This document shows, one piece after another, positions 1-64,000 of a DNA stretch of 64,000 nt; positions within the stretch are counted from its first letter, which is position 1; each line of letters starts with the position of its first letter. The DNA is taken from the NCBI RefSeq assembly GCF_005871205.1, contig NZ_SWKM01000011.1:868001-932000 (forward strand), given 5' to 3'. This stretch comes from Marinobacter alexandrii. GTDB lineage: Bacteria; Pseudomonadota; Gammaproteobacteria; Pseudomonadales; Oleiphilaceae. Position numbers and translations under genes: made by a program. The notes below the pieces were generated by a model. That model was given only the letters and a program-made list of their open reading frames with translations. It was not told the origin of the DNA and made no database searches.

Positions 1-521
1 TCAAGGACGCGGTTGAACACCTCTTGCAGGCACATCTGCCTTACCCGGCGGTGGTATTCGATCACGAATATTACTTGGTGATGGCCAACCAGGCCATGCA
101 GGATATGATCCTAAGAATGGTGGAGCTGGGCGCTCAGGTTCCGGCCAGGCCAAACTTTCTGTTGTCGCTGCTGGATGACCACGGCATGAAACCCTTCGTG
201 GGCGATTGGGAGAATATCGCCTGCCACATGCTGCAGCGGGTCTATCATGAGCATTTAGCAGGCCCCTTCAGGGACCAGCCTAATCGATTGCTGGAGCAGG
301 CGTTGATGGTGCCTGGCGTTCCTCAAAACTGGAAAAGCCACGTTGTGGAACATCTGGACTACCCGGCGATTCCTTTCACCCTGAACTTGGGGGACCAACA
401 ACTCAGAATCTTTTCCACCATTGCAACCATCGGCACGCCCCTGGATGTCACCGCCCAGAGTTTGCGGATTGAGCATTTTTTTCCGATGGATGAGAGTAGC
501 AAGGCCTATTGGCGAGCCTGA
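1..521 (+). CDS. MmyB-like C-terminal domain of an XRE-family regulator (5' truncated)
   Basis: The reading frame is open from the left edge, so this is the C-terminal part of a longer protein. The visible residues resemble the MmyB-like ligand-binding domain that follows an N-terminal helix-turn-helix in many XRE-type transcriptional regulators: a PYPAVVFD segment, then a 'LVMANQAM' stretch like the PAS-like core, and a FFPMDE tail. The DNA-binding part would lie left of the window. The apparent internal TTG start at 24 is not believed because the frame continues upstream with related sequence (KDAVEHLLQ). Ligand and target genes cannot be inferred. Confidence 0.7.
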   Translation, partial: KDAVEHLLQAHLPYPAVVFDHEYYLVMANQAMQDMILRMVELGAQVPARPNFLLSLLDDHGMKPFVGDWENIACHMLQRVYHEHLAGPFRDQPNRLLEQALMVPGVPQNWKSHVVEHLDYPAIPFTLNLGDQQLRIFSTIATIGTPLDVTAQSLRIEHFFPMDESSKAYWRA

Positions 522-664
522 GGGCCAATACGAAACCACCTGCTTCGAGCCTCAATGTCTCAGGGCGACAGCAGGGCGACACTAGTTTTGATGCGTGCAG
601 GGCGGCACACCGGCGCCAAGCTGGCTATGCTGTATGGGTGGCGTGTGAACAAGGAGGAACAAAC

Positions 665-907
665 ATGCGTTATCTTGCGATTCTATTAGTTACGATGTTT
701 TTTGCGGGCAATGCCCTCAGTGGCCAGTGCCCATCTCTGGTTAATGAAATTGACCAAAAACTGCAGTCAGCACAACTGGATGGTGATACAGCGAGCAAAA
801 TCAAAGAGCTCCGGGATCAGGGCGAATCACTGCATAATCAAGGTAAACATGCAGAGTCTGTGAAGGTGCTCAAAAGAGCGATCAACGAACTGAACGCTGC
901 GTCGTAA
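665..907 (+). CDS. Small exported protein, 80 aa
   Basis: The start at 665 is chosen because AAGGAGG lies just upstream and because residues 1-20 form a signal peptide (MRYLAILLVTMFFAGNALSG) with cleavage probably after ALS or SG. The mature part is about 60 residues, mostly charged helix (EIDQKLQSAQ, KIKELRDQGESLH). It contains one Cys near the mature N-terminus (GQCPSL), but no lipobox. A longer in-frame extension back to 509 has no such features. The family is not recognised; similar short periplasmic helical proteins are common in marine gammaproteobacteria. It stands alone, followed by a hairpin. Confidence 0.6.
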   Translation: MRYLAILLVTMFFAGNALSGQCPSLVNEIDQKLQSAQLDGDTASKIKELRDQGESLHNQGKHAESVKVLKRAINELNAAS

Positions 908-916
908 CCGGCCACC

Positions 917-943
917 GCCTGGTGGCAATTGCTGCCACCAGGC
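917..943 (+). repeat. 11-bp perfect inverted repeat (hairpin)
   Basis: GCCTGGTGGCA and its exact complement flank a 5-nt loop, 10 nt after the stop of the small exported protein. There is no T-run after it, so it is a poor fit for a classical intrinsic terminator, but it could end or stabilise that transcript. Confidence 0.5.
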
Positions 944-974
944 GCGTGAACGTGACGAGAAAACCGGAGCGGAG

Positions 975-1010
975 ATAGTCGCAAACTGAAATAGTCGCAA
1001 ACTGAAATAG
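975..1010. repeat. 16-bp tandem direct repeat (about 2.25 copies)
   Basis: The unit ATAGTCGCAAACTGAA occurs at 975-990 and 991-1006, followed by the first four bases of a third copy. It lies in the non-coding gap between two small genes. Its purpose is unknown and it may be replication slippage. Confidence 0.6.
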
Positions 1011-1164
1011 CCGATGTCCCAGGTCCTGAGAATAAGCCCCACATCAGGATCGCCGATGCCGCAGGGTGACTGTTTCGGTTCTACTTCAAACAATTTTATG
1101 CAATCTGAGATATTATGGGTGTTTGAGGTTGGTGAATAAGCCACCAAATTACGTGGAGTACACA

Positions 1165-1323
1165 ATGAGCAAGAAACCCGAAAAAGCCACATTAACGTCT
1201 GCCACAATTGAAGAGCAGACTGCTGCTTTCCTTAAAGCCGGCGGTACCGTTGAACAGATAGGCAAAGGTGAGAGTGGGCAGCTTTCCTACTCTGCTTCAA
1301 AGCAGGCAAACCAGAAGAAGTAA
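1165..1323 (+). CDS. Small charged cytoplasmic protein, 52 aa
   Basis: The start at 1165 has a GTGGAG ribosome-binding site six bases upstream. The product is lysine-rich, without a signal peptide or membrane segment. Its core, AAFLKAGGTVEQIGKGESG, resembles the 'FL..GG.V..I' motif seen in several short gammaproteobacterial proteins, including the tail of the RNA-polymerase-associated factor SutA. The resemblance is too short to assign a function. A longer frame back to 1066 has no supporting start signal. Confidence 0.55.
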   Translation: MSKKPEKATLTSATIEEQTAAFLKAGGTVEQIGKGESGQLSYSASKQANQKK

Positions 1324-1391
1324 CACCTGTTGGCACATCCGGCGATACCCTGAAAACAGCGCAACGGAACAGCACCATTCCTATGGCATGA

Positions 1392-1439
1392 CGCCAACCG
1401 TAGGGCGTTCTCGATGCGCTGTAGCTTCGCCGGTTGGCG
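1392..1439. repeat. Inverted repeat, 9-bp arms, 30-nt loop
   Basis: CGCCAACCG at 1392-1400 pairs exactly with CGGTTGGCG at 1431-1439 in the gap between the 52-aa protein and the symporter. The loop contains further GC-rich short complementarity, so a folded RNA or a weak terminator is possible. No T-run follows directly. Confidence 0.35.
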
Positions 1440-1515
1440 CCATCATTGGATTCTCAGTCTTTGGGATATACCCCTTTTTCCAGCAACACCCTCCCCCCTG
1501 AAAAATAGATAGAAG

Positions 1516-1557
1516 TTGATGGTGGTCAGGACGCTTTTTTAGAACTCTCTCTAGAAT
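1516..1557 (+). promoter_or_regulatory. Possible Anr/FNR box and -10 element for the symporter-Usp unit
   Basis: TTGATGGTGGTCAG (1516-1529) matches the FNR/Anr consensus TTGAT-N4-ATCAA in the left half and three of five bases on the right. A -10-like TAGAAT at 1552-1557 would put the start of transcription about 41-42 bases from the box centre, the class II activator spacing. The weak right half keeps confidence low; the similar arrangement before the second universal stress protein (42008-42048) adds some support. Confidence 0.3.
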
Positions 1558-1593
1558 AGTGCCTACAGACCTTACCCGAGTGTTGTCGTTCGC

Positions 1594-2991
1594 ATGAGTG
1601 TAACCGCAATCAGCTTCGTGGGCATTCTCGCTCTATTTCTGCTTATCGGCATTTCGTCGATCCGGAAAAAGCACGAGGACGTTAACGACTATCTGACGGC
1701 AGGGTGTAATACGCCGGCCTGGATCATCGGGTTGTCGTCGGTGGCCACTAACAACTCCGGTTACATGTTCATCGGGTTGGTGGGGTATACTTGGGTAGCG
1801 GGCGTATCGGCCTTCTGGGTGGCATTTGGCTGGCTGGTGGGCGACTGGTTTGTATGGCGTGGTTTTCATCGGCGACTGCGGGAGTATTCGGAGAAGCATC
1901 CGGTGAATACCATTCCCGCGCTCACCTCCCAGAACCCTGCACTGGAATCGAGCCCTCTGCGTATTGTGTCGGCGGTGCTGACGCTGCTGTTCCTGTCGGT
2001 GTATGCAGCCGCCCAACTCAAGGCAGGTAGCAAGGCCCTGCATGTGATGTTCGAATGGCCGGTTTGGCTGGGTGCCGTGCTGGGCGCCGTGGTGGTGGTG
2101 CTGTACTCGTTTGCCGGTGGTTTACGGGCGTCTATCTGGACCGATGTGGCGCAGTCTTTTGTGATGCTGTTGGGCATGCTACTGCTGTGTATTGCGGCAA
2201 TGATCAACGTCGGTTTTCCCTGGACCCTTGCCGATCGGCTCTACGACATCAATCCGGCCTTGCTGGACTGGACGCCGGACAATCTGGCCTTCGGTACACT
2301 GGCATTTGTTCTGGGTTGGGTCGCTGCCGGCCTTGGTGTGATCGGCCAGCCGCATATTCTGGTGCGGACGATCGCGCTGCGCCGCCCGGAAGACGTGCCG
2401 GCGGCCCGGAAGGTGTACTTTGGCTGGTACATTCCCTTTGCACTGATGACGGTGACCATTGGGCTGTATGCACGGGTACTGTTAGCAGGTGATCTGACCG
2501 ATCCGGAACTGACGCTGCCCACCATGGCGCAGGCGTATCTCCCGGAGGTATTGGCTGGTATGGTGCTGGCCGCCATTTTTGCGGCGACCCTGTCCACCGC
2601 CGATTCCATGCTGCTGTCGTGTTCCGCCGCGATCAGTCAGGATCTGATTCCACGGTTCGGGCAATCCTATGTGCGAACCAAGTTTGGCACCCTGGGCATT
2701 ACCCTTGTGGTGCTGGGGGTGGCGCTGAGCGCCCCTGCCAACGTGTTTGCCCTGGTTGTATTTGCCTGGTCTGCGCTTGGTGGCACGCTCGGGCCGGTGA
2801 TATTGCTGCGGGTTTTGAAAGTGCGCCTGACCCGGCCTACCGCTGTGGTCATGATGCTGGCGGGCTTTGTCACGCTGATTACCTGGCAGGCCCTTGGCTA
2901 TTCCGATTCCCTCTATGAGCTGTTGCCAGCGCTGATTGTGTCGTTCGGGGTCTATTTCTTGATGCGGCTTTTCTACCGGAAGGAGGCATAA
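1594..2991 (+). CDS. Sodium:solute symporter (SSS family)
   Basis: A 465-residue, strongly hydrophobic protein with about 13 predicted membrane segments and the SSS fold. The N-terminal segment is followed by DVNDYLTAGCNTPAW and a Ser/Thr/Asn-rich second helix (GLSSVATNNSGYMFIGLVG), the region carrying the Na+ site in PutP. The segment LSTADSMLLSCSAAISQDLI is the family-typical helix with the second set of Na+-binding Ser/Thr residues. The length is a little short of PutP (about 500). The substrate is uncertain: proline, a carboxylate or another small osmolyte. Its stop abuts the ATG of a universal stress protein, so the two are probably co-transcribed. Confidence 0.85.
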   Translation: MSVTAISFVGILALFLLIGISSIRKKHEDVNDYLTAGCNTPAWIIGLSSVATNNSGYMFIGLVGYTWVAGVSAFWVAFGWLVGDWFVWRGFHRRLREYSEKHPVNTIPALTSQNPALESSPLRIVSAVLTLLFLSVYAAAQLKAGSKALHVMFEWPVWLGAVLGAVVVVLYSFAGGLRASIWTDVAQSFVMLLGMLLLCIAAMINVGFPWTLADRLYDINPALLDWTPDNLAFGTLAFVLGWVAAGLGVIGQPHILVRTIALRRPEDVPAARKVYFGWYIPFALMTVTIGLYARVLLAGDLTDPELTLPTMAQAYLPEVLAGMVLAAIFAATLSTADSMLLSCSAAISQDLIPRFGQSYVRTKFGTLGITLVVLGVALSAPANVFALVVFAWSALGGTLGPVILLRVLKVRLTRPTAVVMMLAGFVTLITWQALGYSDSLYELLPALIVSFGVYFLMRLFYRKEA

Positions 2992-3465
2992 ATGCCATCG
3001 GCGAGTCCCGAGAAATCGAAGCTCAAGGCCTTGTACGCAGTCGATGCCTTGCGGCCCCTGGACCAGTTGGATCCTGCTGGCGGTTTGATTGACCCAGAGA
3101 ATGTATCACTGTTGGTCCTGTTGGTTTGTGAGGTGCCTGAGGAAAGCCTGGCGTTGTTCCGCAAGCAACTGATGCTGCCTGATCAGCTTCGGCGACAGGT
3201 GGCCGCTCGCGAGGTGGAATTAAAGCACCACCTGGCGGAAATCATCCGCCGGCTGGAATCGATGGGTTATGAGGCTGATGGATGTGTCGAGCGTGGCAAG
3301 AAAACAGGGCTTGTCATTACAGAGGTGGCTGAGCGGGAAAACGTCGATCTGATCATCTTGCAGCGACGCCGCCAGAGAACCTGGCAGCGCGTGCTGGTTG
3401 GCAGCGTGGCCGACTATGTTACCCGCCACACTAAGCGGCCTCTGGTGATCATGCCGAGCAAATGA
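2992..3465 (+). CDS. Universal stress protein (UspA family)
   Basis: A 157-residue UspA-like protein that begins immediately after the symporter stop codon. It ends in the typical 'VLVGSVADYVTRHTKRPLVIMP' region, but the glycines of the usual G-2x-G-9x-G(S/T) nucleotide loop are replaced before the GS (ILQRRRQRTWQRVLVGS). ATP binding may therefore be altered or absent. An insertion with charged helices (residues about 45-85) lies between the first strand and the conserved core. Linkage to a transporter is a known theme, with Usp domains modulating or responding to transport. A role in stress or anaerobic survival is inferred only from the family. Confidence 0.75.
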   Translation: MPSASPEKSKLKALYAVDALRPLDQLDPAGGLIDPENVSLLVLLVCEVPEESLALFRKQLMLPDQLRRQVAAREVELKHHLAEIIRRLESMGYEADGCVERGKKTGLVITEVAERENVDLIILQRRRQRTWQRVLVGSVADYVTRHTKRPLVIMPSK

Positions 3466-3473
3466 ACTTGGGG

Positions 3474-4292
3474 TTAAACCCGATCCTGCAGTCCCGTCAG
3501 CATCTCGTCCACCACCGCAAACTGGGCACTGATGGCTTTGGTTGCCTGTTCAAAATAGGCGGTTGCCGCAAGCTTCGGTGCAGCGGCAGACAGGAACTCG
3601 GTTTCAATCACAGACAGCAGCATGCTAACCGTCTGGCCGGCTTCCTGTAGTGACCGTAAACCGCTCTGGTTGTGCCCCTTCAGATCGGTGTGAGCGATGG
3701 ACGACAGTGCCTGGATTCGCTCACACAGAAAGCCCAGCCTGATTCGCTCCACGCCTGTGCTTTGTCCTGCCGCAGCAATACCTGTGCCCAGGGCCCGCGC
3801 CTGTCCCAGCCATTCGGTGGTATAGAGGAGTTCGCGCCACAGGGTGCTCACGCCATCACCTGGGTGTGTCACAAACAGCAGGTTGTATTGGGCCGCTATG
3901 TCTTCAATCAGTTGCAACATGTTGGCGATTAACTGGTTGTGCTGTTTTATGTTGTCGTTGACCGGAAGCGACAGCGCCGAACGTTCAAGCCGGGACCAGT
4001 GGTCTGTAAACGCCTCCCAGCGGTCATGGCAGGCCAAACTGGATGCATCAAGGTTGCTCAGGTCTGCCCGAATTGCCGCCTGAGTCTGATCGACTTTGAG
4101 TTTCAGGGAATGGTCGCCGCCGAGATAACCGGTGCTCAGGCCGCGGTGTTGTTGCAGGTGTTCGAGCAGCTGTCGCAGCCCTTTGAGCAGGAGTAATCCC
4201 TCTGCGCGCCGGGCCGGGTTGTGCCAGGGTTTCTTGATCGCCAGCAGGATGACGGTGAGTAGTAGGAGAGAGCCTGCAATGACTAGTTCCAT
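3474..4292 (-). CDS. Membrane-anchored NIT-domain (nitrate/nitrite sensing-type) protein
   Basis: 272 residues: one N-terminal membrane helix (about 2-20), then an all-helical domain carrying QHRGLSTGYLGGD. This matches the motif at the start of NIT domains (nitrate- and nitrite-sensing four-helix bundles), including the conserved arginine after the glutamine. A NIT domain is normally the periplasmic part of a chemoreceptor, kinase or NasR. Here it is a separate protein with no output domain. Its ATG overlaps the TGA of the upstream chemoreceptor by one base (TGATG), so translation is coupled. It may serve as a detachable sensor subunit for that receptor. Confidence 0.7.
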   Translation of the reverse strand: MELVIAGSLLLLTVILLAIKKPWHNPARRAEGLLLLKGLRQLLEHLQQHRGLSTGYLGGDHSLKLKVDQTQAAIRADLSNLDASSLACHDRWEAFTDHWSRLERSALSLPVNDNIKQHNQLIANMLQLIEDIAAQYNLLFVTHPGDGVSTLWRELLYTTEWLGQARALGTGIAAAGQSTGVERIRLGFLCERIQALSSIAHTDLKGHNQSGLRSLQEAGQTVSMLLSVIETEFLSAAAPKLAATAYFEQATKAISAQFAVVDEMLTGLQDRV

Positions 4293-5458
4293 CAGTGAGC
4301 ACCTCGTGCAGTGGCAGGTTCTGTGAGCGCTGCTGTCAGGCTCTGGATATGCTGAACAATCCGGTCTGTTTCTTCGGTCGCCCGACCATTGGCGTCAATC
4401 CGCTGGTGCGTGGTGTCCACTTGGGTGGCGATTTCGCTGACGGCTAGATCCTGCTCGCGGGCGTTCTGGGCTACTGACGCGACCTGCTCGTTCATCTGCA
4501 GGGAGTGGGTCTGAATCTGTTCCAGGCACTCCTGAACCGCCTGGGTGTGCGCGACGCTGTCTTGAGCCTGCGCTAACAGCTTATCCATCTGGCCATGGGT
4601 GGCTTCGATGTTTTCCCTGACACTGGCAATGTTGCTGCCAATGTCGGCGGCGGATTTATGGCTGCTGTTGGCCAAATCGCGGACTTCACTGGCAACCACC
4701 GCAAAACCCCGCCCGCTGTCGCCGGCCCGTGCCGCCTCAATGGCCGCGTTCAGGGCAAGCAGGTTGGTCTGTTCTGCAATGTGGCTGATGGTAGTGGTCA
4801 TTTTGGTTACCAACTGAAACTGTTCGAGAAGCTGAGTCATCAGTTGGGTGGTCTGTTCTGCGTCGGCCGCCATGCCGACGATGGTGTCGCTGGCAGTCGC
4901 CAGGCGACTGCCACCCTCCCTGACCAGATCTCGAACCTGTTCGCTGGCCTGTTCCGAAAATTGGGCATTACGCGCCACTTCGGCAATGCTCTGGCTCATC
5001 TCCTCGACTGCTGCAGAGGTGGCGGCGGATGCCTGTCGCTGCTCACCGGCGCTGGTGGCGATGTCTTGGCTGCTCTGGGACAGCTCGCCGGTGGCATGGG
5101 CAATTTCAGCCAGGCGATCGGTAAGCCGTTGCTCCCGGCGCTCGCTGTCGCGCAGCGTATCCGCAAAGGCTTGGGCGAGAGGGGCCAGTAGCGTGAGGCG
5201 TGTGTCGAGCAGGCGGTAATCCCGGTTTCGGGTCTGGTTTTGGCAGTCTTCAATCAGGGCCTGGGTTTCATGTTGAGAGAGCACCAGTAGGCTGGTGGTG
5301 AGGTAGCCTGCCAATGCCACCAGGACCAGCCCGACAGTGGGGTGCCCCAAAACAGTCAGCGCCACACCGGTGATCAGGGCTAAACTGGTGCTCACAATAG
5401 CGGTCCCGGGCTTGAGCCGACGAGCAAAAACGGCCGCAGGGTATAGCAATGGGTTCAT
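4292..5458 (-). CDS. Methyl-accepting chemotaxis protein without periplasmic sensor
   Basis: 388 residues. Two closely spaced N-terminal membrane helices (about 20-60) leave no room for a periplasmic ligand domain. They are followed by a linker and a long coiled-coil signalling domain with the CheA/CheW-contacting hairpin tip ([36 protein letters not shown], about residues 235-270). AGGAAGGATA precedes the ATG. It lies first in a two-gene unit with a NIT-domain membrane protein, so sensing may be delegated to that partner. No HAMP domain is obvious. The C-terminus carries no CheR-tethering pentapeptide. Confidence 0.85.
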
Positions 5459-5763
5459 TATCCTTCCTCATAAAATACAAGGGTACTCCGGGACATACAG
5501 CAAGATACGTACCGTAGCCGGGGCGGCCGTTCTGCGTGGATATGGAGCGGGTCATGCGCTCGCGTCTGCTCTGTTTTGGGGCGCTGTGTTTGTGGCTGGA
5601 CAGGCCATTGGCCTCAAAAGGGGGCAGACTCGATTCGCGCTGGTTTTGGGGGCTGGAAAAGCGATCGGATAAAGTAGAACGTAGATGTCAGAATGGCACC
5701 GGAAACTTCATGCTGAGTGTGCAGGGGTGGACATACCTTTTTTATCTCCAGGACGATATTTAT
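5459..5763. other. Intergenic stretch without a convincing gene
   Basis: About 300 bases between the divergent chemoreceptor and alcohol dehydrogenase genes. The dehydrogenase frame is open back to 5536, but that extension is rich in Trp and Arg and resembles no family member. The space most likely holds two divergent promoters. I see no strong operator or RNA structure. Confidence 0.5.
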
Positions 5764-6906
5764 ATGGTAGGCGCTTTTAGCTTGGTAACCCCGACGGAGA
5801 TCGTGTTCGGGCGGGGCAACGTAGCCCAACTGAATGATCGAGCGACAACAATGGGTACACGAGTACTGATTGTTCACGGCAGCAATCCCGGCCGGCTCGC
5901 TGAGGTGCTTACATCGCTGACCACCGTCGAAATCGTGCAAACCCTGTCCGTTGAGAAAGAGCCCGACCTGAATGCGCTCACGGCTGCGGTCGATCAGGGT
6001 AAAAAGCTCGGTGTCGATCTGGTGATCGGCATCGGCGGCGGCTCGGTCATGGATTCAGCCAAGGTGCTGGCGGCCATGCTACCCAGTGAGACTGATTTGA
6101 TGCGCCATTTGGAGGTTGTTGGAGAAGGGCTGCCCTTAACCGCCAAGCGCCTGCCGCTGATTTTGGTGCCGACAACTTCCGGTACCGGGGCCGAAGTAAC
6201 CCGCAACGCGGTGATCGATATTCCCGACGCCCAGCGCAAGGTGAGCCTCCGGGATAACCAGTTGCTCCCGGACCTTGCCCTGATTGACCCCGCACTGACC
6301 GACAATTGCCCCCGGCACGTCAGTCTGCACTCGGGGCTGGACGCCATTACCCAGGTTATCGAGCCTTACCTCTCGTCCCGGGCCAATCTGTTCACCGACA
6401 TGTTGTGCAAGGAAGCGATTCCCAAAGGCCTCGCGGCATTAAAGCAGCTGATGAACGGGGAATCCAAAGAGGCCCGCGACGCCCTGGCACAGGTCAGCCT
6501 GTTTGGTGGCCTGGCGCTCGCCAATTCCGGGCTCGGAGTTGTCCACGGCTTGGCAGGCCCGCTGGGCGGCTTGTGCGGTGCGCCCCACGGCGCCATCTGC
6601 GGCGCGCTGTTACCGGCGGGCATTGCGGCCAATCGTGACGCTGTGACGGAAGCGGAACACAAGGCCCGTATCGATCAGGTGATCGGTTGGATCGCCGAGG
6701 TTTTTGAGACCAACTCGGACCAGGCGTTACCGCGTTTCCATGAATGGATTATCCAAAGTGGCCTGCCCGGGCTTGAGTCGATTGGGGTCACCGAAGAGCA
6801 CATCATTGCAGCCTCGAAAGCGGCGGCCAGTTCTTCCTCCATGAAGGCGAATCCCGTGGAGTTGCCAACGGCAACCATTGAACACATCATGCGCCAGTCG
6901 TTTTGA
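5764..6906 (+). CDS. Iron-containing alcohol dehydrogenase (group III)
   Basis: The 380-residue product starts MVGAFSLVTPTEIVFGRGNV, the usual start of group III dehydrogenases, so 5764 is preferred over the longer frame from 5536. The NAD(P)-binding GGGSVMD loop lies near residues 95-101, followed by the family motif VPTTSGTGAEVT. The metal-binding Asp/His residues lie in 'HSGLDAITQVIE' and in 'VVHGLAGPLGGLCGAPHG'. It oxidises or reduces a primary alcohol/aldehyde in the cytoplasm; the substrate cannot be told. AGGA lies ten bases before the ATG. No partner genes adjoin it. Confidence 0.88.
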   Translation: MVGAFSLVTPTEIVFGRGNVAQLNDRATTMGTRVLIVHGSNPGRLAEVLTSLTTVEIVQTLSVEKEPDLNALTAAVDQGKKLGVDLVIGIGGGSVMDSAKVLAAMLPSETDLMRHLEVVGEGLPLTAKRLPLILVPTTSGTGAEVTRNAVIDIPDAQRKVSLRDNQLLPDLALIDPALTDNCPRHVSLHSGLDAITQVIEPYLSSRANLFTDMLCKEAIPKGLAALKQLMNGESKEARDALAQVSLFGGLALANSGLGVVHGLAGPLGGLCGAPHGAICGALLPAGIAANRDAVTEAEHKARIDQVIGWIAEVFETNSDQALPRFHEWIIQSGLPGLESIGVTEEHIIAASKAAASSSSMKANPVELPTATIEHIMRQSF

Positions 6907-6934
6907 TCAACCATCGTTTTGTCTGGAACAAAAG

Positions 6935-7183
6935 ATGATTAAGCCTAGCTGCTACAGCTGTCGGAAAAGGTTTGAGCCTACGGAGCTCAGGCTCTCGTAC
7001 TCCAAAAACTACTGTGAGCAGTGCGGTGTGGGGCTGTTTGGTGAGGAGTACTTCAGTTTCCCTCAAAAGCCTGCTCCAACTGCCCGGAAAAACCTGGCGG
7101 TACACGCTACAGTCCTTATTTTGGGGGTTGGTGGCTTGTGGTTGCTCGCTCACTGGTTCGGATTTGATTGGCCGCCATTTTAA
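6935..7183 (+). CDS. Small zinc-ribbon membrane protein, 82 aa
   Basis: The first residues after the ATG at 6935 contain CYSCRKRF and, about 20 residues later, CEQCGVGLF. The two CxxC pairs form a likely zinc ribbon. A linker follows, then one membrane helix (about residues 55-75, VHATVLILGVGGLWLLAHWF). It begins 28 bases after the dehydrogenase stop and may be co-transcribed. A longer frame from 6878 would overlap the dehydrogenase and lacks a ribosome-binding site. The family is not recognised. Confidence 0.55.
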   Translation: MIKPSCYSCRKRFEPTELRLSYSKNYCEQCGVGLFGEEYFSFPQKPAPTARKNLAVHATVLILGVGGLWLLAHWFGFDWPPF

Positions 7184-7276
7184 GGTTTAGAGCTAAGCGT
7201 TTCGGCGCCTCCTGAAGTTCTTGCATACTCTGCCGATAACCAAAGAACAAGAATTCTGCAGAGGACACTAACAACA

Positions 7277-8968
7277 ATGAATGCAACGAATTCAGAGCGT
7301 GGTTGGCAGCCGCCGCTGATCAGCCGCATCAGCAGTCTTTTGGTACTGGCTTTGTTCGCGTTGGCGGTAATACTGCCGGGGTTTGCCGTGGCCGGGCTTG
7401 TGGTGGCGGCGGTTGTTACTTTGGCGGGTTGGTGGTTTAGCCGCAGCCGAGCGGTTGGCGACGAAGCGCCGAGTAACTCCGCAGTGGTCCAGGGTAACGA
7501 GGTGCTGGACATATCGGAGGATCAGCCGGTCGGCTCGGGCCAGGCAGGGCGGATTGCCACGGAGCATAATGAACTGCTGGCCAGCATGCGAGGTGCCTTG
7601 TCGGACCTGCGCCATCATGCAGTGCAGGTGGCGGTGCAATCGGCACGTTTACGCAAACTCACCAGCGAAGCCCAGCAGAGCGCTACCAAACAGGAAGAAG
7701 TCTCCCAACTGATTGCCCAGTCTAGCGGTGAGGGTGCCACGGCACTGGAGGACATTACCCAGCGCACCGGATCGGTGTCGGAGCTGAATTCCCGCAATCT
7801 TGATGGGGTGCGCGAATCCAATCAGGCCTTGTCCCAGGTGGCGGAGCGTATTCGCCAGGTTAACGACCAGCTTCAGAACTTCCGCGAGACCGTCGCCGGG
7901 CTGAGTGAGAGTGCCGGTAAAATTGGTAAGATTTTGGAGTTGGTGCAGGGTTTCTCGGATCAGACTAACCTGCTGGCGCTGAATGCGGCCATTGAGGCAG
8001 CACGGGCCGGGGAGGCTGGTCGTGGCTTCGCGGTAGTGGCAGATGAAGTCCGGCAACTGGCTCAGAAAATTGCATCGGCGACCGGCGACGTGCATCAGAT
8101 CATCAGCGACATGGACACCCGGGTCGGTCGCACCGAGAAGGACACAGAGCAGTTGCTTGAGCAAACCGATCAGGCTCGGGAAGAGGTGACCTCGACCGCC
8201 TCCCAGTTCGACGACATGCTGCAGTACATCGAGCAGGCCCACGCGGAGCTTCTATCCATCACCTCGTCGGTGGAGGAAGTCAGTATTACCAACCGGCAGG
8301 TGCACGAACACGGCAACGAGATCCATCAGCTTGGCCGCGAGTTGGCAAAGGAGATTGCCGAATCAGACACCTACTCCGAGCAACTGCGCAAAGCCACAGA
8401 GGCCTCCATGGAGTTGCTGGCCCGCTACCGGATCGGCCAGGGCGCCTTTGAGGAAATCCTGGAGGCACGCCAGACTTTGGCTGCTGAATTCGAGCAGCGG
8501 CTTACTGAGTTGGCCCGACAGGGCGTGGACATATTTGATCACCGATATGAACCGGTGCCGAATACCTCACCACAAAAATACCGGACCGGGTTTGTTGATC
8601 GTTTTAAGAAAGAGTTCCAGGATCTGACAGATCAGGGTAAGGAACGCTTTGCTGGCACGGTATACAGTCTGTTGGTGGACGTTAAAGGCTATATCCCTGT
8701 GCACCACAGGGCCACGTCGCAACCGGTCACCGGTGACCCGGAAAAAGACCTCCTCTACAGCCGTGATCAGCGGCTCTACAACAGCAACGAGACTGAAATA
8801 CGAAGGTCCAGCCACACGGAGCGGTTTCTCTTGCAAACTTACATTCGGGATACCGGGGAGATTCTTAACGACCTGTCGATCCCTGTGTATGTGAACGGCA
8901 AGCACTGGGGTGCAGTGATCATGGGCTTTAATCCGGACCTGTTGCTGGCGGGTGAGAGCAGAAGTTGA
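7277..8968 (+). CDS. Chemoreceptor with C-terminal cytoplasmic sensor domain
   Basis: 563 residues. Two N-terminal hydrophobic helices (about 15-55) form a membrane hairpin, and the MCP signalling coiled coil follows (about 90-375) with tip [37 protein letters not shown] further domain of about 160 residues comes after the signalling domain. It contains [39 protein letters not shown] and a final [19 protein letters not shown]. That pattern is typical of Cache-like sensors usually found N-terminal to MCPs. Here it must lie in the cytoplasm, so it probably reads an internal metabolite. AGAGGACAC lies upstream of the ATG, and a terminator follows the gene. Confidence 0.85.
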
Positions 8969-8992
8969 CGGACAAGTGCAGGTATTGCTCCT

Positions 8993-9030
8993 GGGCCACG
9001 CCTTGTGAGAGTGTGGCCCCTTTGTTTTTA
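8993..9030 (+). terminator. Intrinsic terminator of the chemoreceptor gene
   Basis: GGGCCAC (8993-8999) pairs with GTGGCCC (9013-9019) and is followed by a T-rich run (CCTTTGTTTTT). It lies 25 bases after the chemoreceptor stop and before the next ribosome-binding site. Confidence 0.75.
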
Positions 9031-9049
9031 TACAGCCGGGGAGAGAAGA

Positions 9050-9466
9050 ATGAATGCCAAGCTTAAGAAGTCTGTAGTCATTTCTGTAGTCGCTGGGTTT
9101 TCAATGCAGCTTGTCGCCTGTGGCACGATCCTTTACCCGGAGAGAAAGGGGCAGTCCGCTGGCCACCTGGACCCGGCCGTTGTTGTTTTGGATGGCATCG
9201 GCTTGCTGTTCTTCCTGGTGCCCGGGGTTATCGCTTTCGCGGTTGATTTCAGCAATGGCACCATCTATCTGCCAGGCGGGGTGGCATCGGTTGATTCTAA
9301 AGAAGTGAATGCCATACAGATCTCGGGTGAGGTAACCAACGAGAAGATCGAGCAGGCTATCTTCGAGCAAACAGGGGAGAAGGTCAGTCTGGACGACGAA
9401 GGCGTTCAATCGCGCGAAGGGACGACAACCCTGAGTGCGCTGAATAGGGAAGTCAGGTTTCTTTAA
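9050..9466 (+). CDS. Predicted lipoprotein with membrane helix
   Basis: 138 residues. The signal peptide ends in the lipobox LVAC (Cys at about residue 25), so the mature protein is probably lipid-anchored. The segment CGTILYPERKGQ...LDGIGLLFFLVPGVIAFAVDFSNGTIYLP, with a hydrophobic helix in the middle, recalls small YceK/YidQ-like lipoproteins. The C-terminal half is soluble (SGEVTNEKIEQAIFEQTGEKVSLDD). GGGGAGAGAAGA precedes the ATG at 9050. The function is unknown. The stand-alone position after a terminator suggests its own promoter or readthrough. Confidence 0.6.
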   Translation: MNAKLKKSVVISVVAGFSMQLVACGTILYPERKGQSAGHLDPAVVVLDGIGLLFFLVPGVIAFAVDFSNGTIYLPGGVASVDSKEVNAIQISGEVTNEKIEQAIFEQTGEKVSLDDEGVQSREGTTTLSALNREVRFL

Positions 9467-9527
9467 CTTGCTTTGGTCATCTGTCGCGGCGCTTGGTTTG
9501 CAACCGCAACGGAACGCGAGTTTCGGC

Positions 9528-10337
9528 CTAGTCCGGCGTGGAAAGGTCTGAGAGATCTGGCTCGCTGAGCGCCTGGATCATTTCATCGGGGTAGGTGCCT
9601 CTGTAATGCTGTGCAAGCGTGCCATCCCGTTTCATGTTATCGAGGGTGTCTTGCCAGAGCTCAACCCTGGCATCCTCGGTATCCAGTGACATGGCAATGT
9701 ACAGGTATCTGACAGAGGTGATGTAGGCCAGTTCGACATCGTCTGCCGAAAATGCCGAGTCGGCAAACAACGGCAGGCGGCCTATGTCACTGGTTATCCA
9801 GGCATCAACGCGACCGTGCATGAGCATATCCAGGCATTGCGCAGGCCGGGTGGGTTGTTCCAGGTTGGTGAATCCCAGAGCCAACAGCGATTCCCCGCCA
9901 GAGCCTCCCCGATACGCACAGATGCCCTTTAGCTTGCGGGCATCGTCTAGTGTCTCTATTGCAATGCCGTCTTCACGACGTACAAAAAAACCGCTGGTGA
10001 TGCGCTTGATCGGACCGACCCATTTAAACTGGTCTTCCCGAAGTTCTGATCGGGCGGTTTCAAACAGTGCAACGTTGGACTCTTTTTGAGCCACTCTGTA
10101 TCCCCGAGCCCAGGGCAGTATGATAATCTCCCCAGGCTCACCAGCCCGTCTCATCAATTCACGGACAAGCTCAGCAGTAGCACCGGTTACACGGCCGTTT
10201 TCATCAAGGTATTCACCGGGGGGCGAGTGCTCCGTTATTACCTTCATCGGTTCACCCCAGAGTTGGGAACTGGTCATTCCGATGAGAAGAAGCACTCCCG
10301 CCCGTACTATTTTTCCTGCACGATAATCCCAAGCCAT
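9528..10337 (-). CDS. Periplasmic family 3 solute-binding protein
   Basis: 269 residues with a signal peptide (VLLLIGMTSSQLWGE). The fold is that of amino-acid-type (family 3) binding proteins: MKVITEHSPPGEYLDENGRVTGATAELVRELMRRAG at the start, LPWARGYRVAQ, and RVDAWITSDIG in the second lobe. The glycine-aspartate pair usual for binding amino acids is not obvious. Many such solo proteins in marine bacteria have no transporter partner, and none is adjacent here. It may feed a distant ABC permease or a sensor. The ligand is unknown. Confidence 0.8.
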   Translation of the reverse strand: MAWDYRAGKIVRAGVLLLIGMTSSQLWGEPMKVITEHSPPGEYLDENGRVTGATAELVRELMRRAGEPGEIIILPWARGYRVAQKESNVALFETARSELREDQFKWVGPIKRITSGFFVRREDGIAIETLDDARKLKGICAYRGGSGGESLLALGFTNLEQPTRPAQCLDMLMHGRVDAWITSDIGRLPLFADSAFSADDVELAYITSVRYLYIAMSLDTEDARVELWQDTLDNMKRDGTLAQHYRGTYPDEMIQALSEPDLSDLSTPD

Positions 10338-10490
10338 TCCTAATTCCTATGTCCCGAAAACGAGCGAGCGATCAACAATAACCCGCACCTGAGCTGCTTG
10401 AAAATAGCGAGCCGGAAAAAACTTGTCTGCAAAAAAGAAGTAAAACCTTTACGGATTAATCCCTTGGACTTCGGCGATCGGGCGGTGTCG

Positions 10491-11069
10491 TTAATGCCTG
10501 ATGTCGTCCAGCTTCAGCAGTTCTTGCAACATGCTATAGCTCAGCCCCCAGATGCAGTAATCCTGAAATCGGCAGCAGGGCATATTCAAGGTGCCTAGGG
10601 GCGTTCGCCAAGGCAGTCTGCTCTGGTTCTCTTCTGCGGCAAGGTGGGTCAGGGGAACCCACACCACTCGCTGGACTTCGTGGTTTAGCGAGACGCTCTG
10701 CGGGCCCAGCCACTCGTACACATAGGGCGTGACCACCATCGGGCGCCAGCGGCTGTGGTGGCGGGTAATCAGGTCAGACAGTCGAGCCTGGAAGCGGCCA
10801 TGGTGAATCAGGTCGACGCCGGTTTCCTCGAGGGTTTCCCGTTCGGCAGCCGCCCGGGTTGTGGCATCCTCGGGCTGCAGTCGGCCTCCCGGGAACGCCA
10901 TGTCCCCGGACCAGGGATCGCCTTCGCGGTGAGCCCGTTGGATAAACAGCAACTCCGTTTCACCGGCCCCAGCTTGTCGGTAGATCAACGCCACGGAGGC
11001 GCGGCTCAGGCGCCGCCGGAGCGGTAGCTTCTTGGGCCGCAAGGTGCTGGCCCAGTGTTCGGTTGCCAC
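10491..11069 (-). CDS. Nudix hydrolase, CoA pyrophosphatase (NudL/YeaB) type
   Basis: 192 residues. It has the full Nudix box GGRLQPEDATTRAAAERETLEETGV (about residues 66-90), with the metal-binding REtxEE core. It also has the NudL/CoAse-specific upstream motif RAHREGDPWSGDMAFPGG. Such enzymes cleave CoA and its derivatives to 3',5'-ADP and acyl-phosphopantetheine in the cytoplasm. The start is a GTG at 11069 with AAAGGACAG upstream. No functional partners adjoin it. Confidence 0.85.
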   Translation of the reverse strand: MATEHWASTLRPKKLPLRRRLSRASVALIYRQAGAGETELLFIQRAHREGDPWSGDMAFPGGRLQPEDATTRAAAERETLEETGVDLIHHGRFQARLSDLITRHHSRWRPMVVTPYVYEWLGPQSVSLNHEVQRVVWVPLTHLAAEENQSRLPWRTPLGTLNMPCCRFQDYCIWGLSYSMLQELLKLDDIRH

Positions 11070-11407
11070 GGTGAGCTGTCCTTTGGGGGCTGGTGGTTAC
11101 CAGACTATCCAATCACTTGGCAGGCGTCCAATGACTCTGCAACTGCCCGAGCAAGGGCGAGCCCACGCCCTGTTCACCGAGGAAGCTCAGCGCGATCGAC
11201 AGGAACTGCTGGATCATGGCGGGGCCAACGCTACCGAGCGGGCTAGTGCTACCCTGAGGGCGCCGCGGCGGTTGCTATGTACTAAGATTTGGCTTCAATA
11301 AGTTACAAAGTCATCAAGGACATCGGTAGCTAGGTAAACTAAAGTTCATCAGTTGGGGCTTTTTCCTGCGGTGCGTTTGCAATCATTTAGATCTTTTGGT
11401 GAATCTG
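11070..11407. other. Intergenic stretch without a convincing gene
   Basis: About 340 bases between divergent genes. On the minus strand about 11,124-11,277 there is an open stretch reading roughly PLGSVGPAMIQQFLSIALS, ending at a TGA. It could be a decayed C-terminal fragment, but no ribosome-binding site or family match supports a gene. The right part is AT-richer and probably carries the promoter of the Sel1 lipoprotein. Confidence 0.4.
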
Positions 11408-12202
11408 ATGTATCGATTGCTTGTAATCATTATAGGCGGATTGCTCATTGCTGGTTGCGGCAGTTTAAAAACCAGTGACGTTCTGAGTCGTACCGGTGAC
11501 GCGCTGAGCAAAATCGGGCAAAAAAGCCCTACCGATGATGGTGACCAGGAAATTAAACCGCTTTTTGATCAACCCTATATTGATCCGTTAACGGAGTATC
11601 TCCAGCGTTACGCAGAAGATCCGTCCCGCTCGGCTCAGCTCGGGCAGGTGAGACAGGAGCGTGAACGCCGCTGCGCTGCCGTCGCCCGGCGGTATGATAT
11701 GGATGAGATTACCGAAGCCAGCTTGGTATTGTACCGTCGTGGCTATAGCTTTTCCTGTCCGCAGGATGTGGCCGCCTACGAAGTGCGGCTCGAAGCGATG
11801 CAGCAGGCGTCAATACCCGCACCGCCGCCAAATAGTGAATCCTTATCCCGTCAACTGAATAACTGCTACTTGCTCACTCAGATTCGCAACTTCAGTGGGG
11901 CCCTGGATACCTGTCGCGGTCCCGCCGAAGCTGGGGCGGTTGGTGCGCAGGTAAGGATGGCGCAGATCCAGAATGCCCTGGGGAATCACGAATCAGCCTA
12001 TCGCTGGGCCCAGCAGGCAGCGCCTGAATCCGGTGAGGCAGCCAATCTGCTAGGTGAAATGTACGCCCAAGGGCTTGGTGTGGCTCAGGATAAGGCGGCG
12101 GCTGCGAAGTGGTTCAGAACCGCTGCCGGGCTAGGTCATGTCGGGGCGAAAAACACTCTCGACAATCTGGTTTCAGCCTCTGCGGGTGACAATGCCGATT
12201 AA
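11408..12202 (+). CDS. Sel1-repeat lipoprotein
   Basis: About 264 residues. The N-terminus MYRLLVIIIGGLLIAGCGSL has a clear lipobox (LIAGC). The ATG at 11408 is preferred, though TTG (11396) and GTG (11399) starts are in frame. The C-terminal 60 residues contain a Sel1/TPR-like unit, GEMYAQGLGVAQDKAAAAKWFRTAAGLGH, preceded by a degenerate unit (MAQIQNALGNHESAYRWAQQA). Such repeats mediate protein contacts in the envelope. Its last 11 bases overlap the start of the GGDEF-EAL gene, so the two are translationally coupled and may act together. Confidence 0.72.
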   Translation: MYRLLVIIIGGLLIAGCGSLKTSDVLSRTGDALSKIGQKSPTDDGDQEIKPLFDQPYIDPLTEYLQRYAEDPSRSAQLGQVRQERERRCAAVARRYDMDEITEASLVLYRRGYSFSCPQDVAAYEVRLEAMQQASIPAPPPNSESLSRQLNNCYLLTQIRNFSGALDTCRGPAEAGAVGAQVRMAQIQNALGNHESAYRWAQQAAPESGEAANLLGEMYAQGLGVAQDKAAAAKWFRTAAGLGHVGAKNTLDNLVSASAGDNAD

Positions 12203-14627
12203 GCCGCTGCAGTGGCCAGTCTTGTCCAGGTGGACACGGCCACCTCTGAGCTTCTGGAAAAGCAACAAAGCCATGCACACTATCATGGGGCTGCTACTCC
12301 TGCTGATTGTGCTTTTTGCGATTGGAATGTTCCTGTTGTCTCACCTGAACCTGGGCTACTCCCAGCAGGCGATGTATGAGTTACGCCGTGATCAGATCCG
12401 GGATGTGTTTTTCACGGGGCTGGCCCGTATTGATGCCCATCAAATTGCTCTGGAGCGCCAAGTGGCGACGCTCGCGACGATCGGCGAAACATTCTACCGG
12501 TTATCGCGGGAACAGCGGGGTTCGCCCAAAGCCCAGCGTCAGTTTCAGGACCAGCTCGAAAAAACACTGCGAAGCCGTCTTGAAAGCGAGGTCGGGGTCT
12601 CCGGTGCGGGTCTCTGGTATCAGCCGGGCATTGTAGCGCCAACCGGTGAACGCTACGCTCCCTACCTGGTTAAGGACGGGGTTGGTGGCGCCAGAATGCA
12701 ATCGCAATCAACCGATTTTAGGCAAACCCGATGGTTTGAGCTGACCTTGGGAATGGACGACGCCCGCAATTCCTCGTCGGGCGTGTCTGTCTACTGGTCA
12801 CCGGTTTACTTTGACATGGCAACGGAGCGCGCTGTTCTCACTCTTTCCCAGCCGATGGTCAGCACTGGGGGTGAGCTGATTGGCGTGGCGACCATCGACT
12901 GGGCTTCGGATCAGGTTGTTGACCTGGTCAGCCGTATGGAAGTCACTCAAAACAGCTTTGCTTTTCTCAATGACCGCAACAACCGAAACCTGTCCAGTCT
13001 CAATCAAAGCGAAGATCCGGTGCTGGAGCAGAAGCTTATCGATGCGATTCTGGCAGCAAACCTTTCCGGAAATGAGCCGGACGTGCGATCAGCATCCGGA
13101 GAGAGCCAAGCCTCTGAATCGCGCCTGCAGACTCGGAAGCTTGAAGTTGATGGTCGGCTCTATGAGCTGTATTACGCGACGACCCCAGCGGGGATGGTCT
13201 ATGGTGCTGGCGTTCCAAAGGATGAGATCGACCGGGTGCTTGAGCCCATGCGCAATACTAATTACCGGATACTGCTGGTTACTGGCTCGATTTTTTTGAT
13301 ATTGAGCCTTTACCTGTTTTATCGGATCACGCAGCTCATGCGCGAATTGCAGGCCTCCTACACAGACGACCTGACGGGCTTGCCCAATCGTGTGCGTCTT
13401 TTGCGAGACCTAAAGGACCGCCAGCACGCCTGCCTAATCTTACTGAATCTGGATCGTTTCAAGGAAATCAACAGCCTGTTTGGAAATGACTGCGGCGATG
13501 CGGTCCTTTTGGCGATGCGCAAGCAGGTGCGCTCGTTTATCCGCACCCATTCTCACCCCTTTGGGCTCGCTCCAGGACTTTATCGTTTGTCAGGTGATGA
13601 ATTTGCACTTCTTGGGCCCGCTGTTGCCGAGTCCCGGGTGCGTGCTTTTACCAGTGAATTGATCGAATTTCTCTGTGCGCAAGTGGTGACCTGGCAGCAG
13701 CAGGCGTTAACTCTGGATTCGAGTGCAGGTATTGCTTTTCAGAAGGAGAGTGCGGGGGACGCCGGACCCGACCGTTTGCTCAACCAGGCAACCATTGCTG
13801 TTTTGCAGGCCCGGAACCAGATGCGCCGGTACCTGTTTTACGATCAAAGCCAGGAAGTTGAAAAAGGCTATGAGAAAAATCTCTATTGGGCGCGGCGCTT
13901 GAAAAAGGCGATTGAGACTGACGCATTGCGTCCGCACTTCCAGCCGATTCATGACAACCGCCAGGGCACGCATACCAAGTACGAGTGTCTGGTGAGGATG
14001 GAGGATGCCGAGCATGGCGTAATCGCCGCCGGGCAGTTCATTGGTGTGGCCAATAAACTCCGGCTGAATCGGCAGATCACCCGGATCATGGTGGAAAAGT
14101 CTTTCGCCGTTTTTGCCACGCAGCCCCACGAGTTTTCCATCAATTTGTCCTATATGGACATTATTGACGCGGAAACTCTAGCTCTGATTCTTGAGCATCT
14201 TCAGGCGAGTAATGTCGGCGAGCGGGTCATCTTCGAGATTCTCGAATCCGATGGCATCGGAAATTACGTCGACGTCCTGAATTTTATTGAGAAAGTGAAA
14301 TCCTTCGGGTGCCGGATCGCCATTGATGACTTTGGCACCGGGTATTCCAATTTTTCTCATCTGCTCAAGCTGAACGTGGATTTCATCAAGATAGACGGTA
14401 GCCTGATTCGTTACTTGGCGCAGGACCACACGGCGTTTCTTGTGACAAAGGGGATTGTGCAATTCGCCCGGAGCATGGGCATCAAAACAGTGGCAGAGTT
14501 CGTGCACAGTGAAGCGGTGCAGGAACGTGTATTGGAGCTGGGCATTGATTTCTCGCAGGGAGAGTATTTCGGTATGCCTGCACCGGAGTTGTTAAGTCAA
14601 AAGGGGCAAAGGGTGCTAGCCAAATAA
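12192..14627 (+). CDS. Membrane GGDEF-EAL protein (c-di-GMP turnover)
   Basis: About 811 residues. A membrane helix (about 28-50) is followed by a large periplasmic region of dCache type (about 50-355, with GAGLWYQPGIVAPTGERYAPY and TLSQPMVSTGGELIGVATIDW), then a second helix (about 360-380). A GGDEF domain with the variant signature SGDEF and a C-terminal EAL domain complete it. The EAL site keeps the expected ECL (first Glu), INLS Asn, FEILES Glu, IDDFGTGYS, FIKIDG Lys and AEF Glu residues, so phosphodiesterase activity is likely; cyclase activity is uncertain. There is no RxxD inhibitory site before SGDEF. The start at 12192 overlaps the Sel1 lipoprotein gene. Confidence 0.85.
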   Translation: MPIKPLQWPVLSRWTRPPLSFWKSNKAMHTIMGLLLLLIVLFAIGMFLLSHLNLGYSQQAMYELRRDQIRDVFFTGLARIDAHQIALERQVATLATIGETFYRLSREQRGSPKAQRQFQDQLEKTLRSRLESEVGVSGAGLWYQPGIVAPTGERYAPYLVKDGVGGARMQSQSTDFRQTRWFELTLGMDDARNSSSGVSVYWSPVYFDMATERAVLTLSQPMVSTGGELIGVATIDWASDQVVDLVSRMEVTQNSFAFLNDRNNRNLSSLNQSEDPVLEQKLIDAILAANLSGNEPDVRSASGESQASESRLQTRKLEVDGRLYELYYATTPAGMVYGAGVPKDEIDRVLEPMRNTNYRILLVTGSIFLILSLYLFYRITQLMRELQASYTDDLTGLPNRVRLLRDLKDRQHACLILLNLDRFKEINSLFGNDCGDAVLLAMRKQVRSFIRTHSHPFGLAPGLYRLSGDEFALLGPAVAESRVRAFTSELIEFLCAQVVTWQQQALTLDSSAGIAFQKESAGDAGPDRLLNQATIAVLQARNQMRRYLFYDQSQEVEKGYEKNLYWARRLKKAIETDALRPHFQPIHDNRQGTHTKYECLVRMEDAEHGVIAAGQFIGVANKLRLNRQITRIMVEKSFAVFATQPHEFSINLSYMDIIDAETLALILEHLQASNVGERVIFEILESDGIGNYVDVLNFIEKVKSFGCRIAIDDFGTGYSNFSHLLKLNVDFIKIDGSLIRYLAQDHTAFLVTKGIVQFARSMGIKTVAEFVHSEAVQERVLELGIDFSQGEYFGMPAPELLSQKGQRVLAK

Positions 14628-14704
14628 ACGAGGCGGATTTTCCCGCCCCGGCTTTCTGGCTATCTGAGTGGTGTTGTTTCCCGTGCTCGTCCAATTCGGA
14701 TTAT

Positions 14705-15373
14705 TCAGGCGAAGTCGTACTCGCCGCCTTTCTCAAGGGCCGTCTGGTAAGCAGGCCGGGCATGTACTCGCTCCACCCAGGCGGTGATGTTTGGTCGATT
14801 CTTACCAACGATCCCCCGCGCCACTGAGGCTTCCAGCGGAAAGCTCATCTGAATATCCGCCGCACTCAGGTTATCGCCGAGGAACCAGGTGTTCTTCGCC
14901 AGATGGGCTTCAACAAAATCCAGGTGGGTATTGATCATCGGGCCGATGAAGATCTCGTTGGTTTTGTCGGAAATGCCTTTGGCCACGGGCTTGATGAAGA
15001 ACGGCATCGGGCTGGTTTTGACCTTTTCGAACACCAGGCGCATCACCAGCGGCGGCATCAGTGAGCCTTCGGCGTAGTGCAGCCAGTAGGTGTAATCCAG
15101 CCACGCTTGGCCGCCGGCCTCCGGCAGCATGGTGTCTTTGCCGTAGGTGTGGGCCAGGTATTCGATGATGGCGCCTGATTCCGCCACCACCAGATCGCCG
15201 TCGGTGATCACCGGGGACTTGCCCAGCGGGTGAACCTTCTTGAGGCTAGCCGGCGCCAGCATGGTCTTGGGATCACGCTCGTAACGCTTGATCTCGTAGG
15301 GCACGCCCAGCTCTTCCAGCATCCAGATGATGCGCTGTGAGCGGGAATTGTTCAGGTGGTGCACTGTAATCAT
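14705..15373 (-). CDS. Glutathione S-transferase
   Basis: 222 residues with the two-domain GST layout. The N-terminal thioredoxin fold includes HHLNNSRSQRIIWMLEELGVPYE and 'KSPVITDGDLVVAESGAIIEYL', the glutathione-binding E-S pair. The helical C-terminal domain includes 'NTWFLGDNLSAADIQMSFPLE', with the N-capping box before Asp. The Ser/Arg in NNSRS is the probable thiol-activating position. It is cytosolic and detoxifying by family; the substrate is unknown. The gene lies alone between convergent and co-directional neighbours. Confidence 0.88.
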   Translation of the reverse strand: MITVHHLNNSRSQRIIWMLEELGVPYEIKRYERDPKTMLAPASLKKVHPLGKSPVITDGDLVVAESGAIIEYLAHTYGKDTMLPEAGGQAWLDYTYWLHYAEGSLMPPLVMRLVFEKVKTSPMPFFIKPVAKGISDKTNEIFIGPMINTHLDFVEAHLAKNTWFLGDNLSAADIQMSFPLEASVARGIVGKNRPNITAWVERVHARPAYQTALEKGGEYDFA

Positions 15374-15389
15374 GTAGAAACTCCGTTCG

Positions 15390-16367
15390 TTAGATTAAAC
15401 CCGATCTGATCATGTCAAAGGTGTCCAGAATCCGTGCCACATACTGGTCTTTCGGGCGAAAACTGCTCTGGGTGCTCAGTGAGACATCCCGCTCAAGGTG
15501 GTCCAGCAGCTTGTGCAGGCGCCGGCGATGTAGGCCGATTGCCGCTTGAACTGGGTCGGAAATCACGCCAGACAACGCCGCAAACGCCGCAAGGGCCGCC
15601 ATGACTGCCACCATCACGCTGACGGTGGTGGCCAGCGAGGGCTCCGGTGGAAATACGCTGTAGTACCAGCTACCGATCGTTTCGCCCAGGATAAAGTCCC
15701 GGGCGGCCATGGTCTTGGCCAGCATGGACGCAAGAACCACCCCGAGTCCAATGCCGCCCGGCGTAAATTTCTGGAACGCGAATGCACCCAGCACGGTGCA
15801 GGAAATGCTGTTGGTGATATCGGCAGACGCCGTTCGGGTAACCCGGTACTGGCTGAGTGCGTCGGCGACCAGTGGCTCGACGAGTTTGATAAAGCGCTGG
15901 TGATCGACCGGCTCCGAGCTATGGCGGGCGTAAACCTCCTCCAGAGCCTCAATCAGGTAGCTCTCCAGCAGGTTACCCTCAGGCAGGTTCTTCCCATGGC
16001 CGTTATTGAGCAGCTCGTCCTGAATCAGATTGGAGATGTGCTCCTGCACCCGGGTGGTAAAACCGGCGGGCACACGATCGGACAAACTATGCAGCCACCC
16101 CAGGCCGGCGCGATTGCGAACCAGAATTTTCACCAGGCAGGCCAGGGCGTATACCGGTGCCCATAGCAGATTGATCGGCGCTCGCAACATGTCCCAACCC
16201 AGCGCCATCCGGTTAGTGGCGATGGCGCCTGGGTAGTGAAAATGACGGTCGATAAACGACGGTACCCGCGCCCGGCAGTCGGCGAAATAGCGTTCGATGC
16301 CTGAGCGGATGGCCTGCTCTATCTCAGCTTCGGAGATGGAATGTTCGGTCGATGTGTCATCGGACAT
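15390..16367 (-). CDS. Uncharacterised membrane protein, about 325 aa
   Basis: The start at 16367 (MSDDTSTEHSISEAEIE) is preferred; the frame runs to 16454, but the extra residues are Cys/His-rich and unlike a coding start. The protein has an amphipathic N-terminus (about 1-55), a hydrophobic stretch near 70-90 (LLWAPVYALACLVKILV), a soluble middle region, and a C-terminal half with hydrophobic segments (GLGVVLASMLAK, VSVMVAVMAALAAFAAL). It ends with a basic, probably cytosolic tail. I do not recognise a family with confidence. It resembles DUF-type proteins found in Marinobacter and Halomonas. Confidence 0.6.
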   Translation of the reverse strand: MSDDTSTEHSISEAEIEQAIRSGIERYFADCRARVPSFIDRHFHYPGAIATNRMALGWDMLRAPINLLWAPVYALACLVKILVRNRAGLGWLHSLSDRVPAGFTTRVQEHISNLIQDELLNNGHGKNLPEGNLLESYLIEALEEVYARHSSEPVDHQRFIKLVEPLVADALSQYRVTRTASADITNSISCTVLGAFAFQKFTPGGIGLGVVLASMLAKTMAARDFILGETIGSWYYSVFPPEPSLATTVSVMVAVMAALAAFAALSGVISDPVQAAIGLHRRRLHKLLDHLERDVSLSTQSSFRPKDQYVARILDTFDMIRSGLI

Positions 16368-16458
16368 AGTGGCAGGGTGTCTACAGATAAATAAATGGTC
16401 CGTGCATGTCGCTGTATGGGCGCAAACCGGGACAGATGTATTCAGGGTGGTCACTGTA

Positions 16459-17436
16459 TCAGGAATTTTCTGCGGTCAGGCAGCTCAGTGACAAGTCCTT
16501 CTCCAGCCGATAGGTGTCGAAATCCCGTGCCAGAAAAAGCTGGCCCTGGTAGTGCTGTCGGGCTTCGGCGGCCAGTTGATTGATGTTGGGTGTGCCATGG
16601 GGCCCGGACTGGTAACGGGAGCTGAAATGAGTCAGCACCAGATTGGGCAGCTGGGCCTGTTGGGCGAAGCGGGCCACCTGTTCGGCAGAGCTGTGCTGTG
16701 GCCATGGGCCAACCCGCTCGGATACTTCCTGGGTGTAGGTGGCCTCGTGAATCAGCAGGTGGCTGCCAATACTGGCGTCGGCCAACAGGGTAGGGTCGTC
16801 GTTGTCGCCGGCGACGATCACCCGGCGAGCCACCCGGGGAATCTGGGTGTAATCGTCACTCCTTAGCAGGCGGCCATCGGGCAATGTTACATCGTGGCCT
16901 TTCTGCAGCTCACCCCAACTGGGCCCGGGCCCAACATCATAATCCTGAAGCTTGTCCTGCAGCAGTTGTCGCTCCAGATTCCGCTCCGTAAACACATAGG
17001 CCCGGCATGGCACCCGATGGGACAGCGCTACGCTGGTTACCCCAGCGTGGTCATCCTGCCAGTAGAAATCCGGCGCTTCGGAATCGATGAAGTTCAGGGG
17101 GTAGCTCAGGCTGGAGTCGCTGTTGTCGAGCGTGGTGGTGATGAAGCGATGAGTCTGAACCGGTGCGATGATGTCCATCGGTTCGGTGCGGCCCAGCATG
17201 GAGGCACTGGAAAGTAGCCCCGGCAGGCCAAAGGTGTGGTCGCCGTGGATGTGCGTAATGAAGATCGCCCGCAGTTGCATTACCGAGTGGTGAGCGCGCA
17301 GCAGTTGGTGCTGGGTGCCTTCGCCACAGTCCACCAGGTACCAGGGTTTATGCCCGGAAGGCGACAGCGCCAGGGCGGTGACGTTGCGTGCTCGGGTTGG
17401 TGTGCCGGCGGAGGTGCCGAGAAAAGTAAACTCCAT
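16459..17436 (-). CDS. rnz: Ribonuclease Z (tRNA 3'-end processing)
   Basis: 325 residues, close to the length of short-form tRNase Z. The start at 17436 has AAGGAG five bases upstream, and the protein begins MEFTFLGTSAGTPT as in the family. The metal-binding THIHGDHTFGLPG motif (H62, H64, D66, H67) is intact. An exosite-like flexible arm lies around residues 165-200 (DVGPGPSWGELQKG), and VIAGDNDDP and LVLTHFSSRY supply later ligands. It cuts pre-tRNA 3' trailers in the cytoplasm, or acts on other RNAs where CCA is encoded. Confidence 0.92.
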   Translation of the reverse strand: MEFTFLGTSAGTPTRARNVTALALSPSGHKPWYLVDCGEGTQHQLLRAHHSVMQLRAIFITHIHGDHTFGLPGLLSSASMLGRTEPMDIIAPVQTHRFITTTLDNSDSSLSYPLNFIDSEAPDFYWQDDHAGVTSVALSHRVPCRAYVFTERNLERQLLQDKLQDYDVGPGPSWGELQKGHDVTLPDGRLLRSDDYTQIPRVARRVIVAGDNDDPTLLADASIGSHLLIHEATYTQEVSERVGPWPQHSSAEQVARFAQQAQLPNLVLTHFSSRYQSGPHGTPNINQLAAEARQHYQGQLFLARDFDTYRLEKDLSLSCLTAENS

Positions 17437-17580
17437 TGCTCCTTCCAGTTCCTGCTGTTGTTCGTCGTCAACCGTTGGTGATTGAACCTGCCCCGATTTT
17501 CCGTTAAATCTGGTGCTTAGTATACTTTGATTACCTTCACCTCTAGCCATAACTCAAACCCATAGTACAGGAGCCCGACA

Positions 17581-18036
17581 ATGGCGGAAGCATCACTCAA
17601 GGAACAACTGGGCAGTGCGGTAAAAGACGCGATGCGCAGCAAGGACAAGATCCGGCTTACCACTCTGCGTATGGCTCAAGCTGCGATTAAACAGATCGAA
17701 ATTGATGAGCGTCGGGAATTGAGTGACGACGACGTTCTGAAGGTGCTGGACAAGATGCTCAAGCAGCGCCGCGATGCCGCCAGCCAGTACGATGACGCTG
17801 GCCGCCCGGAGTTGGCGGACAAAGAGCGGGCAGAAATGGTGATCATCGAGGAATTCATGCCCGCTGCGCTGTCCGAGGACGACCTGGACAGCCTGATCCG
17901 TTCAGCCATCAGTGCTACTGACGCCCAGGGTATGCAGGACATGGGCAAAGTCATGAATGAGCTGCGCCCGCAGGTACTGGGGCGGGTTGAGATGGGCCAT
18001 CTGAGCAAGAAAGTGCGAGCAGCGCTGGCGGGCTGA
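17581..18036 (+). CDS. yqeY: YqeY/GatB-like domain protein
   Basis: 151 residues, all helical: ASLKEQLGSAVKDAMRSKDKIRLTTLRMAQAAIKQIEID at the start and 'GMQDMGKVMNELRPQVLGRVEMGHLSKKVRAALAG' at the end. This is the YqeY family, which resembles the tail domain of GatB of the tRNA amidotransferase. AGGAGCCCG lies just before the ATG. In many genomes the gene sits near rpsU and dnaG; here it is beside rnz and an SDR gene. A link with tRNA or translation is suggested by homology only. Confidence 0.85.
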   Translation: MAEASLKEQLGSAVKDAMRSKDKIRLTTLRMAQAAIKQIEIDERRELSDDDVLKVLDKMLKQRRDAASQYDDAGRPELADKERAEMVIIEEFMPAALSEDDLDSLIRSAISATDAQGMQDMGKVMNELRPQVLGRVEMGHLSKKVRAALAG

Positions 18037-18129
18037 TGAGTGCCCCGGGCTGCGGTGCCTTGAATTGTGTGTGCAGTGCACTCAGCTATCAAAGACAGTC
18101 ATGACAAATAGCGAGTCAGGAGAGCCGTT

Positions 18130-18768
18130 ATGCATGTGTTCATAGCAGGAGCCAACGGGCAAATCGGACAACACCTGTTGCAGGAAATGGCCAACAGCAA
18201 TCATGAAGCACGTGCGCTGATCCGGCACCCGGACCAGGGGCCGGATTTGCAGCAGCTGGGCGCCACGGAAACCGTGGTGGGCGATCTTGAACACGACTGC
18301 AGCGAGGCCATGAGAGGCTGCGACGCGGTTATTTTTACTGCAGGCTCCGGCCCTCACACCGGGCCGGATAAAACCATTGATGTGGATCAGGACGGCGCTA
18401 TCCGGCTGGTGGATACCGCCAGGGCCATGGGCATCAAACGGTTCATCATGGTGAGCAGTATGCGTGCGGAGGAGCCGGAAAAAGGGCCGGAAAAACTCAA
18501 GCACTACCTTTGGGCCAAGCACAACGCCGATGAACACCTGAAGAACAGCGGCCTGAATTACACCATTGTGCGGCCGGGCCGGCTCATCGATAACGACGGC
18601 TCCGGCAATGTTGCGCTAAGTGCCAGGCTGGAGGAGTTTGGTGAGATCCCGCGCCAGGATGTTGCCCGCGTGCTGCTGGCGGTGCTGGACTCAGACAACA
18701 CCGCCGACACTGTGTTCGATGTGGTATCGGGCGATACGCCGGTGGCCGAGGCAGTGGCCAAACTGTAA
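18130..18768 (+). CDS. NAD(P)-binding SDR-like protein (atypical, NmrA-like)
   Basis: 212 residues with an N-terminal Rossmann motif GANGQIGQHLL (GxxGxxG, residues 7-13) and AVIFTAGSG near residue 74. The fold is that of short atypical SDR proteins (BVR-B/YwnB-like). Instead of the classic YxxxK it has 'EKLKHYLWAKHNADEHLKNSGLNYTIVRPGRL', where Y and K lie in the expected helix. The substrate is unknown; family members include flavin/biliverdin reductases and redox sensors. AGGAGAGCC lies near the ATG. Confidence 0.8.
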   Translation: MHVFIAGANGQIGQHLLQEMANSNHEARALIRHPDQGPDLQQLGATETVVGDLEHDCSEAMRGCDAVIFTAGSGPHTGPDKTIDVDQDGAIRLVDTARAMGIKRFIMVSSMRAEEPEKGPEKLKHYLWAKHNADEHLKNSGLNYTIVRPGRLIDNDGSGNVALSARLEEFGEIPRQDVARVLLAVLDSDNTADTVFDVVSGDTPVAEAVAKL

Positions 18769-18837
18769 TAGCGCCCCCACGTTACCTGGCCCAGCTCCAA
18801 CTTCGGGCAGGGCCAGGGGACAATCATTCGTTCGGTA

Positions 18838-19689
18838 CTACCAACTGAGCCTTATACTTCCGAAGAGGGCATCGCCCAAGCGCGTATCCAGGGTACCTTC
18901 CTCGAAATCCCGATACCGGACACGGGTGTCGATACTCGCACCAATTCCCAGGGTCACCGCTGGCCAGCGTTCATCACCTGGACGGATTCGGTAGGTCAGC
19001 TCGGTTCGCCACTCGCGCAGGTAGAGCGTGCTTTTGGTTGCCTGCGCTTTATCCAGGGTGGCCCAGCGATCCCCCATGCGCTCCACTCGAAATTCCCACC
19101 GATTACCGGGGCCTTGCCATCGCAACCGTACCGGTAGATTCATCAGCCAGTGGCCCCTGGTGTTCTTGTGCTCCCAGCGAATTCGGGGAAGCCAGCGGAA
19201 CGAGCCAAAACGATGATCGCCCCCGACGCCCAGGCTTAGGCGAGAGCCCTCGTTCAAGGCCCGGAATGCCGCCACGCGGCCATTCAGCACTTCTCTATGA
19301 AAGGCTTGGTCCTTGAACATATTGGAGGTGCCGGCGAGGCCAGCCCGTGCCTCTACACGGTAAGACCCATGATGCCAGTCACCTCCGAAGGTCGCCCGAT
19401 GCAGGTGGCCATTGTGCGCAGGGTCACCGGTGCGGATGCGCAGGGCCTGGTAATCGTAATCAAGGCCAAACGAGCCGGCGGGGGCTCGGCGACGCCAGCC
19501 CAATCCCCGCTGAACGCGAGACACGTCGTCTGCCGCCGGCGTATCGCCTTGCCAGTCGTAGGATTGCCACTGGCGATAAAGCAGGTAGGCGTGATCTGAG
19601 GCGTAGCTGGCGCGAGGCAGGACCAGGGCGGCTGTCAGAAGAACCACCAGAGGAAGAAAGCACGGTGTCGGCGGACCTGTGAATTGCAT
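18838..19689 (-). CDS. Predicted outer-membrane beta-barrel protein
   Basis: 283 residues with a signal peptide (LPLVVLLTAALVLPRASYASD). The mature part is rich in alternating aromatic/arginine strands (YRVEARAGLAG, RWLPRIRWEHK, WLMNLPVRLRWQG, WRTELTYRIRP) and ends in an aromatic residue (IRLSW), the signal for the BAM machinery. The number of candidate strands fits a 10-12-stranded barrel. There is no detectable enzyme motif. It is convergent with the SDR gene and divergent from the VWA-like gene. The function is unknown. Confidence 0.68.
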   Translation of the reverse strand: MQFTGPPTPCFLPLVVLLTAALVLPRASYASDHAYLLYRQWQSYDWQGDTPAADDVSRVQRGLGWRRRAPAGSFGLDYDYQALRIRTGDPAHNGHLHRATFGGDWHHGSYRVEARAGLAGTSNMFKDQAFHREVLNGRVAAFRALNEGSRLSLGVGGDHRFGSFRWLPRIRWEHKNTRGHWLMNLPVRLRWQGPGNRWEFRVERMGDRWATLDKAQATKSTLYLREWRTELTYRIRPGDERWPAVTLGIGASIDTRVRYRDFEEGTLDTRLGDALFGSIRLSW

Positions 19690-19748
19690 GGTATTTGCCC
19701 TACGCTTGTAGCCATAATGTTGTCAGCCCAAGCGGTGTTCAGACGCCT

Positions 19749-20444
19749 ATGTCCGATAAAGAGCTTCGCACTAAATCCGATAAACAGTCTATCGAACAGT
19801 TTATTCATCAGGTCCAGAAACTGCCCAAGGATGGCGGTGTTAAGGGGCGACTGATCTTCGCATTGGACGCCACTGCCAGCCGGGAGGCAACCTGGGATGA
19901 GGCCTGTCACCTGCAGAGCGAGCTGTTTCTTGCAGCTCAGGATTTGGGCGGCCTGGCCATTCAGCTGTGTTACTACCGCGGTTTTCGTGAGTTCAAGGCG
20001 ACCGGGTTTGTCACTGAAACCGGCCAGCTGCTGGGCCTGATGAACGGCGTGTCCTGCCTGGGTGGCCGCACCCAGATCAGCCGAGTACTGGCTCACGCCG
20101 TGAACGAAACCCGCACCCAGCCTGTGAAAGCCGTGGTGTTTATCGGCGATTGCTGCGAGGAACCGGTGGACGAGCTCTGCCATACCGCCGGTGAACTGGG
20201 CATGCTGCGCACCCCAGTGTTCATGTTCCATGAGGGCGACGATGCCCATGCCCGGGTGGTGTTCCAGCAGGTGAGCAAGCTCTCTGGCGGCGCTTACGCC
20301 CCCTTTGATCGCAACAGCCCGCAGATGTTGAAGGATCTTATGGCCGCTGTGGCGGTCTATGCGTCCGGGGGAGCCAAGGCGTTAGAGGATTTTTCCAGCC
20401 GCAGTTCTCCAGAAGTGAAGCGCCTGACTAAGCAAATCAGATAA
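19749..20444 (+). CDS. VWA-like domain protein with variant MIDAS
   Basis: 231 residues. The core has a von Willebrand A fold: RLIFALDATASREATWDEA carries DxTxS in place of DxSxS at the metal site. LCYYRGFREF, LGGRTQISRVLAHAVNE (the Thr position) and AVVFIGDCCEE (the Asp position) follow. The start at 19749 (MSDKELRTKSD) is preferred over 19695, which adds an unsupported Cys-rich stretch. There is no signal peptide, so it is cytosolic. The J-domain membrane protein follows within 45 bases, and the two probably form a unit. This looks like a stand-alone VWA protein rather than part of a MoxR or tellurite system. Confidence 0.7.
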   Translation: MSDKELRTKSDKQSIEQFIHQVQKLPKDGGVKGRLIFALDATASREATWDEACHLQSELFLAAQDLGGLAIQLCYYRGFREFKATGFVTETGQLLGLMNGVSCLGGRTQISRVLAHAVNETRTQPVKAVVFIGDCCEEPVDELCHTAGELGMLRTPVFMFHEGDDAHARVVFQQVSKLSGGAYAPFDRNSPQMLKDLMAAVAVYASGGAKALEDFSSRSSPEVKRLTKQIR

Positions 20445-20488
20445 GGTAGATAGCAGACAATGGTGGGCCAATTAGCCCGGAGTTCCGA

Positions 20489-21220
20489 GTGCAGATAACG
20501 CTACTTTTTCTCGTGATGTCGTTGTTTGCGGCTTTGTGGTTGCGCAGCCTGCCGCGGAAACAACGTGGGCCGGCTGCCATCAGATTGTCGTTAATCGTGG
20601 GTGTCGCGATTGTCGTGCTGCTGGCTGTGACTGGCCGTTTGCATGCCCTTTTTGTCTTGGCGGCTTTTCTGTATCCGTTGTTGCGCCGGGTGCTTCCAGC
20701 ACTATTGATGGGTCGCATGGCGGGAGCGGGCATGGGCGGCGCCAAGGCTAGGCCCGGCAACCAGTCCCATGTTTCCAGTGAAGTCCTCGAAATGAGTCTG
20801 GACCACGATTCCGGAACCATGGACGGCACCATCCTGAAGGGCCCCATGGCCGGTCGGGCTCTGTCGGACCTGGGCGAGACTGAGTTCCTTGAGCTGTTAC
20901 GCTATTGCCGGACGCAGGATGAGGATTCGGCCAGGCTCTTGGAAACCTACCTTGATCGCCGGTTTGGGGACTCCTGGCGTGCGGATGATCAGGCTGATTC
21001 TGAAAGCGGAGAATCTGCTGAAGGCGGCAATGGTGGCAATGCCAGCGGCCCGCTGACCGAGAGTGAAGCACTGGATATCCTGGGCCTGGAACCTGGTGCC
21101 AGCCGGGAAGAGATCATCCAGGCGCACCGCCGGATGATGCAAAAAGTGCATCCGGATCACGGTGGCAGCAACTATCTGGCCGCGCGAATCAATGAAGCAA
21201 AAGAGTGTTTGCTGGGTTGA
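20489..21220 (+). CDS. Membrane-anchored J-domain protein (DjlA/Tim14-like layout)
   Basis: 243 residues from a GTG start (CGGAG upstream). Two N-terminal membrane helices (about 2-18 and 30-55) and a Gly/Met-rich stretch come first. A soluble middle region follows (SLDHDSGTMDGTILKGPMAGRALSDLGETEFLELLRYC). The C-terminal J-domain reads EALDILGLEPGASREEIIQAHRRMMQKVHPDHGGSNYLAARINEAKECLLG and contains the HPD tripeptide that stimulates DnaK ATPase. The domain order (membrane, then C-terminal J) recalls Tim14/DjlC-like co-chaperones. It probably recruits DnaK to the inner membrane for a client that may include the neighbouring VWA-like protein. Confidence 0.82.
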   Translation: MQITLLFLVMSLFAALWLRSLPRKQRGPAAIRLSLIVGVAIVVLLAVTGRLHALFVLAAFLYPLLRRVLPALLMGRMAGAGMGGAKARPGNQSHVSSEVLEMSLDHDSGTMDGTILKGPMAGRALSDLGETEFLELLRYCRTQDEDSARLLETYLDRRFGDSWRADDQADSESGESAEGGNGGNASGPLTESEALDILGLEPGASREEIIQAHRRMMQKVHPDHGGSNYLAARINEAKECLLG

Positions 21221-22306
21221 TTACTTTAGGTTGCCCCCAGCTTCCACCCGGCTCAAAAACGCGCCGATGTTTTCGAACGCCTCTTCCGCTTCTGGCAACA
21301 GCGGGGTAAACAGGTGCCAGACATGCACCATGTCCGGCCAGGTTTTCAGTTCCACCGGCGAAGCAGCAGCCCGCGCTTTCTCAACATAGCGCTGGGCGTT
21401 TTCCAGCAGCAGTTCCGATTCGCTGGCGTGGATCAGCGTAGGCGGCAGCCCGTGTAGCCTTCCCCGCAGGGGCGATGCCATCGGGCTTGTGGGCAGTAAC
21501 CGCATGCCCAGCACGGTTCCCCACCACAGCAGAGGCATGGGTATCCGGGCCATTTTTTTCACGGTCGGCCCCAGCATGACATCGGATTCCAGGTTGGCGC
21601 GGCTGCCCAGAGAGGTCAGCATCAGTTCGGTGGACGGTGACAGGGCAATCGCGGCGGTCGGTGCTTGCAGGCCCTGATCCCGTATCCAGGCGATCAGGCC
21701 CAGGGTGTGGCTGCCACCGGCAGAGTCGCCGGCAATCACCAGGAAATCGGCTGCAGTTGTTCCGTCCGGGCCGTTGTCCAGTAGCCAGCGATAGGCCCGC
21801 TGGCAATCGATGATGCCGTCCAGGTAGCGGTTTTCCGGCATCAGCCGGTAATCGATCGCGAATACGCAGGCCTGAGTGAGCCGCGACAACCGGTCGGTAA
21901 TGGCGCGATGGCTTTTGGGGCTGCCAGCGATCCAGGAGCCACCGTGAATGTAGAGAATGCGGCGCTCGGGTTTTGCCCCGGGCGCGATAACCCACTCACC
22001 TCTGGGTGAACCACTGGCCGGTGATCGGATGTCCGAGGCCAGTTCCAGGTCATCGCTCATGCTGTCCATGTACGTCCGCAATGCTTTGACTCGGGCAAAC
22101 CCATGCAGACCGTCAGCGGCTGCGTGCATGCCCTGAACTATTTCCAGAACCTTTTGGCGAGCGGCATCGTGTTGCTGGGGAGAAGGTGGCTCAGCTTGAT
22201 CCCTTGTGCTTCGCTTCCGGCGAACGAAAAACACCACGGCAGTGATCAGCGCGACCATGAACAGGCCAAACCACATCATTGCGAACCAGGCCATTCCGAA
22301 TATCAT
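21221..22306 (-). CDS. Alpha/beta hydrolase, hormone-sensitive-lipase-like esterase
   Basis: 361 residues. An N-terminal membrane anchor (about 1-28) precedes a catalytic domain with the oxyanion motif HGGSW (about residue 116) and the nucleophile motif GDSAGG. 'LIHASESELLLENAQRYVEKA' carries the acid and 'DMVHVWHLF' the histidine. These are the hallmarks of the HSL/GDSAG family of esterases and lipases. The enzyme would sit on the membrane facing one compartment. It is convergent with the J-domain gene with no gap. The ester substrate is unknown. Confidence 0.82.
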   Translation of the reverse strand: MIFGMAWFAMMWFGLFMVALITAVVFFVRRKRSTRDQAEPPSPQQHDAARQKVLEIVQGMHAAADGLHGFARVKALRTYMDSMSDDLELASDIRSPASGSPRGEWVIAPGAKPERRILYIHGGSWIAGSPKSHRAITDRLSRLTQACVFAIDYRLMPENRYLDGIIDCQRAYRWLLDNGPDGTTAADFLVIAGDSAGGSHTLGLIAWIRDQGLQAPTAAIALSPSTELMLTSLGSRANLESDVMLGPTVKKMARIPMPLLWWGTVLGMRLLPTSPMASPLRGRLHGLPPTLIHASESELLLENAQRYVEKARAAASPVELKTWPDMVHVWHLFTPLLPEAEEAFENIGAFLSRVEAGGNLK

Positions 22307-22503
22307 AGTCAGTCCTTAAGCGGCACCATCCCGAAAATGGGTTACTTTGCCATACTAATTCAGTTGCTCAGTATCTCAACAATGCAATATTCAGGACTGT
22401 CTGGATTTCGATGCGTGGCATCTGCAAAATACGCTTTTTTGTTAACAGTTTTGCCAGAATCGCTGAGTGGCGGGACCGATTTTATCAGTAGGGATTTAGG
22501 ACA

Positions 22504-23136
22504 TTGGATCATAGAGGATTGCTTGCCGCCTGGAGCGACGATAAGGGCTTCGGCTTCATAACCCCAGCCATAGGCGGCGAGCGCGTATTCGCCCACATCA
22601 GCGCCTATGCCGGGCGTGGCCGGCCATCGGCAAACCGGGAAGTGAAGTACTCGCTCACGGAAGATCCACAAGGCCGAATACGGGCTGGGCAGTTTAAGTA
22701 CACAGGTATTGGGCAACTCGGTGCGAGAGTCGCGCCTGGATTCTGGTTGGCGCTAATAGTTGCGGTTGGAGTGATTGGCGGGTTGGGTAGTGCTCATGCG
22801 TTCGGTTACATGCCGATGATTGTGCCGGCGGCTTACGCGGCAATGAGTCTGCTCGCATTGATCATGTACGCGATCGACAAAGCGGCTGCGGTGAAAGGCA
22901 GACGGCGGGTGCCGGAGAGTCGTCTGCACTTGTTTGAATTGCTCTGTGGTTGGCCCGGGGCCTTGATCGGCCAGCAGCTTTTTCACCACAAAACCCGTAA
23001 GAGGTCGCTTCAGCTCGGCTTCTGGCTATGTGTCATTCTGAACGTTGGTGTGCTCGGCTGGCTACTGCTTTGCCCACAGGCGACGCTTGTTCGGGGAGTG
23101 CTCGGAATCGAGCCTCTGGAATTGGGTTGGTGGTGA
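22504..23136 (+). CDS. Cold-shock domain fused to DUF1294 membrane domain
   Basis: About 210 residues from a TTG start; a stop codon lies five codons upstream in frame. Residues 1-60 form a cold-shock nucleic-acid-binding fold (GLLAAWSDDKGFGFITPAIGGERVFAHISAY, with the RNP-like GFGFI and VFAHIS). The C-terminal part is a DUF1294 module with four hydrophobic segments and the motif 'DKAAAVKGRRRVPESRLHLFELLCGWPGALIGQQLFHHKTRKRS'. The pairing of an RNA-binding CSD with a small membrane domain is seen in many proteobacteria. The role is unknown. Confidence 0.8.
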   Translation: MDHRGLLAAWSDDKGFGFITPAIGGERVFAHISAYAGRGRPSANREVKYSLTEDPQGRIRAGQFKYTGIGQLGARVAPGFWLALIVAVGVIGGLGSAHAFGYMPMIVPAAYAAMSLLALIMYAIDKAAAVKGRRRVPESRLHLFELLCGWPGALIGQQLFHHKTRKRSLQLGFWLCVILNVGVLGWLLLCPQATLVRGVLGIEPLELGWW

Positions 23137-23166
23137 CTTCCCTGTTCACCAACCCGCCTATGAGCC

Positions 23167-23595
23167 CTAGTCTTTTGCAAACAGCTGACCCATGTCTTTG
23201 AAGGCTTTGAACTCAAGCGCATTGCCGCAGGGGTCGAACAGGAACATGGTCGCCTGTTCGCCCACCTGTCCCTGAAACCGCACATAGGGCTCGATCACGA
23301 ACTCCGTGCCCCTGGCCTTCAATCGCTCGGCCAGTGCCTCCCACTTGTCCCAGTCCAGCACCACGCCAAAATGCGGCACCGGTACGTCGTGCCCGTCCAC
23401 GGAATTGCTGTGGGCGTTCTCCTGGGACGCGGTTTTCGGGTGTTCGTGGATGACCAGCTGGTGGCCGTAGAAGTTGAAGTCTACCCAATGGTCGCTGGAG
23501 CGCCCTTCTTCAAGGCCAAACACCTCGCCGTAAAAGGTCCGGGCGGCCGCCAGGTCGTACACGGGAATTGCCAGATGGAACGGTGACAGGCTCAT
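23167..23595 (-). CDS. VOC-family (glyoxalase/bleomycin-resistance fold) protein
   Basis: 142 residues. It starts [29 protein letters not shown], the usual first beta-alpha-beta-beta-beta unit of a vicinal-oxygen-chelate protein, with the metal-binding His at position 7. A second unit contains [15 protein letters not shown] and ends '[16 protein letters not shown]', with the Glu ligand near the C-terminus. The substrate is not evident; homologues are often annotated as dioxygenase- or glyoxalase-like. It lies 35 bases from ytoQ and may be in the same unit. Confidence 0.83.
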
Positions 23596-23630
23596 GGATA
23601 ACTCCTTCAGACCTAGTTGTTTAGACCCAG

Positions 23631-24074
23631 TTACCTGGCGCTGGTAACGTATTTCAGCACTTCAACCACTTGCTCAGGTGTTTGCGCCCAGGCCATGGCC
23701 GCAGCGTCGACTTCCTTGAGCGGGTGGATGATGTCGTCGTTGTGCAGGGTGACATAGGGCGTGCCCATGGCCGCGCAGTAGCCTGCATCAAAGGCGGCAT
23801 TCCATTGCTTGTACTTGTCGCCAAAACGAATGATGGCCAGGTCGCATTGCTCCAGCATGGTCTTGGTGCGAATGCTGTTCACCTTTGAGGACTGGTGGTC
23901 GCGCCAGAAGGGCACGTCTGGCTTGCCCAGGACATCACCGGCGGCATCGCTGGCCTCGTGATTGGTAACCGGGGCGGTGAATTCCACCGGCAGTCCAGCG
24001 GCTTCTGCGCCGGCCTGAATCTGCTCGCGCCAGTCGGTGTGGATTTCGCCGGAAAGATAAACGGTCCAGATCAT
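23631..24074 (-). CDS. ytoQ: YtoQ family protein
   Basis: 147 residues starting [19 protein letters not shown], the conserved opening of YtoQ proteins, with GAGGAAA upstream of the ATG at 24074. The frame extends to 24185 but without support. Further conserved pieces are [44 protein letters not shown] and [10 protein letters not shown]. The fold resembles nucleoside 2-deoxyribosyltransferases (conserved acidic residue in NAAFDAGYC), but no activity is proven for the family. It is cytosolic. Confidence 0.85.
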
Positions 24075-24300
24075 GGAGGTTTCCTCAGTTGGTGTCGGAA
24101 CGGGTCGGTCTACGACCATGGAAAAGCGGAGCCCTATCATACGTGAGCCGAAGACCGGATGCCCATTTCTGGCTTTAACCTCCACCTAACGCCTATCAGA
24201 AGGTGCTAGCGGCCGTGAGTAGGCTGTCGTTGCTCCTGATCGGCGACAAAAAGGGCAAGCTGATGGTGATGTTCTGAGCGGATGTGGGCTTCTGTTGGGA

Positions 24301-24336
24301 TAAAACTGAGCTCGCGGTTGGCGTTCCGCGAGCTCA
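24301..24336 (-). terminator. Intrinsic terminator after the 118-aa gene
   Basis: Read on the minus strand, an 11-bp perfect stem (TGAGCTCGCGG and its complement) with an 8-nt loop is followed by TTTTA. It lies about 25 bases after the stop of the gene at 24359-24715. Confidence 0.8.
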
Positions 24337-24358
24337 GCTCTGGTTGGGGTCCTGAGCT

Positions 24359-24715
24359 CTAACGCGCATCGATGCCAGCCTGAGTGCGGATTGACTGGTT
24401 GAAATCGGGCTGCGATGTCCGACTTTGGCCTTTAACCTGGACAGGCAGCTGAAACACATGGTGGGCTCTTGATCCGAAGGGATCGACGGCCGAATCGATG
24501 TATTCATAGCTTTCTGGAACCGCCCTGCCGGGCAGCGCGACCCGAAAATTCCGGGTAATAGCTTTGCGCGACGTATAGGGCGATTGCTCTACCCATAAAT
24601 AAACACCTTTTGCACCGACAAGGTATTCACAGAATACGGCGCGGAAATCGGGCATCAACTTGATCGCAGTGGGCTCCTGGCCGTAGTGGATAAGGTACTT
24701 GTCGATGGTTTTCAT
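24359..24715 (-). CDS. Conserved hypothetical protein, 118 aa
   Basis: The start at 24715 is chosen because AGGAGG lies eight bases upstream; an in-frame ATG at 24721 would leave only two bases. The product MKTIDKYLIHYGQEPTAIKLMP is soluble, with a mixed alpha/beta pattern (FRAVFCEYLVGAKGVYLWVEQS, NFRVALPGRAVPESYEYIDSA) and no signal peptide. The C-terminal 30 residues are polar and probably disordered. The family is not recognised. The strong ribosome-binding site and a good terminator support a real, independently transcribed gene. Confidence 0.6.
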   Translation of the reverse strand: MKTIDKYLIHYGQEPTAIKLMPDFRAVFCEYLVGAKGVYLWVEQSPYTSRKAITRNFRVALPGRAVPESYEYIDSAVDPFGSRAHHVFQLPVQVKGQSRTSQPDFNQSIRTQAGIDAR

Positions 24716-24864
24716 TGGCATTGCCTCCTGTCAGTGTCCTAGACATGGTTACTTCATGGCGAGGCAAAGAAAACCGGTTTTTTTGGGGTTTATGCTCCAT
24801 TTTTTTCGATGATCTCGGGCCCGTGCCTTTAGCGAGCCCGAGATCATCAGTCGCGAATGCTGTA

Positions 24865-25533
24865 TCAATTGCTTTGCTTCAGCCCCATCTCCCAGAAGTC
24901 GATCTCAAGCCGGGTGGCGTCACTGAAGATACGGGTGAGTTGTTGGAACCGGGTGTCGGAGACATCGGCCAGCCGCTCATCCAACCAGTGAATCTCCGCC
25001 TGCATGGCGTCTTGGAATTCCTCGCTCTCGTACATGGCAATCCAGGCGTCATAGGGATTGCTGTCGCCCCGGACGGTGTTGGCGCGGCTGTTTAACCAGT
25101 TGGCAATTTCGCCATAGCCCACCATGCAAGGTGACAGTGCCACATGCAGATCCAGCAGATCCCCCCGGTTGCCGGTGTCGAGCACATACCGTGTGTAGGC
25201 GAGGGTGGCCCGAGCTTCTGGCAGGTTGGCCAGCTCTTCCTCAGAAATGCCCCATTCCTGGCAGTAGCTGATGTGCAGGTCCAGCTCTACGTCCACGATG
25301 GCCTGCAGTCCGTCTTTGGCCTGTTTCAGATCCGACAGAGTCGGGCTTTTGTAGGCGGCCAGGGCATAGGCCCGAGCGAACTGGATCAGGAAAAGGTAAT
25401 CCTGTTTCAGATAATGCTGAAACGCCTCCGGGGCCAGCGCGGCATCACCAAGCTGCTGAACGAAGTCGTGTTCGATGTAGTCACGCCACTCGGCCTGGCA
25501 ACTCTTTTTAAGATCTTCAAACTGGTACGGCAT
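24865..25533 (-). CDS. tenA: TenA-type thiaminase II
   Basis: 222 residues, all helical, matching TenA. Asp45 (LKQDYLFL), Cys136 in 'ALSPCMVGYGEIA' (the nucleophile), Tyr140 and the C-terminal Glu in 'DATRLEIDFWEMG' form the active site. TenA hydrolyses degraded thiamin pyrimidines, notably aminopyrimidine, to salvage HMP for thiamin synthesis. No TPP riboswitch precedes it, and no other thi gene is nearby. It follows the small protein at 25564 on the same strand. It could belong to the TenA_E (aminopyrimidine amidohydrolase) subgroup, but the Cys is present. Confidence 0.9.
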   Translation of the reverse strand: MPYQFEDLKKSCQAEWRDYIEHDFVQQLGDAALAPEAFQHYLKQDYLFLIQFARAYALAAYKSPTLSDLKQAKDGLQAIVDVELDLHISYCQEWGISEEELANLPEARATLAYTRYVLDTGNRGDLLDLHVALSPCMVGYGEIANWLNSRANTVRGDSNPYDAWIAMYESEEFQDAMQAEIHWLDERLADVSDTRFQQLTRIFSDATRLEIDFWEMGLKQSN

Positions 25534-25563
25534 TGGGTCTCCAAAATATGGGACTGGGGCGTG

Positions 25564-25776
25564 TCAGTAGCACGAATTGGGTGATGAGTCCGGGTTGATG
25601 TCGCCGGCCACTTCTTCCGGATCGATGCCGTGGCTGATCAGAACTTCCCGCACAAAGTTAACCTGGGCCAGGATTCTTTCGGCATCGTCGCCGTACTCAA
25701 ACCGGTTGATCTCTACCGGTTGCGGCATGAAGGTGAAGGCGGTTTTCAGTGCAGTGAGGGTGTCTTTGTCGGCCAT
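25564..25776 (-). CDS. Small acidic protein, 70 aa
   Basis: The product (MADKDTLTALKTAFTFMPQP, then EINRFEYGDDAERILAQVNFVREVL) is a soluble helical protein ending in a polar CY tail. AAGGAGTATCCCC precedes the ATG. It lies about 75 bases downstream of phaC and 30 bases upstream of tenA on the same strand. It shows no phasin motif and is shorter than phasins. The family is not recognised. Confidence 0.55.
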   Translation of the reverse strand: MADKDTLTALKTAFTFMPQPVEINRFEYGDDAERILAQVNFVREVLISHGIDPEEVAGDINPDSSPNSCY

Positions 25777-25853
25777 TGGGGATACTCCTTGCCATGCTGT
25801 TTATGTGGCTGCATGGAAGGAGTATACCCAAGCCTGTGGTCTGGTTCAGGGCT

Positions 25854-27749
25854 TCAGTGAGCGACCTTGCTCTCAGCCGTTGCCCGTTTGCGTGGTGCCG
25901 CGGATTTGCGTGGGGTGGCGCGGCGCTTTTGTCTGACCGGGGTCGGGGGAGCTGGCTCGTTCCGCACGTAGGCCCCGGGTGCTGGCTCGATAACCGGTAG
26001 TGCGCCGTCCTCGACCGTCCGGGCTGGCACTTCGCCACCACCAAACTGTTCAGCCCAGGCGACCCAGTCCGGCCACCAGGAGCCTTCGCACTGTTTGGCG
26101 CCCCGCAACCAGACTTCTGGATCCGGATCATTGTCTTCGTTAAGGCGGTAGCCGTACTTTTTCCGCTCAGGCGGGTTGATGATGCCCGCAATGTGTCCGG
26201 AGCCGCCGAGCACAAACCGCACCGGGCCGCCCAGATTGAGTGAACCCTTGTAACAAGACGTCCAGGGGGCGATGTGGTCCTCAACGGCCGAGGCAAAGTA
26301 GGTTGGGATTTTCACCTTGCCCAGATCAACCGGGGTACCGGCCAATTCAATCGCACCGGGCTCCCGCATACGGTTGTGCAGGTACATGTTGCGCAGGTAG
26401 AAACTGTGCATGGCTGCCGGCATTCGGGTGGCATCTGCATTCCAGTACAACAGGTCAAACGGCGCACTATCACGGCCCATGAGGTAGTTGTTGACGAAGA
26501 ATGACCAGATCAGGCTGTTGGCCCGCAGCATGTTGAAGGCGGTCGCCATCGAAGCGCCATCAAGATAGCCCTGCTTGTCCATGACCTTCTCGAGTTTGTT
26601 GATAGCGTCTTCATCAATGAACACTTCCAGGTCGCCCACGTCTGAGAAGTCCATCAGGCAGTTCAGGAAGGTGGCGCTCTTGACCCGGTCGTCGCCACGG
26701 GCGGCCATCCAGGCCAGGGTGCAGCCGAGCAGGGTGCCGCCGATGCAATAGCCGACCGCATTCAGCTCACGCTCGCCAGTGGTTTCTTCAATGGCGTTCA
26801 TGGCGGCGATGGGACCTTCGAGCATGTAGTCTTCGAAGCTCTTGTGGGCCAGTTCCGGGCCGGGATTCACCCAGGACACCACAAACACCGTGTGGCCCTG
26901 TTCTACCCAGTAGCGGATGAAGGATTTTTTCTCGCCCAAATCGAGGATGTAGTACTTGTTGATCCACGGCGGAATCACCAGCAGCGGCCGGCGGTGCACG
27001 GTGTTGGTGGTTGGCTTGTATTGAATCAGCTGCATCAGCTCGTTCTGGAAAATCACATCGCCCGGCGTGTTGGCCAGGTTCTCTCCCACAGTGAAGGCGT
27101 CTGGGTCCGACATCCGGAACGGCATGGGGCCTGAGCCCTCATCCAGATCCCGCAGCAGGTTGGCCAGGCCTCGTAACAGGTTCCTGCCCCGGGTGCGGAT
27201 GGTTGCCCGTAGCACCTCCGGGTTGCTCAGGATGAAGTTGGTTGGGGCCAGGGCGTCGGTCATCTGACCGGTAAAAAATCGCAGCTTGCGCCGGGTGTGG
27301 TCGTCGAGGCCTCGCACGTCATCAAGAGTATCCATAATCCAGCGAGTGGACAGCAGGTACGCCTGTTTGATGACGCTGTACGCCAAGACCTCATCCCAGG
27401 CCTGGTCGCGGAAACGTCCGTCGTCCGGATCCGGCTCCATCACGCTCAGCGGCTTGTTGCCAATTTGGCTGGCCAGCAGGCCGGACCAGAACTCGGTGGA
27501 GTCCTTGAGCAGCCGCATCTGGGCAAAGAGTAGCGTGTCGGGCTGGGTGGCCAGCCGGCCAGTGAGGGATAAAAAGGGTTTGGCCATGCTCTTGATGCTG
27601 GCCGGATTGGGCTTGCCGCCACGCAATCGCTGCAGGATCGAGCGTGTCAGCAGGCGACTGCCGTGCTTGCCGGCCCTGACCAGTGACCGGCGCACAACGT
27701 TGGGTTCGAATTCTGACGGCGATGGTGACTTGATCGGTTTATCTGCCAT
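25854..27749 (-). CDS. phaC: Class I polyhydroxyalkanoate synthase
   Basis: 631 residues, typical of class I PhaC. The lipase-like box is GYCIGG with catalytic Cys335. Later, EDHIAPW supplies the Asp and GGSGHIAGI the His. The N-terminal region (about 1-210) is the less conserved oligomerisation domain, and PWINKYYILDL is strictly typical. The C-terminus carries an unusual basic Lys/Arg/Ala/Pro tail (about the last 30 residues) resembling histone-like DNA- or granule-binding tails. It polymerises (R)-3-hydroxyacyl-CoA at the granule surface. It lies directly downstream of phaB on the same strand. Confidence 0.95.
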   Translation of the reverse strand: MADKPIKSPSPSEFEPNVVRRSLVRAGKHGSRLLTRSILQRLRGGKPNPASIKSMAKPFLSLTGRLATQPDTLLFAQMRLLKDSTEFWSGLLASQIGNKPLSVMEPDPDDGRFRDQAWDEVLAYSVIKQAYLLSTRWIMDTLDDVRGLDDHTRRKLRFFTGQMTDALAPTNFILSNPEVLRATIRTRGRNLLRGLANLLRDLDEGSGPMPFRMSDPDAFTVGENLANTPGDVIFQNELMQLIQYKPTTNTVHRRPLLVIPPWINKYYILDLGEKKSFIRYWVEQGHTVFVVSWVNPGPELAHKSFEDYMLEGPIAAMNAIEETTGERELNAVGYCIGGTLLGCTLAWMAARGDDRVKSATFLNCLMDFSDVGDLEVFIDEDAINKLEKVMDKQGYLDGASMATAFNMLRANSLIWSFFVNNYLMGRDSAPFDLLYWNADATRMPAAMHSFYLRNMYLHNRMREPGAIELAGTPVDLGKVKIPTYFASAVEDHIAPWTSCYKGSLNLGGPVRFVLGGSGHIAGIINPPERKKYGYRLNEDNDPDPEVWLRGAKQCEGSWWPDWVAWAEQFGGGEVPARTVEDGALPVIEPAPGAYVRNEPAPPTPVRQKRRATPRKSAAPRKRATAESKVAH

Positions 27750-27773
27750 GGTTCCGCTCTTAACCTCGCTCTG

Positions 27774-28517
27774 TTACATGTACACGCCGCCGTTCACATT
27801 GATCTGCTGGCCGGTGATGTAGTCTCCTTCCGCTGCCAGGAAAACCACCGCGCGGGCGATTTCCTCGGGTTTGCCAAAGCGGCCCATGGGCACTCGCGAA
27901 ATGATATGTTGGCGAATGTTCTCGGGCACCTGGGCCAGCATTTCGGTTTCAGTGAAGCCCGGAGCAATGGCGTTAACGGTGATGTTGTACTTGGCCATTT
28001 CCAGCGCCAGGGTCTTGGTGAACGCGATGATGCCGCCCTTGCTGGCAGCGTAGTTGGCCTGGCCGAAGTTGCCGGCCTGGCCGACGAAGGAAGTGATGTT
28101 GATGATGCGACCATACTCCTGGTCCATCATGATTTTTAGAACTTCAGAGCAGGTGGCGTAGACACTCCCCAGGTTGGTGTCCAGGACGTCGTTCCAATCC
28201 TCGTCGGTGAGTTTCTTCATGGACTTGTCTTTGGTGATGCCGGCGTTGTTCACCAGGATATCGATGCGCCCCCATTTCTCATGGACTTGGCGTATCAGGT
28301 TCCGTGCCTCAGGCATCTGGGAAAGGTCGGCTTGGAAGGCCAGAGCCTGCACGCCGGTCGCCTCAATTTCCTTGACGACTTCATCGGCGTCGGACTGACG
28401 TGAACGGTAGTTGATGGCGACGTCGGCGCCGCGCTGGGCTAGCTGAAGTGCAATGTGCCGACCAATGCCACGAGAGGCACCGGTGACGATGGCAACCTTG
28501 CCTTTGAGGTCTTGCAT
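27774..28517 (-). CDS. phaB: Acetoacetyl-CoA reductase (PhaB)
   Basis: 247-residue classic SDR. The cofactor motif TGASRGIGRHIA is near residue 13, with NNAGIT and the catalytic Ser/Tyr/Lys in 'NITSFVGQAGNFGQANYAASKGG'. GFTETEM and GQQINVNGGVYM end the protein as in PhaB. The RSR after the second strand suits NADPH. It makes (R)-3-hydroxybutyryl-CoA, the monomer for the adjacent PhaC. AAGGAGCG lies upstream of the ATG. FabG is the alternative, but context and the C-terminus favour PhaB. Confidence 0.92.
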   Translation of the reverse strand: MQDLKGKVAIVTGASRGIGRHIALQLAQRGADVAINYRSRQSDADEVVKEIEATGVQALAFQADLSQMPEARNLIRQVHEKWGRIDILVNNAGITKDKSMKKLTDEDWNDVLDTNLGSVYATCSEVLKIMMDQEYGRIINITSFVGQAGNFGQANYAASKGGIIAFTKTLALEMAKYNITVNAIAPGFTETEMLAQVPENIRQHIISRVPMGRFGKPEEIARAVVFLAAEGDYITGQQINVNGGVYM

Positions 28518-28552
28518 GAGGCGCTCCTTGCGATCTTCTTGTTGGCTGGCTT

Positions 28553-28580
28553 GAGGGTTTTTGAATATTCAAAATCCCTC
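28553..28580. repeat. 28-bp near-perfect palindrome upstream of phaB
   Basis: The two 14-base halves are complementary except at one position, with core TTTGAATATTCAAA. It lies 36-63 bases upstream of phaB and about 100 bases downstream of phaZ. It could be a repressor operator for phaBC or a hairpin ending the phaZ transcript. It does not look like the published PhaR TGCA-type site. Confidence 0.5.
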
Positions 28581-28684
28581 ATTTCAAGCTAGCAGAGCGC
28601 CCATAAAGCGACAAGAAAACAGCGCAAGGAGAATGCTATGGAGAGTGTTATGGAGAGCTCCAAAGCGAGTGCCAACGAGAGCAC

Positions 28685-29902
28685 TCAGGCGCTGCGGATG
28701 AAGCCCTTTAACTTTGGCGCAATTTCCTCGCGCCAGCGGCTGCCATTGAATACCCCATAATGGCCGGCATCCGGCTGCAGGTGATGCAGACGCCGGGAGT
28801 CCGGCACGTTGACGCACAGATCATGGGCGGCCCGGGTTTGGCCGGGGCTGGAAATGTCGTCCTTCTCACCTTCGATGGTCATCAGCGCGGTATCATGGAT
28901 GGCAGCCGGATTTACCAGACGACCTCGGTGTCTGAAGCAACCGCGGGCCAGGTGAAATTCCTGGAAGACACGCTGGATAGTGTCCAGGTAGTAGGTCGCC
29001 GGCAGATCCATTACCGCCAGGTATTCGTCGTAGAATTCGCGGTGGCGATCGACCTTTTCTGCTTGGTCGTCGCGAATCGATCGGTACAGGCCGCGGTAGG
29101 CATCCACGTGGCGATCGAAATTCATGTTCACAAACCCGGTCAGTTGCAGGAACCCCGGATAAACCTGACGCATGACGCCAGGGTAGGGTGCGGGTACCGG
29201 GTGTACCAGGTTGCGTTTAAACCAGGCCAGGTTGTGCTCGGTGGCCAGTTTGCAGGGGGCAGTGGGATCAATACGTCCGTCGATCGGGCCACTCATCAGG
29301 GCCAGCGAGCGGGGTGTCGACGGGTGGTTGTCCTCGGCCATGATGGCGGTGGCGGCGAGTACCGGTACGACTGGCTGGCAAACCGCCAGTACGTGAGTAT
29401 CCGGCCCCAGGTGGTCAATGAAATCAATGACGTAGTCGATGTAATCGTCGAGGCCAAAATCGCCTGCGGACAACGGTACCTTACAGGCATCGCGCCAGTC
29501 GGTGATGTACACGTCGTGATCGGGCAGCATGGCTTCTACGGTGCCGCGCAGTAATGAGGCAAAGTGCCCGGACAGCGGTGCAACAATCAGTAGTTTCGGG
29601 TCATCGGGCCGGTCCACGTTACGCTCAAAATGCTTCAGCTGCGCGAACGATTTGCGTTTGACGATGGCCTCACTGACTTCAACCTGTTGACCATCGCAGA
29701 TAGTGGATGGCAAATCGAACGCTGGCTTGGGGTAGCGGCGGGTAAGGTCGTTGAACACCTCGTAGGCCGAGGCAATACTCCGAGCGCCTGGCAGCCGGGA
29801 AAAGGGGCTGAGCCGGTGTTGCAGCAAGGTACTCTGGGTGGCGCTCATCATGCGCATCGGCATTAACGCTGCGCGGCTCATTTCGTGGGCAAAGTACATC
29901 AT
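28685..29902 (-). CDS. phaZ: Intracellular polyhydroxyalkanoate depolymerase
   Basis: 405 residues. It matches the PhaZ family of Ralstonia type, which lacks a lipase Ser box and uses a cysteine: Cys175 in 'VLAVCQPVVP'. SGHFASLLRGTVEAMLPDHDVYITDWRDA and 'GYQ'-like distal motifs are typical, and 'EGEKDDIS' plus 'QPDAGHYGVFNG' supply Asp and His. It degrades amorphous granule polymer in the cytoplasm. It precedes phaB and phaC on the same strand, with a palindrome in the gap. There is no signal peptide. Confidence 0.93.
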   Translation of the reverse strand: MMYFAHEMSRAALMPMRMMSATQSTLLQHRLSPFSRLPGARSIASAYEVFNDLTRRYPKPAFDLPSTICDGQQVEVSEAIVKRKSFAQLKHFERNVDRPDDPKLLIVAPLSGHFASLLRGTVEAMLPDHDVYITDWRDACKVPLSAGDFGLDDYIDYVIDFIDHLGPDTHVLAVCQPVVPVLAATAIMAEDNHPSTPRSLALMSGPIDGRIDPTAPCKLATEHNLAWFKRNLVHPVPAPYPGVMRQVYPGFLQLTGFVNMNFDRHVDAYRGLYRSIRDDQAEKVDRHREFYDEYLAVMDLPATYYLDTIQRVFQEFHLARGCFRHRGRLVNPAAIHDTALMTIEGEKDDISSPGQTRAAHDLCVNVPDSRRLHHLQPDAGHYGVFNGSRWREEIAPKLKGFIRSA

Positions 29903-30066
29903 GGTCTTGTCCTGCTTGAGTTCTGGATTGCGGTATCTTCGAGCCGATCCCTTGCCTCATGCACCACCTGACGATCTATTCCGGGTGTTACCGGCAAACA
30001 CCAGACTATCATACTTTGGTCGCTGTCCCTTTGGTAAGCTCTTGGCATCATCCAAGAGGTCTCTCC

Positions 30067-30501
30067 ATGTTTCAAATTCACGTTGAACGCACGCTCGCCA
30101 AGGATGTCGATGCTGTCTTCGAGTCTATTTCCGACCATGCGCGCTACGAGCGGTTTCCCGGTGTTGATAGGTCAGTACTGGTGGAAGAGGGGGCTCAGGA
30201 GAAAAACGGCGTCGGCGCGCTGCGGGTTATCGGCGCGGGGCCGCTGGAGCTGACTGAGCGCATAACCCGGTTCGAACGGCCAACGCTGATGCACTACCGC
30301 ATTGAGAAATCGAGCCCGTTTTCCGTTGAGCACACCCGGGGGGAGATCCAGTTGACACAGGAAGACGAGCGCACTCGTGTCACCTGGATTTCTGAAGGGC
30401 GGGTAAGAGTGCCTATAGTGGGTAAGATGTTCGATCGAATGGCCGCGCGCAGTTTTACCAGGGCATTCAACTCAGTGTTGAAGGCGGTAGAACGGCTTTG
30501 A
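30067..30501 (+). CDS. SRPBCC (START-like) family protein
   Basis: 144 residues. The start at 30067 has AAGAGGT upstream. The product begins MFQIHVERTLAKDVDAVFESISDHARYERF and continues VGALRVIGAGPLELTERITRFERPTLMHYRI, the helix-grip fold of the polyketide cyclase/START superfamily. The long C-terminal helix (MFDRMAARSFTRAFNSVLKAVERL) closes the hydrophobic pocket. It probably binds a lipid-like molecule. It is divergent from phaZ; a role in polymer metabolism is possible but not shown. Confidence 0.8.
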   Translation: MFQIHVERTLAKDVDAVFESISDHARYERFPGVDRSVLVEEGAQEKNGVGALRVIGAGPLELTERITRFERPTLMHYRIEKSSPFSVEHTRGEIQLTQEDERTRVTWISEGRVRVPIVGKMFDRMAARSFTRAFNSVLKAVERL

Positions 30502-30686
30502 CGAGAGTAGCACAGGGCAATTTCACAGTTGTTTTAGTTTCGTTGTCTTGCGAGCGAATGCAGACCGATATAATGCCGCTAATGGTTTCAGTTCCTGTTT
30601 TGGAAACTTGACGAGATTCATGATCTGAACTTCCAAAAGGCGATAACATCTCGTTTCCTAAAAATGTGTTAAAGGATTAACTTCCA

Positions 30687-31337
30687 GTGACGATGTATCG
30701 AAAGTTTGCCGCAGTTGGCCTGAGTGCCGCTTTGTTTTCTGGCTGTGCTGGTCACCAGACTATCAGTTCGAATGACCTGAATGGCATCAAAAAAGTATAT
30801 TTGATTACCGACTCTGCGCAGGTGAAGCTGGACTACCAGGGACCTTCCGTAAGCTGGGGAATGGTGATTGGTGGTGCTATTGGCGGGCTGATAGCGAGTC
30901 AGGACACTGTGAAGGAAACGGATGCCATTGGAGCTTTTCTGGAACAGGAAAATATCCAACTGGTGGCGCATGTACGTGCCAAGCTGATAGAGGATCTGCA
31001 GGACGGTACTACCCGACTGCAGCTCGTCGACAACTACGAAGACAGCGACGCTAGATTATTTCTCGACGTAGTCACCGTCACGTTCCATACCTCCAATCCG
31101 CTGACTACCAGTGTCGAGCCTTTAATCGTCGTAGAGGGATCTCTGGTGCCGAACGGGGGTAGGGCAATCTGGGAGGGTGAGAATAAGACCACGCTCTATA
31201 GCATCGACACAGATAAAGGGCGTAGCCTGCCCGAATGGTTTGTGGAGCCGGACGTGGCGCGCAAAGCCCTTCTGCAAACTGCCGATATTGCGGTAGAAGG
31301 GCTAATGGCCGACTACGCGAGCGCATTGGGAAATTAA
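30687..31337 (+). CDS. Predicted lipoprotein, 216 aa
   Basis: The signal peptide is YRKFAAVGLSAALFSGC with a lipobox ending LFSGC. The GTG at 30687 (AAAGGA ten bases upstream) or the ATG at 30693 may be the start. The mature part has a short Gly-rich hydrophobic segment (WGMVIGGAIGGLIAS) and a beta-rich domain (LFLDVVTVTFHTSNPLTTSVEPLIVVEGSLV). It is unlike any family I can name. It is followed by a convergent terminator shared with the MgtC gene. Confidence 0.6.
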   Translation: MTMYRKFAAVGLSAALFSGCAGHQTISSNDLNGIKKVYLITDSAQVKLDYQGPSVSWGMVIGGAIGGLIASQDTVKETDAIGAFLEQENIQLVAHVRAKLIEDLQDGTTRLQLVDNYEDSDARLFLDVVTVTFHTSNPLTTSVEPLIVVEGSLVPNGGRAIWEGENKTTLYSIDTDKGRSLPEWFVEPDVARKALLQTADIAVEGLMADYASALGN

Positions 31338-31356
31338 GTTCTGCCAGTAAGGAGTA

Positions 31357-31385
31357 AAGGCTGGAGCAGTGAGGCGCCCAGCCTT
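31357..31385. terminator. Bidirectional terminator between convergent genes
   Basis: AAGGCTGG (31357-31364) pairs with CCAGCCTT (31378-31385), with T-rich sequence downstream on both strands. It is placed centrally between the lipoprotein stop at 31337 and the MgtC stop at 31400. Confidence 0.65.
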
Positions 31386-31399
31386 CGGTTCCTTTGGAA

Positions 31400-31852
31400 T
31401 TAATCCTCAATCACTTCGCGCTCGAAGCGGCCGAGCACCATCACAATGATGAGTGCCAGCAAGGTCACCATGCCCGCCAGGGCCAATGTGCCAATACCGC
31501 AGGCCACGCCGATGGCACCTGCGATCCAAATGGAAGCGCCCGTGGTGATGCCCTGAACATTGCCGCGGCTCTGGATAATGCAGCCAGCGCCAAGAAAGCC
31601 GATACCGCCAATGATGCCCTGTACGATGCGAGTGGGGTCGATACGGGCGGATGGGTCGCCTTCAGCTGTGGCAAGCAGGATGTGCATGCCCATGATGATG
31701 AACGTGGCAGCGCCCAACGACACCAGCATGTGAGAGCGCAGCCCCGCCGGTTTGCCCCGCAGTTCCCGCTCAAGTCCCAGCAACAGGGCTAAACCGGCCG
31801 CCGCCAGAAGCCGGATGGCCATTTCCATAAAAGGAATTTCGCTCTCAAACAC
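31400..31852 (-). CDS. MgtC/SapB family membrane protein
   Basis: 150 residues. A GTG start at 31852 with AGGAGG six bases upstream is preferred over the longer frame from 31945. Four membrane helices carry the family motifs LLLGLERELRGKPAGLRSHMLVSLGAATFIIMG and 'GIIGGIGFLGAGCIIQ', then TTGASIWIAGAIGVACGIG. The C-terminal soluble domain of full-length MgtC is absent, so it is the short SapB type. The family influences Mg2+ homeostasis and ATP-synthase activity in pathogens; here a role in envelope or Mg2+ physiology is inference. A Fur- or Mg-type control site was not seen. Confidence 0.85.
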   Translation of the reverse strand: MFESEIPFMEMAIRLLAAAGLALLLGLERELRGKPAGLRSHMLVSLGAATFIIMGMHILLATAEGDPSARIDPTRIVQGIIGGIGFLGAGCIIQSRGNVQGITTGASIWIAGAIGVACGIGTLALAGMVTLLALIIVMVLGRFEREVIED

Positions 31853-32055
31853 TGGCTGCCTCCTGTTTCCTTGCGATGGTGTCCAGGTGCGCGCGTCGCC
31901 CGCCGTCCTGGGATCATGAACCAGTGGAGGAGAGTAGCACCTCAAAGACGCGAAGGCTCTGCCCGGTGCCCCCTTGATACCCGGTGCTCAAGAGGCAGCA
32001 CTATGAAATTGCGCGCTATAATTAAGGGGTAACAACCCGGTCAGGTGGCAACCCC

Positions 32056-32595
32056 ATGCGCGAGAATGACGCCCTCGACTATTGGCACGATCAGGGCCCC
32101 GACTATTTCCGTGAACTCTCTACTTTCGGTGCATTACCGGACGAAGCAGTATTGCGCATGCTCCAGAAGGGCCGCGTGATCAGCCTTGAGGCCGGCGAAC
32201 GCTTGTATTTCAAGGGTGAGAGTAGCGAAGAGTTCTACATCGTTCTCAGTGGCAGGATGAATTCCTGGATGCCAAGGCGCGACGGCGGCTGGACGCTGGC
32301 CCGCTGCCACGAGCCTGGCGACGATATGGGCTTTGTGCCGATGATTGCGCTGGTCGATAGGCCGGCCACAACCGAGGCCGAAGTGGATTCGGTCGTCCTC
32401 GAAATCAGCTGCGGCCAGTTCCTGGATTTGCAGCAGCAAGATCCGGACGTTTTCGGCCTGATGCTGCTGAACCTGGTTCGGGGCATGGCAAGAACCGTCA
32501 TTACTATGGTTTCGATAATGGCTGAGCGGGACTCCCAATTGCACAAGGTGTATGCCAAGGCGCCCAAGTCCATAAAAGGTGACGCAAGAGTATGA
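32056..32595 (+). CDS. Cyclic-nucleotide-binding domain protein without DNA-binding domain
   Basis: 179 residues. The cNMP-binding beta roll runs from about residue 22 (FGALPDEAVLRMLQKGRVISLEAGERLYFKGESSEEFYIVLSGRM) to about 125. The phosphate-binding cassette is degenerate: where CRP has GE(x)5RSA, this has 'MIALVDRPATTEAEVD'. A long helix follows (FGLMLLNLVRGMARTVITMVSIMAERDSQLHKVY), like the CRP dimer helix. The protein ends there without a helix-turn-helix. It is probably a regulatory partner rather than a transcription factor. No partner adjoins it except the MFS gene 125 bases on. Confidence 0.78.
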   Translation: MRENDALDYWHDQGPDYFRELSTFGALPDEAVLRMLQKGRVISLEAGERLYFKGESSEEFYIVLSGRMNSWMPRRDGGWTLARCHEPGDDMGFVPMIALVDRPATTEAEVDSVVLEISCGQFLDLQQQDPDVFGLMLLNLVRGMARTVITMVSIMAERDSQLHKVYAKAPKSIKGDARV

Positions 32596-32720
32596 TATGT
32601 GGACGTTTGTCATTGTGCGGAGCTTTTGTGTTAGGGTTCTCGGGCAAAGGCCTCTTTGCTCACTAATCGCAACCCGAATACAGTGTTGTTTCCGCTGGCA
32701 AGACTGTCGGAGAGGGCGTT

Positions 32721-33983
32721 TTGAAGTCCATTTCGAGCACAAAATTTGCTCTGTTCGGCGCAGCCCTCATTGCGATCAGTTATGGTCTCGCGCGCTTTGC
32801 TTTTGGCCTGTTTGTGCCCCCGATCCGGGCTGACTTAGCCTTGTCGCCCGATCTGATCGGTGTTATTGGTGCCCTGCCGCTGATCAGCTTTGTTTTGGCA
32901 ACATTGGTTGCCCCTTTGGCAGCAGTGCGCCTGGGTGCCCGCAATACTGCGGTGCTGTCTGGCGTTTTTGGTGCCGTCGGGCTGGCTTTGATCAGTCAGG
33001 CTGCCGGTGCTTTATCGTTAGGGGTCGGCGTTTTTGCGTGTGGTATCTGTACCGGTCTGATGATGCCAGCACTTACTGCGGCCATGCAGGTACTGGTGGA
33101 CCGATCTGTGCACGGGCGGGTCAGTTCAGTGATGAACGCGGGCACCAGTATTGGTGTTGCTCTTGCAGTGCCTGCGGTCCTGTTTATGGCAGGAATCTGG
33201 CGTTACGCGTATATGGCGTTTGCTATCCTGGCGGTCATCGGAATGGTTGCGGCCTGGTATGTGATTCCCTCGGTGTCTCGAGTTACACCATCGGATGCGT
33301 CGCCGCCCGCTCCCATTACCACCACGCAGTGGTGGCGGCTGTTCAGGCTCTCGCTATTTGCGTTCGCAATGGGCTTCGTTTCTGCCGCGTATTGGATTTT
33401 TGCTCCAGATCTGGTGGTTACCCTCGGTGAGTTGCCCTCGAGCACGACTGGGTGGTTATGGCTGGCGGTGGGTATAGCTGGACTTGGCGGCGCCGTGGTA
33501 GCCGACCTTGCAGATCGTAACAACCCGCCCATTACCCAAGCACTGATGTTGATGATGCTGGCTACCAGCCTCGCGTTGCTGGCCGCCAGTCCCGACCAAC
33601 TGATCCTGTCCGCTTTTTCCGCGATGGTTTTTGGTTTGGCCTATATGAGTCTGACGGGGCTTTACCTGATGACCGGCATCCGGCTGTTGCCGGGCCGGTT
33701 GTCGATGGGACCTGTATTACCTTTCTTGGCCGTCTCCCTGGGTCAGGCCGCCGGTTCGCCCATTGTGGGCGTGTTGGTGAATAATCTCGGCTATAGTGAC
33801 GCTTTCGCGATCTTCTGTGTTATCGGCATTTTGGTGGCGCTGCTGTCACCCCTGTATCCGCGCTACATTGAAGACGAGTCCAGAGAGACCGCGGAAGAAG
33901 AAACCGGTCTGCAAGCGGCGTACGACTATCAGCTTCAGGACGAAGAGGGCGAACCCTACAGCTACGACAAATCGGCCGACTGA
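32721..33983 (+). CDS. MFS transporter (YbfB/YjiJ-like)
   Basis: 420 residues from a TTG start with GGAGAGGG upstream. Twelve hydrophobic segments are evident. The first loop has LARFAFGLFVPPIRADL, as in YbfB/YjiJ-like proteins, and the second half carries SMGPVLPFLAVSLGQAAGSPIVGVLVNNLGY. A charged cytosolic tail ends the protein. It probably exports small amphiphilic compounds; the substrate is unknown. A DUF4112 gene follows after 17 bases and may be co-transcribed. Confidence 0.85.
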   Translation: MKSISSTKFALFGAALIAISYGLARFAFGLFVPPIRADLALSPDLIGVIGALPLISFVLATLVAPLAAVRLGARNTAVLSGVFGAVGLALISQAAGALSLGVGVFACGICTGLMMPALTAAMQVLVDRSVHGRVSSVMNAGTSIGVALAVPAVLFMAGIWRYAYMAFAILAVIGMVAAWYVIPSVSRVTPSDASPPAPITTTQWWRLFRLSLFAFAMGFVSAAYWIFAPDLVVTLGELPSSTTGWLWLAVGIAGLGGAVVADLADRNNPPITQALMLMMLATSLALLAASPDQLILSAFSAMVFGLAYMSLTGLYLMTGIRLLPGRLSMGPVLPFLAVSLGQAAGSPIVGVLVNNLGYSDAFAIFCVIGILVALLSPLYPRYIEDESRETAEEETGLQAAYDYQLQDEEGEPYSYDKSAD

Positions 33984-34000
33984 CTCCAAAAGGAAACACG

Positions 34001-34456
34001 ATGACGAAGCCAACTGAAGCCAGGCAGAGGGCGATTCTTGAGCGATTGGACAAATTCAGCCGCTTCACCGACAGCAGCATTCGCATTCCCTTCACCAGAT
34101 TCCAGATTGGGGCCGAAGCCGTGATCGGCCTGTTGCCGGTGGTGGGTGACATGGCTGGCCTGGTGTTGTCTGGTTACGTACTGGTGGAAGCGCAACGAGC
34201 GGGAGCCAGCAAGGACGTGAAGCTGCGGATGCTGCGTAACATGGGCATCGATTTTCTCGGCGGCCTGCTGCCCGTGGTGGGCGACGCCTTTGACGCCATC
34301 TACAAGGCCAACACTCGCAACACCCGATTGCTGCGAAACTATCTGGAAGAACAATTGGCGGTGGAGCCGCCTCCGCCGCCATTCCCCTGGATGACCCTGA
34401 TCTGGCTCTCGGTTCTGTTTGCGATCGTTACCGGCGGGCTGTCGCTGGTCCTATAA
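34001..34456 (+). CDS. DUF4112 family membrane protein
   Basis: 151 residues. It has the DUF4112 signature: LERLDKFSRFTDSSIRIPFTRFQIGAEAVIGLLPVVGDMAGLVLS, then LRNMGIDFLGGLLPVVGDAFDAIYKANTRNTRLL. The repeated 'GLLPVVGD' motif marks two related membrane-associated segments. A third hydrophobic helix is at the C-terminus (WMTLIWLSVLFAIVTGG). The family has no known activity. AAAGGAAAC lies before the ATG. Confidence 0.85.
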   Translation: MTKPTEARQRAILERLDKFSRFTDSSIRIPFTRFQIGAEAVIGLLPVVGDMAGLVLSGYVLVEAQRAGASKDVKLRMLRNMGIDFLGGLLPVVGDAFDAIYKANTRNTRLLRNYLEEQLAVEPPPPPFPWMTLIWLSVLFAIVTGGLSLVL

Positions 34457-34470
34457 TCTCTTCCATCAGG

Positions 34471-35208
34471 TTATTCAACGACTTCAAATAGTTTGCCCAG
34501 CCCGGTTTCGGGCTTCAATTTGCCGCATAAACGCAAGGCCTCCCAGAAGCTGACCTGATTGGCGGTCAGCACCGGTTTGCCAGTGGCTTGCTCCAGCGCC
34601 GTCAGCCAAGCGGCGGAATGCAGCGCGGTGTCGGGAATGAGCAAGGCATCTGAATCCTCTCGGGTGTTCGCGACGGCGAAATCAATCACTTCTTCTTTGC
34701 CTAAGGTGCCCACTTCAGCGGCAGTAACGATGCCCCGGCTGGACAGGTGCACCACGTCGATGTCGAAGTGATTCAGAAACGAGCGAAACCGCTGTGCAAC
34801 CTCTTCGGGGTAGGTCGCCGCGATGGCTACGGTTTTCGCGTCAATGGCTTTCACCGCCCGTGCAAACGCCATGGCGGTGGTCGAGGCTGGCACACCGAGG
34901 AGTTTCTCCAGGGTGTCGATTTGCTGGCGAATGCCGTCCAGGCCAAGCACGAAGCTGGCGCTGGTGGAGGTCCACAGCACAGACTCGATCCCGGAGTCGG
35001 TAAGGGCCTCCGCCCCCACCGTCAGTCGCCCGATACTGCCCATTTCACTGAGCGCCTCCACGGTGTGGGCATCTTCCAGAAACTCTGTGTGAACAAGATG
35101 AACCTCGGCGTGCGGCTCTATCATGGAGCCCATCCGTGGGTAGTCATCCTCGGCGGCGTGGCCGGGGTAGAGGAAACCGAGTCTGGCTGGCGGTGATGTG
35201 TGGGTCAT
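34471..35208 (-). CDS. Asp/Glu racemase / maleate isomerase family protein lacking catalytic Cys
   Basis: 245 residues with the two-domain Asp/Glu-racemase fold (PARLGFLYPGHAAEDDYPRM at the start). It most resembles maleate cis-trans isomerase and arylmalonate decarboxylase. The first catalytic motif, normally ACTSGSF, reads TSTSASF, so Cys is replaced by Ser. The second, normally SCTN, reads 'LLIPDTALHSAAWL', so Cys is replaced by Asp. The cysteine-based chemistry of the family therefore cannot operate unchanged. The fold may serve decarboxylation, another reaction or binding. It lies downstream of a DMT exporter on the same strand, separated by a long palindrome. Confidence 0.75.
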   Translation of the reverse strand: MTHTSPPARLGFLYPGHAAEDDYPRMGSMIEPHAEVHLVHTEFLEDAHTVEALSEMGSIGRLTVGAEALTDSGIESVLWTSTSASFVLGLDGIRQQIDTLEKLLGVPASTTAMAFARAVKAIDAKTVAIAATYPEEVAQRFRSFLNHFDIDVVHLSSRGIVTAAEVGTLGKEEVIDFAVANTREDSDALLIPDTALHSAAWLTALEQATGKPVLTANQVSFWEALRLCGKLKPETGLGKLFEVVE

Positions 35209-35239
35209 GTTCAGCTATGCCCTCGTTTTTTCTCTGCTA

Positions 35240-35274
35240 AGTGACTGGACTGAGCCTAGCTCAGTCCAGTCACT
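35240..35274. repeat. 15-bp perfect inverted repeat
   Basis: AGTGACTGGACTGAG (35240-35254) and its exact complement (35260-35274) flank a 5-nt loop. It lies between the DMT transporter stop and the racemase-family start, both minus strand. No T-run follows on the minus strand, so it is either an operator or a rho-independent-like hairpin of unusual type. Confidence 0.7.
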
Positions 35275-35290
35275 CACGCCTGTGATCGTC

Positions 35291-36241
35291 TTAGCTATTT
35301 CTCAGTTTGACGGAGGTGACTCGGTTTCGCGAACTCTCAGGCCGACGTTCACGGTTACTCATACGAAGACCCGCAATGACCGTCAGTGCGCCCAGCCAGA
35401 TAGCCATGGCGTAGCGTTCGTCAAACCAGACCACGCCGATGACCAGCCCAAACATAGCCGCGACGGCACCAAGCTGGCTATAGAACACAGGGTTGGAACG
35501 TTTTTGTAGCTCGAACGCGCAGTAGTAAGTCAAAGCGGTAAGCAGGCCTTGAGGAATAATGATGGTAAGAAACGGCGTCCCGTACGCTGTTGAGACCAAA
35601 GGCGTTCTGAGTGCCACAGCCAGCGCACCCAGCGTCATGGCAGAGGCGAGCAGAGTGCCGGCGGCCAGCGTCATGGGTTTGGTATCGGTTGGCCAGGCTA
35701 CTGAACGATAGACATTACCGATGGAGAGTGAGACTGGAATGAGAAGACCAAGGGCGAACCAAAGGCCATTGGGATGGTGCATCTCTGTGTGTCGTTGGAG
35801 AACAATCCAGGCGCAGGCAGAGACTGCAATTGCCAAGCCGGTGAGTTTTGTCCAGTTGCGGGATTCCAGGCCCATCGTAGTGGCAATCAGGAACGTGAAT
35901 ATTGGCGGCAGGGCGTACATGATGCCGGTGAAGCCAGCACCCAGTTTGGTAACCAGGTAAAACGCGATGGCGTTGGGAATGGCAATGCCTGTTAAGCCGC
36001 TAATCAAGAAATACCGGGTCAGCCGCCGTTTGAATATAGCGGAAGGCCGCGCGGTGCACAGAAGCAGAACCAAGCCCGCTATGAGCGTCTGCCAGAACGC
36101 ATAGGTGATGGCTGGTACCCCCTGAGCGGTAGCGGTTTTCGCCAGGGCCAGCATCAGTGCAATGAGGAAACCGTTGGCCAGCAACAAACCCCATACAATG
36201 GCCTTGGGTGACAGTGGTCGGTGCGCGATCAGGGCAGTCAT
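35291..36241 (-). CDS. DMT-family (EamA) exporter
   Basis: 316 residues with ten hydrophobic segments arranged as two EamA halves: VWGLLLANGFLIALMLALAK in the first, and a second starting near residue 160 (GLWFALGLLIPVSLSIGNVYRS). A short basic C-terminal tail ends the protein. Such proteins export amino acids and other small metabolites; the substrate is unknown. It is divergent from a LysR regulator, a typical local-control pair. Confidence 0.85.
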   Translation of the reverse strand: MTALIAHRPLSPKAIVWGLLLANGFLIALMLALAKTATAQGVPAITYAFWQTLIAGLVLLLCTARPSAIFKRRLTRYFLISGLTGIAIPNAIAFYLVTKLGAGFTGIMYALPPIFTFLIATTMGLESRNWTKLTGLAIAVSACAWIVLQRHTEMHHPNGLWFALGLLIPVSLSIGNVYRSVAWPTDTKPMTLAAGTLLASAMTLGALAVALRTPLVSTAYGTPFLTIIIPQGLLTALTYYCAFELQKRSNPVFYSQLGAVAAMFGLVIGVVWFDERYAMAIWLGALTVIAGLRMSNRERRPESSRNRVTSVKLRNS

Positions 36242-36366
36242 GGTCAGCCTACTCCAGTGTGCGGGGATGAAAGATTTGATGCTCAGTCTGCCTGAGGTTA
36301 TTCAATTGATAACTGGAGATATTCGAATAATACTTGTTCCACTTTGGAAACTATCCGGGAGCAACT

Positions 36367-37263
36367 ATGGCCACTGACAAACTGGTTGCCATGAAGATTT
36401 TTCGACGTGTCGCGGAAGTGGGCAGTTTTACCCGAGCGGCAGACGATCTGGGTGTAACCGCTGCGACGGTCAGCAAGCACATCGCTTTCCTGGAACAAGA
36501 CGTTGGTACTCGACTAATCAGCCGGACGACACGGCGCATGCATCTGACTGATGCGGGGCTGGCCTTTCTCAGGCGAACCCAGGCGATTCTGGACGATCTT
36601 GAGGAAGCGGAGTTGGAGGCCAGAGGATTTCAGGCCGAACCCAAGGGGACCATCCGGATCAATGTACCTATGTCCTTTGGCCTGACCCACATCACCGAGG
36701 CCATCGATAGTTTCCTGAACCGTTATCCCGAAATAGAAGTGGACCTGCAGCTCAGCGATCAAATGGTTGATCTTGTCGAGCAGGGTGTTGATATCGCGAT
36801 TCGGGTTCGTAGTGCGCTCCCCGATTCGAGCATGCTCGCCAAGCCGCTGCGGCAGTCTCGAAATATGGTCTGCGCATCACCCGGATATCTTGCGAATGCC
36901 GCGGAGATAAATCGCCCTGCTGATCTTGTCCAGCATAATTGCCTGGCGTTTACTCATCATGATCGGCCCCGAGTCTGGGAGCTGGGTGAGGAACAAGTGA
37001 CGGTTAATGGCAATTTCACAACTGATAGCAGCCTGGCCATTCGTCAGAGCCTGTTGCGAGGTCTGGGGGTGGGCTTTCTTCCCCGCTTTCTGGTGCAGAC
37101 GGATATAGAAAACGGGGCGCTGGTTCCGTTGCTCGAGGAATTCCCTCCCCGGCCTTACACCGTGTTTGCCATCTTCCCTCCCGGGCGGAAACAGCCAACG
37201 AAAGTCCGACTTCTTCTGGAACATGTGGATCAGCATTTGGGTGAAAAGCCCTATTGGGAGTAG
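36367..37263 (+). CDS. LysR-family transcriptional regulator
   Basis: 298 residues. The start at 36367 (GGGAG upstream) gives the standard opening MATDKLVAMKIFRRVAEVGSFTRAADDLGVTAATVSKHIAFLEQDVGTRLI, a winged helix of the CrgA/DsdC-type subgroup. The effector domain covers residues about 90-295 (GTIRINVPMSFGLTHITEAIDSFL). It probably regulates the divergent DMT exporter; the intergenic region has small AT-rich palindromes such as TATTCGAATA at 36317. The inducer is unknown. Confidence 0.88.
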   Translation: MATDKLVAMKIFRRVAEVGSFTRAADDLGVTAATVSKHIAFLEQDVGTRLISRTTRRMHLTDAGLAFLRRTQAILDDLEEAELEARGFQAEPKGTIRINVPMSFGLTHITEAIDSFLNRYPEIEVDLQLSDQMVDLVEQGVDIAIRVRSALPDSSMLAKPLRQSRNMVCASPGYLANAAEINRPADLVQHNCLAFTHHDRPRVWELGEEQVTVNGNFTTDSSLAIRQSLLRGLGVGFLPRFLVQTDIENGALVPLLEEFPPRPYTVFAIFPPGRKQPTKVRLLLEHVDQHLGEKPYWE

Positions 37264-37324
37264 CGTCTTGATGGCAAGGCGTTAATCGGTTTCTGCCCAA
37301 TTGTTTCGAAAATGGAAAATATAA

Positions 37325-37702
37325 AGTTCCATACTGACCGTTGATCGCTACACCACGCAGTACCAGAGGGGCAGGAACGTTGCTTATTCAGATGTTGCGG
37401 GTTACGCCGATCATATAAAAAAGGCTTTAGCCGCAAAATCGGAAGCAGAACAGATAAGTTGGGCGCATCACCAAGCCTACATTGCGCTCGGGACGCTGCT
37501 TGCTGCAGCGGCTTCTATGAGAATTGACAGTTGTCCCATGACAGGGATTGACGCCCGTGCCTATGACCAGATTCTGGGGCTCAAAGATCTTGGGCTGGAA
37601 ACCAGCGCCATTGTCGCGCTGGGTCTCAGGAGCTCGAGAGACCATAGCTCGGATTTACCCAAGGTCCGCTTCGATTTTGACGACTTCGTGATTCGACGCT
37701 AG
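37325..37702 (+). pseudogene. Remnant of NAD(P)H nitroreductase (C-terminal part)
   Basis: The frame is open from just after a stop at 37322. It reads RGRNVAYSDVAGYADHIKKALA, then 'ISWAHHQAYIALGTLLAAAASMRIDSCPMTG', then ILGLKDLGLETSAIVALGL, ending KVRFDFDDFVIRR. This matches the C-terminal 120 residues of NfsB-like flavin nitroreductases, including the AxxxMRIDSCPMxG segment that covers FMN. The first roughly 90 residues, with the FMN-binding RxSxR motif, are missing and no start codon or ribosome-binding site precedes the fragment. An ATG at 37517 would give only 61 residues. The gene therefore looks 5'-truncated and decayed by deletion. Confidence 0.75.
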
Positions 37703-37860
37703 GAATTGTAAACCGTAACCCCTACAGCGGAAACCGGGGTTCAGTAATCGCTTCGACGAGCAGCAGCACTATATCAGGGGGGCAAGAGTTGTTGGGGAGG
37801 TTTGTCCTTTCAGGCCTTGATCAACGATCGACGGAACAATTCTGAAGCCCCCTACGTTGG

Positions 37861-37900
37861 CCTTTGTGAAGTTTTGTAAATAACAACAAGGACAACAAAA
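37861..37900 (+). promoter_or_regulatory. Leader/RBS region shared with 40750-40790
   Basis: The 40 bases before the S15-like hydrolase ATG match the leader at 40750-40790: CCTTTGT at the left, AACAACAAGGACAACAAAA at the right, with a few differences between. AAGGA is the ribosome-binding site. The shared stretch suggests a duplicated promoter/leader, not a general feature of this window. Confidence 0.5.
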
Positions 37901-39826
37901 ATGCCTGACACTAATCTCTCTCCAATTCGTTATATCCGATTAATACCCGTTCTTCTCGCCTTGGCTGTTGCCGGCTGTGGTGACCAGTCCTCAGATTCGG
38001 AAGACGATAAGTCTGAGCAAGCTGGCAGTTCCTCGGAACGAGCCTGTGAGAATCCAGGGAACGGATCGCCTCCCCAATGTAAAGTTAGTTCGCCCGTATC
38101 TTGTAACGACGAGACCCCCATTGAGGGTGGCACCAGCTATCCAGTGATGCTCACCTCGGCCAGTGGTGAAACCATTGCCTTTCAGGTGTTGGAGCCGAAC
38201 GGTGCGATTGACTGTGCAGAAGGCCACCCGCTGGTTTTGCATGGGCATGGATTTGGAGGCTCCCGGACCACTGAAGGCTTTGATCAGTATCGTGACGCCG
38301 GCTTTGCCGTGATCTCCATTGATCAAAGGGGCTTTGGTGAGAGCACCGGTACGGTTCGGGTAATGGATCCGGAATTTGAGGGGCAGGACCTGATTCAGAT
38401 TCTCGATTGGGCTGAGGCTAATCTGGATTACCTGCGTTACCGGGAGGAGCCAGATCTGCCGGAGGAACTGAATCCCAATCTGGTGGCGGGCGCGATCGGT
38501 GGCAGTTACGGGGGTGGCTATCAAATCTTGTTGCATGGCCAGGATCCGGGCCAACGGCTTGACGCTTTGGTACCGGACATTACCTGGTACGATCTGCGTT
38601 ACAGCCTCAATCCCGGTAATGTTATCAAAACCGGCTGGGACCTGGTGCTGGTGGCAGGCGGTGAAGCCGGCTCGACGGGCAAGGGTAACGGTGGTTTGGA
38701 CCCAATCATCCGGGAAATTCTTGCCCAGGGCGCGACATTGAATCGCTTCCCTGAGGCCGGCCTCGATTTCTTCTACTACCACAGCCCGGCGTATCGTTGT
38801 TCCGGCAAGCCGGTTACGGTGTCCGAGGATTCTGGTCTGCTGACCTACCAGATGAATCCGCCCGCATTCGATGTTCCACCCACGCCTTATGCGGAAGTGG
38901 ATGTGCTGCTGACTCAGGGTATGAAAGACACCTTGTTCAACTTCAACGATGCCTGGCGCAACTTCGAGTGCCTGAAAGCCAGTGGCGGTGACGTACGACT
39001 ACTCACTCACCAAACCGGCCATATCCTGCCCGTTGAGGCACCTGACGAGCTGCAACCGGGAGAGTATGTCGATCCCACAGCAGACTTGCTGGAATTGCCT
39101 GGTTTCCAGGGCGCGGCGGGGAAGTTTGCCTGCGGCGATATCTCGATATCAGACGCCACCCTGAACTGGCTGGAGCATCATTTACTAGGCAAAGACTTGG
39201 CTGGATATTTTGATGGCACAGATTCCAACATCTGTCTGTCGCTGGATGATGGTGAGTCAATCAGCGTTCCCGTGGATTCGTTTCCGGCACCGGAATTGAA
39301 CGCAGGTGTCCTTTCGGGCGCTAACGTGGTCGAGCGGTCGGTAGCGACTGAAACACCTATCGCCTCCGGTTATGAGGCGTCTGCAACCGCAACCCAGCCC
39401 CCAGTAGCATTGGTTCTGGGGCAAGCTGGTGCAGACGGGGTCACCTTGGGAGGTATTCCAACGGCCAGGCTCACGGTGTCTGACTTGACCGGGCGCTCAA
39501 CCTGTGACGTAGAGCTGGACCCCTACGCCGCCGGCTGTGATCCCATTGTATTTGTTGGTCTTGGCAAGCGTGCAGAGGGGGAGGGTCGCTGGCAGCTGAT
39601 CGACGATCAGATCAAGCCGGTGCGCGGCCTCAAGGATCAGGCGGTCATTGAACTGGTCGGTGTGGCGGAGGCTCTGGCGCCCGGCGACGAACTCGCGCTG
39701 CTGGTTTACGGATTTCACCCTCAGTTTCCTGCGAGCTGGTCACGGGATGCCCTGGTGCCTTTTGTGAACCTGGCGGGCACGGTGCAACTGCCAATTTTGG
39801 AGGGATTGCTGGAAAACCCTCGTTAA
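37901..39826 (+). CDS. Large S15/CocE-like alpha/beta-hydrolase lipoprotein
   Basis: 641 residues. The N-terminus has a lipoprotein signal (LALAVAGC, Cys26) followed by a polar Ser/Asp-rich linker. The alpha/beta-hydrolase core starts near residue 85. It has the oxyanion stretch LHGHGFGGSR, the nucleophile box GGSYGGGYQ (about residue 205), an Asp in 'QGMKDTLFNF', and a His in 'THQTGHILPVEA'. The C-terminal 170 residues resemble the jelly-roll module of X-Pro dipeptidyl peptidase/cocaine-esterase-type enzymes. It probably hydrolyses esters or peptides at the cell envelope. The substrate is unknown. It is transcribed alone. Confidence 0.8.
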   Translation: MPDTNLSPIRYIRLIPVLLALAVAGCGDQSSDSEDDKSEQAGSSSERACENPGNGSPPQCKVSSPVSCNDETPIEGGTSYPVMLTSASGETIAFQVLEPNGAIDCAEGHPLVLHGHGFGGSRTTEGFDQYRDAGFAVISIDQRGFGESTGTVRVMDPEFEGQDLIQILDWAEANLDYLRYREEPDLPEELNPNLVAGAIGGSYGGGYQILLHGQDPGQRLDALVPDITWYDLRYSLNPGNVIKTGWDLVLVAGGEAGSTGKGNGGLDPIIREILAQGATLNRFPEAGLDFFYYHSPAYRCSGKPVTVSEDSGLLTYQMNPPAFDVPPTPYAEVDVLLTQGMKDTLFNFNDAWRNFECLKASGGDVRLLTHQTGHILPVEAPDELQPGEYVDPTADLLELPGFQGAAGKFACGDISISDATLNWLEHHLLGKDLAGYFDGTDSNICLSLDDGESISVPVDSFPAPELNAGVLSGANVVERSVATETPIASGYEASATATQPPVALVLGQAGADGVTLGGIPTARLTVSDLTGRSTCDVELDPYAAGCDPIVFVGLGKRAEGEGRWQLIDDQIKPVRGLKDQAVIELVGVAEALAPGDELALLVYGFHPQFPASWSRDALVPFVNLAGTVQLPILEGLLENPR

Positions 39827-39865
39827 AGAAGATTGGGTGGGGCGCTGTCTTAGCGAATTCTTCAC

Positions 39866-39882
39866 CGCGCTGAGGCAGCGCG
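39866..39882 (+). terminator. Hairpin after the S15-like hydrolase gene
   Basis: CGCGCTG and CAGCGCG flank a three-base loop 40 bases after the stop. A short T-containing stretch (GCGCTTTCG) follows. It is a compact hairpin with only a weak U-tract. Confidence 0.35.
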
Positions 39883-40015
39883 CCAGCGCTTTCGTGACCT
39901 GCATCCGCCTGCAGCTTTTGGCAATAATGTGTCGAGACTGTTTATTACTTTATTGTATTTGGTAAGAACTTTTTTCCTAAAATAAAGTCGTAGAAGGAAA
40001 TCAGGAGGACTCGAA

Positions 40016-40213
40016 ATGGCCGACTCAAAAAACCGCCCTCAATCTGAAGACCAGACACCCACGCGTGGTGATCGAAGATTTGCTGTGTCCGCAAACAGGG
40101 ACAAGGCCAGTCACAGGCTTCGTTACGTTGAAGCCGGAGGCGCTGCAGTGGACACGGAGGAATGCACGTTTTGCCAGTCCGTTCCGGAGCTTTTCAAAGG
40201 CGAGGAAAATTGA
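40016..40213 (+). CDS. Small Cys-containing protein, 65 aa
   Basis: AGGAGG lies seven bases before the ATG, which supports translation. The product begins MADSKNRPQSEDQTPTRGDR and contains RLRYVEAGGAAVDTEECTFCQSVPELFKGEEN near its end. The CTFC pair might bind metal or form a disulfide, but nothing else is recognisable. It lies about 50 bases before the rhodanese gene on the same strand and may share its transcript. The family is unknown. Confidence 0.45.
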   Translation: MADSKNRPQSEDQTPTRGDRRFAVSANRDKASHRLRYVEAGGAAVDTEECTFCQSVPELFKGEEN

Positions 40214-40265
40214 ACGCAGGGCAAGGATTTCTTTCTATCGAACTCTGAGCGGGAGGTACATCAAC

Positions 40266-40646
40266 ATGAAAAATGCACATCAGATGGTCGAAGCCGCCAA
40301 GGCCCATATCAAGGAAGTTTCGCTGGATCAGGCGAGCGACGCCATCAAACAGGCGGACTTTTTGATCGACGTACGCGAACCTGATGAATTTCGCGAAGGC
40401 CATATTGCCGGCGCAATCAATATTCCCCGTGGTCTATTGGAATTCAAGCTGAGCGCTGATCCCGCACTTGACGACCGTGGACTCAACCTGGTGATTTATT
40501 GCAAGAACAGCGGGCGCGCTGCGCTCTCGGCCCAGGCCATGAAAGAAATGGGCTATGCACATGTTCTGTCGATTTCCGGGGGGATAGATGCATGGCAGGC
40601 TGCGGACAAACCGGTCGTAAAACCCTCATTGCCAGAGTTCGATTAG
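40266..40646 (+). CDS. Rhodanese-domain sulfurtransferase
   Basis: 126 residues. The start at 40266 has GGGAGG upstream. A single rhodanese domain follows a short N-terminal helix: FLIDVREPDEFREGHIAGAINIPRG (the CH2A-type motif) and the active-site loop VIYCKNSGRAALSA, with Cys at the nucleophile position and Arg after the CxxxxR spacing. SISGGIDAWQAADKPV closes the domain. It transfers sulfane sulfur in the cytoplasm. Single-domain GlpE-like enzymes are common; the acceptor is unknown. Confidence 0.88.
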   Translation: MKNAHQMVEAAKAHIKEVSLDQASDAIKQADFLIDVREPDEFREGHIAGAINIPRGLLEFKLSADPALDDRGLNLVIYCKNSGRAALSAQAMKEMGYAHVLSISGGIDAWQAADKPVVKPSLPEFD

Positions 40647-40749
40647 TTATAGGTGTCCCGAGCGTTTTTTCGCTATTGATCGAGAGCGGCATACCTTTTC
40701 AGGCCTCGTTCGGCGCCACAGGGAACATAATTGATTGATCATGCGTTGC

Positions 40750-40790
40750 CCTTTGTTAGGCTCTTGTTGAAACAACAAGGACAACAAAAA
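40750..40790 (+). promoter_or_regulatory. Leader/RBS region duplicated from the 37861-37900 type
   Basis: These 41 bases match the leader of the S15-like hydrolase (shared CCTTTGT and AACAACAAGGACAACAAAA). They precede an ATG at 40791 that opens only a 14-codon frame. Confidence 0.5.
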
Positions 40791-40835
40791 ATGTCGCACT
40801 TTAATTTTCGCCCAATGGTCGGGGCGGCAGCATGA
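40791..40835 (+). CDS. Possible 14-codon leader peptide overlapping the desaturase gene
   Basis: The ATG has AAGGA at a suitable distance and encodes MSHFNFRPMVGAAA, stopping at a TGA that overlaps the ATG of the next gene (ATGA). Translation of the desaturase-like gene would therefore be coupled to this peptide. The N-terminus looks loosely like that of the hydrolase at 37901 (MPDTNLSPIR). It may also be the remnant of a duplicated gene start. Confidence 0.35.
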   Translation: MSHFNFRPMVGAAA

Positions 40836-41992
40836 GCGATTACAACATCAACGGTCTCGCTATACCGTTATTCCTCATCCTGATGCTGGTGGAATATGGC
40901 GTGTTGCGGCTGCAGGGTCGCAGTTTGCACCGCTTTAACGACAGTGTGAACAGCCTGTCCATGGGCTTGCTGTTGCTTATTTCCGATGCCTTGCTGAAGG
41001 CCTATACCTTCGCAGTGTTTATCTGGTTGTGGCAGAACCATCGGCTGATTGATTTTCAGGTGGAGAACCCCGTTACCTGGCTGGTGTTCTTCCTGGGCGT
41101 CGACTTCTGTTACTACTGGTTCCATCGCATTGCACATCAGGTCAACGTCCTGTGGGGTGCGCACGTTGGTCATCACCAGGGTGAGGAATACAACTTCACC
41201 ACGGCATTGCGCCAGAGCGCGTTCCAGTATGCCTTTTCCTGGGTGTTCTACCTGCCGCTGGCGGTGCTGGGCTGTCCGCCGGTGGTTTTTGTGGTCCAGT
41301 TTGTGGTGCTGAAGATGTACCAGTTCTGGTTGCACACTCAGTCCATTAATCGCATTCCGCTGATGGAAGGGGTGATGTCGACGCCCTCTAGCCACCGTGT
41401 TCACCACGCCAAGAACCCGATCTACATTGATCGCAATTACGGTGGCACCCTGGTGATCTGGGATCGACTGTTTGGCACCTGGCAGCCGGAGTTGGAAAAC
41501 GAGCCGTGCCACTATGGTACTACCCGCCCGCTGGATACCCTGAACCCGGTTCGCGCCAACCTTCAGCACTGGTCGATGCTGGCCCGGGATACCATTAATA
41601 CCGCGCGCTGGCAGGATAAGGCGTCGCTCTGGTTTCGGCCCACCGGCTGGCGGCCGGCAGATTGCCTGGCCATGGACGCCACCGACCCGGGCATGCAGAA
41701 AACCGGTTGCAGCGACCGACCAAAGTACGATCCGCAAACCAGCTCTGGCAAAAAACTGTACGTTGGCTGCTCCATGATGCTGACGTTTGTTGTCTGCACG
41801 GTTTTTATCTTTCTCTCGCCGCAACTGCCTGGGTGGCAGGTAGCCACGGGCACGGTGTTGGTGATCGGCGGGCTGGTCATTGCCGGAGATCTGTTGGAAA
41901 ACCGTACCCGCTTTCAGTGGCTCGAGTGGGTGCGAGTGCCACTTCTGGTTTGGTTCGCCGCAAGTCTCTGGAGCACAATGGTTCTGGGCTGA
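40832..41992 (+). CDS. Sterol desaturase/fatty acid hydroxylase family protein
   Basis: 386 residues, integral membrane. The histidine boxes of the di-iron hydroxylase superfamily are present: HRIAH, HVGHHQ and 'SSHRVHHA', in the order HX3H, HXXHH, HXXHH. The N-terminus is hydrophobic, and the C-terminal third carries two more membrane segments (MLTFVVCTVFIFL, VLVIGGLVIAGDLL). It would hydroxylate or desaturate a lipid using O2 at the membrane. A second, shorter family member is at 55785. The start overlaps a 14-codon frame. Confidence 0.87.
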   Translation: MSDYNINGLAIPLFLILMLVEYGVLRLQGRSLHRFNDSVNSLSMGLLLLISDALLKAYTFAVFIWLWQNHRLIDFQVENPVTWLVFFLGVDFCYYWFHRIAHQVNVLWGAHVGHHQGEEYNFTTALRQSAFQYAFSWVFYLPLAVLGCPPVVFVVQFVVLKMYQFWLHTQSINRIPLMEGVMSTPSSHRVHHAKNPIYIDRNYGGTLVIWDRLFGTWQPELENEPCHYGTTRPLDTLNPVRANLQHWSMLARDTINTARWQDKASLWFRPTGWRPADCLAMDATDPGMQKTGCSDRPKYDPQTSSGKKLYVGCSMMLTFVVCTVFIFLSPQLPGWQVATGTVLVIGGLVIAGDLLENRTRFQWLEWVRVPLLVWFAASLWSTMVLG

Positions 41993-42007
41993 AAGCCGAT
42001 TCATGCG

Positions 42008-42048
42008 TTGATCTGGGTCAAACCCCCAGAACTGGCGGGGGTGATAAT
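42008..42048 (+). promoter_or_regulatory. Anr/FNR-type box and -10 element of the universal stress gene
   Basis: TTGATCTGGGTCAA (42008-42021) differs from TTGAT-N4-ATCAA at one position. GATAAT at 42043-42048 is a near-consensus -10 element; it would place transcription start about 41 bases from the box centre. This is the class II layout for Anr/FNR activation under low oxygen. The universal stress protein gene begins at 42085. Confidence 0.55.
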
Positions 42049-42084
42049 TAGAGTGGCATATTGTAACGATGAAGAGGTGTCATT

Positions 42085-42525
42085 ATGGACAAGGACTCCC
42101 CCTGCATTGTTGTGGCCTGTGATGGTTCGGAGCAGTCGCTGAGCGCCGCCAAGCTGGCCTCTGATTTGGCCGAAGCCATGGGCCACCCGCTCAAGTTGCT
42201 AACCGTATATCCGTATGCCAAATCCTCAGTGCTGGTGGTGGCTGGAGTAGAGCGTGGCAAGATTGACGAGGAGCGGGAAAAGCACGGCCAGGAAGTATTC
42301 GGTGCGGCCAGAGGGGTGCTGGGCGGACAGGTGGAAATCCGGGAGGAGATCCTGCTGAATGGTGACCCCGCTCACGAAATCCTGGAGTACATGCACAACC
42401 ATCCGGGTGCGCATCTGGTGCTCGGGCGCCGTGGTTTTTCCGCAGTGCGCAGCCTGCTGCTGGGTAGTGTCAGTGAAAAAGTGGTCCGGCACGCCACAGG
42501 GCCGGTGACCGTGGTCGGGCAATAA
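42085..42525 (+). CDS. Universal stress protein (UspA family)
   Basis: 146 residues with the complete nucleotide-binding motif G-2x-G-9x-GS (GRRGFSAVRSLLLGS, near residue 114), and the first-strand Asp in 'IVVACDGSEQSLSAAKLA'. It is therefore the ATP-binding type, unlike the copy at 2992. An oxygen-responsive Anr/FNR-type promoter lies upstream, as is common for Usp genes in pseudomonads. GAAGAGG lies a few bases before the ATG. It is cytosolic. Confidence 0.9.
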   Translation: MDKDSPCIVVACDGSEQSLSAAKLASDLAEAMGHPLKLLTVYPYAKSSVLVVAGVERGKIDEEREKHGQEVFGAARGVLGGQVEIREEILLNGDPAHEILEYMHNHPGAHLVLGRRGFSAVRSLLLGSVSEKVVRHATGPVTVVGQ

Positions 42526-42556
42526 GGCCTTCTTCACTCAAAGACGCTTGAGACCT

Positions 42557-43615
42557 TTACGGATTCAGAATCCGTATTTCTCGCCGCCACCGATTCATGA
42601 ACACATCGCGACGCATGGGGTCCACGAATGCCAGCAGTGAGGCATCAATGGGAATTGGGTAGAGGCGCTCGCCAACCTGATCCCGCAGCCGCTGCGAGGT
42701 GTAAGGGCCGACCACATCCGGCAGCACACTGAACAATGGCGTTTCGCCGGCAAGAATCTGTTGGCCGTCGGCGCTCAGCAAGAAATTCATGAATGTACGG
42801 GCCGCCTCGGGGTTGGGTGCGTAACGATGGATAAACGCCATGCGCATCATCACCAGTGAGTAGTCCTGGGGAATCTGCACAATAAGCTCAGGATGGCTGC
42901 GGGCCCACTGGATAGCGTAGGAGCCGAGCAGGTTGTAGCCAACCCAGTAGCGTCCATCGGTAAGTCCTTCAAGCATCTTCTGGGTGGAATTTTCCAGTTG
43001 CACGTCGGCCGCGCCCAGAGCGGCAACAAGATCCCAGAACCGGGGTGAATAGCGGGCATCCTGTTGAAACAGGGTGTAGCCGATGCCGCTACCGGAGGGT
43101 GAATAAGTGGTGACCCGGCCACGCAGCATCTCTTGATGAGTATTCAAGATGGTGTGGAGGTCGGCATGAGTCTGGGGTGGCAGCATGTGCCGCGCCAGGT
43201 TGAGACGGTATACGGTCACGATGGGTTCGAAGGTAAAGCCAAATACTTCGTTGCGCCATTTCGCCCAGCTTGGCCACTCGCTGGCGGCGTCGCTGTTGAG
43301 CGGTTGGGCGAGGCCGTCATTTACCCGGGCCATCTGCCAGGGCATGGCCGAGCTGATGACCACATCGGGAGCTGGTGAGGCGCTTCGGGCTCGTTCATCC
43401 ACCTCAAGGGTGGACCGGTCCTGAAATGACACCTCAATTTCCGGATGGGCCCGTTCAAATGCTGCGAGCAGTGGCGCCACCACGGGCAGATCCAGGGCGG
43501 CATCAACTTCGAGCGTGGTTTTATTCTGTGCCTTTGCCGCAGATGGCGGCAGGCTCACCGCTAAAAACAGTGTCACAACAAAAGCCGAAAAGTGCGGCCA
43601 CAGCCAACGTGCCAT
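42557..43615 (-). CDS. Periplasmic binding protein linked to a TctDE-type system
   Basis: 352 residues from the ATG at 43615, directly after the kinase stop. A signal peptide is present (LFLAVSLPPSAAKAQ). The fold is that of extracellular ABC-type (Fe3+/polyamine-like) binding proteins: LEVDAALDLPVVAPLLAAFERAHPEIEVSFQD, PDVVISSAMPWQM, and GRVTTYSPSGSGIGYTLFQQD. No permease adjoins it. In related loci a binding protein of this type acts with the sensor kinase as a co-receptor, as proposed for PgtC-like proteins. The ligand is probably a carboxylate. Confidence 0.82.
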   Translation of the reverse strand: MARWLWPHFSAFVVTLFLAVSLPPSAAKAQNKTTLEVDAALDLPVVAPLLAAFERAHPEIEVSFQDRSTLEVDERARSASPAPDVVISSAMPWQMARVNDGLAQPLNSDAASEWPSWAKWRNEVFGFTFEPIVTVYRLNLARHMLPPQTHADLHTILNTHQEMLRGRVTTYSPSGSGIGYTLFQQDARYSPRFWDLVAALGAADVQLENSTQKMLEGLTDGRYWVGYNLLGSYAIQWARSHPELIVQIPQDYSLVMMRMAFIHRYAPNPEAARTFMNFLLSADGQQILAGETPLFSVLPDVVGPYTSQRLRDQVGERLYPIPIDASLLAFVDPMRRDVFMNRWRREIRILNP

Positions 43616-43616
43616 G

Positions 43617-45017
43617 TCAGGTCTCCTCGGCCAGGGTTGGAAATAGGATGCGCACGCACAGGCCGTGGCCTGGCTCGCTGTGAATTTCAAGTGTCGCCTG
43701 ATGCCGTTGCACGATGGAGTTGACGATGGCAAGGCCGAGCCCGGAGCCCTCGGTGTCCTGGCGCCCGCCGCGCTCGAAAGGCTGGTGCAGACGGTCCAGC
43801 AACTCGGGGTTTACCCCAGGGCCGTTGTCCTGGATCCGCAGTTCCACCGTGTTTTCCTGCTTGGTCAGGCCCAGGGTAATCTCGCTGCCAGCCGGGGTAT
43901 AGCGCAGTGCGTTGTCGATAAGGTTGCCGATCAATTCGTGCAGAGACCAGGGTTCGCCCTGAATATAAATTGGGGCGTCGGGCAGGGCAGCCATGCCTAA
44001 ATCGTGATGTTTTGCGATGTCGCGATCGGCCCACTCGGTGATCGTTTTGCGCAACAAGTCTGACAGATCGATCTGCGTCTTTGATCCGGCCTCGGCGTGG
44101 CGCAGGCGTGACAGGCTGAGCAGTTGCCCGGCAAGGCGGCTGGTGCGTTCACTGCTGTCATGAACGGTTTGCAGCGCTTGTCGCCAGTCCTCTGGCTGGT
44201 TGCTTTGCAGCGCCAGTTCGCTGGTGCTTTGCAAACCCGCAAGAGGTGTTTTTAGCTGGTGGCTGGCATCGGCGCTGAAGCGTAGTAGCGCATTGCGGCC
44301 TTCCCTCTGTCGTTCGAAAAGAGCGTTCAGGGTTTCCGCCATGTCGTACAGCTCGCCCGGCACTTCCGCGTTCAGGGGGCTGACGTCATCAGCTTTGCGC
44401 TGGCGGATGAGCTGTCGCAGACGCCGGACCGGACCCAATGCCGTTCGAATGGCCACCAGCATCAGCAGCCCGGTCAGCATAACCATGACAACAAACCGGA
44501 TCAGAGCCTTGGTGAATAGGTCTTGGGTCAGGGATTCCCGGCCGGAAAGGGTGTGGCCGACCCAGATCTGCAAAGGCTCCACGGATTCCCAGCCAGCGGA
44601 TTTCAATTGGCGGCCGTGAACCCTGATGGATGCGCCGGCATACTGAAGGAAACTCCAAACCGGCTCGGACTGACGTGACGACTGGTGATGCAGTGTCTCC
44701 AAAATCGCCGCATCCAGATTGCCCGTCACCGACTGGCCGTCGCTGTCCACAACCGTATAAAACACCCGCTCCTGCTGCTCGGTTGCGAGCATCTGAAAAG
44801 CTGCGGCGGGTATTTCCACCACTGGCTGGCCACCCTGCCACTGGACCGCTTCGCCAATGGTCAGGCTGGCCGCTTGTAGCAAACTATCATATGCACGATC
44901 TGCTGCCCGCTCCGCGCTGGTGTATGCCTCAATCAGCAGAAATGTGCCAAGAACGCCAAACGCTGCGAGCAGCCAGGCACCTAACCGCTGTTTCAGTGTG
45001 CCCTTGACAACGATCAC
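43617..45017 (-). CDS. tctE: Sensor histidine kinase (TctE-like)
   Basis: 466 residues starting with a GTG that overlaps the regulator stop (GTGA). Two membrane helices (about 10-30 and 165-185) flank a periplasmic sensor of about 135 residues that resembles the 2CSK-type domain of TctE. The HAMP-less linker is followed by the H-box DASHQLKTPLAGLQS. The ATP-binding N, G1 and G2 boxes are ELIGNLIDNALRYTP, DNGPGVNP and GSGLGLAI. It phosphorylates the response regulator next to it. The gene order fits control of tricarboxylate uptake. Confidence 0.88.
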   Translation of the reverse strand: MIVVKGTLKQRLGAWLLAAFGVLGTFLLIEAYTSAERAADRAYDSLLQAASLTIGEAVQWQGGQPVVEIPAAAFQMLATEQQERVFYTVVDSDGQSVTGNLDAAILETLHHQSSRQSEPVWSFLQYAGASIRVHGRQLKSAGWESVEPLQIWVGHTLSGRESLTQDLFTKALIRFVVMVMLTGLLMLVAIRTALGPVRRLRQLIRQRKADDVSPLNAEVPGELYDMAETLNALFERQREGRNALLRFSADASHQLKTPLAGLQSTSELALQSNQPEDWRQALQTVHDSSERTSRLAGQLLSLSRLRHAEAGSKTQIDLSDLLRKTITEWADRDIAKHHDLGMAALPDAPIYIQGEPWSLHELIGNLIDNALRYTPAGSEITLGLTKQENTVELRIQDNGPGVNPELLDRLHQPFERGGRQDTEGSGLGLAIVNSIVQRHQATLEIHSEPGHGLCVRILFPTLAEET

Positions 45018-45682
45018 TCCGGATCATCCTCCAGGCGATATCCCAGGCCGCGCAGAGTGCGGATGCGCAAGCCGCTGCCTTGCAAGCGTTTGCGCAGTCG
45101 GCTGACGTAGACCTCCAAGGCATTGGGGCCGGCCTCACCAAAGCCAAACAACCGGTTAATCAGGTGCTCACGCGGGGCAATACGCCCTGCGTACAGTAGC
45201 AAACCCTCAATCAATCCCAGCTCCCGGGGCGGTAGATCCAGGTGCTCACCGAACAAGGTGGCGTTGCCAGAGGCGGGATCAAAGCACAGGGGGCCAAAGC
45301 GGAGATGGTTGTCGATGCGCTGTTGGCTCCGGCGTAGCAAGGCTCGCACCCGAGCCTGGAGTTCCGGTAGGGAAAAGGGTTTGGTCAGGTAATCGTCGGC
45401 ACCCAGGTCCAGTCCTTTAACCCGCTCCGCCACGCCGTCGCGGGCCGTCAGGATCATGATCGGTGTGGTATCGCGTCGCTCGCGAATTTCCGCCAGTAAC
45501 GAAAGCCCACTGCCATCCGGCAGGCCCAGATCCAGCACCACCAAGTCGAACTGGCTGTGCGCCAGCGCCGCGCGCGTCTCTTTCAGGCTGGTGAAAACCT
45601 CAACGGTGTTGCCCAGCGGTGCCAGTCCCTGATGCAGGGAGTCGGCAATCAACGGGTCATCTTCGACGATCAGCAGACGCAT
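45014..45682 (-). CDS. tctD: OmpR-family response regulator (TctD-like)
   Basis: 222 residues. The receiver has the acidic pair at residues 7-8 (IVEDDPL), the phosphorylated Asp near 51 (LVVLDLGLPDGSG), a conserved Thr (ILTARDG) and Lys (LTKPFSLPEL). The winged-helix DNA-binding domain is at about 130-220 (LPPRELGLIEGLLLYAGR, ...FGEAGPNALEVYVSRLRKRL). It is first in a regulator-kinase-binding-protein unit. Two GAAAGGTT direct repeats lie in the divergent promoter region towards tctC. Confidence 0.9.
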   Translation of the reverse strand: MRLLIVEDDPLIADSLHQGLAPLGNTVEVFTSLKETRAALAHSQFDLVVLDLGLPDGSGLSLLAEIRERRDTTPIMILTARDGVAERVKGLDLGADDYLTKPFSLPELQARVRALLRRSQQRIDNHLRFGPLCFDPASGNATLFGEHLDLPPRELGLIEGLLLYAGRIAPREHLINRLFGFGEAGPNALEVYVSRLRKRLQGSGLRIRTLRGLGYRLEDDPE

Positions 45683-45724
45683 GGGGGGCTTCTTTAAAAT
45701 AATGGACAGCGATTATAGATGGCT

Positions 45725-45743
45725 GAAAGGTTAATGAAAGGTT
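45725..45743. promoter_or_regulatory. GAAAGGTT direct repeats, candidate TctD site
   Basis: Two identical 8-base repeats start 11 bases apart (45725-45732 and 45736-45743), the head-to-tail period typical of OmpR-family sites. They lie between the divergent regulator and tctC genes. Confidence 0.5.
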
Positions 45744-45834
45744 GTGTCCATAGGATAGCTCTTGCCATCGATACGATGGCTTGCGGAGGCGCATCGCTGC
45801 GCTCCGCTCAAAACAAATACAACAGGAGTTCCAC

Positions 45835-46821
45835 ATGAAATTCAACACCGCATTCCTTCGTCGGTCTGCAGCTGCGGTTATCGGCGCTGCCTTAATGACC
45901 GGATCTGTCCACGCCTTTGCCAAGCCCACCGAATGCATCGCACCTGCCAAACCTGGCGGTGGCTATGACCTCACTTGCCGTCTAGCCGCCAACTCCCTGC
46001 AGGAGACCGGACTGATTGATCAGCCCATGATGGTAAGTTACATGCCCGGTGGTATCGGGGCCGTTGCTTACAACCACGTCAACGGCGTGCGCAAAGACGA
46101 CCCCAACCTCATCGTTGCCGCCAGTACCGGCGCTGCAGTTAACCTGGCGCTGGGCAAATTTGGCCAGTACGACGCCGACGAAGTGCGCTGGTTGGGTGCT
46201 CTGGGTGTGGATTATGGCGCCATCGTGGTGAAAGCTGATGCCCCGTGGCAGAACCTGAAAGAGCTGGCCCAGGATCTGAAGACACAGCCTGGCAAGATCG
46301 TCTTTGGTGCCGGCGGTACCGTTGGCAGTCAGGACTGGATGAAGGCAGCGCTTACCGCCAAGGCAGCCGATGTTTCACCCCGGGATTTGCGCTATGTGGC
46401 CTTTGAAGGTGGCGGTGAATCTCTGGCGGCGCTTCTGGGCGAGCACATCCACGTGTTCACCGGCGATCTTTCCGAACTTCGCCCACACCTGGATTCCGGC
46501 AAGGTACGTGTGCTGGCAGCGTTGGCGGAAGAACGTGTAGGCGGCCCCTATGCTGATATCCCCACTGCGGCCGAGCAGGGCTATGACGTGCAGTGGCCAA
46601 TCTGGCGCGGGTACTACATGGGCCCGGATGTGAGTGATGAAGCCTACAACACCTGGGTTGAGCGTCTGAAGGAACTGGCCGGCACGGAACAATTCGCCGA
46701 GATGCGTGACGCACGCGGCCTGTTTCCGATGGAGCGCTATGGCGACAACTTCGACACTTACGTGAAAGAGATGGTTGTCCAGTTCAAAGAACTTGCTAAA
46801 GAAGTTGGGCTGACACAATGA
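45835..46821 (+). CDS. tctC: Tricarboxylate-binding protein TctC
   Basis: 328 residues from ATG 45835 (AACAGGAG upstream), with a signal peptide ending SVHAFA. It is a tripartite tricarboxylate transporter receptor: ECIAPAKPGGGYDLTCRLAANSL carries the PAxPGGGxD motif that holds carboxylates. FGAGGTVGSQDWMKAALTAKA and YVAFEGGGESLAALLG follow as in the family. Unlike others, no lipobox is seen, so it is soluble in the periplasm. It delivers citrate or another tricarboxylate to TctAB. It is the first gene of tctCBA. Confidence 0.92.
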   Translation: MKFNTAFLRRSAAAVIGAALMTGSVHAFAKPTECIAPAKPGGGYDLTCRLAANSLQETGLIDQPMMVSYMPGGIGAVAYNHVNGVRKDDPNLIVAASTGAAVNLALGKFGQYDADEVRWLGALGVDYGAIVVKADAPWQNLKELAQDLKTQPGKIVFGAGGTVGSQDWMKAALTAKAADVSPRDLRYVAFEGGGESLAALLGEHIHVFTGDLSELRPHLDSGKVRVLAALAEERVGGPYADIPTAAEQGYDVQWPIWRGYYMGPDVSDEAYNTWVERLKELAGTEQFAEMRDARGLFPMERYGDNFDTYVKEMVVQFKELAKEVGLTQ

Positions 46822-47267
46822 GAATTGCCGCCGACCGTATTCTGGGGCTTGCCTTGATCGGTTTGGCGGCATTCGCCGCCTTCAATGCCTCACAGTTTCA
46901 TGTCAACTTCAGCTACGAGCCCGTTGGGCCGAAAGCATTCCCCATCCTGCTTTCGGCCATTCTGGCGACCTTGTCACTGGTGCTGGTGTTCCGGCCCGGC
47001 GAGAACGGTGACTGGCCCGACAAGCGCGTGACCCTGAAGTTGTTGGCCGTTCTGGGTGTGCTCCTGGTTTATGCCCTGCTGTTTGCCCGCCTGGGGTTTG
47101 TCGTCATGACCTTCCTGACCGTGCTGTCTCTGGCCCGCCTGTTTGAGGCCTCCTGGAAAAAAGCCGCGATTGCTGGATTGTTGATGACCCTGGGGAGCTA
47201 TTACCTGTTTACCCTCGGCCTGGGTATCGCTTTGCCAGGCGGCCATTGGCTGCCCGACTTCAACTGA
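46818..47267 (+). CDS. tctB: TctB small membrane subunit
   Basis: 149 residues, four hydrophobic segments, with the family motif NFSYEPVGPKAFPILLSAILATLSL near the start. The ATG overlaps the tctC stop (ATGA). TctB is the small, poorly conserved helper subunit required for TctA function in the inner membrane. Confidence 0.85.
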   Translation: MRIAADRILGLALIGLAAFAAFNASQFHVNFSYEPVGPKAFPILLSAILATLSLVLVFRPGENGDWPDKRVTLKLLAVLGVLLVYALLFARLGFVVMTFLTVLSLARLFEASWKKAAIAGLLMTLGSYYLFTLGLGIALPGGHWLPDFN

Positions 47268-47277
47268 GGTGCCTGGT

Positions 47278-48783
47278 ATGTTTGATTTTCTGATTCAAGG
47301 TTTTGATGTTGCCCTCAGCCCCATGAACCTGGGGTTGGCCTTTCTCGGGGCACTACTCGGCACGTTGTTTGGCGCCCTGCCAGGCATCGGGCCTATCAAT
47401 GGCATTGCCATTCTGATGCCGCTGGCTTACACCCTTGGGCTGCCTGCGGAGTCCGCACTGATCCTGCTGGCGGGTGTTTACACCGGGGCAGAATATGGCG
47501 GACGTATGTCCAGCATCCTGCTGAATGTTCCGGGCGATGCCGGCGCGGTGATGACCACTCTGGATGGACATCCCCTGGCCAAGAAGGGACTGGCTGGACC
47601 CGCCCTGGGGCTGTCTGCGGTCAGCTCGTTCGTGGGCGCAACCATCGCTATCATCGGTCTGACGTTGTTCGCACCGTTGCTGGCGGAAGTGGCTGTGATG
47701 TTTGGTCCGGCCGAATTCTTCGCACTCATGGTGTTCGCCTTTGCGTCCATGTCGGTGATGATGGGTAACGATCCGATCAAAACCGGTATTGGTGCCGTGC
47801 TTGGTGTGCTGATTGCCATGGTAGGCGTCGACTCCGGTACGGGTGTAATGCGATATACCTTCGGCATGGCCGAGCTGTACGACGGTATCGATTTTGTGGT
47901 GATGATTATCGGCCTGTTCGCCATCAGCGAGATCCTGCTGATGCTGGAGCATGCCCACGGCAAGAACGCCAACCAGGAAATGCCTCCACTGGGCCGTGTC
48001 ATGGTCAGCGCCAAAGAGCTGCTTTACTGCAAGTGGGCGATGCTGCGCAGTGGTGTGATTGGTTTCATTGTGGGTGTGTTGCCCGGCACCGGAGCCTCAG
48101 TGGCTGGCGCGGTAACCTATACCACCGAGAAGCGTCTGTCTGACAAGCACAACACTTTCGGTACCGGTGATATGCGCGGTCTGGCCGCTCCCGAGGCGGG
48201 CAATAACGCGTCCGCGGCTGGCTCTTTTGTGCCGATGCTGACGCTCGGCATTCCAGGCTCAGGAACCACCGCGGTTCTGCTGGGCGCGCTCATGCTCTAC
48301 AACATCACGCCCGGCCCCATGCTGTTTACGGAACGCCCGGAAGTGGCTGGCGGTCTGATTGCATCCCTCTATATCGGCAACCTGGTGCTGTTGGCGCTCA
48401 ACCTTCCTCTTGCGGGCCTGTTTGCCAAGACCCTGACAATGCCCCGCTGGGTACTGGTGCCGGGAATTGCAATCCTGGCTTTTGTTGGTGTCTACCAGCT
48501 GCATTCCGATTTGATGGCCATCTACCTGATGCTGATCGTTGGAGTGTTTGGCTATGCGTTGCGTAAACTTGGCTTCTCGCTGGCGCCGGTGATCCTCGGG
48601 TACGTGCTGGGTGGATTGATGGAAGATAATCTGCGCCGGGCGCTTTCCATCAGCGGCGGGGAAGTCGGGATTCTCTGGGATTCGGCGATCTCTATCTGCC
48701 TGTGGATTGCTGCCGCCATGCTGCTGGTATTGCCATGGCTGTTGTCCCGAGCGTTCTCGCGCAAGTCGCCGGTGACGGCGTGA
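47278..48783 (+). CDS. tctA: TctA large membrane subunit
   Basis: 501 residues from the ATG at 47278 (GAGGTG upstream); a GTG at 47269 is in frame. About 11 membrane segments are present. Two copies of a TctA motif are clear: 'GALLGTLFGALPGIGPINGIAILMPLAY' and 'GVIGFIVGVLPGTGASVAGAVTYTTEKRLS'. The segment AEYGGRMSSILLNVPGDAGAVMT is typical. It is the permease of the H+/Na+-coupled tripartite tricarboxylate transporter. Its partners are the preceding tctC and tctB. Confidence 0.93.
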   Translation: MFDFLIQGFDVALSPMNLGLAFLGALLGTLFGALPGIGPINGIAILMPLAYTLGLPAESALILLAGVYTGAEYGGRMSSILLNVPGDAGAVMTTLDGHPLAKKGLAGPALGLSAVSSFVGATIAIIGLTLFAPLLAEVAVMFGPAEFFALMVFAFASMSVMMGNDPIKTGIGAVLGVLIAMVGVDSGTGVMRYTFGMAELYDGIDFVVMIIGLFAISEILLMLEHAHGKNANQEMPPLGRVMVSAKELLYCKWAMLRSGVIGFIVGVLPGTGASVAGAVTYTTEKRLSDKHNTFGTGDMRGLAAPEAGNNASAAGSFVPMLTLGIPGSGTTAVLLGALMLYNITPGPMLFTERPEVAGGLIASLYIGNLVLLALNLPLAGLFAKTLTMPRWVLVPGIAILAFVGVYQLHSDLMAIYLMLIVGVFGYALRKLGFSLAPVILGYVLGGLMEDNLRRALSISGGEVGILWDSAISICLWIAAAMLLVLPWLLSRAFSRKSPVTA

Positions 48784-48802
48784 TGATCTGGGTGACTCAG
48801 CG

Positions 48803-49870
48803 TTGATTACTCTGATCAAAGAGCGTTGCATCGCGGGTGGCAAGCTGCTGCCCGCGCTTGCGATTGGCGCCGGAGGCGGCGGCCTTGCCTACGCCGTTCA
48901 CACCCCTTTGCCCTGGTTGCTGGGTGCCTTGATTGCCACCACGGTGCTCAGCCTCGCTGGCGTCCGGCTGCAGGCGCCAACTTCATCGCGCAAAGCGGTG
49001 TTGGTGGTGATTGGTGTGATGCTGGGCGGTGCGTTCACACCGGATCTGGCGGCGAACCTCTCGCTCTGGGGGATCAGCCTGGCTATCATGTTTATCGCTA
49101 CTGCGGTGATGATCGTGGTCTCGGTCTGGCTGAGCCGGCGAGTTGCCGGTAACTCGGTTGAAACCGCCATTTATTCAGGCGTTCCTGGTGGTATCTCCTC
49201 CGTTTCCCTGATGGCCGCCGACACCAGTGCTGATATGCGGATCGTTGGCCTGACTCACGGAGTTCGTATTCTGGTGGTGTTGTTGGTGATTCCACCGTTA
49301 CTGCAGTGGGCTGAACACGTTAGCCTCCAGCAGCCCAGCATGACGTTGGCCCAGTGGCTGGCTTTCCCGGGGTTCGACGAGTCGTTGATGTTGGTGATTG
49401 CCGGTATTGCCGGTGCCTGGCTGGGCCAGTGCCTGCGCTTGCCGAATCCGCTGCTGTTTGGGCCGATTCTGTTGTCCGGCGCCTTGCACGTCAGTGGACT
49501 GAGCGAAGCGACGATTCCGCCCGTGATCATTGCTTTGGCCCAGGTTGTGATTGGTGTTTCAGTTGGCGTCAGGTTCGTGGGGGTGTCGCTGGCGTCGGTG
49601 GGATCCACTATCTTTATCGCTCTGGTTCAGGCCTTGGTGCTGCTGGTTATTGCTATAGGTGCCGCCTGGATTGCACACGTGACCACCGGGTTCTCACTGG
49701 CTGCGGTACTGTTGGCGTATATGCCGGGCGGCGCCCCCGAGCTCAGTCTGGTCGCGCTCTCCCTGGGCATTGAGCCGGCGTTCGTTACGTCACATCACCT
49801 GGCACGCATTACCATCTTGATTCTGTTGATGCCTGCGCTGGTGGCGTTTTTGAAACGTATTGGCAGTTGA
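48803..49870 (+). CDS. AbrB-family membrane protein (putative ammonia monooxygenase family)
   Basis: 355 residues from a TTG start, ten or so hydrophobic segments in two repeat halves (LAIGAGGGGLAYAVHTPLPWLLGALIATT and LMLVIAGIAGAWLGQCLRLPNPLLFGPILLSGALHVSGL). This is the family named after Pfam 'AmoA-like/AbrB'; despite the name no enzyme activity is proven. It often follows tct operons, and here lies 19 bases after tctA, so it may assist uptake. A terminator follows. Confidence 0.78.
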   Translation: MITLIKERCIAGGKLLPALAIGAGGGGLAYAVHTPLPWLLGALIATTVLSLAGVRLQAPTSSRKAVLVVIGVMLGGAFTPDLAANLSLWGISLAIMFIATAVMIVVSVWLSRRVAGNSVETAIYSGVPGGISSVSLMAADTSADMRIVGLTHGVRILVVLLVIPPLLQWAEHVSLQQPSMTLAQWLAFPGFDESLMLVIAGIAGAWLGQCLRLPNPLLFGPILLSGALHVSGLSEATIPPVIIALAQVVIGVSVGVRFVGVSLASVGSTIFIALVQALVLLVIAIGAAWIAHVTTGFSLAAVLLAYMPGGAPELSLVALSLGIEPAFVTSHHLARITILILLMPALVAFLKRIGS

Positions 49871-49880
49871 ATGAGTTGGG

Positions 49881-49908
49881 GAGCCCGCTGACCCCTCTCG
49901 GCGGGCTC
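49881..49908 (+). terminator. Terminator after the tct operon
   Basis: GAGCCCGC (49881-49888) pairs exactly with GCGGGCTC (49901-49908), 10 bases after the stop of the AbrB-like gene. The T-tail is short (CCTTC). Confidence 0.6.
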
Positions 49909-49933
49909 CTTCACATCCCTGAATTGTCGCAGC

Positions 49934-51679
49934 TCAGTTACACTGACCCGCCTCGTAGAATCCTTCGCTGGTTTCCTTCACCCAGGTGTAAACCCCGGAT
50001 ACGGAACCGAGGAAGTCATCCCCGCCAGTCGAGTAATAGCCACCGGTATAGTAAGCGCGGCCTGCGTTGTCGTGGTTGAGGTTGGTGTCGTTCCAGTCCT
50101 GGCACACTGGTGGCTCACCGCCGCCTCCGTTACCGCCACCACCACCACCACCGCTGCAGGCAGTCGGTACGCTGGCGTACCAGAGTCCCGGATCCCCTTC
50201 GTACAGGGTGACACTGTTCCAGGTGTCATAGGACGCGCCGATGTCGACGTTGTCGCCATTGGCGAAGGTGCGGTAGTTGTAGGCTCCGCCGGCATAGGCG
50301 CGGCCCGCGGAGATGTGTGCGTTGGGCGAGGCCGTGGCTTGCTCACAGGTTTCGGTCGGGGCATTGGGGTCGTAAACCACTACCTCGCGGTCTTTCACGG
50401 TGGTATTGCTGTCACTATCCGTGGCTGAGTAGGTGCAGGTGTAGGATCCGACGGTGGAGGTATCCACCGCACTGCAATCGGCTGTGACAGTGACCGAGCC
50501 GTCTTCCGCGTCGTCGGCGGTGGCGCCCGGGTCGGTGAAGGTGGTGTTAATGGCCACCGTCATAGGATTGTCGCCAATCAATGTGATGACAGGGAATCCT
50601 TCAGGCTGGGAGCCGTCACGGCTATGACGATCAAAGAAATCCCAGATGATGTCTGGGTAGCTGGGGCCGACTTTCACAGACCATTTGCCGTTGTTGCCAT
50701 TGGCCCCACCAACCCAGTAATGCCCGTGATTCGTGTCCTGGGTATTGGGGGTGGATAGAGGGCCATCGAGGTAAATGGTCTCCACTACAGAACGGGTGCC
50801 GACAGTACCGTCTTCGGTGTAGCGAATATGTTGGCAGCTGTAGTTGTTCTGGTAGTAAGGCGCACACGCGGTGGAAGACGCCTGAGCCGCAGTGGTGTGG
50901 TCGAAGGATGGAGTGCCGAAGACCTTGAGGTGGGCATCTCGGGTGTTATCCGCAGCAGTTTTCAGAACGGTGCAGTCATTCTCGTTTTGCAGCACCATCA
51001 GCGGAATGGGATAGCTGTCGTCCAGTTCGCTCTGCATATCCGAAATCACACGGGACACGCTGTGAAAGTTGGCGCTGCCCGGGCATTGGCCTGACAATGA
51101 TACCGAGCCGGCATCTTCGCCGTAGGGCAAGCCAGCAGCGGGTGCGGCGGCGGCCCAGTATTCATTATGAGTCACGGCGGCAACGATGGTCATGGCGCCG
51201 CCGGAAGACAAGCCGGTGATGAAGCGGCGGTTGGGGTCGATGGCGTAGTTGGCCTCAACGGCAAGACCGATCTGGTGCAGGTCTTCCGTCTCGCCTGCAC
51301 CTTCGTGGCGATGATGATCGAACCAGAATCCCCAGCAGTTCTCGTTTCGTAGACCGTCGTAACTGGTGATAAAAGGAGCCACAAGAATGAACCCATAGGT
51401 GTCGGCAGCGGCAGTCAGACCCCAGTCGTTGAGTACATCGTTGTTGGTCTGTTTGCAGCCATGCAGCGCCATCACCATGGGGGCAGGTGTGGTGATGTTA
51501 TCTGGCACATACACTTTGTAATCCCGGGTGCGGGACTGGCTGTAGGGTTGTTGCGGCAGGGAATAAGAGTAGGTTTGGCCCGCAGAAGAGGGCGCGGCTG
51601 GCGCCATCAGCAGGGCTGACAGCATAAATGTCGACAGCGCGGTGCCAACGCGCAGTGATATGAATGAACCTGTGATCAT
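49934..51679 (-). CDS. Secreted modular esterase / PHB depolymerase-like protein
   Basis: 581 residues with a signal peptide (ALLMAPAAPSSAGQ). The catalytic domain (about 35-325) is of the feruloyl-esterase/short-chain PHB-depolymerase type: VPDNITTPAPMVMALHGCKQT, with Ser in 'FITGLSSGGAMT' and distal Asp/His ('TNHGHYW'). An immunoglobulin-like DUF5011-type module follows (ITLIGDNPMTVAINTTFTDPGATADD). A Cys-flanked repeat-like region comes next (HISAGRAYAGGAYNY and, later, NHDNAGRAYYTGGYY), joined by a Gly-rich linker (SGGGGGGGNGGGG). The tandem C-terminal modules probably bind polymer. It degrades external polymer. Confidence 0.83.
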   Translation of the reverse strand: MITGSFISLRVGTALSTFMLSALLMAPAAPSSAGQTYSYSLPQQPYSQSRTRDYKVYVPDNITTPAPMVMALHGCKQTNNDVLNDWGLTAAADTYGFILVAPFITSYDGLRNENCWGFWFDHHRHEGAGETEDLHQIGLAVEANYAIDPNRRFITGLSSGGAMTIVAAVTHNEYWAAAAPAAGLPYGEDAGSVSLSGQCPGSANFHSVSRVISDMQSELDDSYPIPLMVLQNENDCTVLKTAADNTRDAHLKVFGTPSFDHTTAAQASSTACAPYYQNNYSCQHIRYTEDGTVGTRSVVETIYLDGPLSTPNTQDTNHGHYWVGGANGNNGKWSVKVGPSYPDIIWDFFDRHSRDGSQPEGFPVITLIGDNPMTVAINTTFTDPGATADDAEDGSVTVTADCSAVDTSTVGSYTCTYSATDSDSNTTVKDREVVVYDPNAPTETCEQATASPNAHISAGRAYAGGAYNYRTFANGDNVDIGASYDTWNSVTLYEGDPGLWYASVPTACSGGGGGGGNGGGGEPPVCQDWNDTNLNHDNAGRAYYTGGYYSTGGDDFLGSVSGVYTWVKETSEGFYEAGQCN

Positions 51680-51941
51680 CGAATGCTCCTTTTATTGGAT
51701 TTATTGTTCGGCGGGTAATACCAAGGAAGTTTCGTGCCAGTCCGGTAACTGGTTGATCTTAATGGTTTTGGCCTATCGTGAGCGGGAAGGAGTGGCCGGG
51801 AATCCGGACGGGGTGTCTGGATTTCCTGACGAAAAGCATTACCAGAAATCCCCGGAAGCGTGCTAAAACTCGCGGCCTCGACAGCGGCCTGCGCATATCT
51901 TCGTGAGCCCTTTGTCTTTCTCAACCAATCGGGATGACGAT

Positions 51942-52286
51942 ATGTCAGACAAATTTTTCTACAAAGGCCGTCAGGATGCGCGTCAGCATCACACCACTTA
52001 CGGCGGTTTTCAGACCAACGCAAGCCAGAGGAGCGGCACCCGGAAGTTCCCGTTGTCGCTGGTGGTTACCAATGAAGCCCGCAAACAGGAGATTGAAGCG
52101 CAGGTGGCCGAGGCTGGGCTGTACGCTGAGGTTGCTCTGGATACCTGCGAAGGCGCTACGGAATCTATCAGCGAGCTGACGGTGATTCTGAACAAGGGCA
52201 GTACAGTGACCGCGGAGAAACTGCCGTCCCGTAACGACCCGTGCACCTGCGGCAGCGGCCTTAAATTCAAGAAGTGCTGTGGCTGA
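51942..52286 (+). CDS. SEC-C motif protein (PBPRA1643 family type)
   Basis: 114 residues starting MSDKFFYKGRQDARQHH and ending in a SEC-C zinc-binding motif, SRNDPCTCGSGLKFKKCCG. The cysteines in CxC and CC bind Zn2+ as at the SecA C-terminus. The N-terminal part matches the small SWIM/SEC-C metal-binding family named after PBPRA1643. The activity is unknown. A DUF3010 gene follows after 19 bases and is probably co-transcribed. Confidence 0.87.
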   Translation: MSDKFFYKGRQDARQHHTTYGGFQTNASQRSGTRKFPLSLVVTNEARKQEIEAQVAEAGLYAEVALDTCEGATESISELTVILNKGSTVTAEKLPSRNDPCTCGSGLKFKKCCG

Positions 52287-52305
52287 CGGCCATTGAGGTG
52301 ATTTG

Positions 52306-52737
52306 ATGATTATTTGCGGTGTTGAACTGAGCGGCAGCGATGCCGTGGTGTGTTTGCTGAACCTGGACTACGGACAGTTCAGTCTTCCCGAGTGCAAGGT
52401 GCGCAAGCTGACACTCAAGAAGAACCACACCCGAGCAGACCTGCAGGAATTCCAGGCCTCGTTCGCGAAGTTACTGTCTGACGATAGTGTGCAGAAAGTC
52501 GCGATCAAGGAGCGGATGCCGAAGGGAAAATTTGCGGGTGGCGCCATCAGTTTCAAACTGGAAGCGACTATTCAACTGATTGCAGAGGTGGACGTTGACG
52601 TGACGCTGTTGTCGCCAGCTCAGATCAAATCCACGCTGGCGGCAAATCCGCTGCCGATCACCTTTGCGGAGACCGGCTTGAAGGTGTTTCAGGAGACCGC
52701 ATTCGTCGTTGCGTTTGTGGCGCATATGGCGAAGTAG
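52306..52737 (+). CDS. DUF3010 family protein
   Basis: 143 residues from ATG 52306 (GAGGTG upstream; an in-frame TTG at 52303 is less likely). The product begins MIICGVELSGSDAVVCLLNL, the start of an RNase-H/actin-like fold, and contains IKERMPKGKFAGGAISFKLEATIQLI, typical of DUF3010. No enzyme activity is known for the family. It probably belongs with the SEC-C gene upstream. Confidence 0.85.
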   Translation: MIICGVELSGSDAVVCLLNLDYGQFSLPECKVRKLTLKKNHTRADLQEFQASFAKLLSDDSVQKVAIKERMPKGKFAGGAISFKLEATIQLIAEVDVDVTLLSPAQIKSTLAANPLPITFAETGLKVFQETAFVVAFVAHMAK

Positions 52738-52841
52738 CAGGTTGTAAGAACCTGGGAAAATGCTCAGAGCTCGGTTTAGGTTTTATCTGTTAGTATTCGG
52801 ACAAGTTTAAATCGCCCATCTAATCGTGGAGTCTGTTGCCT

Positions 52842-53150
52842 GTGAAGCGTTCTTTCCTGTTTGCCACCGCCGCCACTGCGCTGTTGTCTGGCTGCCAAAC
52901 CTCTACCTACATGTCGTCCGCGGCGACTGACGGCGATGGCGTAACCTGCAGTGAAATCTACCAGGCATTCAATGCCTACGATCGTGATCGCCAGTCCGCT
53001 GAGGCCCTGGCGCAGCTGAGCGCGCTTGTCAGTCCGAAAGCCGGTAGCTACGCCGAGATGGGTGTTAATTCTGCCTCGAAGTACTATGAGCAGATCGAAG
53101 CCAGCGCCAATATTGCACTGGCTATTCGAGGCTGTCAGCCGGTTGGATGA
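52842..53150 (+). CDS. Small predicted lipoprotein, 102 aa
   Basis: The GTG at 52842 gives MKRSFLFATAATALLSGCQTS, with a lipobox LLSGC; a TTG at 52836 is in frame. The mature domain is helical with two further cysteines (VTCSEIYQAF and IRGCQPVG), which may form a disulfide. The family is not recognised. Confidence 0.6.
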   Translation: MKRSFLFATAATALLSGCQTSTYMSSAATDGDGVTCSEIYQAFNAYDRDRQSAEALAQLSALVSPKAGSYAEMGVNSASKYYEQIEASANIALAIRGCQPVG

Positions 53151-53206
53151 AGTGTCGCTCGAGCTCATTCCAGTCGCGCAAATTGGGGCTAGGATCGAGT
53201 GCCCCC

Positions 53207-53506
53207 TCATACAGTCAGCGCAAAGCTCAGCAGCCAGCGGTTGCCACGTTGGATTTTCTCGACGCGATGCTGGTAGAGGTCCGGGCGAAACAGGATGACT
53301 CGCCCTGCCAGATTCACTAGATTCCGTTCACAGACGAACTCCCCGCCCACTTTTGGTTTAACCAGAACACAGTTGAGTTTGTAAAGACGCCCCTCGGCAA
53401 TCATATCCAGGTGGGGCCCCACCTTATGGCCTTCCGGGTAGCGCACCAGATAAATATTCAGTCGTTTAGACCGAAGGAGGATTCGGGTTTTTACATTCGC
53501 TGTCAT
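53207..53506 (-). CDS. Short 2OG-Fe(II) oxygenase-like protein, 99 aa
   Basis: From the ATG at 53506, the residues YPEGHKVGPHLDMI and RPDLYQHRVEKIQRGNRWLLSFAL give an HxD...H...R set spaced like the iron and 2-oxoglutarate ligands of the double-stranded beta-helix oxygenases. At 99 residues it is much shorter than prolyl hydroxylases but similar to some compact proteobacterial proteins. A longer frame to 53608 overlaps the divergent methyltransferase gene and is not supported. The function is unknown. Confidence 0.6.
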   Translation of the reverse strand: MTANVKTRILLRSKRLNIYLVRYPEGHKVGPHLDMIAEGRLYKLNCVLVKPKVGGEFVCERNLVNLAGRVILFRPDLYQHRVEKIQRGNRWLLSFALTV

Positions 53507-53550
53507 AATGACAATAGTCTCACATTGAATTTTAAGGAACCAAACGCCGT

Positions 53551-54459
53551 ATGCGATCTGTTGCCCTTCTTGATGGTGGTCTTGGCCAGGAAATTTACCG
53601 GCGCGCACGCGAGGTAAGCTCTCCTCTGTGGTCGGTCGCTGTCATGCTGGAACAGCCGGAGGTGGTGTCGAGTGTGCATGAAGACTTCATCCGGGCCGGG
53701 GCCAGAACTCTGTCGCTCAATACCTACGCGGCCACGCCGACCCGGTTGCTTGAGCAGGGCATGCTCGATCAGCTGGAAGCGATTCATCACCAGGCCTTCA
53801 CTGTGCTGGAGAAGGCGATTGAGGCCGCCGGCGTTGACGTGGATATTGCTGGCTGTTTGGGGCCGTTGGTAGGAAGTTACCAAATCCAGCCAGATCGCTC
53901 TTTCGAGGATCTGAAGAAGGAATATGACACCCTCGCTCGTCTTCAGTCCCGTGCTGATGTTCTCCTTATCGAAACCATGACCAACACTCTTGAAGCCAGA
54001 GCTGCCTGTGCTGCCGCTCAAGCTTCAGGCAAGCCCTTTGGCGTGGCCTTTCGCCTGGAAAAGGATGGCAAGCTGAAATCTGGAGAAAGCCTCGAGGAGG
54101 CTGTAGCGGCTGTCGAGAGTTACGAGCCCACGGCGGTGATGCTGAACTGCTGTGATCCTGAGGTGCTTACTTCAGCAATGCCCCGGTTAGCTGGCTTATA
54201 CCCCGTCGTTGGTGGTTACGCCAATGCCTTTAAAACCGTTGAGCCTATGGCGCGAGGTAGATCCGTTGACGTTTTGGAGGCACGGATTGATATCTCTCCG
54301 AGCGCCCATACTGAGCATGTCCGTCACTGGCTGGCGGATGGTGCCAGGGTGGTCGGTGGCTGTTGCGAAATCACGCCCACACACATTCGCCATCTCGCTG
54401 ACTCTCTGGCCGACGAGTTCACCTTTATTCGGTTTTCTCAGCTGCCAGGGCAGGACTGA
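53551..54459 (+). CDS. Homocysteine S-methyltransferase family protein
   Basis: 302 residues with the Pfam S-methyl_trans fold: LLDGGLGQEIYRR at the start, GARTLSLNTYAATPTRL, and the zinc ligands Cys in MLNCCDPE and the final VGGCCEITPTHIRHL. Family members move a methyl group from S-methylmethionine or betaine-type donors to homocysteine. No methionine-cycle genes adjoin it; there is no SAM riboswitch. The ATG is only 45 bases from the divergent oxygenase-like gene. Confidence 0.87.
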   Translation: MRSVALLDGGLGQEIYRRAREVSSPLWSVAVMLEQPEVVSSVHEDFIRAGARTLSLNTYAATPTRLLEQGMLDQLEAIHHQAFTVLEKAIEAAGVDVDIAGCLGPLVGSYQIQPDRSFEDLKKEYDTLARLQSRADVLLIETMTNTLEARAACAAAQASGKPFGVAFRLEKDGKLKSGESLEEAVAAVESYEPTAVMLNCCDPEVLTSAMPRLAGLYPVVGGYANAFKTVEPMARGRSVDVLEARIDISPSAHTEHVRHWLADGARVVGGCCEITPTHIRHLADSLADEFTFIRFSQLPGQD

Positions 54460-54462
54460 CAG

Positions 54463-54726
54463 TCAGTCGGCCCGGTTCTGCTGCTTCCGCTTTGATCGCC
54501 GGGCCTCAATGTACTGCATAGCGTCGTTGTGAAGAGGCAGGTGTAGAGCGTCGAGCAGGTCGTAACGGTCGTAACCCAGATCGGACAGTATCTCGTCCCT
54601 TTCCGCCAGAAGTGACCGAGCCATGCGCCGGAACTTCTGGCGCCGCGAATAACTCTCCATCCAGACGGTAAACGGCTGTTGAGGGGCAAATTGATGATGC
54701 TTCTTGAATGCCAGCATGTTCGTCAC
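54463..54726 (-). CDS. DUF1127-related protein, 87 aa
   Basis: 87 residues, basic, with a helical core RQKFRRMARSLLAERDEILSDLGYDRYDLLDALHLPL. The 'RALLAL-x-DRDLADIGL'-like pattern of DUF1127 is recognisable (EILSDLGYDR). DUF1127 proteins are small, often RNA-binding and linked to phosphate or arginine physiology. A LysR regulator is divergent, as in related loci of pseudomonads and halomonads. It ends 4 bases from the methyltransferase stop on the other strand. Confidence 0.65.
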   Translation of the reverse strand: MTNMLAFKKHHQFAPQQPFTVWMESYSRRQKFRRMARSLLAERDEILSDLGYDRYDLLDALHLPLHNDAMQYIEARRSKRKQQNRAD

Positions 54727-54903
54727 CTGCTTGTTAGTGATGGACTCGTTAAGCGCACATGTTGTCTCGTACCTACCGTCCCACTCGTATTCTGTGACAA
54801 TAGGATGGCGGTCATTATGGGTTCAATCAAACGAAAAGAATTTAAGTTTGCCTTCAGTTATGCTTAAGTGAAATTGCACTGTTAATCACGGGAGGCGAGA
54901 CAC

Positions 54904-55764
54904 GTGAACATGCCCCTGCTCGATAACGACGTACTCCGAACCTTTGTAGCGATCTCGGAATGCGGCACCTTTACCGAGGCCGCCAAGGTGGTTCACCGGA
55001 CCCCTTCTGCACTGAGCATGCAGATCAAGCAGCTTGAACAGAACCTTGGGAAAAGCCTGTTTATCCGTGAGCCCCGGCAGGTCACCCTTACCACGGAAGG
55101 TGAGGTTCTGCTGGACTACAGTCGCCGATTGCTTCGCCTGAACCAGGAGGCGGTGCAACATTTCGTTGCTCCCTCACTTGAGGGCAAAGTGGGGATCGGT
55201 ACCTCCGACGATGTGGGGACCCGAATTTTGCCGGAGGTTCTTGCTCAGTTCGCCCGGTCCTATCCGGCGGTTTTAGTGGATGTGGTGGTCGGCTCCAGCA
55301 AGCAGAACCTGGCCCGCCTGGATTCCGGGGATCTGGACATGGTTCTGGTTACCGTCGCGAATGAAGGTCGGAACATCCGTGGCGAGGTTGTTCACGATGA
55401 GCCATTGGTCTGGGCCGGTCGGGAAGGCAGTTCTGCATTTCTGCGGACGCCGCTGCCTATCGCGCTGGCCCACGAAGGCTGCGCCTGGCGTCAGATGACG
55501 CTCCGGGCTCTGGACCGCGTCGGGAAACCTTACCGCATTGCCTATACCTGTGAACATTGCTCAGGGCAGGAGGCCGCAATGGTGGCTGACCTGGCGGTGG
55601 CGCCGTTCCCCAAGAGCCTGGTTCGGCCTCCCTTGAAGCAGATAGTTAGCGATGACTTACCGGAAATTGGTTCCTACCAGCTGGCTCTGGTTCGTCGTGG
55701 CTCCAATCCTCTGAATGACGCCCTTGCCAGTCATGTAAAAGGCGCGTTTCAGAGCCTCAGGTAA
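54904..55764 (+). CDS. LysR-family transcriptional regulator
   Basis: 286 residues from a GTG at 54904 (GGGAGG eight bases upstream). The winged helix is LDNDVLRTFVAISECGTFTEAAKVVHRTPSALSMQIKQLEQNLGKSLFIREPRQV. The effector domain is shorter than usual (about residues 90-280), with VGIGTSDDVGTRILPEVLAQFARSYPAVLVDVVVG. It is divergent from the DUF1127 gene, which it probably controls. The inducer is unknown. Confidence 0.88.
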   Translation: MNMPLLDNDVLRTFVAISECGTFTEAAKVVHRTPSALSMQIKQLEQNLGKSLFIREPRQVTLTTEGEVLLDYSRRLLRLNQEAVQHFVAPSLEGKVGIGTSDDVGTRILPEVLAQFARSYPAVLVDVVVGSSKQNLARLDSGDLDMVLVTVANEGRNIRGEVVHDEPLVWAGREGSSAFLRTPLPIALAHEGCAWRQMTLRALDRVGKPYRIAYTCEHCSGQEAAMVADLAVAPFPKSLVRPPLKQIVSDDLPEIGSYQLALVRRGSNPLNDALASHVKGAFQSLR

Positions 55765-55784
55765 GTCGGCCTAGTTTGTTGTGG

Positions 55785-56540
55785 CTAACGAATGGGTTGG
55801 GCGAAGAGTGCGCCCAGGCGTTGGTCGTCGTCGGATCGAAAATTTTCCAGACCAAAGCGAGCCGGGCAGGGCACCTGATCCGGTGAGAGGTAGGTTTTGA
55901 ACAGGCGGTCCCAAAGGGTAAGGATCTGCCCGTAATTGCTGTCGGTTTCTGGTTGCCAGGCGGAATGGTGGATCTGGTGCACCCTTGGGGTGACAAATAC
56001 TATGGCGAGCTGTCGTTCCAGGCCCTCAGGCAGACGGACGTTCGAATGCGACCAGAGCGCAAAACACCTGTGCAAGAGCACATACGTCAGCAGGTGGGCG
56101 GGTGTGAAGCCAAGCAGACCAATAAACCCGGACATCAGGATCAGTGTAAGGCCAACTTCGCCGGGGTGGTGCCGGAAAGTGGTGGTAACGTCCATATCCA
56201 GGTCGCTATGGTGAGTGCGATGCAGGCGCCACAACCAGCGCAGTTCGTGACTGAAGCGGTGAACCCAGTACAGACTGAGGTCCATGACGATAAATGCCAG
56301 AAGTGTGCCCCAAAGCAGTCCAAGGGAGCTGGCATTAAAGGCCCGCCATGGCCCGTCGAACGCGACCAGCGCCAAAGCCAGCGGTAAAAAGAAGCGTATT
56401 AGCTCGTTGGTGAAGGCGAGCCCGATGTTATTGCTCCAGCGGGCCAAGCGGGAATAATGCAGCGGATTCCTGGCGAGGATGGGCTCAAGCGCCAGCAGCA
56501 AAACGACTCCGACCAGTGTTACCAGCCCATAGATTCCCAT
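55785..56540 (-). CDS. Sterol desaturase/fatty acid hydroxylase family protein (short)
   Basis: 251 residues, membrane, with three His boxes: HRFSH near residue 92, HRTHHSDLDMD and 'RVHQIHHSAW'. The spacing fits the superfamily. It is a shorter member than the one at 40832 and lacks its C-terminal membrane segments. Marine gammaproteobacteria often carry several such hydroxylases; the lipid substrate is unknown. It ends 20 bases from the LysR stop, convergent. Confidence 0.87.
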   Translation of the reverse strand: MGIYGLVTLVGVVLLLALEPILARNPLHYSRLARWSNNIGLAFTNELIRFFLPLALALVAFDGPWRAFNASSLGLLWGTLLAFIVMDLSLYWVHRFSHELRWLWRLHRTHHSDLDMDVTTTFRHHPGEVGLTLILMSGFIGLLGFTPAHLLTYVLLHRCFALWSHSNVRLPEGLERQLAIVFVTPRVHQIHHSAWQPETDSNYGQILTLWDRLFKTYLSPDQVPCPARFGLENFRSDDDQRLGALFAQPIR

Positions 56541-56614
56541 GAGGCCCCTCGCCGAACAGGCTCAATGACCCGCGGACTACGATACAGCCAAAGCTCGCAC
56601 CCCGCAGCACTGAT

Positions 56615-56785
56615 CTACTTGCGAAACTTCCTTGCAAGAAACAGCATGACACCGGCGGTGGCGAACAGGCCGAGAATGCCGGGTTCAGGTACGGATGCAG
56701 GCGGCTGAAACTCTCCACCAACACCACCTGCCATTGCTGCGGCAGAGATTAGAGATAAAAGTACGAAGGCAATTGTTGTCTTCAC
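56615..56785 (-). CDS. Short PEP-CTERM sorted protein, 56 aa
   Basis: GTG start with AAAAGGAG eight bases upstream. The product has a signal peptide (MKTTIAFVLLSLISAAAMA), a very short mature part (GGVGGEFQPPAS), the sorting motif VPEP (residues 32-35), a membrane helix (GILGLFATAGVMLFLA) and a basic tail RKFRK. This is the complete tripartite PEP-CTERM signal cut by an exosortase (EpsH-type). The mature chain is barely 12 residues, far shorter than usual targets. An exosortase gene is not in this window. It may be a truncated or minimal target, or a peptide released to the surface. Confidence 0.7.
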   Translation of the reverse strand: MKTTIAFVLLSLISAAAMAGGVGGEFQPPASVPEPGILGLFATAGVMLFLARKFRK

Positions 56786-56989
56786 GGAAAGAACTCCTTT
56801 TCGTGGGTTCTCGGATACCTAAGCAACATTCGCACCTTATTCATAAGGCTTATAAAATCAGCATATTAAGATTATTGGAAAGCCATGGTGTAAAAAAAAC
56901 TGACTATTTGGCAGGACGTTTTTTCTTGGCGCGTATTGGAAGCGGGGGAGCCCATGCAGGCGAGCTCCCTCATACATCGGGCATGGGCC

Positions 56990-57193
56990 TTACTTCCTGA
57001 AAAAGGTCAGGAACGCACCGGCTGCAGCGGCGGCGGCACCGCCGATCAGGAACCACATGGTTTCGTCTGTATATTGGCCTGTGAAGGTTTCGGTAATTTG
57101 ACCGCCCACCGACTGGGTAGACTGATAGCCGAAGAAGAGCAGAGCAATACCTACCACGAGCAATACCACACCTACGAGTTTCGAGCTTCCCAT
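56990..57193 (-). CDS. DUF3185 family small membrane protein
   Basis: 67 residues from the ATG at 57193 (AAGGA upstream): MGSSKLVGVVLLVVGIALLF, FGYQSTQSVGGQITETFTGQYTDETMWFL and a final glycine/alanine-rich helix (IGGAAAAAAGAFLTFFRK). Two membrane helices with the 'GYQS.QS' motif are typical of DUF3185. It is thought to be inner-membrane; the function is unknown. Confidence 0.8.
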   Translation of the reverse strand: MGSSKLVGVVLLVVGIALLFFGYQSTQSVGGQITETFTGQYTDETMWFLIGGAAAAAAGAFLTFFRK

Positions 57194-57439
57194 TTCGTGT
57201 TCCTTTTCAGGTGCTTGTTGGATGTATCTTCTGGAAACCCTCGGAGCTTGGCATCTCAACGATTGTCCGGCAAGAACATTGTCTGTGAGTTCTTTCGATC
57301 AATTTGCCACCAGATTTTGGTAGTGCCCGGTATCAGGGGCTCCAAGCCACCTATCCTTCATGTGCTAACAAAGTTATCCACAGATGTTGTGGGTAATTTG
57401 GCGCGCCGAAGGGGAGTTAAGGGCAAAGGCGAGAAAGGC

Positions 57440-58462
57440 CTACGAAGCTTGTTTGGCCTGATAAAACTGACGGATGGCAGTCAGTAATCGGTCCACATCC
57501 TGGCGGTTAACATCACGATGGGTGACAAAGCGAAGCGGATTGCCGGCGGTGATCAGGATGCCTTGTTCAGCCAGGTGATCGCGCAAGTCCGTCGCCTGGC
57601 CAACCCGGCAGCGGGCATAGACGATGTTGGTTTGTGTGCTAGCGAGATCAACTTCCAGCTGGCGAATTTCGGCAAGACCGGCGGTCAGCGCCTGGGCGTT
57701 GTCGTGGTCCTCTTGCAGCCGTCGCGGCCCCTGGCCGAGTGCGATCTTGCCGGCTGCGGCAAGGATGCCGGCCTGGCGCATGCCGCCACCCACCATCTTG
57801 CGCAGCCGTCTGGCGCGTTTAATGAAGTCCTCTGAACCCAACAGCAGTGAGCCCACTGGAGCGCCGAGACCTTTCGATAAACAAACACTGACCGAGTGAT
57901 AGTGCCGGGTGATCTCCGTGATGTCGCAATGGCAAGCGACCGCTGCGTTGAATACCCGGGCACCGTCCAGGTGCAGTTGCAGCCCATGCTCATCACAGAA
58001 GGCACGCGCCTGGCGTTGGTAGTCCAGGGAAAGCACCTTGCCGCCGATGGTATTTTCCAGTGACAGCAGGCGGGTCATGGCGAAATGGAAATCGTCGGCC
58101 TTTATCGCGGCGCGGGCCTTGTCCAGATTGATGCTGCCGTCCGGCTCATTCTCGATGGGCTGGGGTTGAACGCTCCCCAGCACGGCAGCGCCGCCGCCCT
58201 CGTAGCGATAGTTGTGGGCGGCCTGACCGCACAGGTACTCATCGCCCCGGCCACAGTGGCTCATGATTGCCAGCAGGTTGGCCTGGGTACCGCTGGCGGT
58301 GAATAGAGCCGCCTCAAAGCCGAGCCGGTCGGCGGCGTAAGCCTCGAGGCTGTTGACGGTGGGATCATCTCCGTAGACATCGTCGCCTACCTCCGCGCGC
58401 GCCATTGCCTCGCGCATCTCCGGGGTCGGTTTGGTAACGGTATCACTACGGAAATCGATCAA
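57440..58462 (-). CDS. ltaE: Low-specificity L-threonine aldolase
   Basis: 340 residues of the beta-eliminating-lyase fold. MIDFRSDTVTKPTPEMREAMARAEVGDDVYGDDP is the standard N-terminus. The PLP lysine is in VCLSKGLGAPVGSLLLGS (about residue 197), with the aspartate in 'LHLDGARVFNAAV'. It cleaves threonine or allo-threonine to glycine and acetaldehyde in the cytoplasm. It is on the same strand as the allophanate hydrolase gene, 50 bases downstream, but is functionally unrelated to guanidine or urea use. Confidence 0.93.
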   Translation of the reverse strand: MIDFRSDTVTKPTPEMREAMARAEVGDDVYGDDPTVNSLEAYAADRLGFEAALFTASGTQANLLAIMSHCGRGDEYLCGQAAHNYRYEGGGAAVLGSVQPQPIENEPDGSINLDKARAAIKADDFHFAMTRLLSLENTIGGKVLSLDYQRQARAFCDEHGLQLHLDGARVFNAAVACHCDITEITRHYHSVSVCLSKGLGAPVGSLLLGSEDFIKRARRLRKMVGGGMRQAGILAAAGKIALGQGPRRLQEDHDNAQALTAGLAEIRQLEVDLASTQTNIVYARCRVGQATDLRDHLAEQGILITAGNPLRFVTHRDVNRQDVDRLLTAIRQFYQAKQAS

Positions 58463-58513
58463 GGTGGCAGCTCCTAGCCTCTAAATTAAATCGTGGCCAG
58501 TTAGGCCGCTTAG

Positions 58514-60307
58514 TTAGATAGTGGCCAGATAGCCCCTCCAGCCTCCGAGCGATGTTATCTCCTTCGCGCCTTCCAGGCCAATTGGTTCGCAGATAAAGCC
58601 GCTGACCCAGCGGCCGTCAGCCAACTCGACTTTGCCAATGCCCAGAGGAGCGGGGATGCCGGCGACGAAGCTACCGAACTGGTCGGCGGGCAGGCGCCAG
58701 ATTTCCACCGGGAGCGGGCTGCCCGCCTCGGTGTCGCGGATCAGACCTGGGCGGAATGGCGGGCCACCGTCAAGCAAGTACATGCGATAGGCGGGTGAGG
58801 TTTCGGTTGTTTGAACCAGGGTGCCTTTGCGCTCAGTCAGCTGATGATTCAGGGGCAGCCCCGAAAGGTGCGCGCCACAAACCAGCACGTCGATCGTGCC
58901 TTCTGTTGCTTCAAATTCCGGGCTATCGAGCAGATCGGTCAGGGCGCCCACCTGATCGACCGCTTGCGGATGCAGGCGCGCTGCCAGAGACAGCAGGGCT
59001 TCGTCCTGGAATGCATCGGCAAACAGGGTGCAACCGAGGGGCAGGCCGTTGGCGAGGTACCCGCCCGGCACGGCGACTGCACTGTAATCCAGAAGATTCA
59101 TGAAGTTGGTGTAGATGCCCAGGCGACTGTTCCGGCTGATGGGTTCGGCCTCCAGTTCGGCAAGGGTGTAAATGCCGGGAGTGGTGGGCGTTACCATCAC
59201 ATCAATCTGGTCCATCATCGTGTCAGCGGACCGCTTGAGAGCCTGCAGCCGGTACTGGGCTGCAAACGCATCGGCAGCACTGGGTGCGGAGCCCTGGCTG
59301 ATGATGTCGTACGTGACTGGCAGTAGCGCCTCCGGCTGTTTGTCGATCAGCGGCTGGGTGGCGAGGTAGCGCTCAGTCACCCAGGGGCCTTCATAAAGCA
59401 GCCGGGCGGCCTCCAGGAAGGGGGCAAAGTCGACCTCGATGCGTTCGCCACCGAGGGCTTCCAGAGCCACAAGACTGCGTTCGAACAGTTTCTTAACGTC
59501 GTCGTTATCGAAAACGAGTTGATGATCGGCAGGCACCCCGAATCGGAAGTTTTCCGGTAATGGCGTGCGTCCAGTGGGTGGCGTTTTCTGCCAGGAGTCT
59601 TCGGCATCGGGCGCTGAGGCGACCGCCAGGACATCACGGGCCTGATCGGCCGAGCGGGCAAAGATAGACACGCAATCCAGGCTCTGGCACGCAGGCACCA
59701 CACCACGAACGCTAATACGGCCGAGTGTGGGTTTGAGACCGATCAGGTTGTTAAACGCTGCCGGCACCCGCCCGGAACCTGCGGTATCGGTGCCCAGCGA
59801 GAAACTTGCAAGGCCTAGAGCGACCGCGACCGCTGAGCCTGCGGACGATCCGCCAGAAACATAGTCAGGGTTGATGCTGTTGCGACAGGCGCCCCATGGC
59901 TCCGGCGATCGGGTGCCCACCAGACCGGTGGCAAACTGGTCCAGGTTGGTTTTTCCCAGTGGTATGGCTCCGGCCTCAACAAGAGCTTCAACGACGGCGG
60001 CGTGGCTCTCAGGCTGATAGCGGAAGGCTTCACAGGCGGCAGTGGTGGGCATGCCAGCGACGTCGATGTTGTCTTTCACTGCGAACGGGATACCGTAAAG
60101 CGGCAGGTCCTCTGGTTCGCACTGCTGCAGGCGCTCCAGATACGGCGCCAACTCGGCCTCCGTGGCGCGATGAATCCAGATGTTGTGGTGATCGAACTCG
60201 CTGGCGCGTTGCAGCAGGTGCGCCACCACGCTGGCGGGCGTTTGTTCGCCGCTCAGGTAGGCGTTGCGCAGTGAGGTTAGGTCGAGATTGATGGTCGTGG
60301 TTTTCAC
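58514..60307 (-). CDS. atzF: Allophanate hydrolase (AtzF type)
   Basis: 597 residues from a GTG at 60307 (TGAGG upstream), the usual length. The N-terminal amidase-signature domain has the Lys (FAVKDNIDVAG), cis-Ser (GGSSAGSAVAV) and nucleophile Ser (GTDTAGSGRVPAA). The C-terminal domain (about 440-597, VLVCGAHLSGLPLNHQL and AYRMYLLDGGPPFRPGLI) completes the two-step reaction of AtzF/DUR1,2: allophanate to two CO2 and two NH3. It follows the ATPase gene by seven bases in the riboswitch-controlled unit. The urea or guanidine carboxylase that makes its substrate is not in the window. Confidence 0.95.
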   Translation of the reverse strand: MKTTTINLDLTSLRNAYLSGEQTPASVVAHLLQRASEFDHHNIWIHRATEAELAPYLERLQQCEPEDLPLYGIPFAVKDNIDVAGMPTTAACEAFRYQPESHAAVVEALVEAGAIPLGKTNLDQFATGLVGTRSPEPWGACRNSINPDYVSGGSSAGSAVAVALGLASFSLGTDTAGSGRVPAAFNNLIGLKPTLGRISVRGVVPACQSLDCVSIFARSADQARDVLAVASAPDAEDSWQKTPPTGRTPLPENFRFGVPADHQLVFDNDDVKKLFERSLVALEALGGERIEVDFAPFLEAARLLYEGPWVTERYLATQPLIDKQPEALLPVTYDIISQGSAPSAADAFAAQYRLQALKRSADTMMDQIDVMVTPTTPGIYTLAELEAEPISRNSRLGIYTNFMNLLDYSAVAVPGGYLANGLPLGCTLFADAFQDEALLSLAARLHPQAVDQVGALTDLLDSPEFEATEGTIDVLVCGAHLSGLPLNHQLTERKGTLVQTTETSPAYRMYLLDGGPPFRPGLIRDTEAGSPLPVEIWRLPADQFGSFVAGIPAPLGIGKVELADGRWVSGFICEPIGLEGAKEITSLGGWRGYLATI

Positions 60308-60314
60308 ATTGGCC

Positions 60315-61100
60315 TCACGCTGACAGTTGTCGGGATGTTTCTGAAACGGATGATTCGATGCTCTGGTAAAGCTGTGGGTCGGATTGGCCGATGGGCAAGT
60401 CGTAGGAGATAGTCGCGCCATAGGCTTCCGGGTTCTGGGGGTCGTTGCGGATTTTGTCGAAGACCAACAGCCGGGTACCGAGATAAAAACCTTCATGGAG
60501 ATCGTGGGTGACCATAAAGATTGTCGTGCCCGATTCGCGCCAGAGCTTAAGAATCAGGTCGTGCATGTCACCGCGAATGCCGGGATCCAGTGCGCCGAAG
60601 GGTTCATCGAGCAACAGAATGCGCGGCTTCATGATGAACGACTGGGCGATGGCCAGCCGCTGCTGCATGCCGCCCGATAACTCATGGGGCCATTTGTTGA
60701 GAGCGTGGCCCAACCCGACGGCCTCCAGCATGGCATCGACCTGGGCGAGGGCATCTTTTCGAGCCTTGCCAAAGAGCTTGCCGAGCAGGGGTTTTTGCTC
60801 AAGTTCCAGTCCCAGCAACACGTTCTCGCGCACGGTCAGGTGAGGGAACACGGAATAGCGCTGGAACACGATGCCGCGATTTCGATCAGGCTGGCCCGGG
60901 AACTGCTCGCCCTGCAGGCTGAGCTCACCGCGCGAGGCTGTCTCCTGCCCCAGCAGCATTTTCAGAAAGGTGGACTTGCCGCAGCCAGAGGCACCGACAA
61001 GCGTACAAAATTCCCCTTCTTTTACTTCGAGATTCAGGTTTTCCAACACAACCTGATCGCCGTATTCCTTCCACAGTTTTTTAACCGAAATAAAGCTCAT
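60315..61100 (-). CDS. ABC transporter ATPase (guanidine/urea-carboxylase-linked)
   Basis: 261 residues from ATG 61100 (AGGAGG six bases upstream; the ATG overlaps the permease stop as TAATG). Walker A GASGCGKST (about residues 36-44), Q-loop VFQRYSVFPHLTV, signature LSGGMQQR and Walker B ILLLDEPFGALD are all intact. It belongs to the NitT/TauT-type ATPases. By position between the permease and AtzF, and under a guanidine riboswitch, its system probably takes up guanidine. It sits at the inner face of the membrane. Confidence 0.9.
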   Translation of the reverse strand: MSFISVKKLWKEYGDQVVLENLNLEVKEGEFCTLVGASGCGKSTFLKMLLGQETASRGELSLQGEQFPGQPDRNRGIVFQRYSVFPHLTVRENVLLGLELEQKPLLGKLFGKARKDALAQVDAMLEAVGLGHALNKWPHELSGGMQQRLAIAQSFIMKPRILLLDEPFGALDPGIRGDMHDLILKLWRESGTTIFMVTHDLHEGFYLGTRLLVFDKIRNDPQNPEAYGATISYDLPIGQSDPQLYQSIESSVSETSRQLSA

Positions 61101-61915
61101 TAGTGGCCTCCTGCGTTGTACCAGGGGAACAGCCGGCGGTTGGTAAAACGCAGGCATTGGTCGATGACTATGGCGAGGATGGTAATCCAGATGACGTAAG
61201 GCAGGATCACGTCCATGGCGAGATAACGCCGCACCAGGAAGATCCGGTAACCCAGCCCCTCGGTTGAGGCAATGGCTTCTGCAGCGATCAGGAACAGCCA
61301 GGCGGGGCCCAGGCTCAGGCGAACGGCGTCGATCAATCGAGGCAGCACTTGGGGCAGAGCCATGCGAGTGATCACCTGCCAGGAGTTGGCACCCAGTGTC
61401 TGGATCTTGATCAGTTGCTCACCGGGCAGTTCACGCACTCGCTGGGCAACATCGCGCATCATGATGGGAGCAGTGCCGATTACGATCAGCATCACTTTGG
61501 AGAGTTCGCCCAGACCAAACACGATAAACAGGATGGGCAGTATCGCCAGTGGAGGCACCATGGAAAGGGCAGACACTAACGGCGCAAGGTTAGCGCGTAC
61601 CAGTGGCAAAACCCCGTTCAGGATGCCGACAAACAGCGCCAGTAATGCGGCGACACCAACGCCAATGCCCAATCGTGCCAGGCTGGCGGTGGTGTCCTGC
61701 CACATCAGGAAGTCGCCGCTGCGTCGATCCTCCTGAAACGCCATGCGGTCGACAGCGGCGGTCATCTGTTCAAGGCCGGGAAGCAGTTTGTCGTTGGGAT
61801 TGTCTGCAAGACGTTCTTGGGAGGCGATGCTGTAGATGAGGGCTATCAGCAGGAAAGGGAGCAAGCCTAGCAGGGTGGCGGAAACCCTTCCGGGATGTCG
61901 GTTGATCTGTCGCAT
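61100..61915 (-). CDS. ABC transporter permease (guanidine/urea-carboxylase-linked)
   Basis: 271 residues from ATG 61915 with GAGGAAA upstream. Six hydrophobic segments are present, and the EAA-like loop reads KIQTLGANSWQVITRMALPQVLPRLIDAVRLSLGPAW (about residues 175-211). It belongs to the NitT/TauT permeases found beside urea carboxylase genes. A guanidine-I riboswitch lies 66 bases before the start codon. The expected binding protein gene is absent between the riboswitch and this gene. Confidence 0.88.
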   Translation of the reverse strand: MRQINRHPGRVSATLLGLLPFLLIALIYSIASQERLADNPNDKLLPGLEQMTAAVDRMAFQEDRRSGDFLMWQDTTASLARLGIGVGVAALLALFVGILNGVLPLVRANLAPLVSALSMVPPLAILPILFIVFGLGELSKVMLIVIGTAPIMMRDVAQRVRELPGEQLIKIQTLGANSWQVITRMALPQVLPRLIDAVRLSLGPAWLFLIAAEAIASTEGLGYRIFLVRRYLAMDVILPYVIWITILAIVIDQCLRFTNRRLFPWYNAGGH

Positions 61916-61980
61916 AAGGCGTTTCCTCTGGTCGCACAACACGGCATGGACATCGCAGACAAGGCAGTCGCTTGCGATTC

Positions 61981-62095
61981 AGTCTCCCGGGCTTTTATCC
62001 CGCCGTGTAACCTCCCAGAGGTCGGTAACTCTCGGACCAGCCACCCGGGCCGATGGTTGATGTCAGCCCGGGCCGGAACCCTAGTCACCCATTGT
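61981..62095 (-). ncRNA. Guanidine-I riboswitch (ykkC)
   Basis: Read on the minus strand, the highly conserved blocks appear in order: CTAGGGTTCCGG (62084-62073), GGCTGGTCCGAGAG (62043-62030), then ACACGGCGGGATAAAAGCCC (62008-61989) followed by GGGAGA. These blocks and the intervening stems are those of the ykkC subtype 1 class, which binds guanidinium and raises expression of the genes downstream. It lies in the leader of the permease-ATPase-atzF unit, about 65 bases from the permease start. Which conformation controls the permease (transcription or translation) is not evident; I saw no obvious terminator stem between it and the gene. Confidence 0.95.
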
Positions 62096-62171
62096 GTCCG
62101 TTGTGTCTGTCGCATGGTATGCGGTGTTGCTGTGAACGGATGATGGTTGTAGTAACCGTCTGCTGAATTCG

Positions 62172-62188
62172 TTGCAGGGGGCGTGCCA
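62172..62188 (-). promoter_or_regulatory. Sigma54-type promoter of the guanidine operon
   Basis: On the minus strand TGGCACGCCCCCTGCAA has the -24 GG and -12 GC spaced by exactly ten bases and differs from TGGCACG-N4-TTGCA in one base. Transcription would start near 62162 and read through the riboswitch (62095-61981). It would make the operon dependent on an enhancer-binding activator such as NtrC, so nitrogen limitation would gate expression. Confidence 0.65.
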
Positions 62189-62193
62189 CCTTT

Positions 62194-62227
62194 AAAAAAC
62201 CACCAGTGTCGCCCTTTTATGGGTGGT
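62194..62227 (-). terminator. Intrinsic terminator of the alpha/beta-hydrolase gene
   Basis: On the minus strand, ACCACC and GGTGGT pair around a loop of about 16 bases and are followed by TTTTTT. It lies 53 bases after the stop of the hydrolase gene (62280) and directly abuts the sigma54 element. Confidence 0.8.
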
Positions 62228-62279
62228 AGCGCCGGGAAGGGAAGCACCAAATTAGGGCGCGCGCTTTTCATGTGCACCG

Positions 62280-63323
62280 TTATTGGCCTCTTTGACTAAG
62301 GAGTGATGCTGCGGCATTCAGAATCTGCGCATGGCTCATGGTGTCCCTGCCGGCACCACCGGCAATGTGCCCCCAGTGCGACTCCAGTACCTGCAGCTCA
62401 GCACCTGGCATTCGTGCGGCGTCAAAAGTGGCATCCTCCGCGGTGAAGTACAGATCGGTGGCGGAGGGCATCACTCTTGTGGGCATGGTGATCGCGGACA
62501 GGGCAGCAGCGTAATCGCCATTAAAGACAGGATTGTCTGAGATATTCCCGCCTTGCCAGGTGGCCAGGACTGAAAGAAGGTCATTGGCGTCCTGGCCCAG
62601 GTGATCCTGCTCCCAGAATGCCAGCAACTCCTCGATTGAGCGGAAGCCCAGCTCGCGCCAGAGGTTTTCACGAAAGAACGCCTGCGAGTAAGCCCAGCCG
62701 GCGTATACCCGGGCAAAGGCTTTGAGCCCACGTGCCGGTAGGGTCTGATAGCGGCCATCCTGAAAAGCGGGATCGCAGGTCAATGCCGCCTTAACGCCCT
62801 CCAGAAACATCCGGTTGTGGGGGTAGCAGCGTGCGGTGCAGCAAGTGGCCAGGACGGCGCCAACCCGCTCCGGGAACAGGCTGCCCCACTGCAGGGCCTG
62901 CATGCCTCCCATAGACCAGCCCATCACCAGAGCCAGACGGGCTTCGCCGAACACCTCGTCCACCAATCGTTTTTGCAAGAGCACGTTGTCGTAAAGACTG
63001 ATCGCCGGGAAATCTGCCCCGGCCTGGGGGCCGTGGGTGTTGGACGGGGAAGAAGATTCCCCCGCGCCCAATAGCGCTGGGATGACGATGCAATACCGAT
63101 CCGGGTCCAGCAGGTTGGCATTGGCGCTCTTTTTGCCCACCCACGGATGATTCCCCACCGCTGCACCACCGTAGTACGTGGGCAGCAGAATCAGGTTGTC
63201 TTTTGGTGCATTCAGCTGGCCAATCTGGTGGTAGTGAAGGCGGGCATTTACCAGTACATCGCCGTTGGCCAGTGGTAGGTCGCCGGCCTGAAAATCACGT
63301 TTAACCCATTGTTCTATAGCCAT
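62280..63323 (-). CDS. MetX-like alpha/beta hydrolase
   Basis: 347 residues of the homoserine/serine O-acetyltransferase-like branch of alpha/beta hydrolases. The N-terminal DGDLPLANGDVLVNARLHYHQIGQ is followed by the nucleophile box MGWSMGGMQALQW (Ser near 138), an Asp in 'PSATDLYF' and a His in 'LESHWGHIAGG'. It lacks the C-terminal lid features typical of methionine-pathway MetX, so another ester or amide substrate is possible. It is divergent from the GlnT-type glutamine synthetase gene and separated from it by an operator-like palindrome, so control may be shared. Confidence 0.78.
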   Translation of the reverse strand: MAIEQWVKRDFQAGDLPLANGDVLVNARLHYHQIGQLNAPKDNLILLPTYYGGAAVGNHPWVGKKSANANLLDPDRYCIVIPALLGAGESSSPSNTHGPQAGADFPAISLYDNVLLQKRLVDEVFGEARLALVMGWSMGGMQALQWGSLFPERVGAVLATCCTARCYPHNRMFLEGVKAALTCDPAFQDGRYQTLPARGLKAFARVYAGWAYSQAFFRENLWRELGFRSIEELLAFWEQDHLGQDANDLLSVLATWQGGNISDNPVFNGDYAAALSAITMPTRVMPSATDLYFTAEDATFDAARMPGAELQVLESHWGHIAGGAGRDTMSHAQILNAAASLLSQRGQ

Positions 63324-63383
63324 TTAAATCCCTGGTCCGGTGTCTTTTTCTGATTAATCAAGGCGTCCGAAAATGCTTTTACA

Positions 63384-63399
63384 TACATGCTGGCATGTA
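63384..63399. promoter_or_regulatory. TACATGC-N2-GCATGTA operator-like palindrome
   Basis: A perfect 7-bp inverted repeat with a 2-bp spacer lies between the divergent hydrolase and glutamine synthetase genes, the usual position of a dimeric regulator site. Confidence 0.5.
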
Positions 63400-63480
63400 A
63401 GTTGAATGATTAAAACAAAGGAAGAAACGTGCCAGAACTCAGACTGACTGCCCGGGCTACGGGCCAAGAGGAGAACGAGA

Positions 63481-64000
63481 ATGACTGAATTAACCAACAC
63501 CCAGGCTTTGAAACAGCGACTTGCGGACGCTGGCGTGAAATACGCCATTGCCAGCTACGTGGATATCCACGGGGTAACCAAAGGCAAGTTTGTGCCTGTG
63601 GCTCACCTGGGACAAATGATGGAAGGATCCGAGCTTTATACCGGCGCCGCCCTGGATGGCGTTCCCCAGGACATCTCGGACAACGAAGTAGCGGCCATGC
63701 CCGATGCCGGTGGCCTTGCGGTATGCCCCTGGAATCGACAGCTGGCCTGGTTCCCTGGCAACCTCTATCTCGACGGCAAGCCGTTCGAGGCTTGTTCACG
63801 CAACATTTTCCGCCGTCAGCTCAGCGCCGCAGCCGACATGGGCTACCGCTTTAATCTCGGCATAGAAACCGAATTCTTCCTGTTCCGGGACACCGAAGAC
63901 GGCGGCTTTCAGCCATTGAGTGATCGCGACACGTTAGGCAAACCCTGCTACGACCCGCGCGCGCTGATGGATAACCTGCATATCGTGGACGAGTTGGTTG
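63481..64000 (+). CDS. GlnT-type (type III-like) glutamine synthetase family protein (3' truncated)
   Basis: The first 173 residues are in the window. ATG 63481 has GAGGAGAACGAG upstream. VKYAIASYVDIHGVTKGKFVPVAHLG, then PDAGGLAVCPWNRQLAWFPGNLYLDG and the catalytic-core start GIETEFFLF (Glu ligands) match the GlnT/gamma-glutamylmethylamide-synthetase branch rather than GlnA. The usual substrate is an amine or ammonia plus glutamate. It lies beside nitrogen-scavenging genes. The exact reaction cannot be told from the N-terminal third. Confidence 0.85.
   Translation, partial: MTELTNTQALKQRLADAGVKYAIASYVDIHGVTKGKFVPVAHLGQMMEGSELYTGAALDGVPQDISDNEVAAMPDAGGLAVCPWNRQLAWFPGNLYLDGKPFEACSRNIFRRQLSAAADMGYRFNLGIETEFFLFRDTEDGGFQPLSDRDTLGKPCYDPRALMDNLHIVDELV

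Follow-up and report, generated by a model that had tools for sequence, protein, structure and literature searches.

A probable divided guanidine-assimilation regulon in Marinobacter with two Guanidine-I riboswitches that seem to differ in output

The locus described here is part of a window of 64,000 nucleotides of Marinobacter alexandrii DNA and represents, with a probability of about 0.93, the downstream part of a guanidine-assimilation regulon that is split into the two operons A and B. It is the known guanidine pathway in a divided layout, and a new route is not supported. The two switches are of the same class but seem to differ in their predicted output. In the proposed regulon, guanidine would be bound in the periplasm by a protein encoded in operon B and would enter the cell via the permease and ATPase encoded in operon A. 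It would then be carboxylated and deiminated to allophanate, which AtzF would hydrolyse, and both operons would be switched on by guanidine.

The two operons and the genes between them

Operon A is located inside the window and comprises the following features (window coordinates):

61982..62095, (-), Guanidine-I riboswitch aptamer A, 5' of the permease gene (RF00442, 86.5 bits, full length)
61100..61915, (-), ABC transporter permease (PF00528; gene order in relatives)
60315..61103, (-), ABC transporter ATPase (PF00005)
58514..60307, (-), allophanate hydrolase AtzF, GTG start (TIGR02713, PF21986)

The match of aptamer A to RF00442 (E 4.5e-14, gathering score 63) spans model positions 1-107 and hence the whole aptamer, which bears out the full ykkC subtype 1 guanidine riboswitch that a sequence-only reading of this DNA had reported. 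The same is true for the permease, ATPase and allophanate hydrolase genes behind it on one strand and for the distance of 7 bases between the ATPase gene and atzF. The permease most likely starts with the ATG at 61915, which is preceded by CCAGAGGAA, whereas the GTG at 61942 is less favoured. AtzF reaches 772 bits with TIGR02713 (cut-off 511.05), has PF21986 as its C-terminal domain and is the sole TIGR02713 match above the cut-off in a search of its own genome. A threonine aldolase gene (NF041359 GntG, 467.7 bits; PRK10534, 462.6) was found on the 3' side of atzF only in this genome and in G060 and was therefore excluded from operon A. Scanning the region for sigma-70-like promoters returned 0 (shuffles 3.1), and scanning it for terminators returned 9, which is not above chance (shuffles 9.5).

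The genes for the middle steps had been reported as missing, and it had been proposed that they have moved elsewhere or that the locus uses a different route to allophanate. None of them is indeed present in operon A, but the full set lies shortly beyond the window end (C1:932000), and it was this cut that made the genes seem to be lacking. A second RF00442 match (C1:939842-939956, (-), 81.1 bits, gathering score 63, model positions 1-107) starts 7.8 kb beyond this end. This second Guanidine-I riboswitch, 9.7 kb upstream of operon A in the same genome, heads operon B with the order riboswitch, UAAP1, UAAP2, carboxylase and periplasmic binding protein. A genome search for these proteins under a second ykkC element found all of them, each above its cut-off: UAAP1 (TIGR03425, 326 bits), UAAP2 (TIGR03424, 335 bits), the carboxylase (TIGR02712, 1874 bits) and the binding protein (TIGR03427, 498 bits). 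The carboxylase gene (C1:934774-938397, outside the window) is the single match in the genome at E <= 1e-150, and UAAP1 and UAAP2 probably are the carboxyguanidine deiminase subunits CgdA/B. Carboxylase, both deiminase subunits and allophanate hydrolase are all above their cut-offs in one genome. Moreover, the ABC importer is complete, with the binding protein in operon B and the permease and ATPase in operon A, and the permease is probably the membrane partner of this binding protein. Since the full set is found under a second ykkC riboswitch, the operon is split and a new route is not supported. That the genes had "moved elsewhere" is correct but overstated, as the pieces are neighbours.

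The two operons are separated by genes for a TetR protein, GlnT and an alpha/beta hydrolase, of which two reach into the window:

62280..63323, (-), alpha/beta hydrolase (PRK07581 subfamily, MetX-like; family match)
63481..64000, (+), glnT (type III glutamate--ammonia ligase family), of which only the first part is inside the window

The whole glnT gene matches TIGR03105 with 591.9 bits, and the TetR protein had no match in PADLOC. GlnT is located between the binding protein and the permease in 40 of 42 split genomes and the hydrolase in 39 of 42. A gene of the type III glutamine synthetase family is thereby connected with guanidine loci. Outside the subscription literature, a search joining guanidine, glutamine synthetase and ykkC yielded nothing but a Limnospira radiation study, and the titles and abstract openings on type III GS, glnT and urea carboxylase did not mention this arrangement.

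Gene order and the putative substrate-deciding residue across genomes

The split layout is common in Marinobacter and is present in 42 of the 52 riboswitch-bearing genomes among 124 genomes of the genus. The unsplit order riboswitch-UAAP1-UAAP2-carboxylase-binding protein-permease-ATPase occurs in seven genomes of the genus, and the same order plus AtzF in L201 from another genus of the same family. AtzF is kept behind the ATPase in only 8/42 split genomes, and most of the others have a copy elsewhere. Across the 52 genomes linked and distant copies are nearly mutually exclusive (12 linked, 40 distant, 1 both, 1 neither), which shows that the operon loses its atzF gene in genomes that have a further copy at another place. 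In other genera the carboxylase directly precedes AtzF in 70 of 78 loci, and the ATPase in none of the 78. The latter argues against the assumption that operon A belongs to another pathway, in which allophanate is made without carboxylase and deiminase. AtzF also acts on allophanate from other sources, which can be counted in favour of such a separate pathway, as can the three genes of operon A standing by themselves without the middle steps. However, the full set and a matching binding protein under the same riboswitch class only 9.7 kb away, as well as the unsplit relatives with all genes in one row, make a carboxylase-free route extremely improbable. It was rejected, and a documented split regulon takes the place of the proposed new route.

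The NCBIfam label of TIGR02712 is urea carboxylase and that of TIGR03427 is "putative urea ABC transporter", from which it could be concluded that the system serves urea. According to a 2025 review (PMC12186494), Asp at the deciding position stands for guanidine and Asn for urea, with no residue number in the passage concerned. We mapped this position to D707 by contrast with unlinked carboxylases and the yeast urea carboxylase 3va7, so that the number is our own assignment and not that of the review. It is the only column with Asp here and Asn in all three unlinked Marinobacter carboxylases; 3va7 has Asn as well. All 51 other Marinobacter loci that carry the riboswitch-type gene have Asp, as do all 69 other-genus loci adjoining UAAP1. 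The operon B carboxylase therefore appears to carry the guanidine-type Asp at the putative substrate-deciding residue. Together with two guanidine aptamers and two UAAP proteins, and with family names that are older than the reassignment (PMC12186494), this leaves a urea system with next to no likelihood.

Predicted regulation by the two leaders

In leader A four segments are complementary in pairs:

62015..62021, (-), aptamer A P2 segment CCUCUGG (MFE fold), complementary to 61925-61931
61925..61931, (-), permease Shine-Dalgarno region CCAGAGG (MFE fold; leader comparison)
62002..62008, (-), aptamer A core segment ACACGGC (MFE fold), complementary to 61939-61945 (GCCGUGU)
61939..61945, (-), GCCGUGU in the linker, predicted to form the second arm of the OFF helix (leader comparison)

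The MFE structure of leader A is this OFF helix (z -3.37). Without guanidine, the aptamer segments would pair with the linker and with the Shine-Dalgarno sequence of the permease gene, and translation would be blocked. Leaders of type A were compared in 42 rows from 41 distinct genomes, as G015 occurs twice (L039, L094) and G041 is absent because the text pattern did not match its riboswitch. The linker is variable except for two conserved complementary blocks: of the 41 distinct A leaders, 37 have the exact CCTCTGG/CCAGAGG pair and 38 have GCCGUGU, the latter being present in 0/49 B leaders. When the whole P2 was searched with its place unrestricted, the best helix was at the Shine-Dalgarno region in only 11/41 A leaders, the remaining ones having a stronger match within the coding sequence, compared to 46/49 B and 25/39 other-genus leaders. 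The P2 of the A leader scores 19 on its own Shine-Dalgarno region and 19 on that of its own B leader.

For leader B a terminator plus Shine-Dalgarno pairing is predicted. Its MFE structure contains a stem followed by U6, and a T5 run is present in 35/49 B leaders. Without guanidine, the 3' arm of the aptamer would form the terminator, with P2 additionally pairing with the UAAP1 Shine-Dalgarno sequence. Forcing three P2/P3 stems raised the mean Shine-Dalgarno accessibility from 0.22 to 0.55 in A and from 0.04 to 0.73 in B.

P2 and the Shine-Dalgarno sequence vary together across lineages. For 43 distinct P2 arms the complementarity was 18.19 versus 14.19 (sd 0.43) after re-pairing, and 0 of 5000 re-pairings were as high, both values with relatedness uncontrolled; two coding-region controls gave 3572/5000 and 466/5000. 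The other-genus set excludes the Marinobacter loci L113 and L114, and 10 of its 49 riboswitch pattern matches were dropped from the P2 test as they lacked ACACGG in the required range (L119, L126, L135, L138, L154, L156, L161, L165, L173, L186).

Guanidine-I is described as usually a transcriptional ON switch (review PMC12186494). Both leaders might thus act mainly on transcription, by intrinsic or Rho-dependent termination, with the Shine-Dalgarno complementarity of leader A being incidental. A looser terminator test was positive in 26/42 A rows (TGTTGTGT), 48/49 B leaders and 15/43 others, and Rho sites might in addition become exposed when translation is blocked. However, a run of five T is found in none of the 41 distinct A leaders, and the two complementary blocks conserved in a variable linker, as well as the joint change of P2 and Shine-Dalgarno sequence, speak against a mainly transcriptional mode, which we consider unlikely. 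With slightly less than an even chance, Marinobacter senses one metabolite with two riboswitches of the same class that differ in output. The enzymes and the binding protein would be controlled by the terminator-type and Shine-Dalgarno-pairing leader B, and the importer core and AtzF purely translationally by leader A, whose OFF helix would invade the conserved ACACGG core. The same tentative proposal includes that gammaproteobacterial Guanidine-I riboswitches generally use P2/Shine-Dalgarno pairing as an output and that the recurring GlnT has a function in guanidine assimilation. Such P2/Shine-Dalgarno pairing was not found in the titles and abstract openings on Guanidine-I and translation, outside the subscription literature. 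As the two leaders occur naturally in one cell and belong to the same riboswitch class, but seem to have different expression platforms, they allow control of transcription and of translation by a single aptamer class to be compared directly.

Comparison with known guanidine operons

Titles and abstract openings on Marinobacter, guanidine and riboswitches, outside the subscription literature, did not contain this arrangement. Pseudomonas, Vreelandella and enterobacteria have guanidine carboxylase operons with the same riboswitch class, Guanidine-I, the same enzymes and the same ABC importer. Enterobacteria place some of the genes under a Guanidine-I switch and the others under a Guanidine-II switch, and in V. 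boliviensis the second switch is an internal Guanidine-II (PMC12186494, PMC12508155). In contrast, both Marinobacter switches are Guanidine-I, the cut is between binding protein and permease, and the halves flank an oppositely oriented glnT. The unsplit operon of the Marinobacter family, in the seven genomes of the genus and in L201, contains these genes as UAAP1-UAAP2-carboxylase-binding protein-permease-ATPase (-AtzF), but has only one riboswitch, and its binding protein and permease are not separated by a TetR/GlnT/hydrolase/riboswitch block. Family f43, which belongs to the same taxonomic order (G494, G255, G339), resembles Marinobacter in that GlnT (77%) is divergent from alpha/beta hydrolase (52-55%)-Guanidine-I-permease-ATPase. 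Its leaders are like leader A, with CCGTGT and P2/Shine-Dalgarno pairing, e.g., CCUCUCCUCC/GGAGGAGAGG (3/3 read). Unlike in Marinobacter, however, the permease leader of f43 heads an operon that also contains UAAP1, UAAP2 and the carboxylase, and AtzF too in the two loci that extend far enough, so that one riboswitch stands there against two in split Marinobacter.

A complete guanidine pathway in two operons

Operon A lies within the window, and the riboswitch, permease, ATPase and allophanate hydrolase that the sequence-only reading had described there are all present according to RF00442 and gene family matches:

61982-62095, minus strand: complete Guanidine-I aptamer A (RF00442, 86.5 bits, gathering score 63)
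61100-61915, minus strand: permease, probable start ATG at 61915 with CCAGAGGAA before it
60315-61103, minus strand: ABC ATPase
58514-60307, minus strand: allophanate hydrolase AtzF, GTG start (TIGR02713, 772 bits, cut-off 511.05)

A gene of the low-specificity threonine aldolase family (57440-58462, minus strand) follows 51 bases behind atzF and scores slightly higher with NCBIfam NF041359 (GntG family aldolase) than with PRK10534; in the Marinobacter gene-order comparison this neighbor was seen elsewhere only in genome G060.

The middle genes of the pathway had appeared to be missing, and either their relocation or a different route to allophanate had been proposed. RF00442 has two matches in the own genome, the one in the window and riboswitch B (81.1 bits), which shares contig and strand with it and lies at 939842-939956, 9.7 kb upstream of riboswitch A and 7.8 kb beyond the window end. 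The full set of carboxylase, carboxyguanidine deiminase subunits and binding protein is found behind it as operon B, each over its NCBIfam cut-off (coordinates of L003, the own-genome locus of riboswitch B):

13545-14285: UAAP1
12889-13617: UAAP2
9272-12898: carboxylase, 1208 aa
8091-9230: binding protein

The proposed new route to allophanate is thereby set aside, and the pathway is the known one, with all its genes present, in a split layout that recurs. At E <= 1e-150 the own genome shows a single carboxylase match, and a single allophanate hydrolase in it exceeds the TIGR02713 cut-off. The next genes past the binding protein are a TetR gene, an oppositely oriented glnT and an alpha/beta hydrolase gene, after which comes riboswitch A. 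A ten-pair stem followed by a TTTTCGTTTTC-like sequence (L003 8064-8042) separates the binding-protein gene from the probable start of TetR; the terminator scan of the region as a whole gave no excess (9 versus 9.5 by chance).

A review (PMC12186494) distinguishes guanidine carboxylases from urea carboxylases by one active-site residue, Asp in the former and Asn in the latter, with no residue number given. By our own mapping this residue is probably D707, the sole alignment column in which the own carboxylase has Asp where the three unlinked Marinobacter carboxylases that were compared have Asn. Asp also fills this column in 51/51 further Marinobacter loci that carry the riboswitch-type gene and in all 69 other-genus loci where the carboxylase adjoins UAAP1; the yeast enzyme 3va7 has Asn there. 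Judged from this Asp, the predicted substrate of the operon B carboxylase is guanidine and not urea.

Among the 52 riboswitch-bearing Marinobacter genomes, AtzF over the cut-off is linked in 12 and distant in 40 (Fisher p 2.3e-9, uncorrected for relatedness), with both copies in one (G032, the linked one in its second operon) and neither in another (G092, 82% complete). Only 8 of the 42 split genomes have an intact linked atzF (G000, G015, G048, G049, G054, G055, G060, G062), and a 55-residue AtzF remnant (residues 532-586, 80% identity) stands just behind the ATPase in G086 (L070), which also has a distant copy. Eight of the distant loci were examined: their AtzF shares 45-55% identity with that of the window, a carboxylase adjoins it in three (L107, L108, L110), and a text pattern matched no riboswitch. 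In most split genomes the last pathway step is therefore encoded away from the guanidine switches.

Two leaders of the same riboswitch class

The minimum free energy (MFE) fold predicted for leader A is an OFF state (-81.8 kcal/mol, z -3.37, 1/200 shuffles as good), with two helices on the minus strand:

62015-62021 with 61925-61931: aptamer CCUCUGG with CCAGAGG of the Shine-Dalgarno region
62002-62008 with 61939-61945: aptamer ACACGGC with GCCGUGU of the linker

The exact CCUCUGG/CCAGAGG pair occurs in 37 and GCCGTGT in 38 of 41 distinct A-leader genomes, and in none of the 41 do the first 75 nt contain five T in succession. CCGTGT is found downstream in 39/41 A leaders, 0/49 B leaders and 0/43 others, and also in all three leaders read from f43, another family of the same order. 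The predicted fold of leader B has a stem from the CCCGGGAGG end of the aptamer followed by U6, and the aptamer hairpin P2 (CCUUUUCC) paired with GGAAAAGG ahead of the start codon; of 49 B leaders, 41 have the exact CTTTTCC/GGAAAAG pair, 42 the CTCTCG plus T-run motif and 35 a run of five T. About 60 nt before aptamer B (L003 about 14460-14530; ACGCAGCGAGA...AATCTGAC) are strongly conserved in 49 Marinobacter genomes and are perhaps a candidate promoter or operator.

Pairing of P2 with the Shine-Dalgarno was scored in the region 45-100 nt downstream for 43 distinct arms from Marinobacter and other genera against shuffled partners, giving 18.19 for matched and 14.19 (sd 0.43) for shuffled pairs, and 17.79 versus 14.29 for the 29 arms outside A and B, with 0/5000 shuffles reaching the matched score in both cases. 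Two coding-region controls gave 3572/5000 and 466/5000 for all arms, and 2258 and 1234 for the 29. Examples are CTCCAGTTGA/TCAACTGGAG in Pseudomonas and CCTCTCCTCC/GGAGGAGAGG in f43. With 25-260 nt open, the best whole-P2 helix falls in the Shine-Dalgarno region in 46/49 B leaders, 4/4 binding-protein-type Marinobacter leaders, 25/39 other-genus leaders and 11/41 A leaders, the last count speaking against such pairing. Against it stands also that the P2 of the own leader A scores equally on both own Shine-Dalgarno regions, and a loose terminator test additionally flags 26/42 A rows and 15/43 other leaders. Forcing two short aptamer stems per leader raised mean Shine-Dalgarno accessibility from 0.22 to 0.55 (A) and from 0.04 to 0.73 (B). 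The energetic cost was 15.1 kcal/mol in A and 8.7 kcal/mol in B, where a partial terminator-like stem persisted.

As the same review (PMC12186494) describes Guanidine-I as usually a transcriptional ON switch, a leader without evident terminator departs from the usual picture, which is no proof of mechanism. The two switches of one class seemingly have different outputs, and this pair is worth keeping, as is the GlnT association.

GlnT, distribution and origin of the split

The glnT gene (L003 5982-7340, window 63481 onward) encodes a protein of the type III glutamate--ammonia ligase family, whose best solved relative is the glutamate--methylamine ligase 9qur with 418 bits; a type III ligase, 7cql (318 bits), and glutamine synthetases (281 bits and lower) come after it. 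In an order sample of 390 genomes, 16 of them Marinobacter, RF00442 matches outside the genus occur in 24/32 GlnT-bearing genomes versus 80/342 without GlnT (Fisher p 7.8e-9, uncorrected for relatedness), within 5 kb of GlnT in 9 of the 32. GlnT of at least 50% identity is present in 5/78 other-genus AtzF loci (L117, L119, L126, L175, L183). GlnT beside guanidine loci recurs in several families. Its role may be to assimilate the ammonia that is set free, or to form some other gamma-glutamyl compound.

RF00442 matches are present in 52/124 Marinobacter genomes, and operon order was determined by tblastn. The split layout is found in 42, with both riboswitches on one contig in 39 and on two in 3. 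Seven (G010, G028, G044, G081, G092, G113, G122; G092 cut at a contig end) have the contiguous order riboswitch-UAAP1-UAAP2-carboxylase-binding protein-permease-ATPase. Binding protein-permease-ATPase-UAAP1-UAAP2-carboxylase is the sole operon in G011, G012 and G087 (in G087 the stretch ends after the ATPase), and accompanies the split form in G032. Since L201, which belongs to a different genus in the family, has an unbroken operon ending in AtzF, and since the carboxylase directly precedes AtzF in 70/78 AtzF loci of other genera and the ATPase, as in the window, in 0/78, the contiguous operon looks ancestral and the split derived. Two riboswitches were also seen in L183 (uncultured gammaproteobacterium; riboswitch-binding protein-permease-ATPase-GlnT, then riboswitch-UAAP1-UAAP2-carboxylase-AtzF) and, as pattern matches each preceding a binding-protein gene, in L132 (Pseudomonas guryensis).

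Of the 42 split genomes, 41 have the binding protein; between the two operons, GlnT is present in 40, the alpha/beta hydrolase in 39 and TetR in 38 (contig breaks may hide TetR in G017 and G110). Across the 124 Marinobacter genomes, GlnT of at least 76% identity occurs in 41, namely 40 split ones and G087, and the hydrolase of at least 62% in 40, namely 39 split ones and G087. By names read from translation, the gap in G055 holds an EamA-like transporter gene instead, and that in G061 (L203), between carboxylase and riboswitch A, a reverse-strand membrane-protein ORF; the split operon of G061 lacks binding protein, TetR, GlnT and hydrolase.

In the three f43 genomes (G494, G255, G339), GlnT and the row hydrolase-riboswitch-permease-ATPase are divergently oriented, and TetR, the binding protein or both stand beside GlnT. 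The Marinobacter block of TetR, GlnT, hydrolase and riboswitch A resembles this arrangement, and the permeases of split and unsplit Marinobacter operons are 85-99% identical to that of the window versus 65-66% for those of f43. Presumably an f43-related block, riboswitch included, came to lie between a Marinobacter binding protein and permease.
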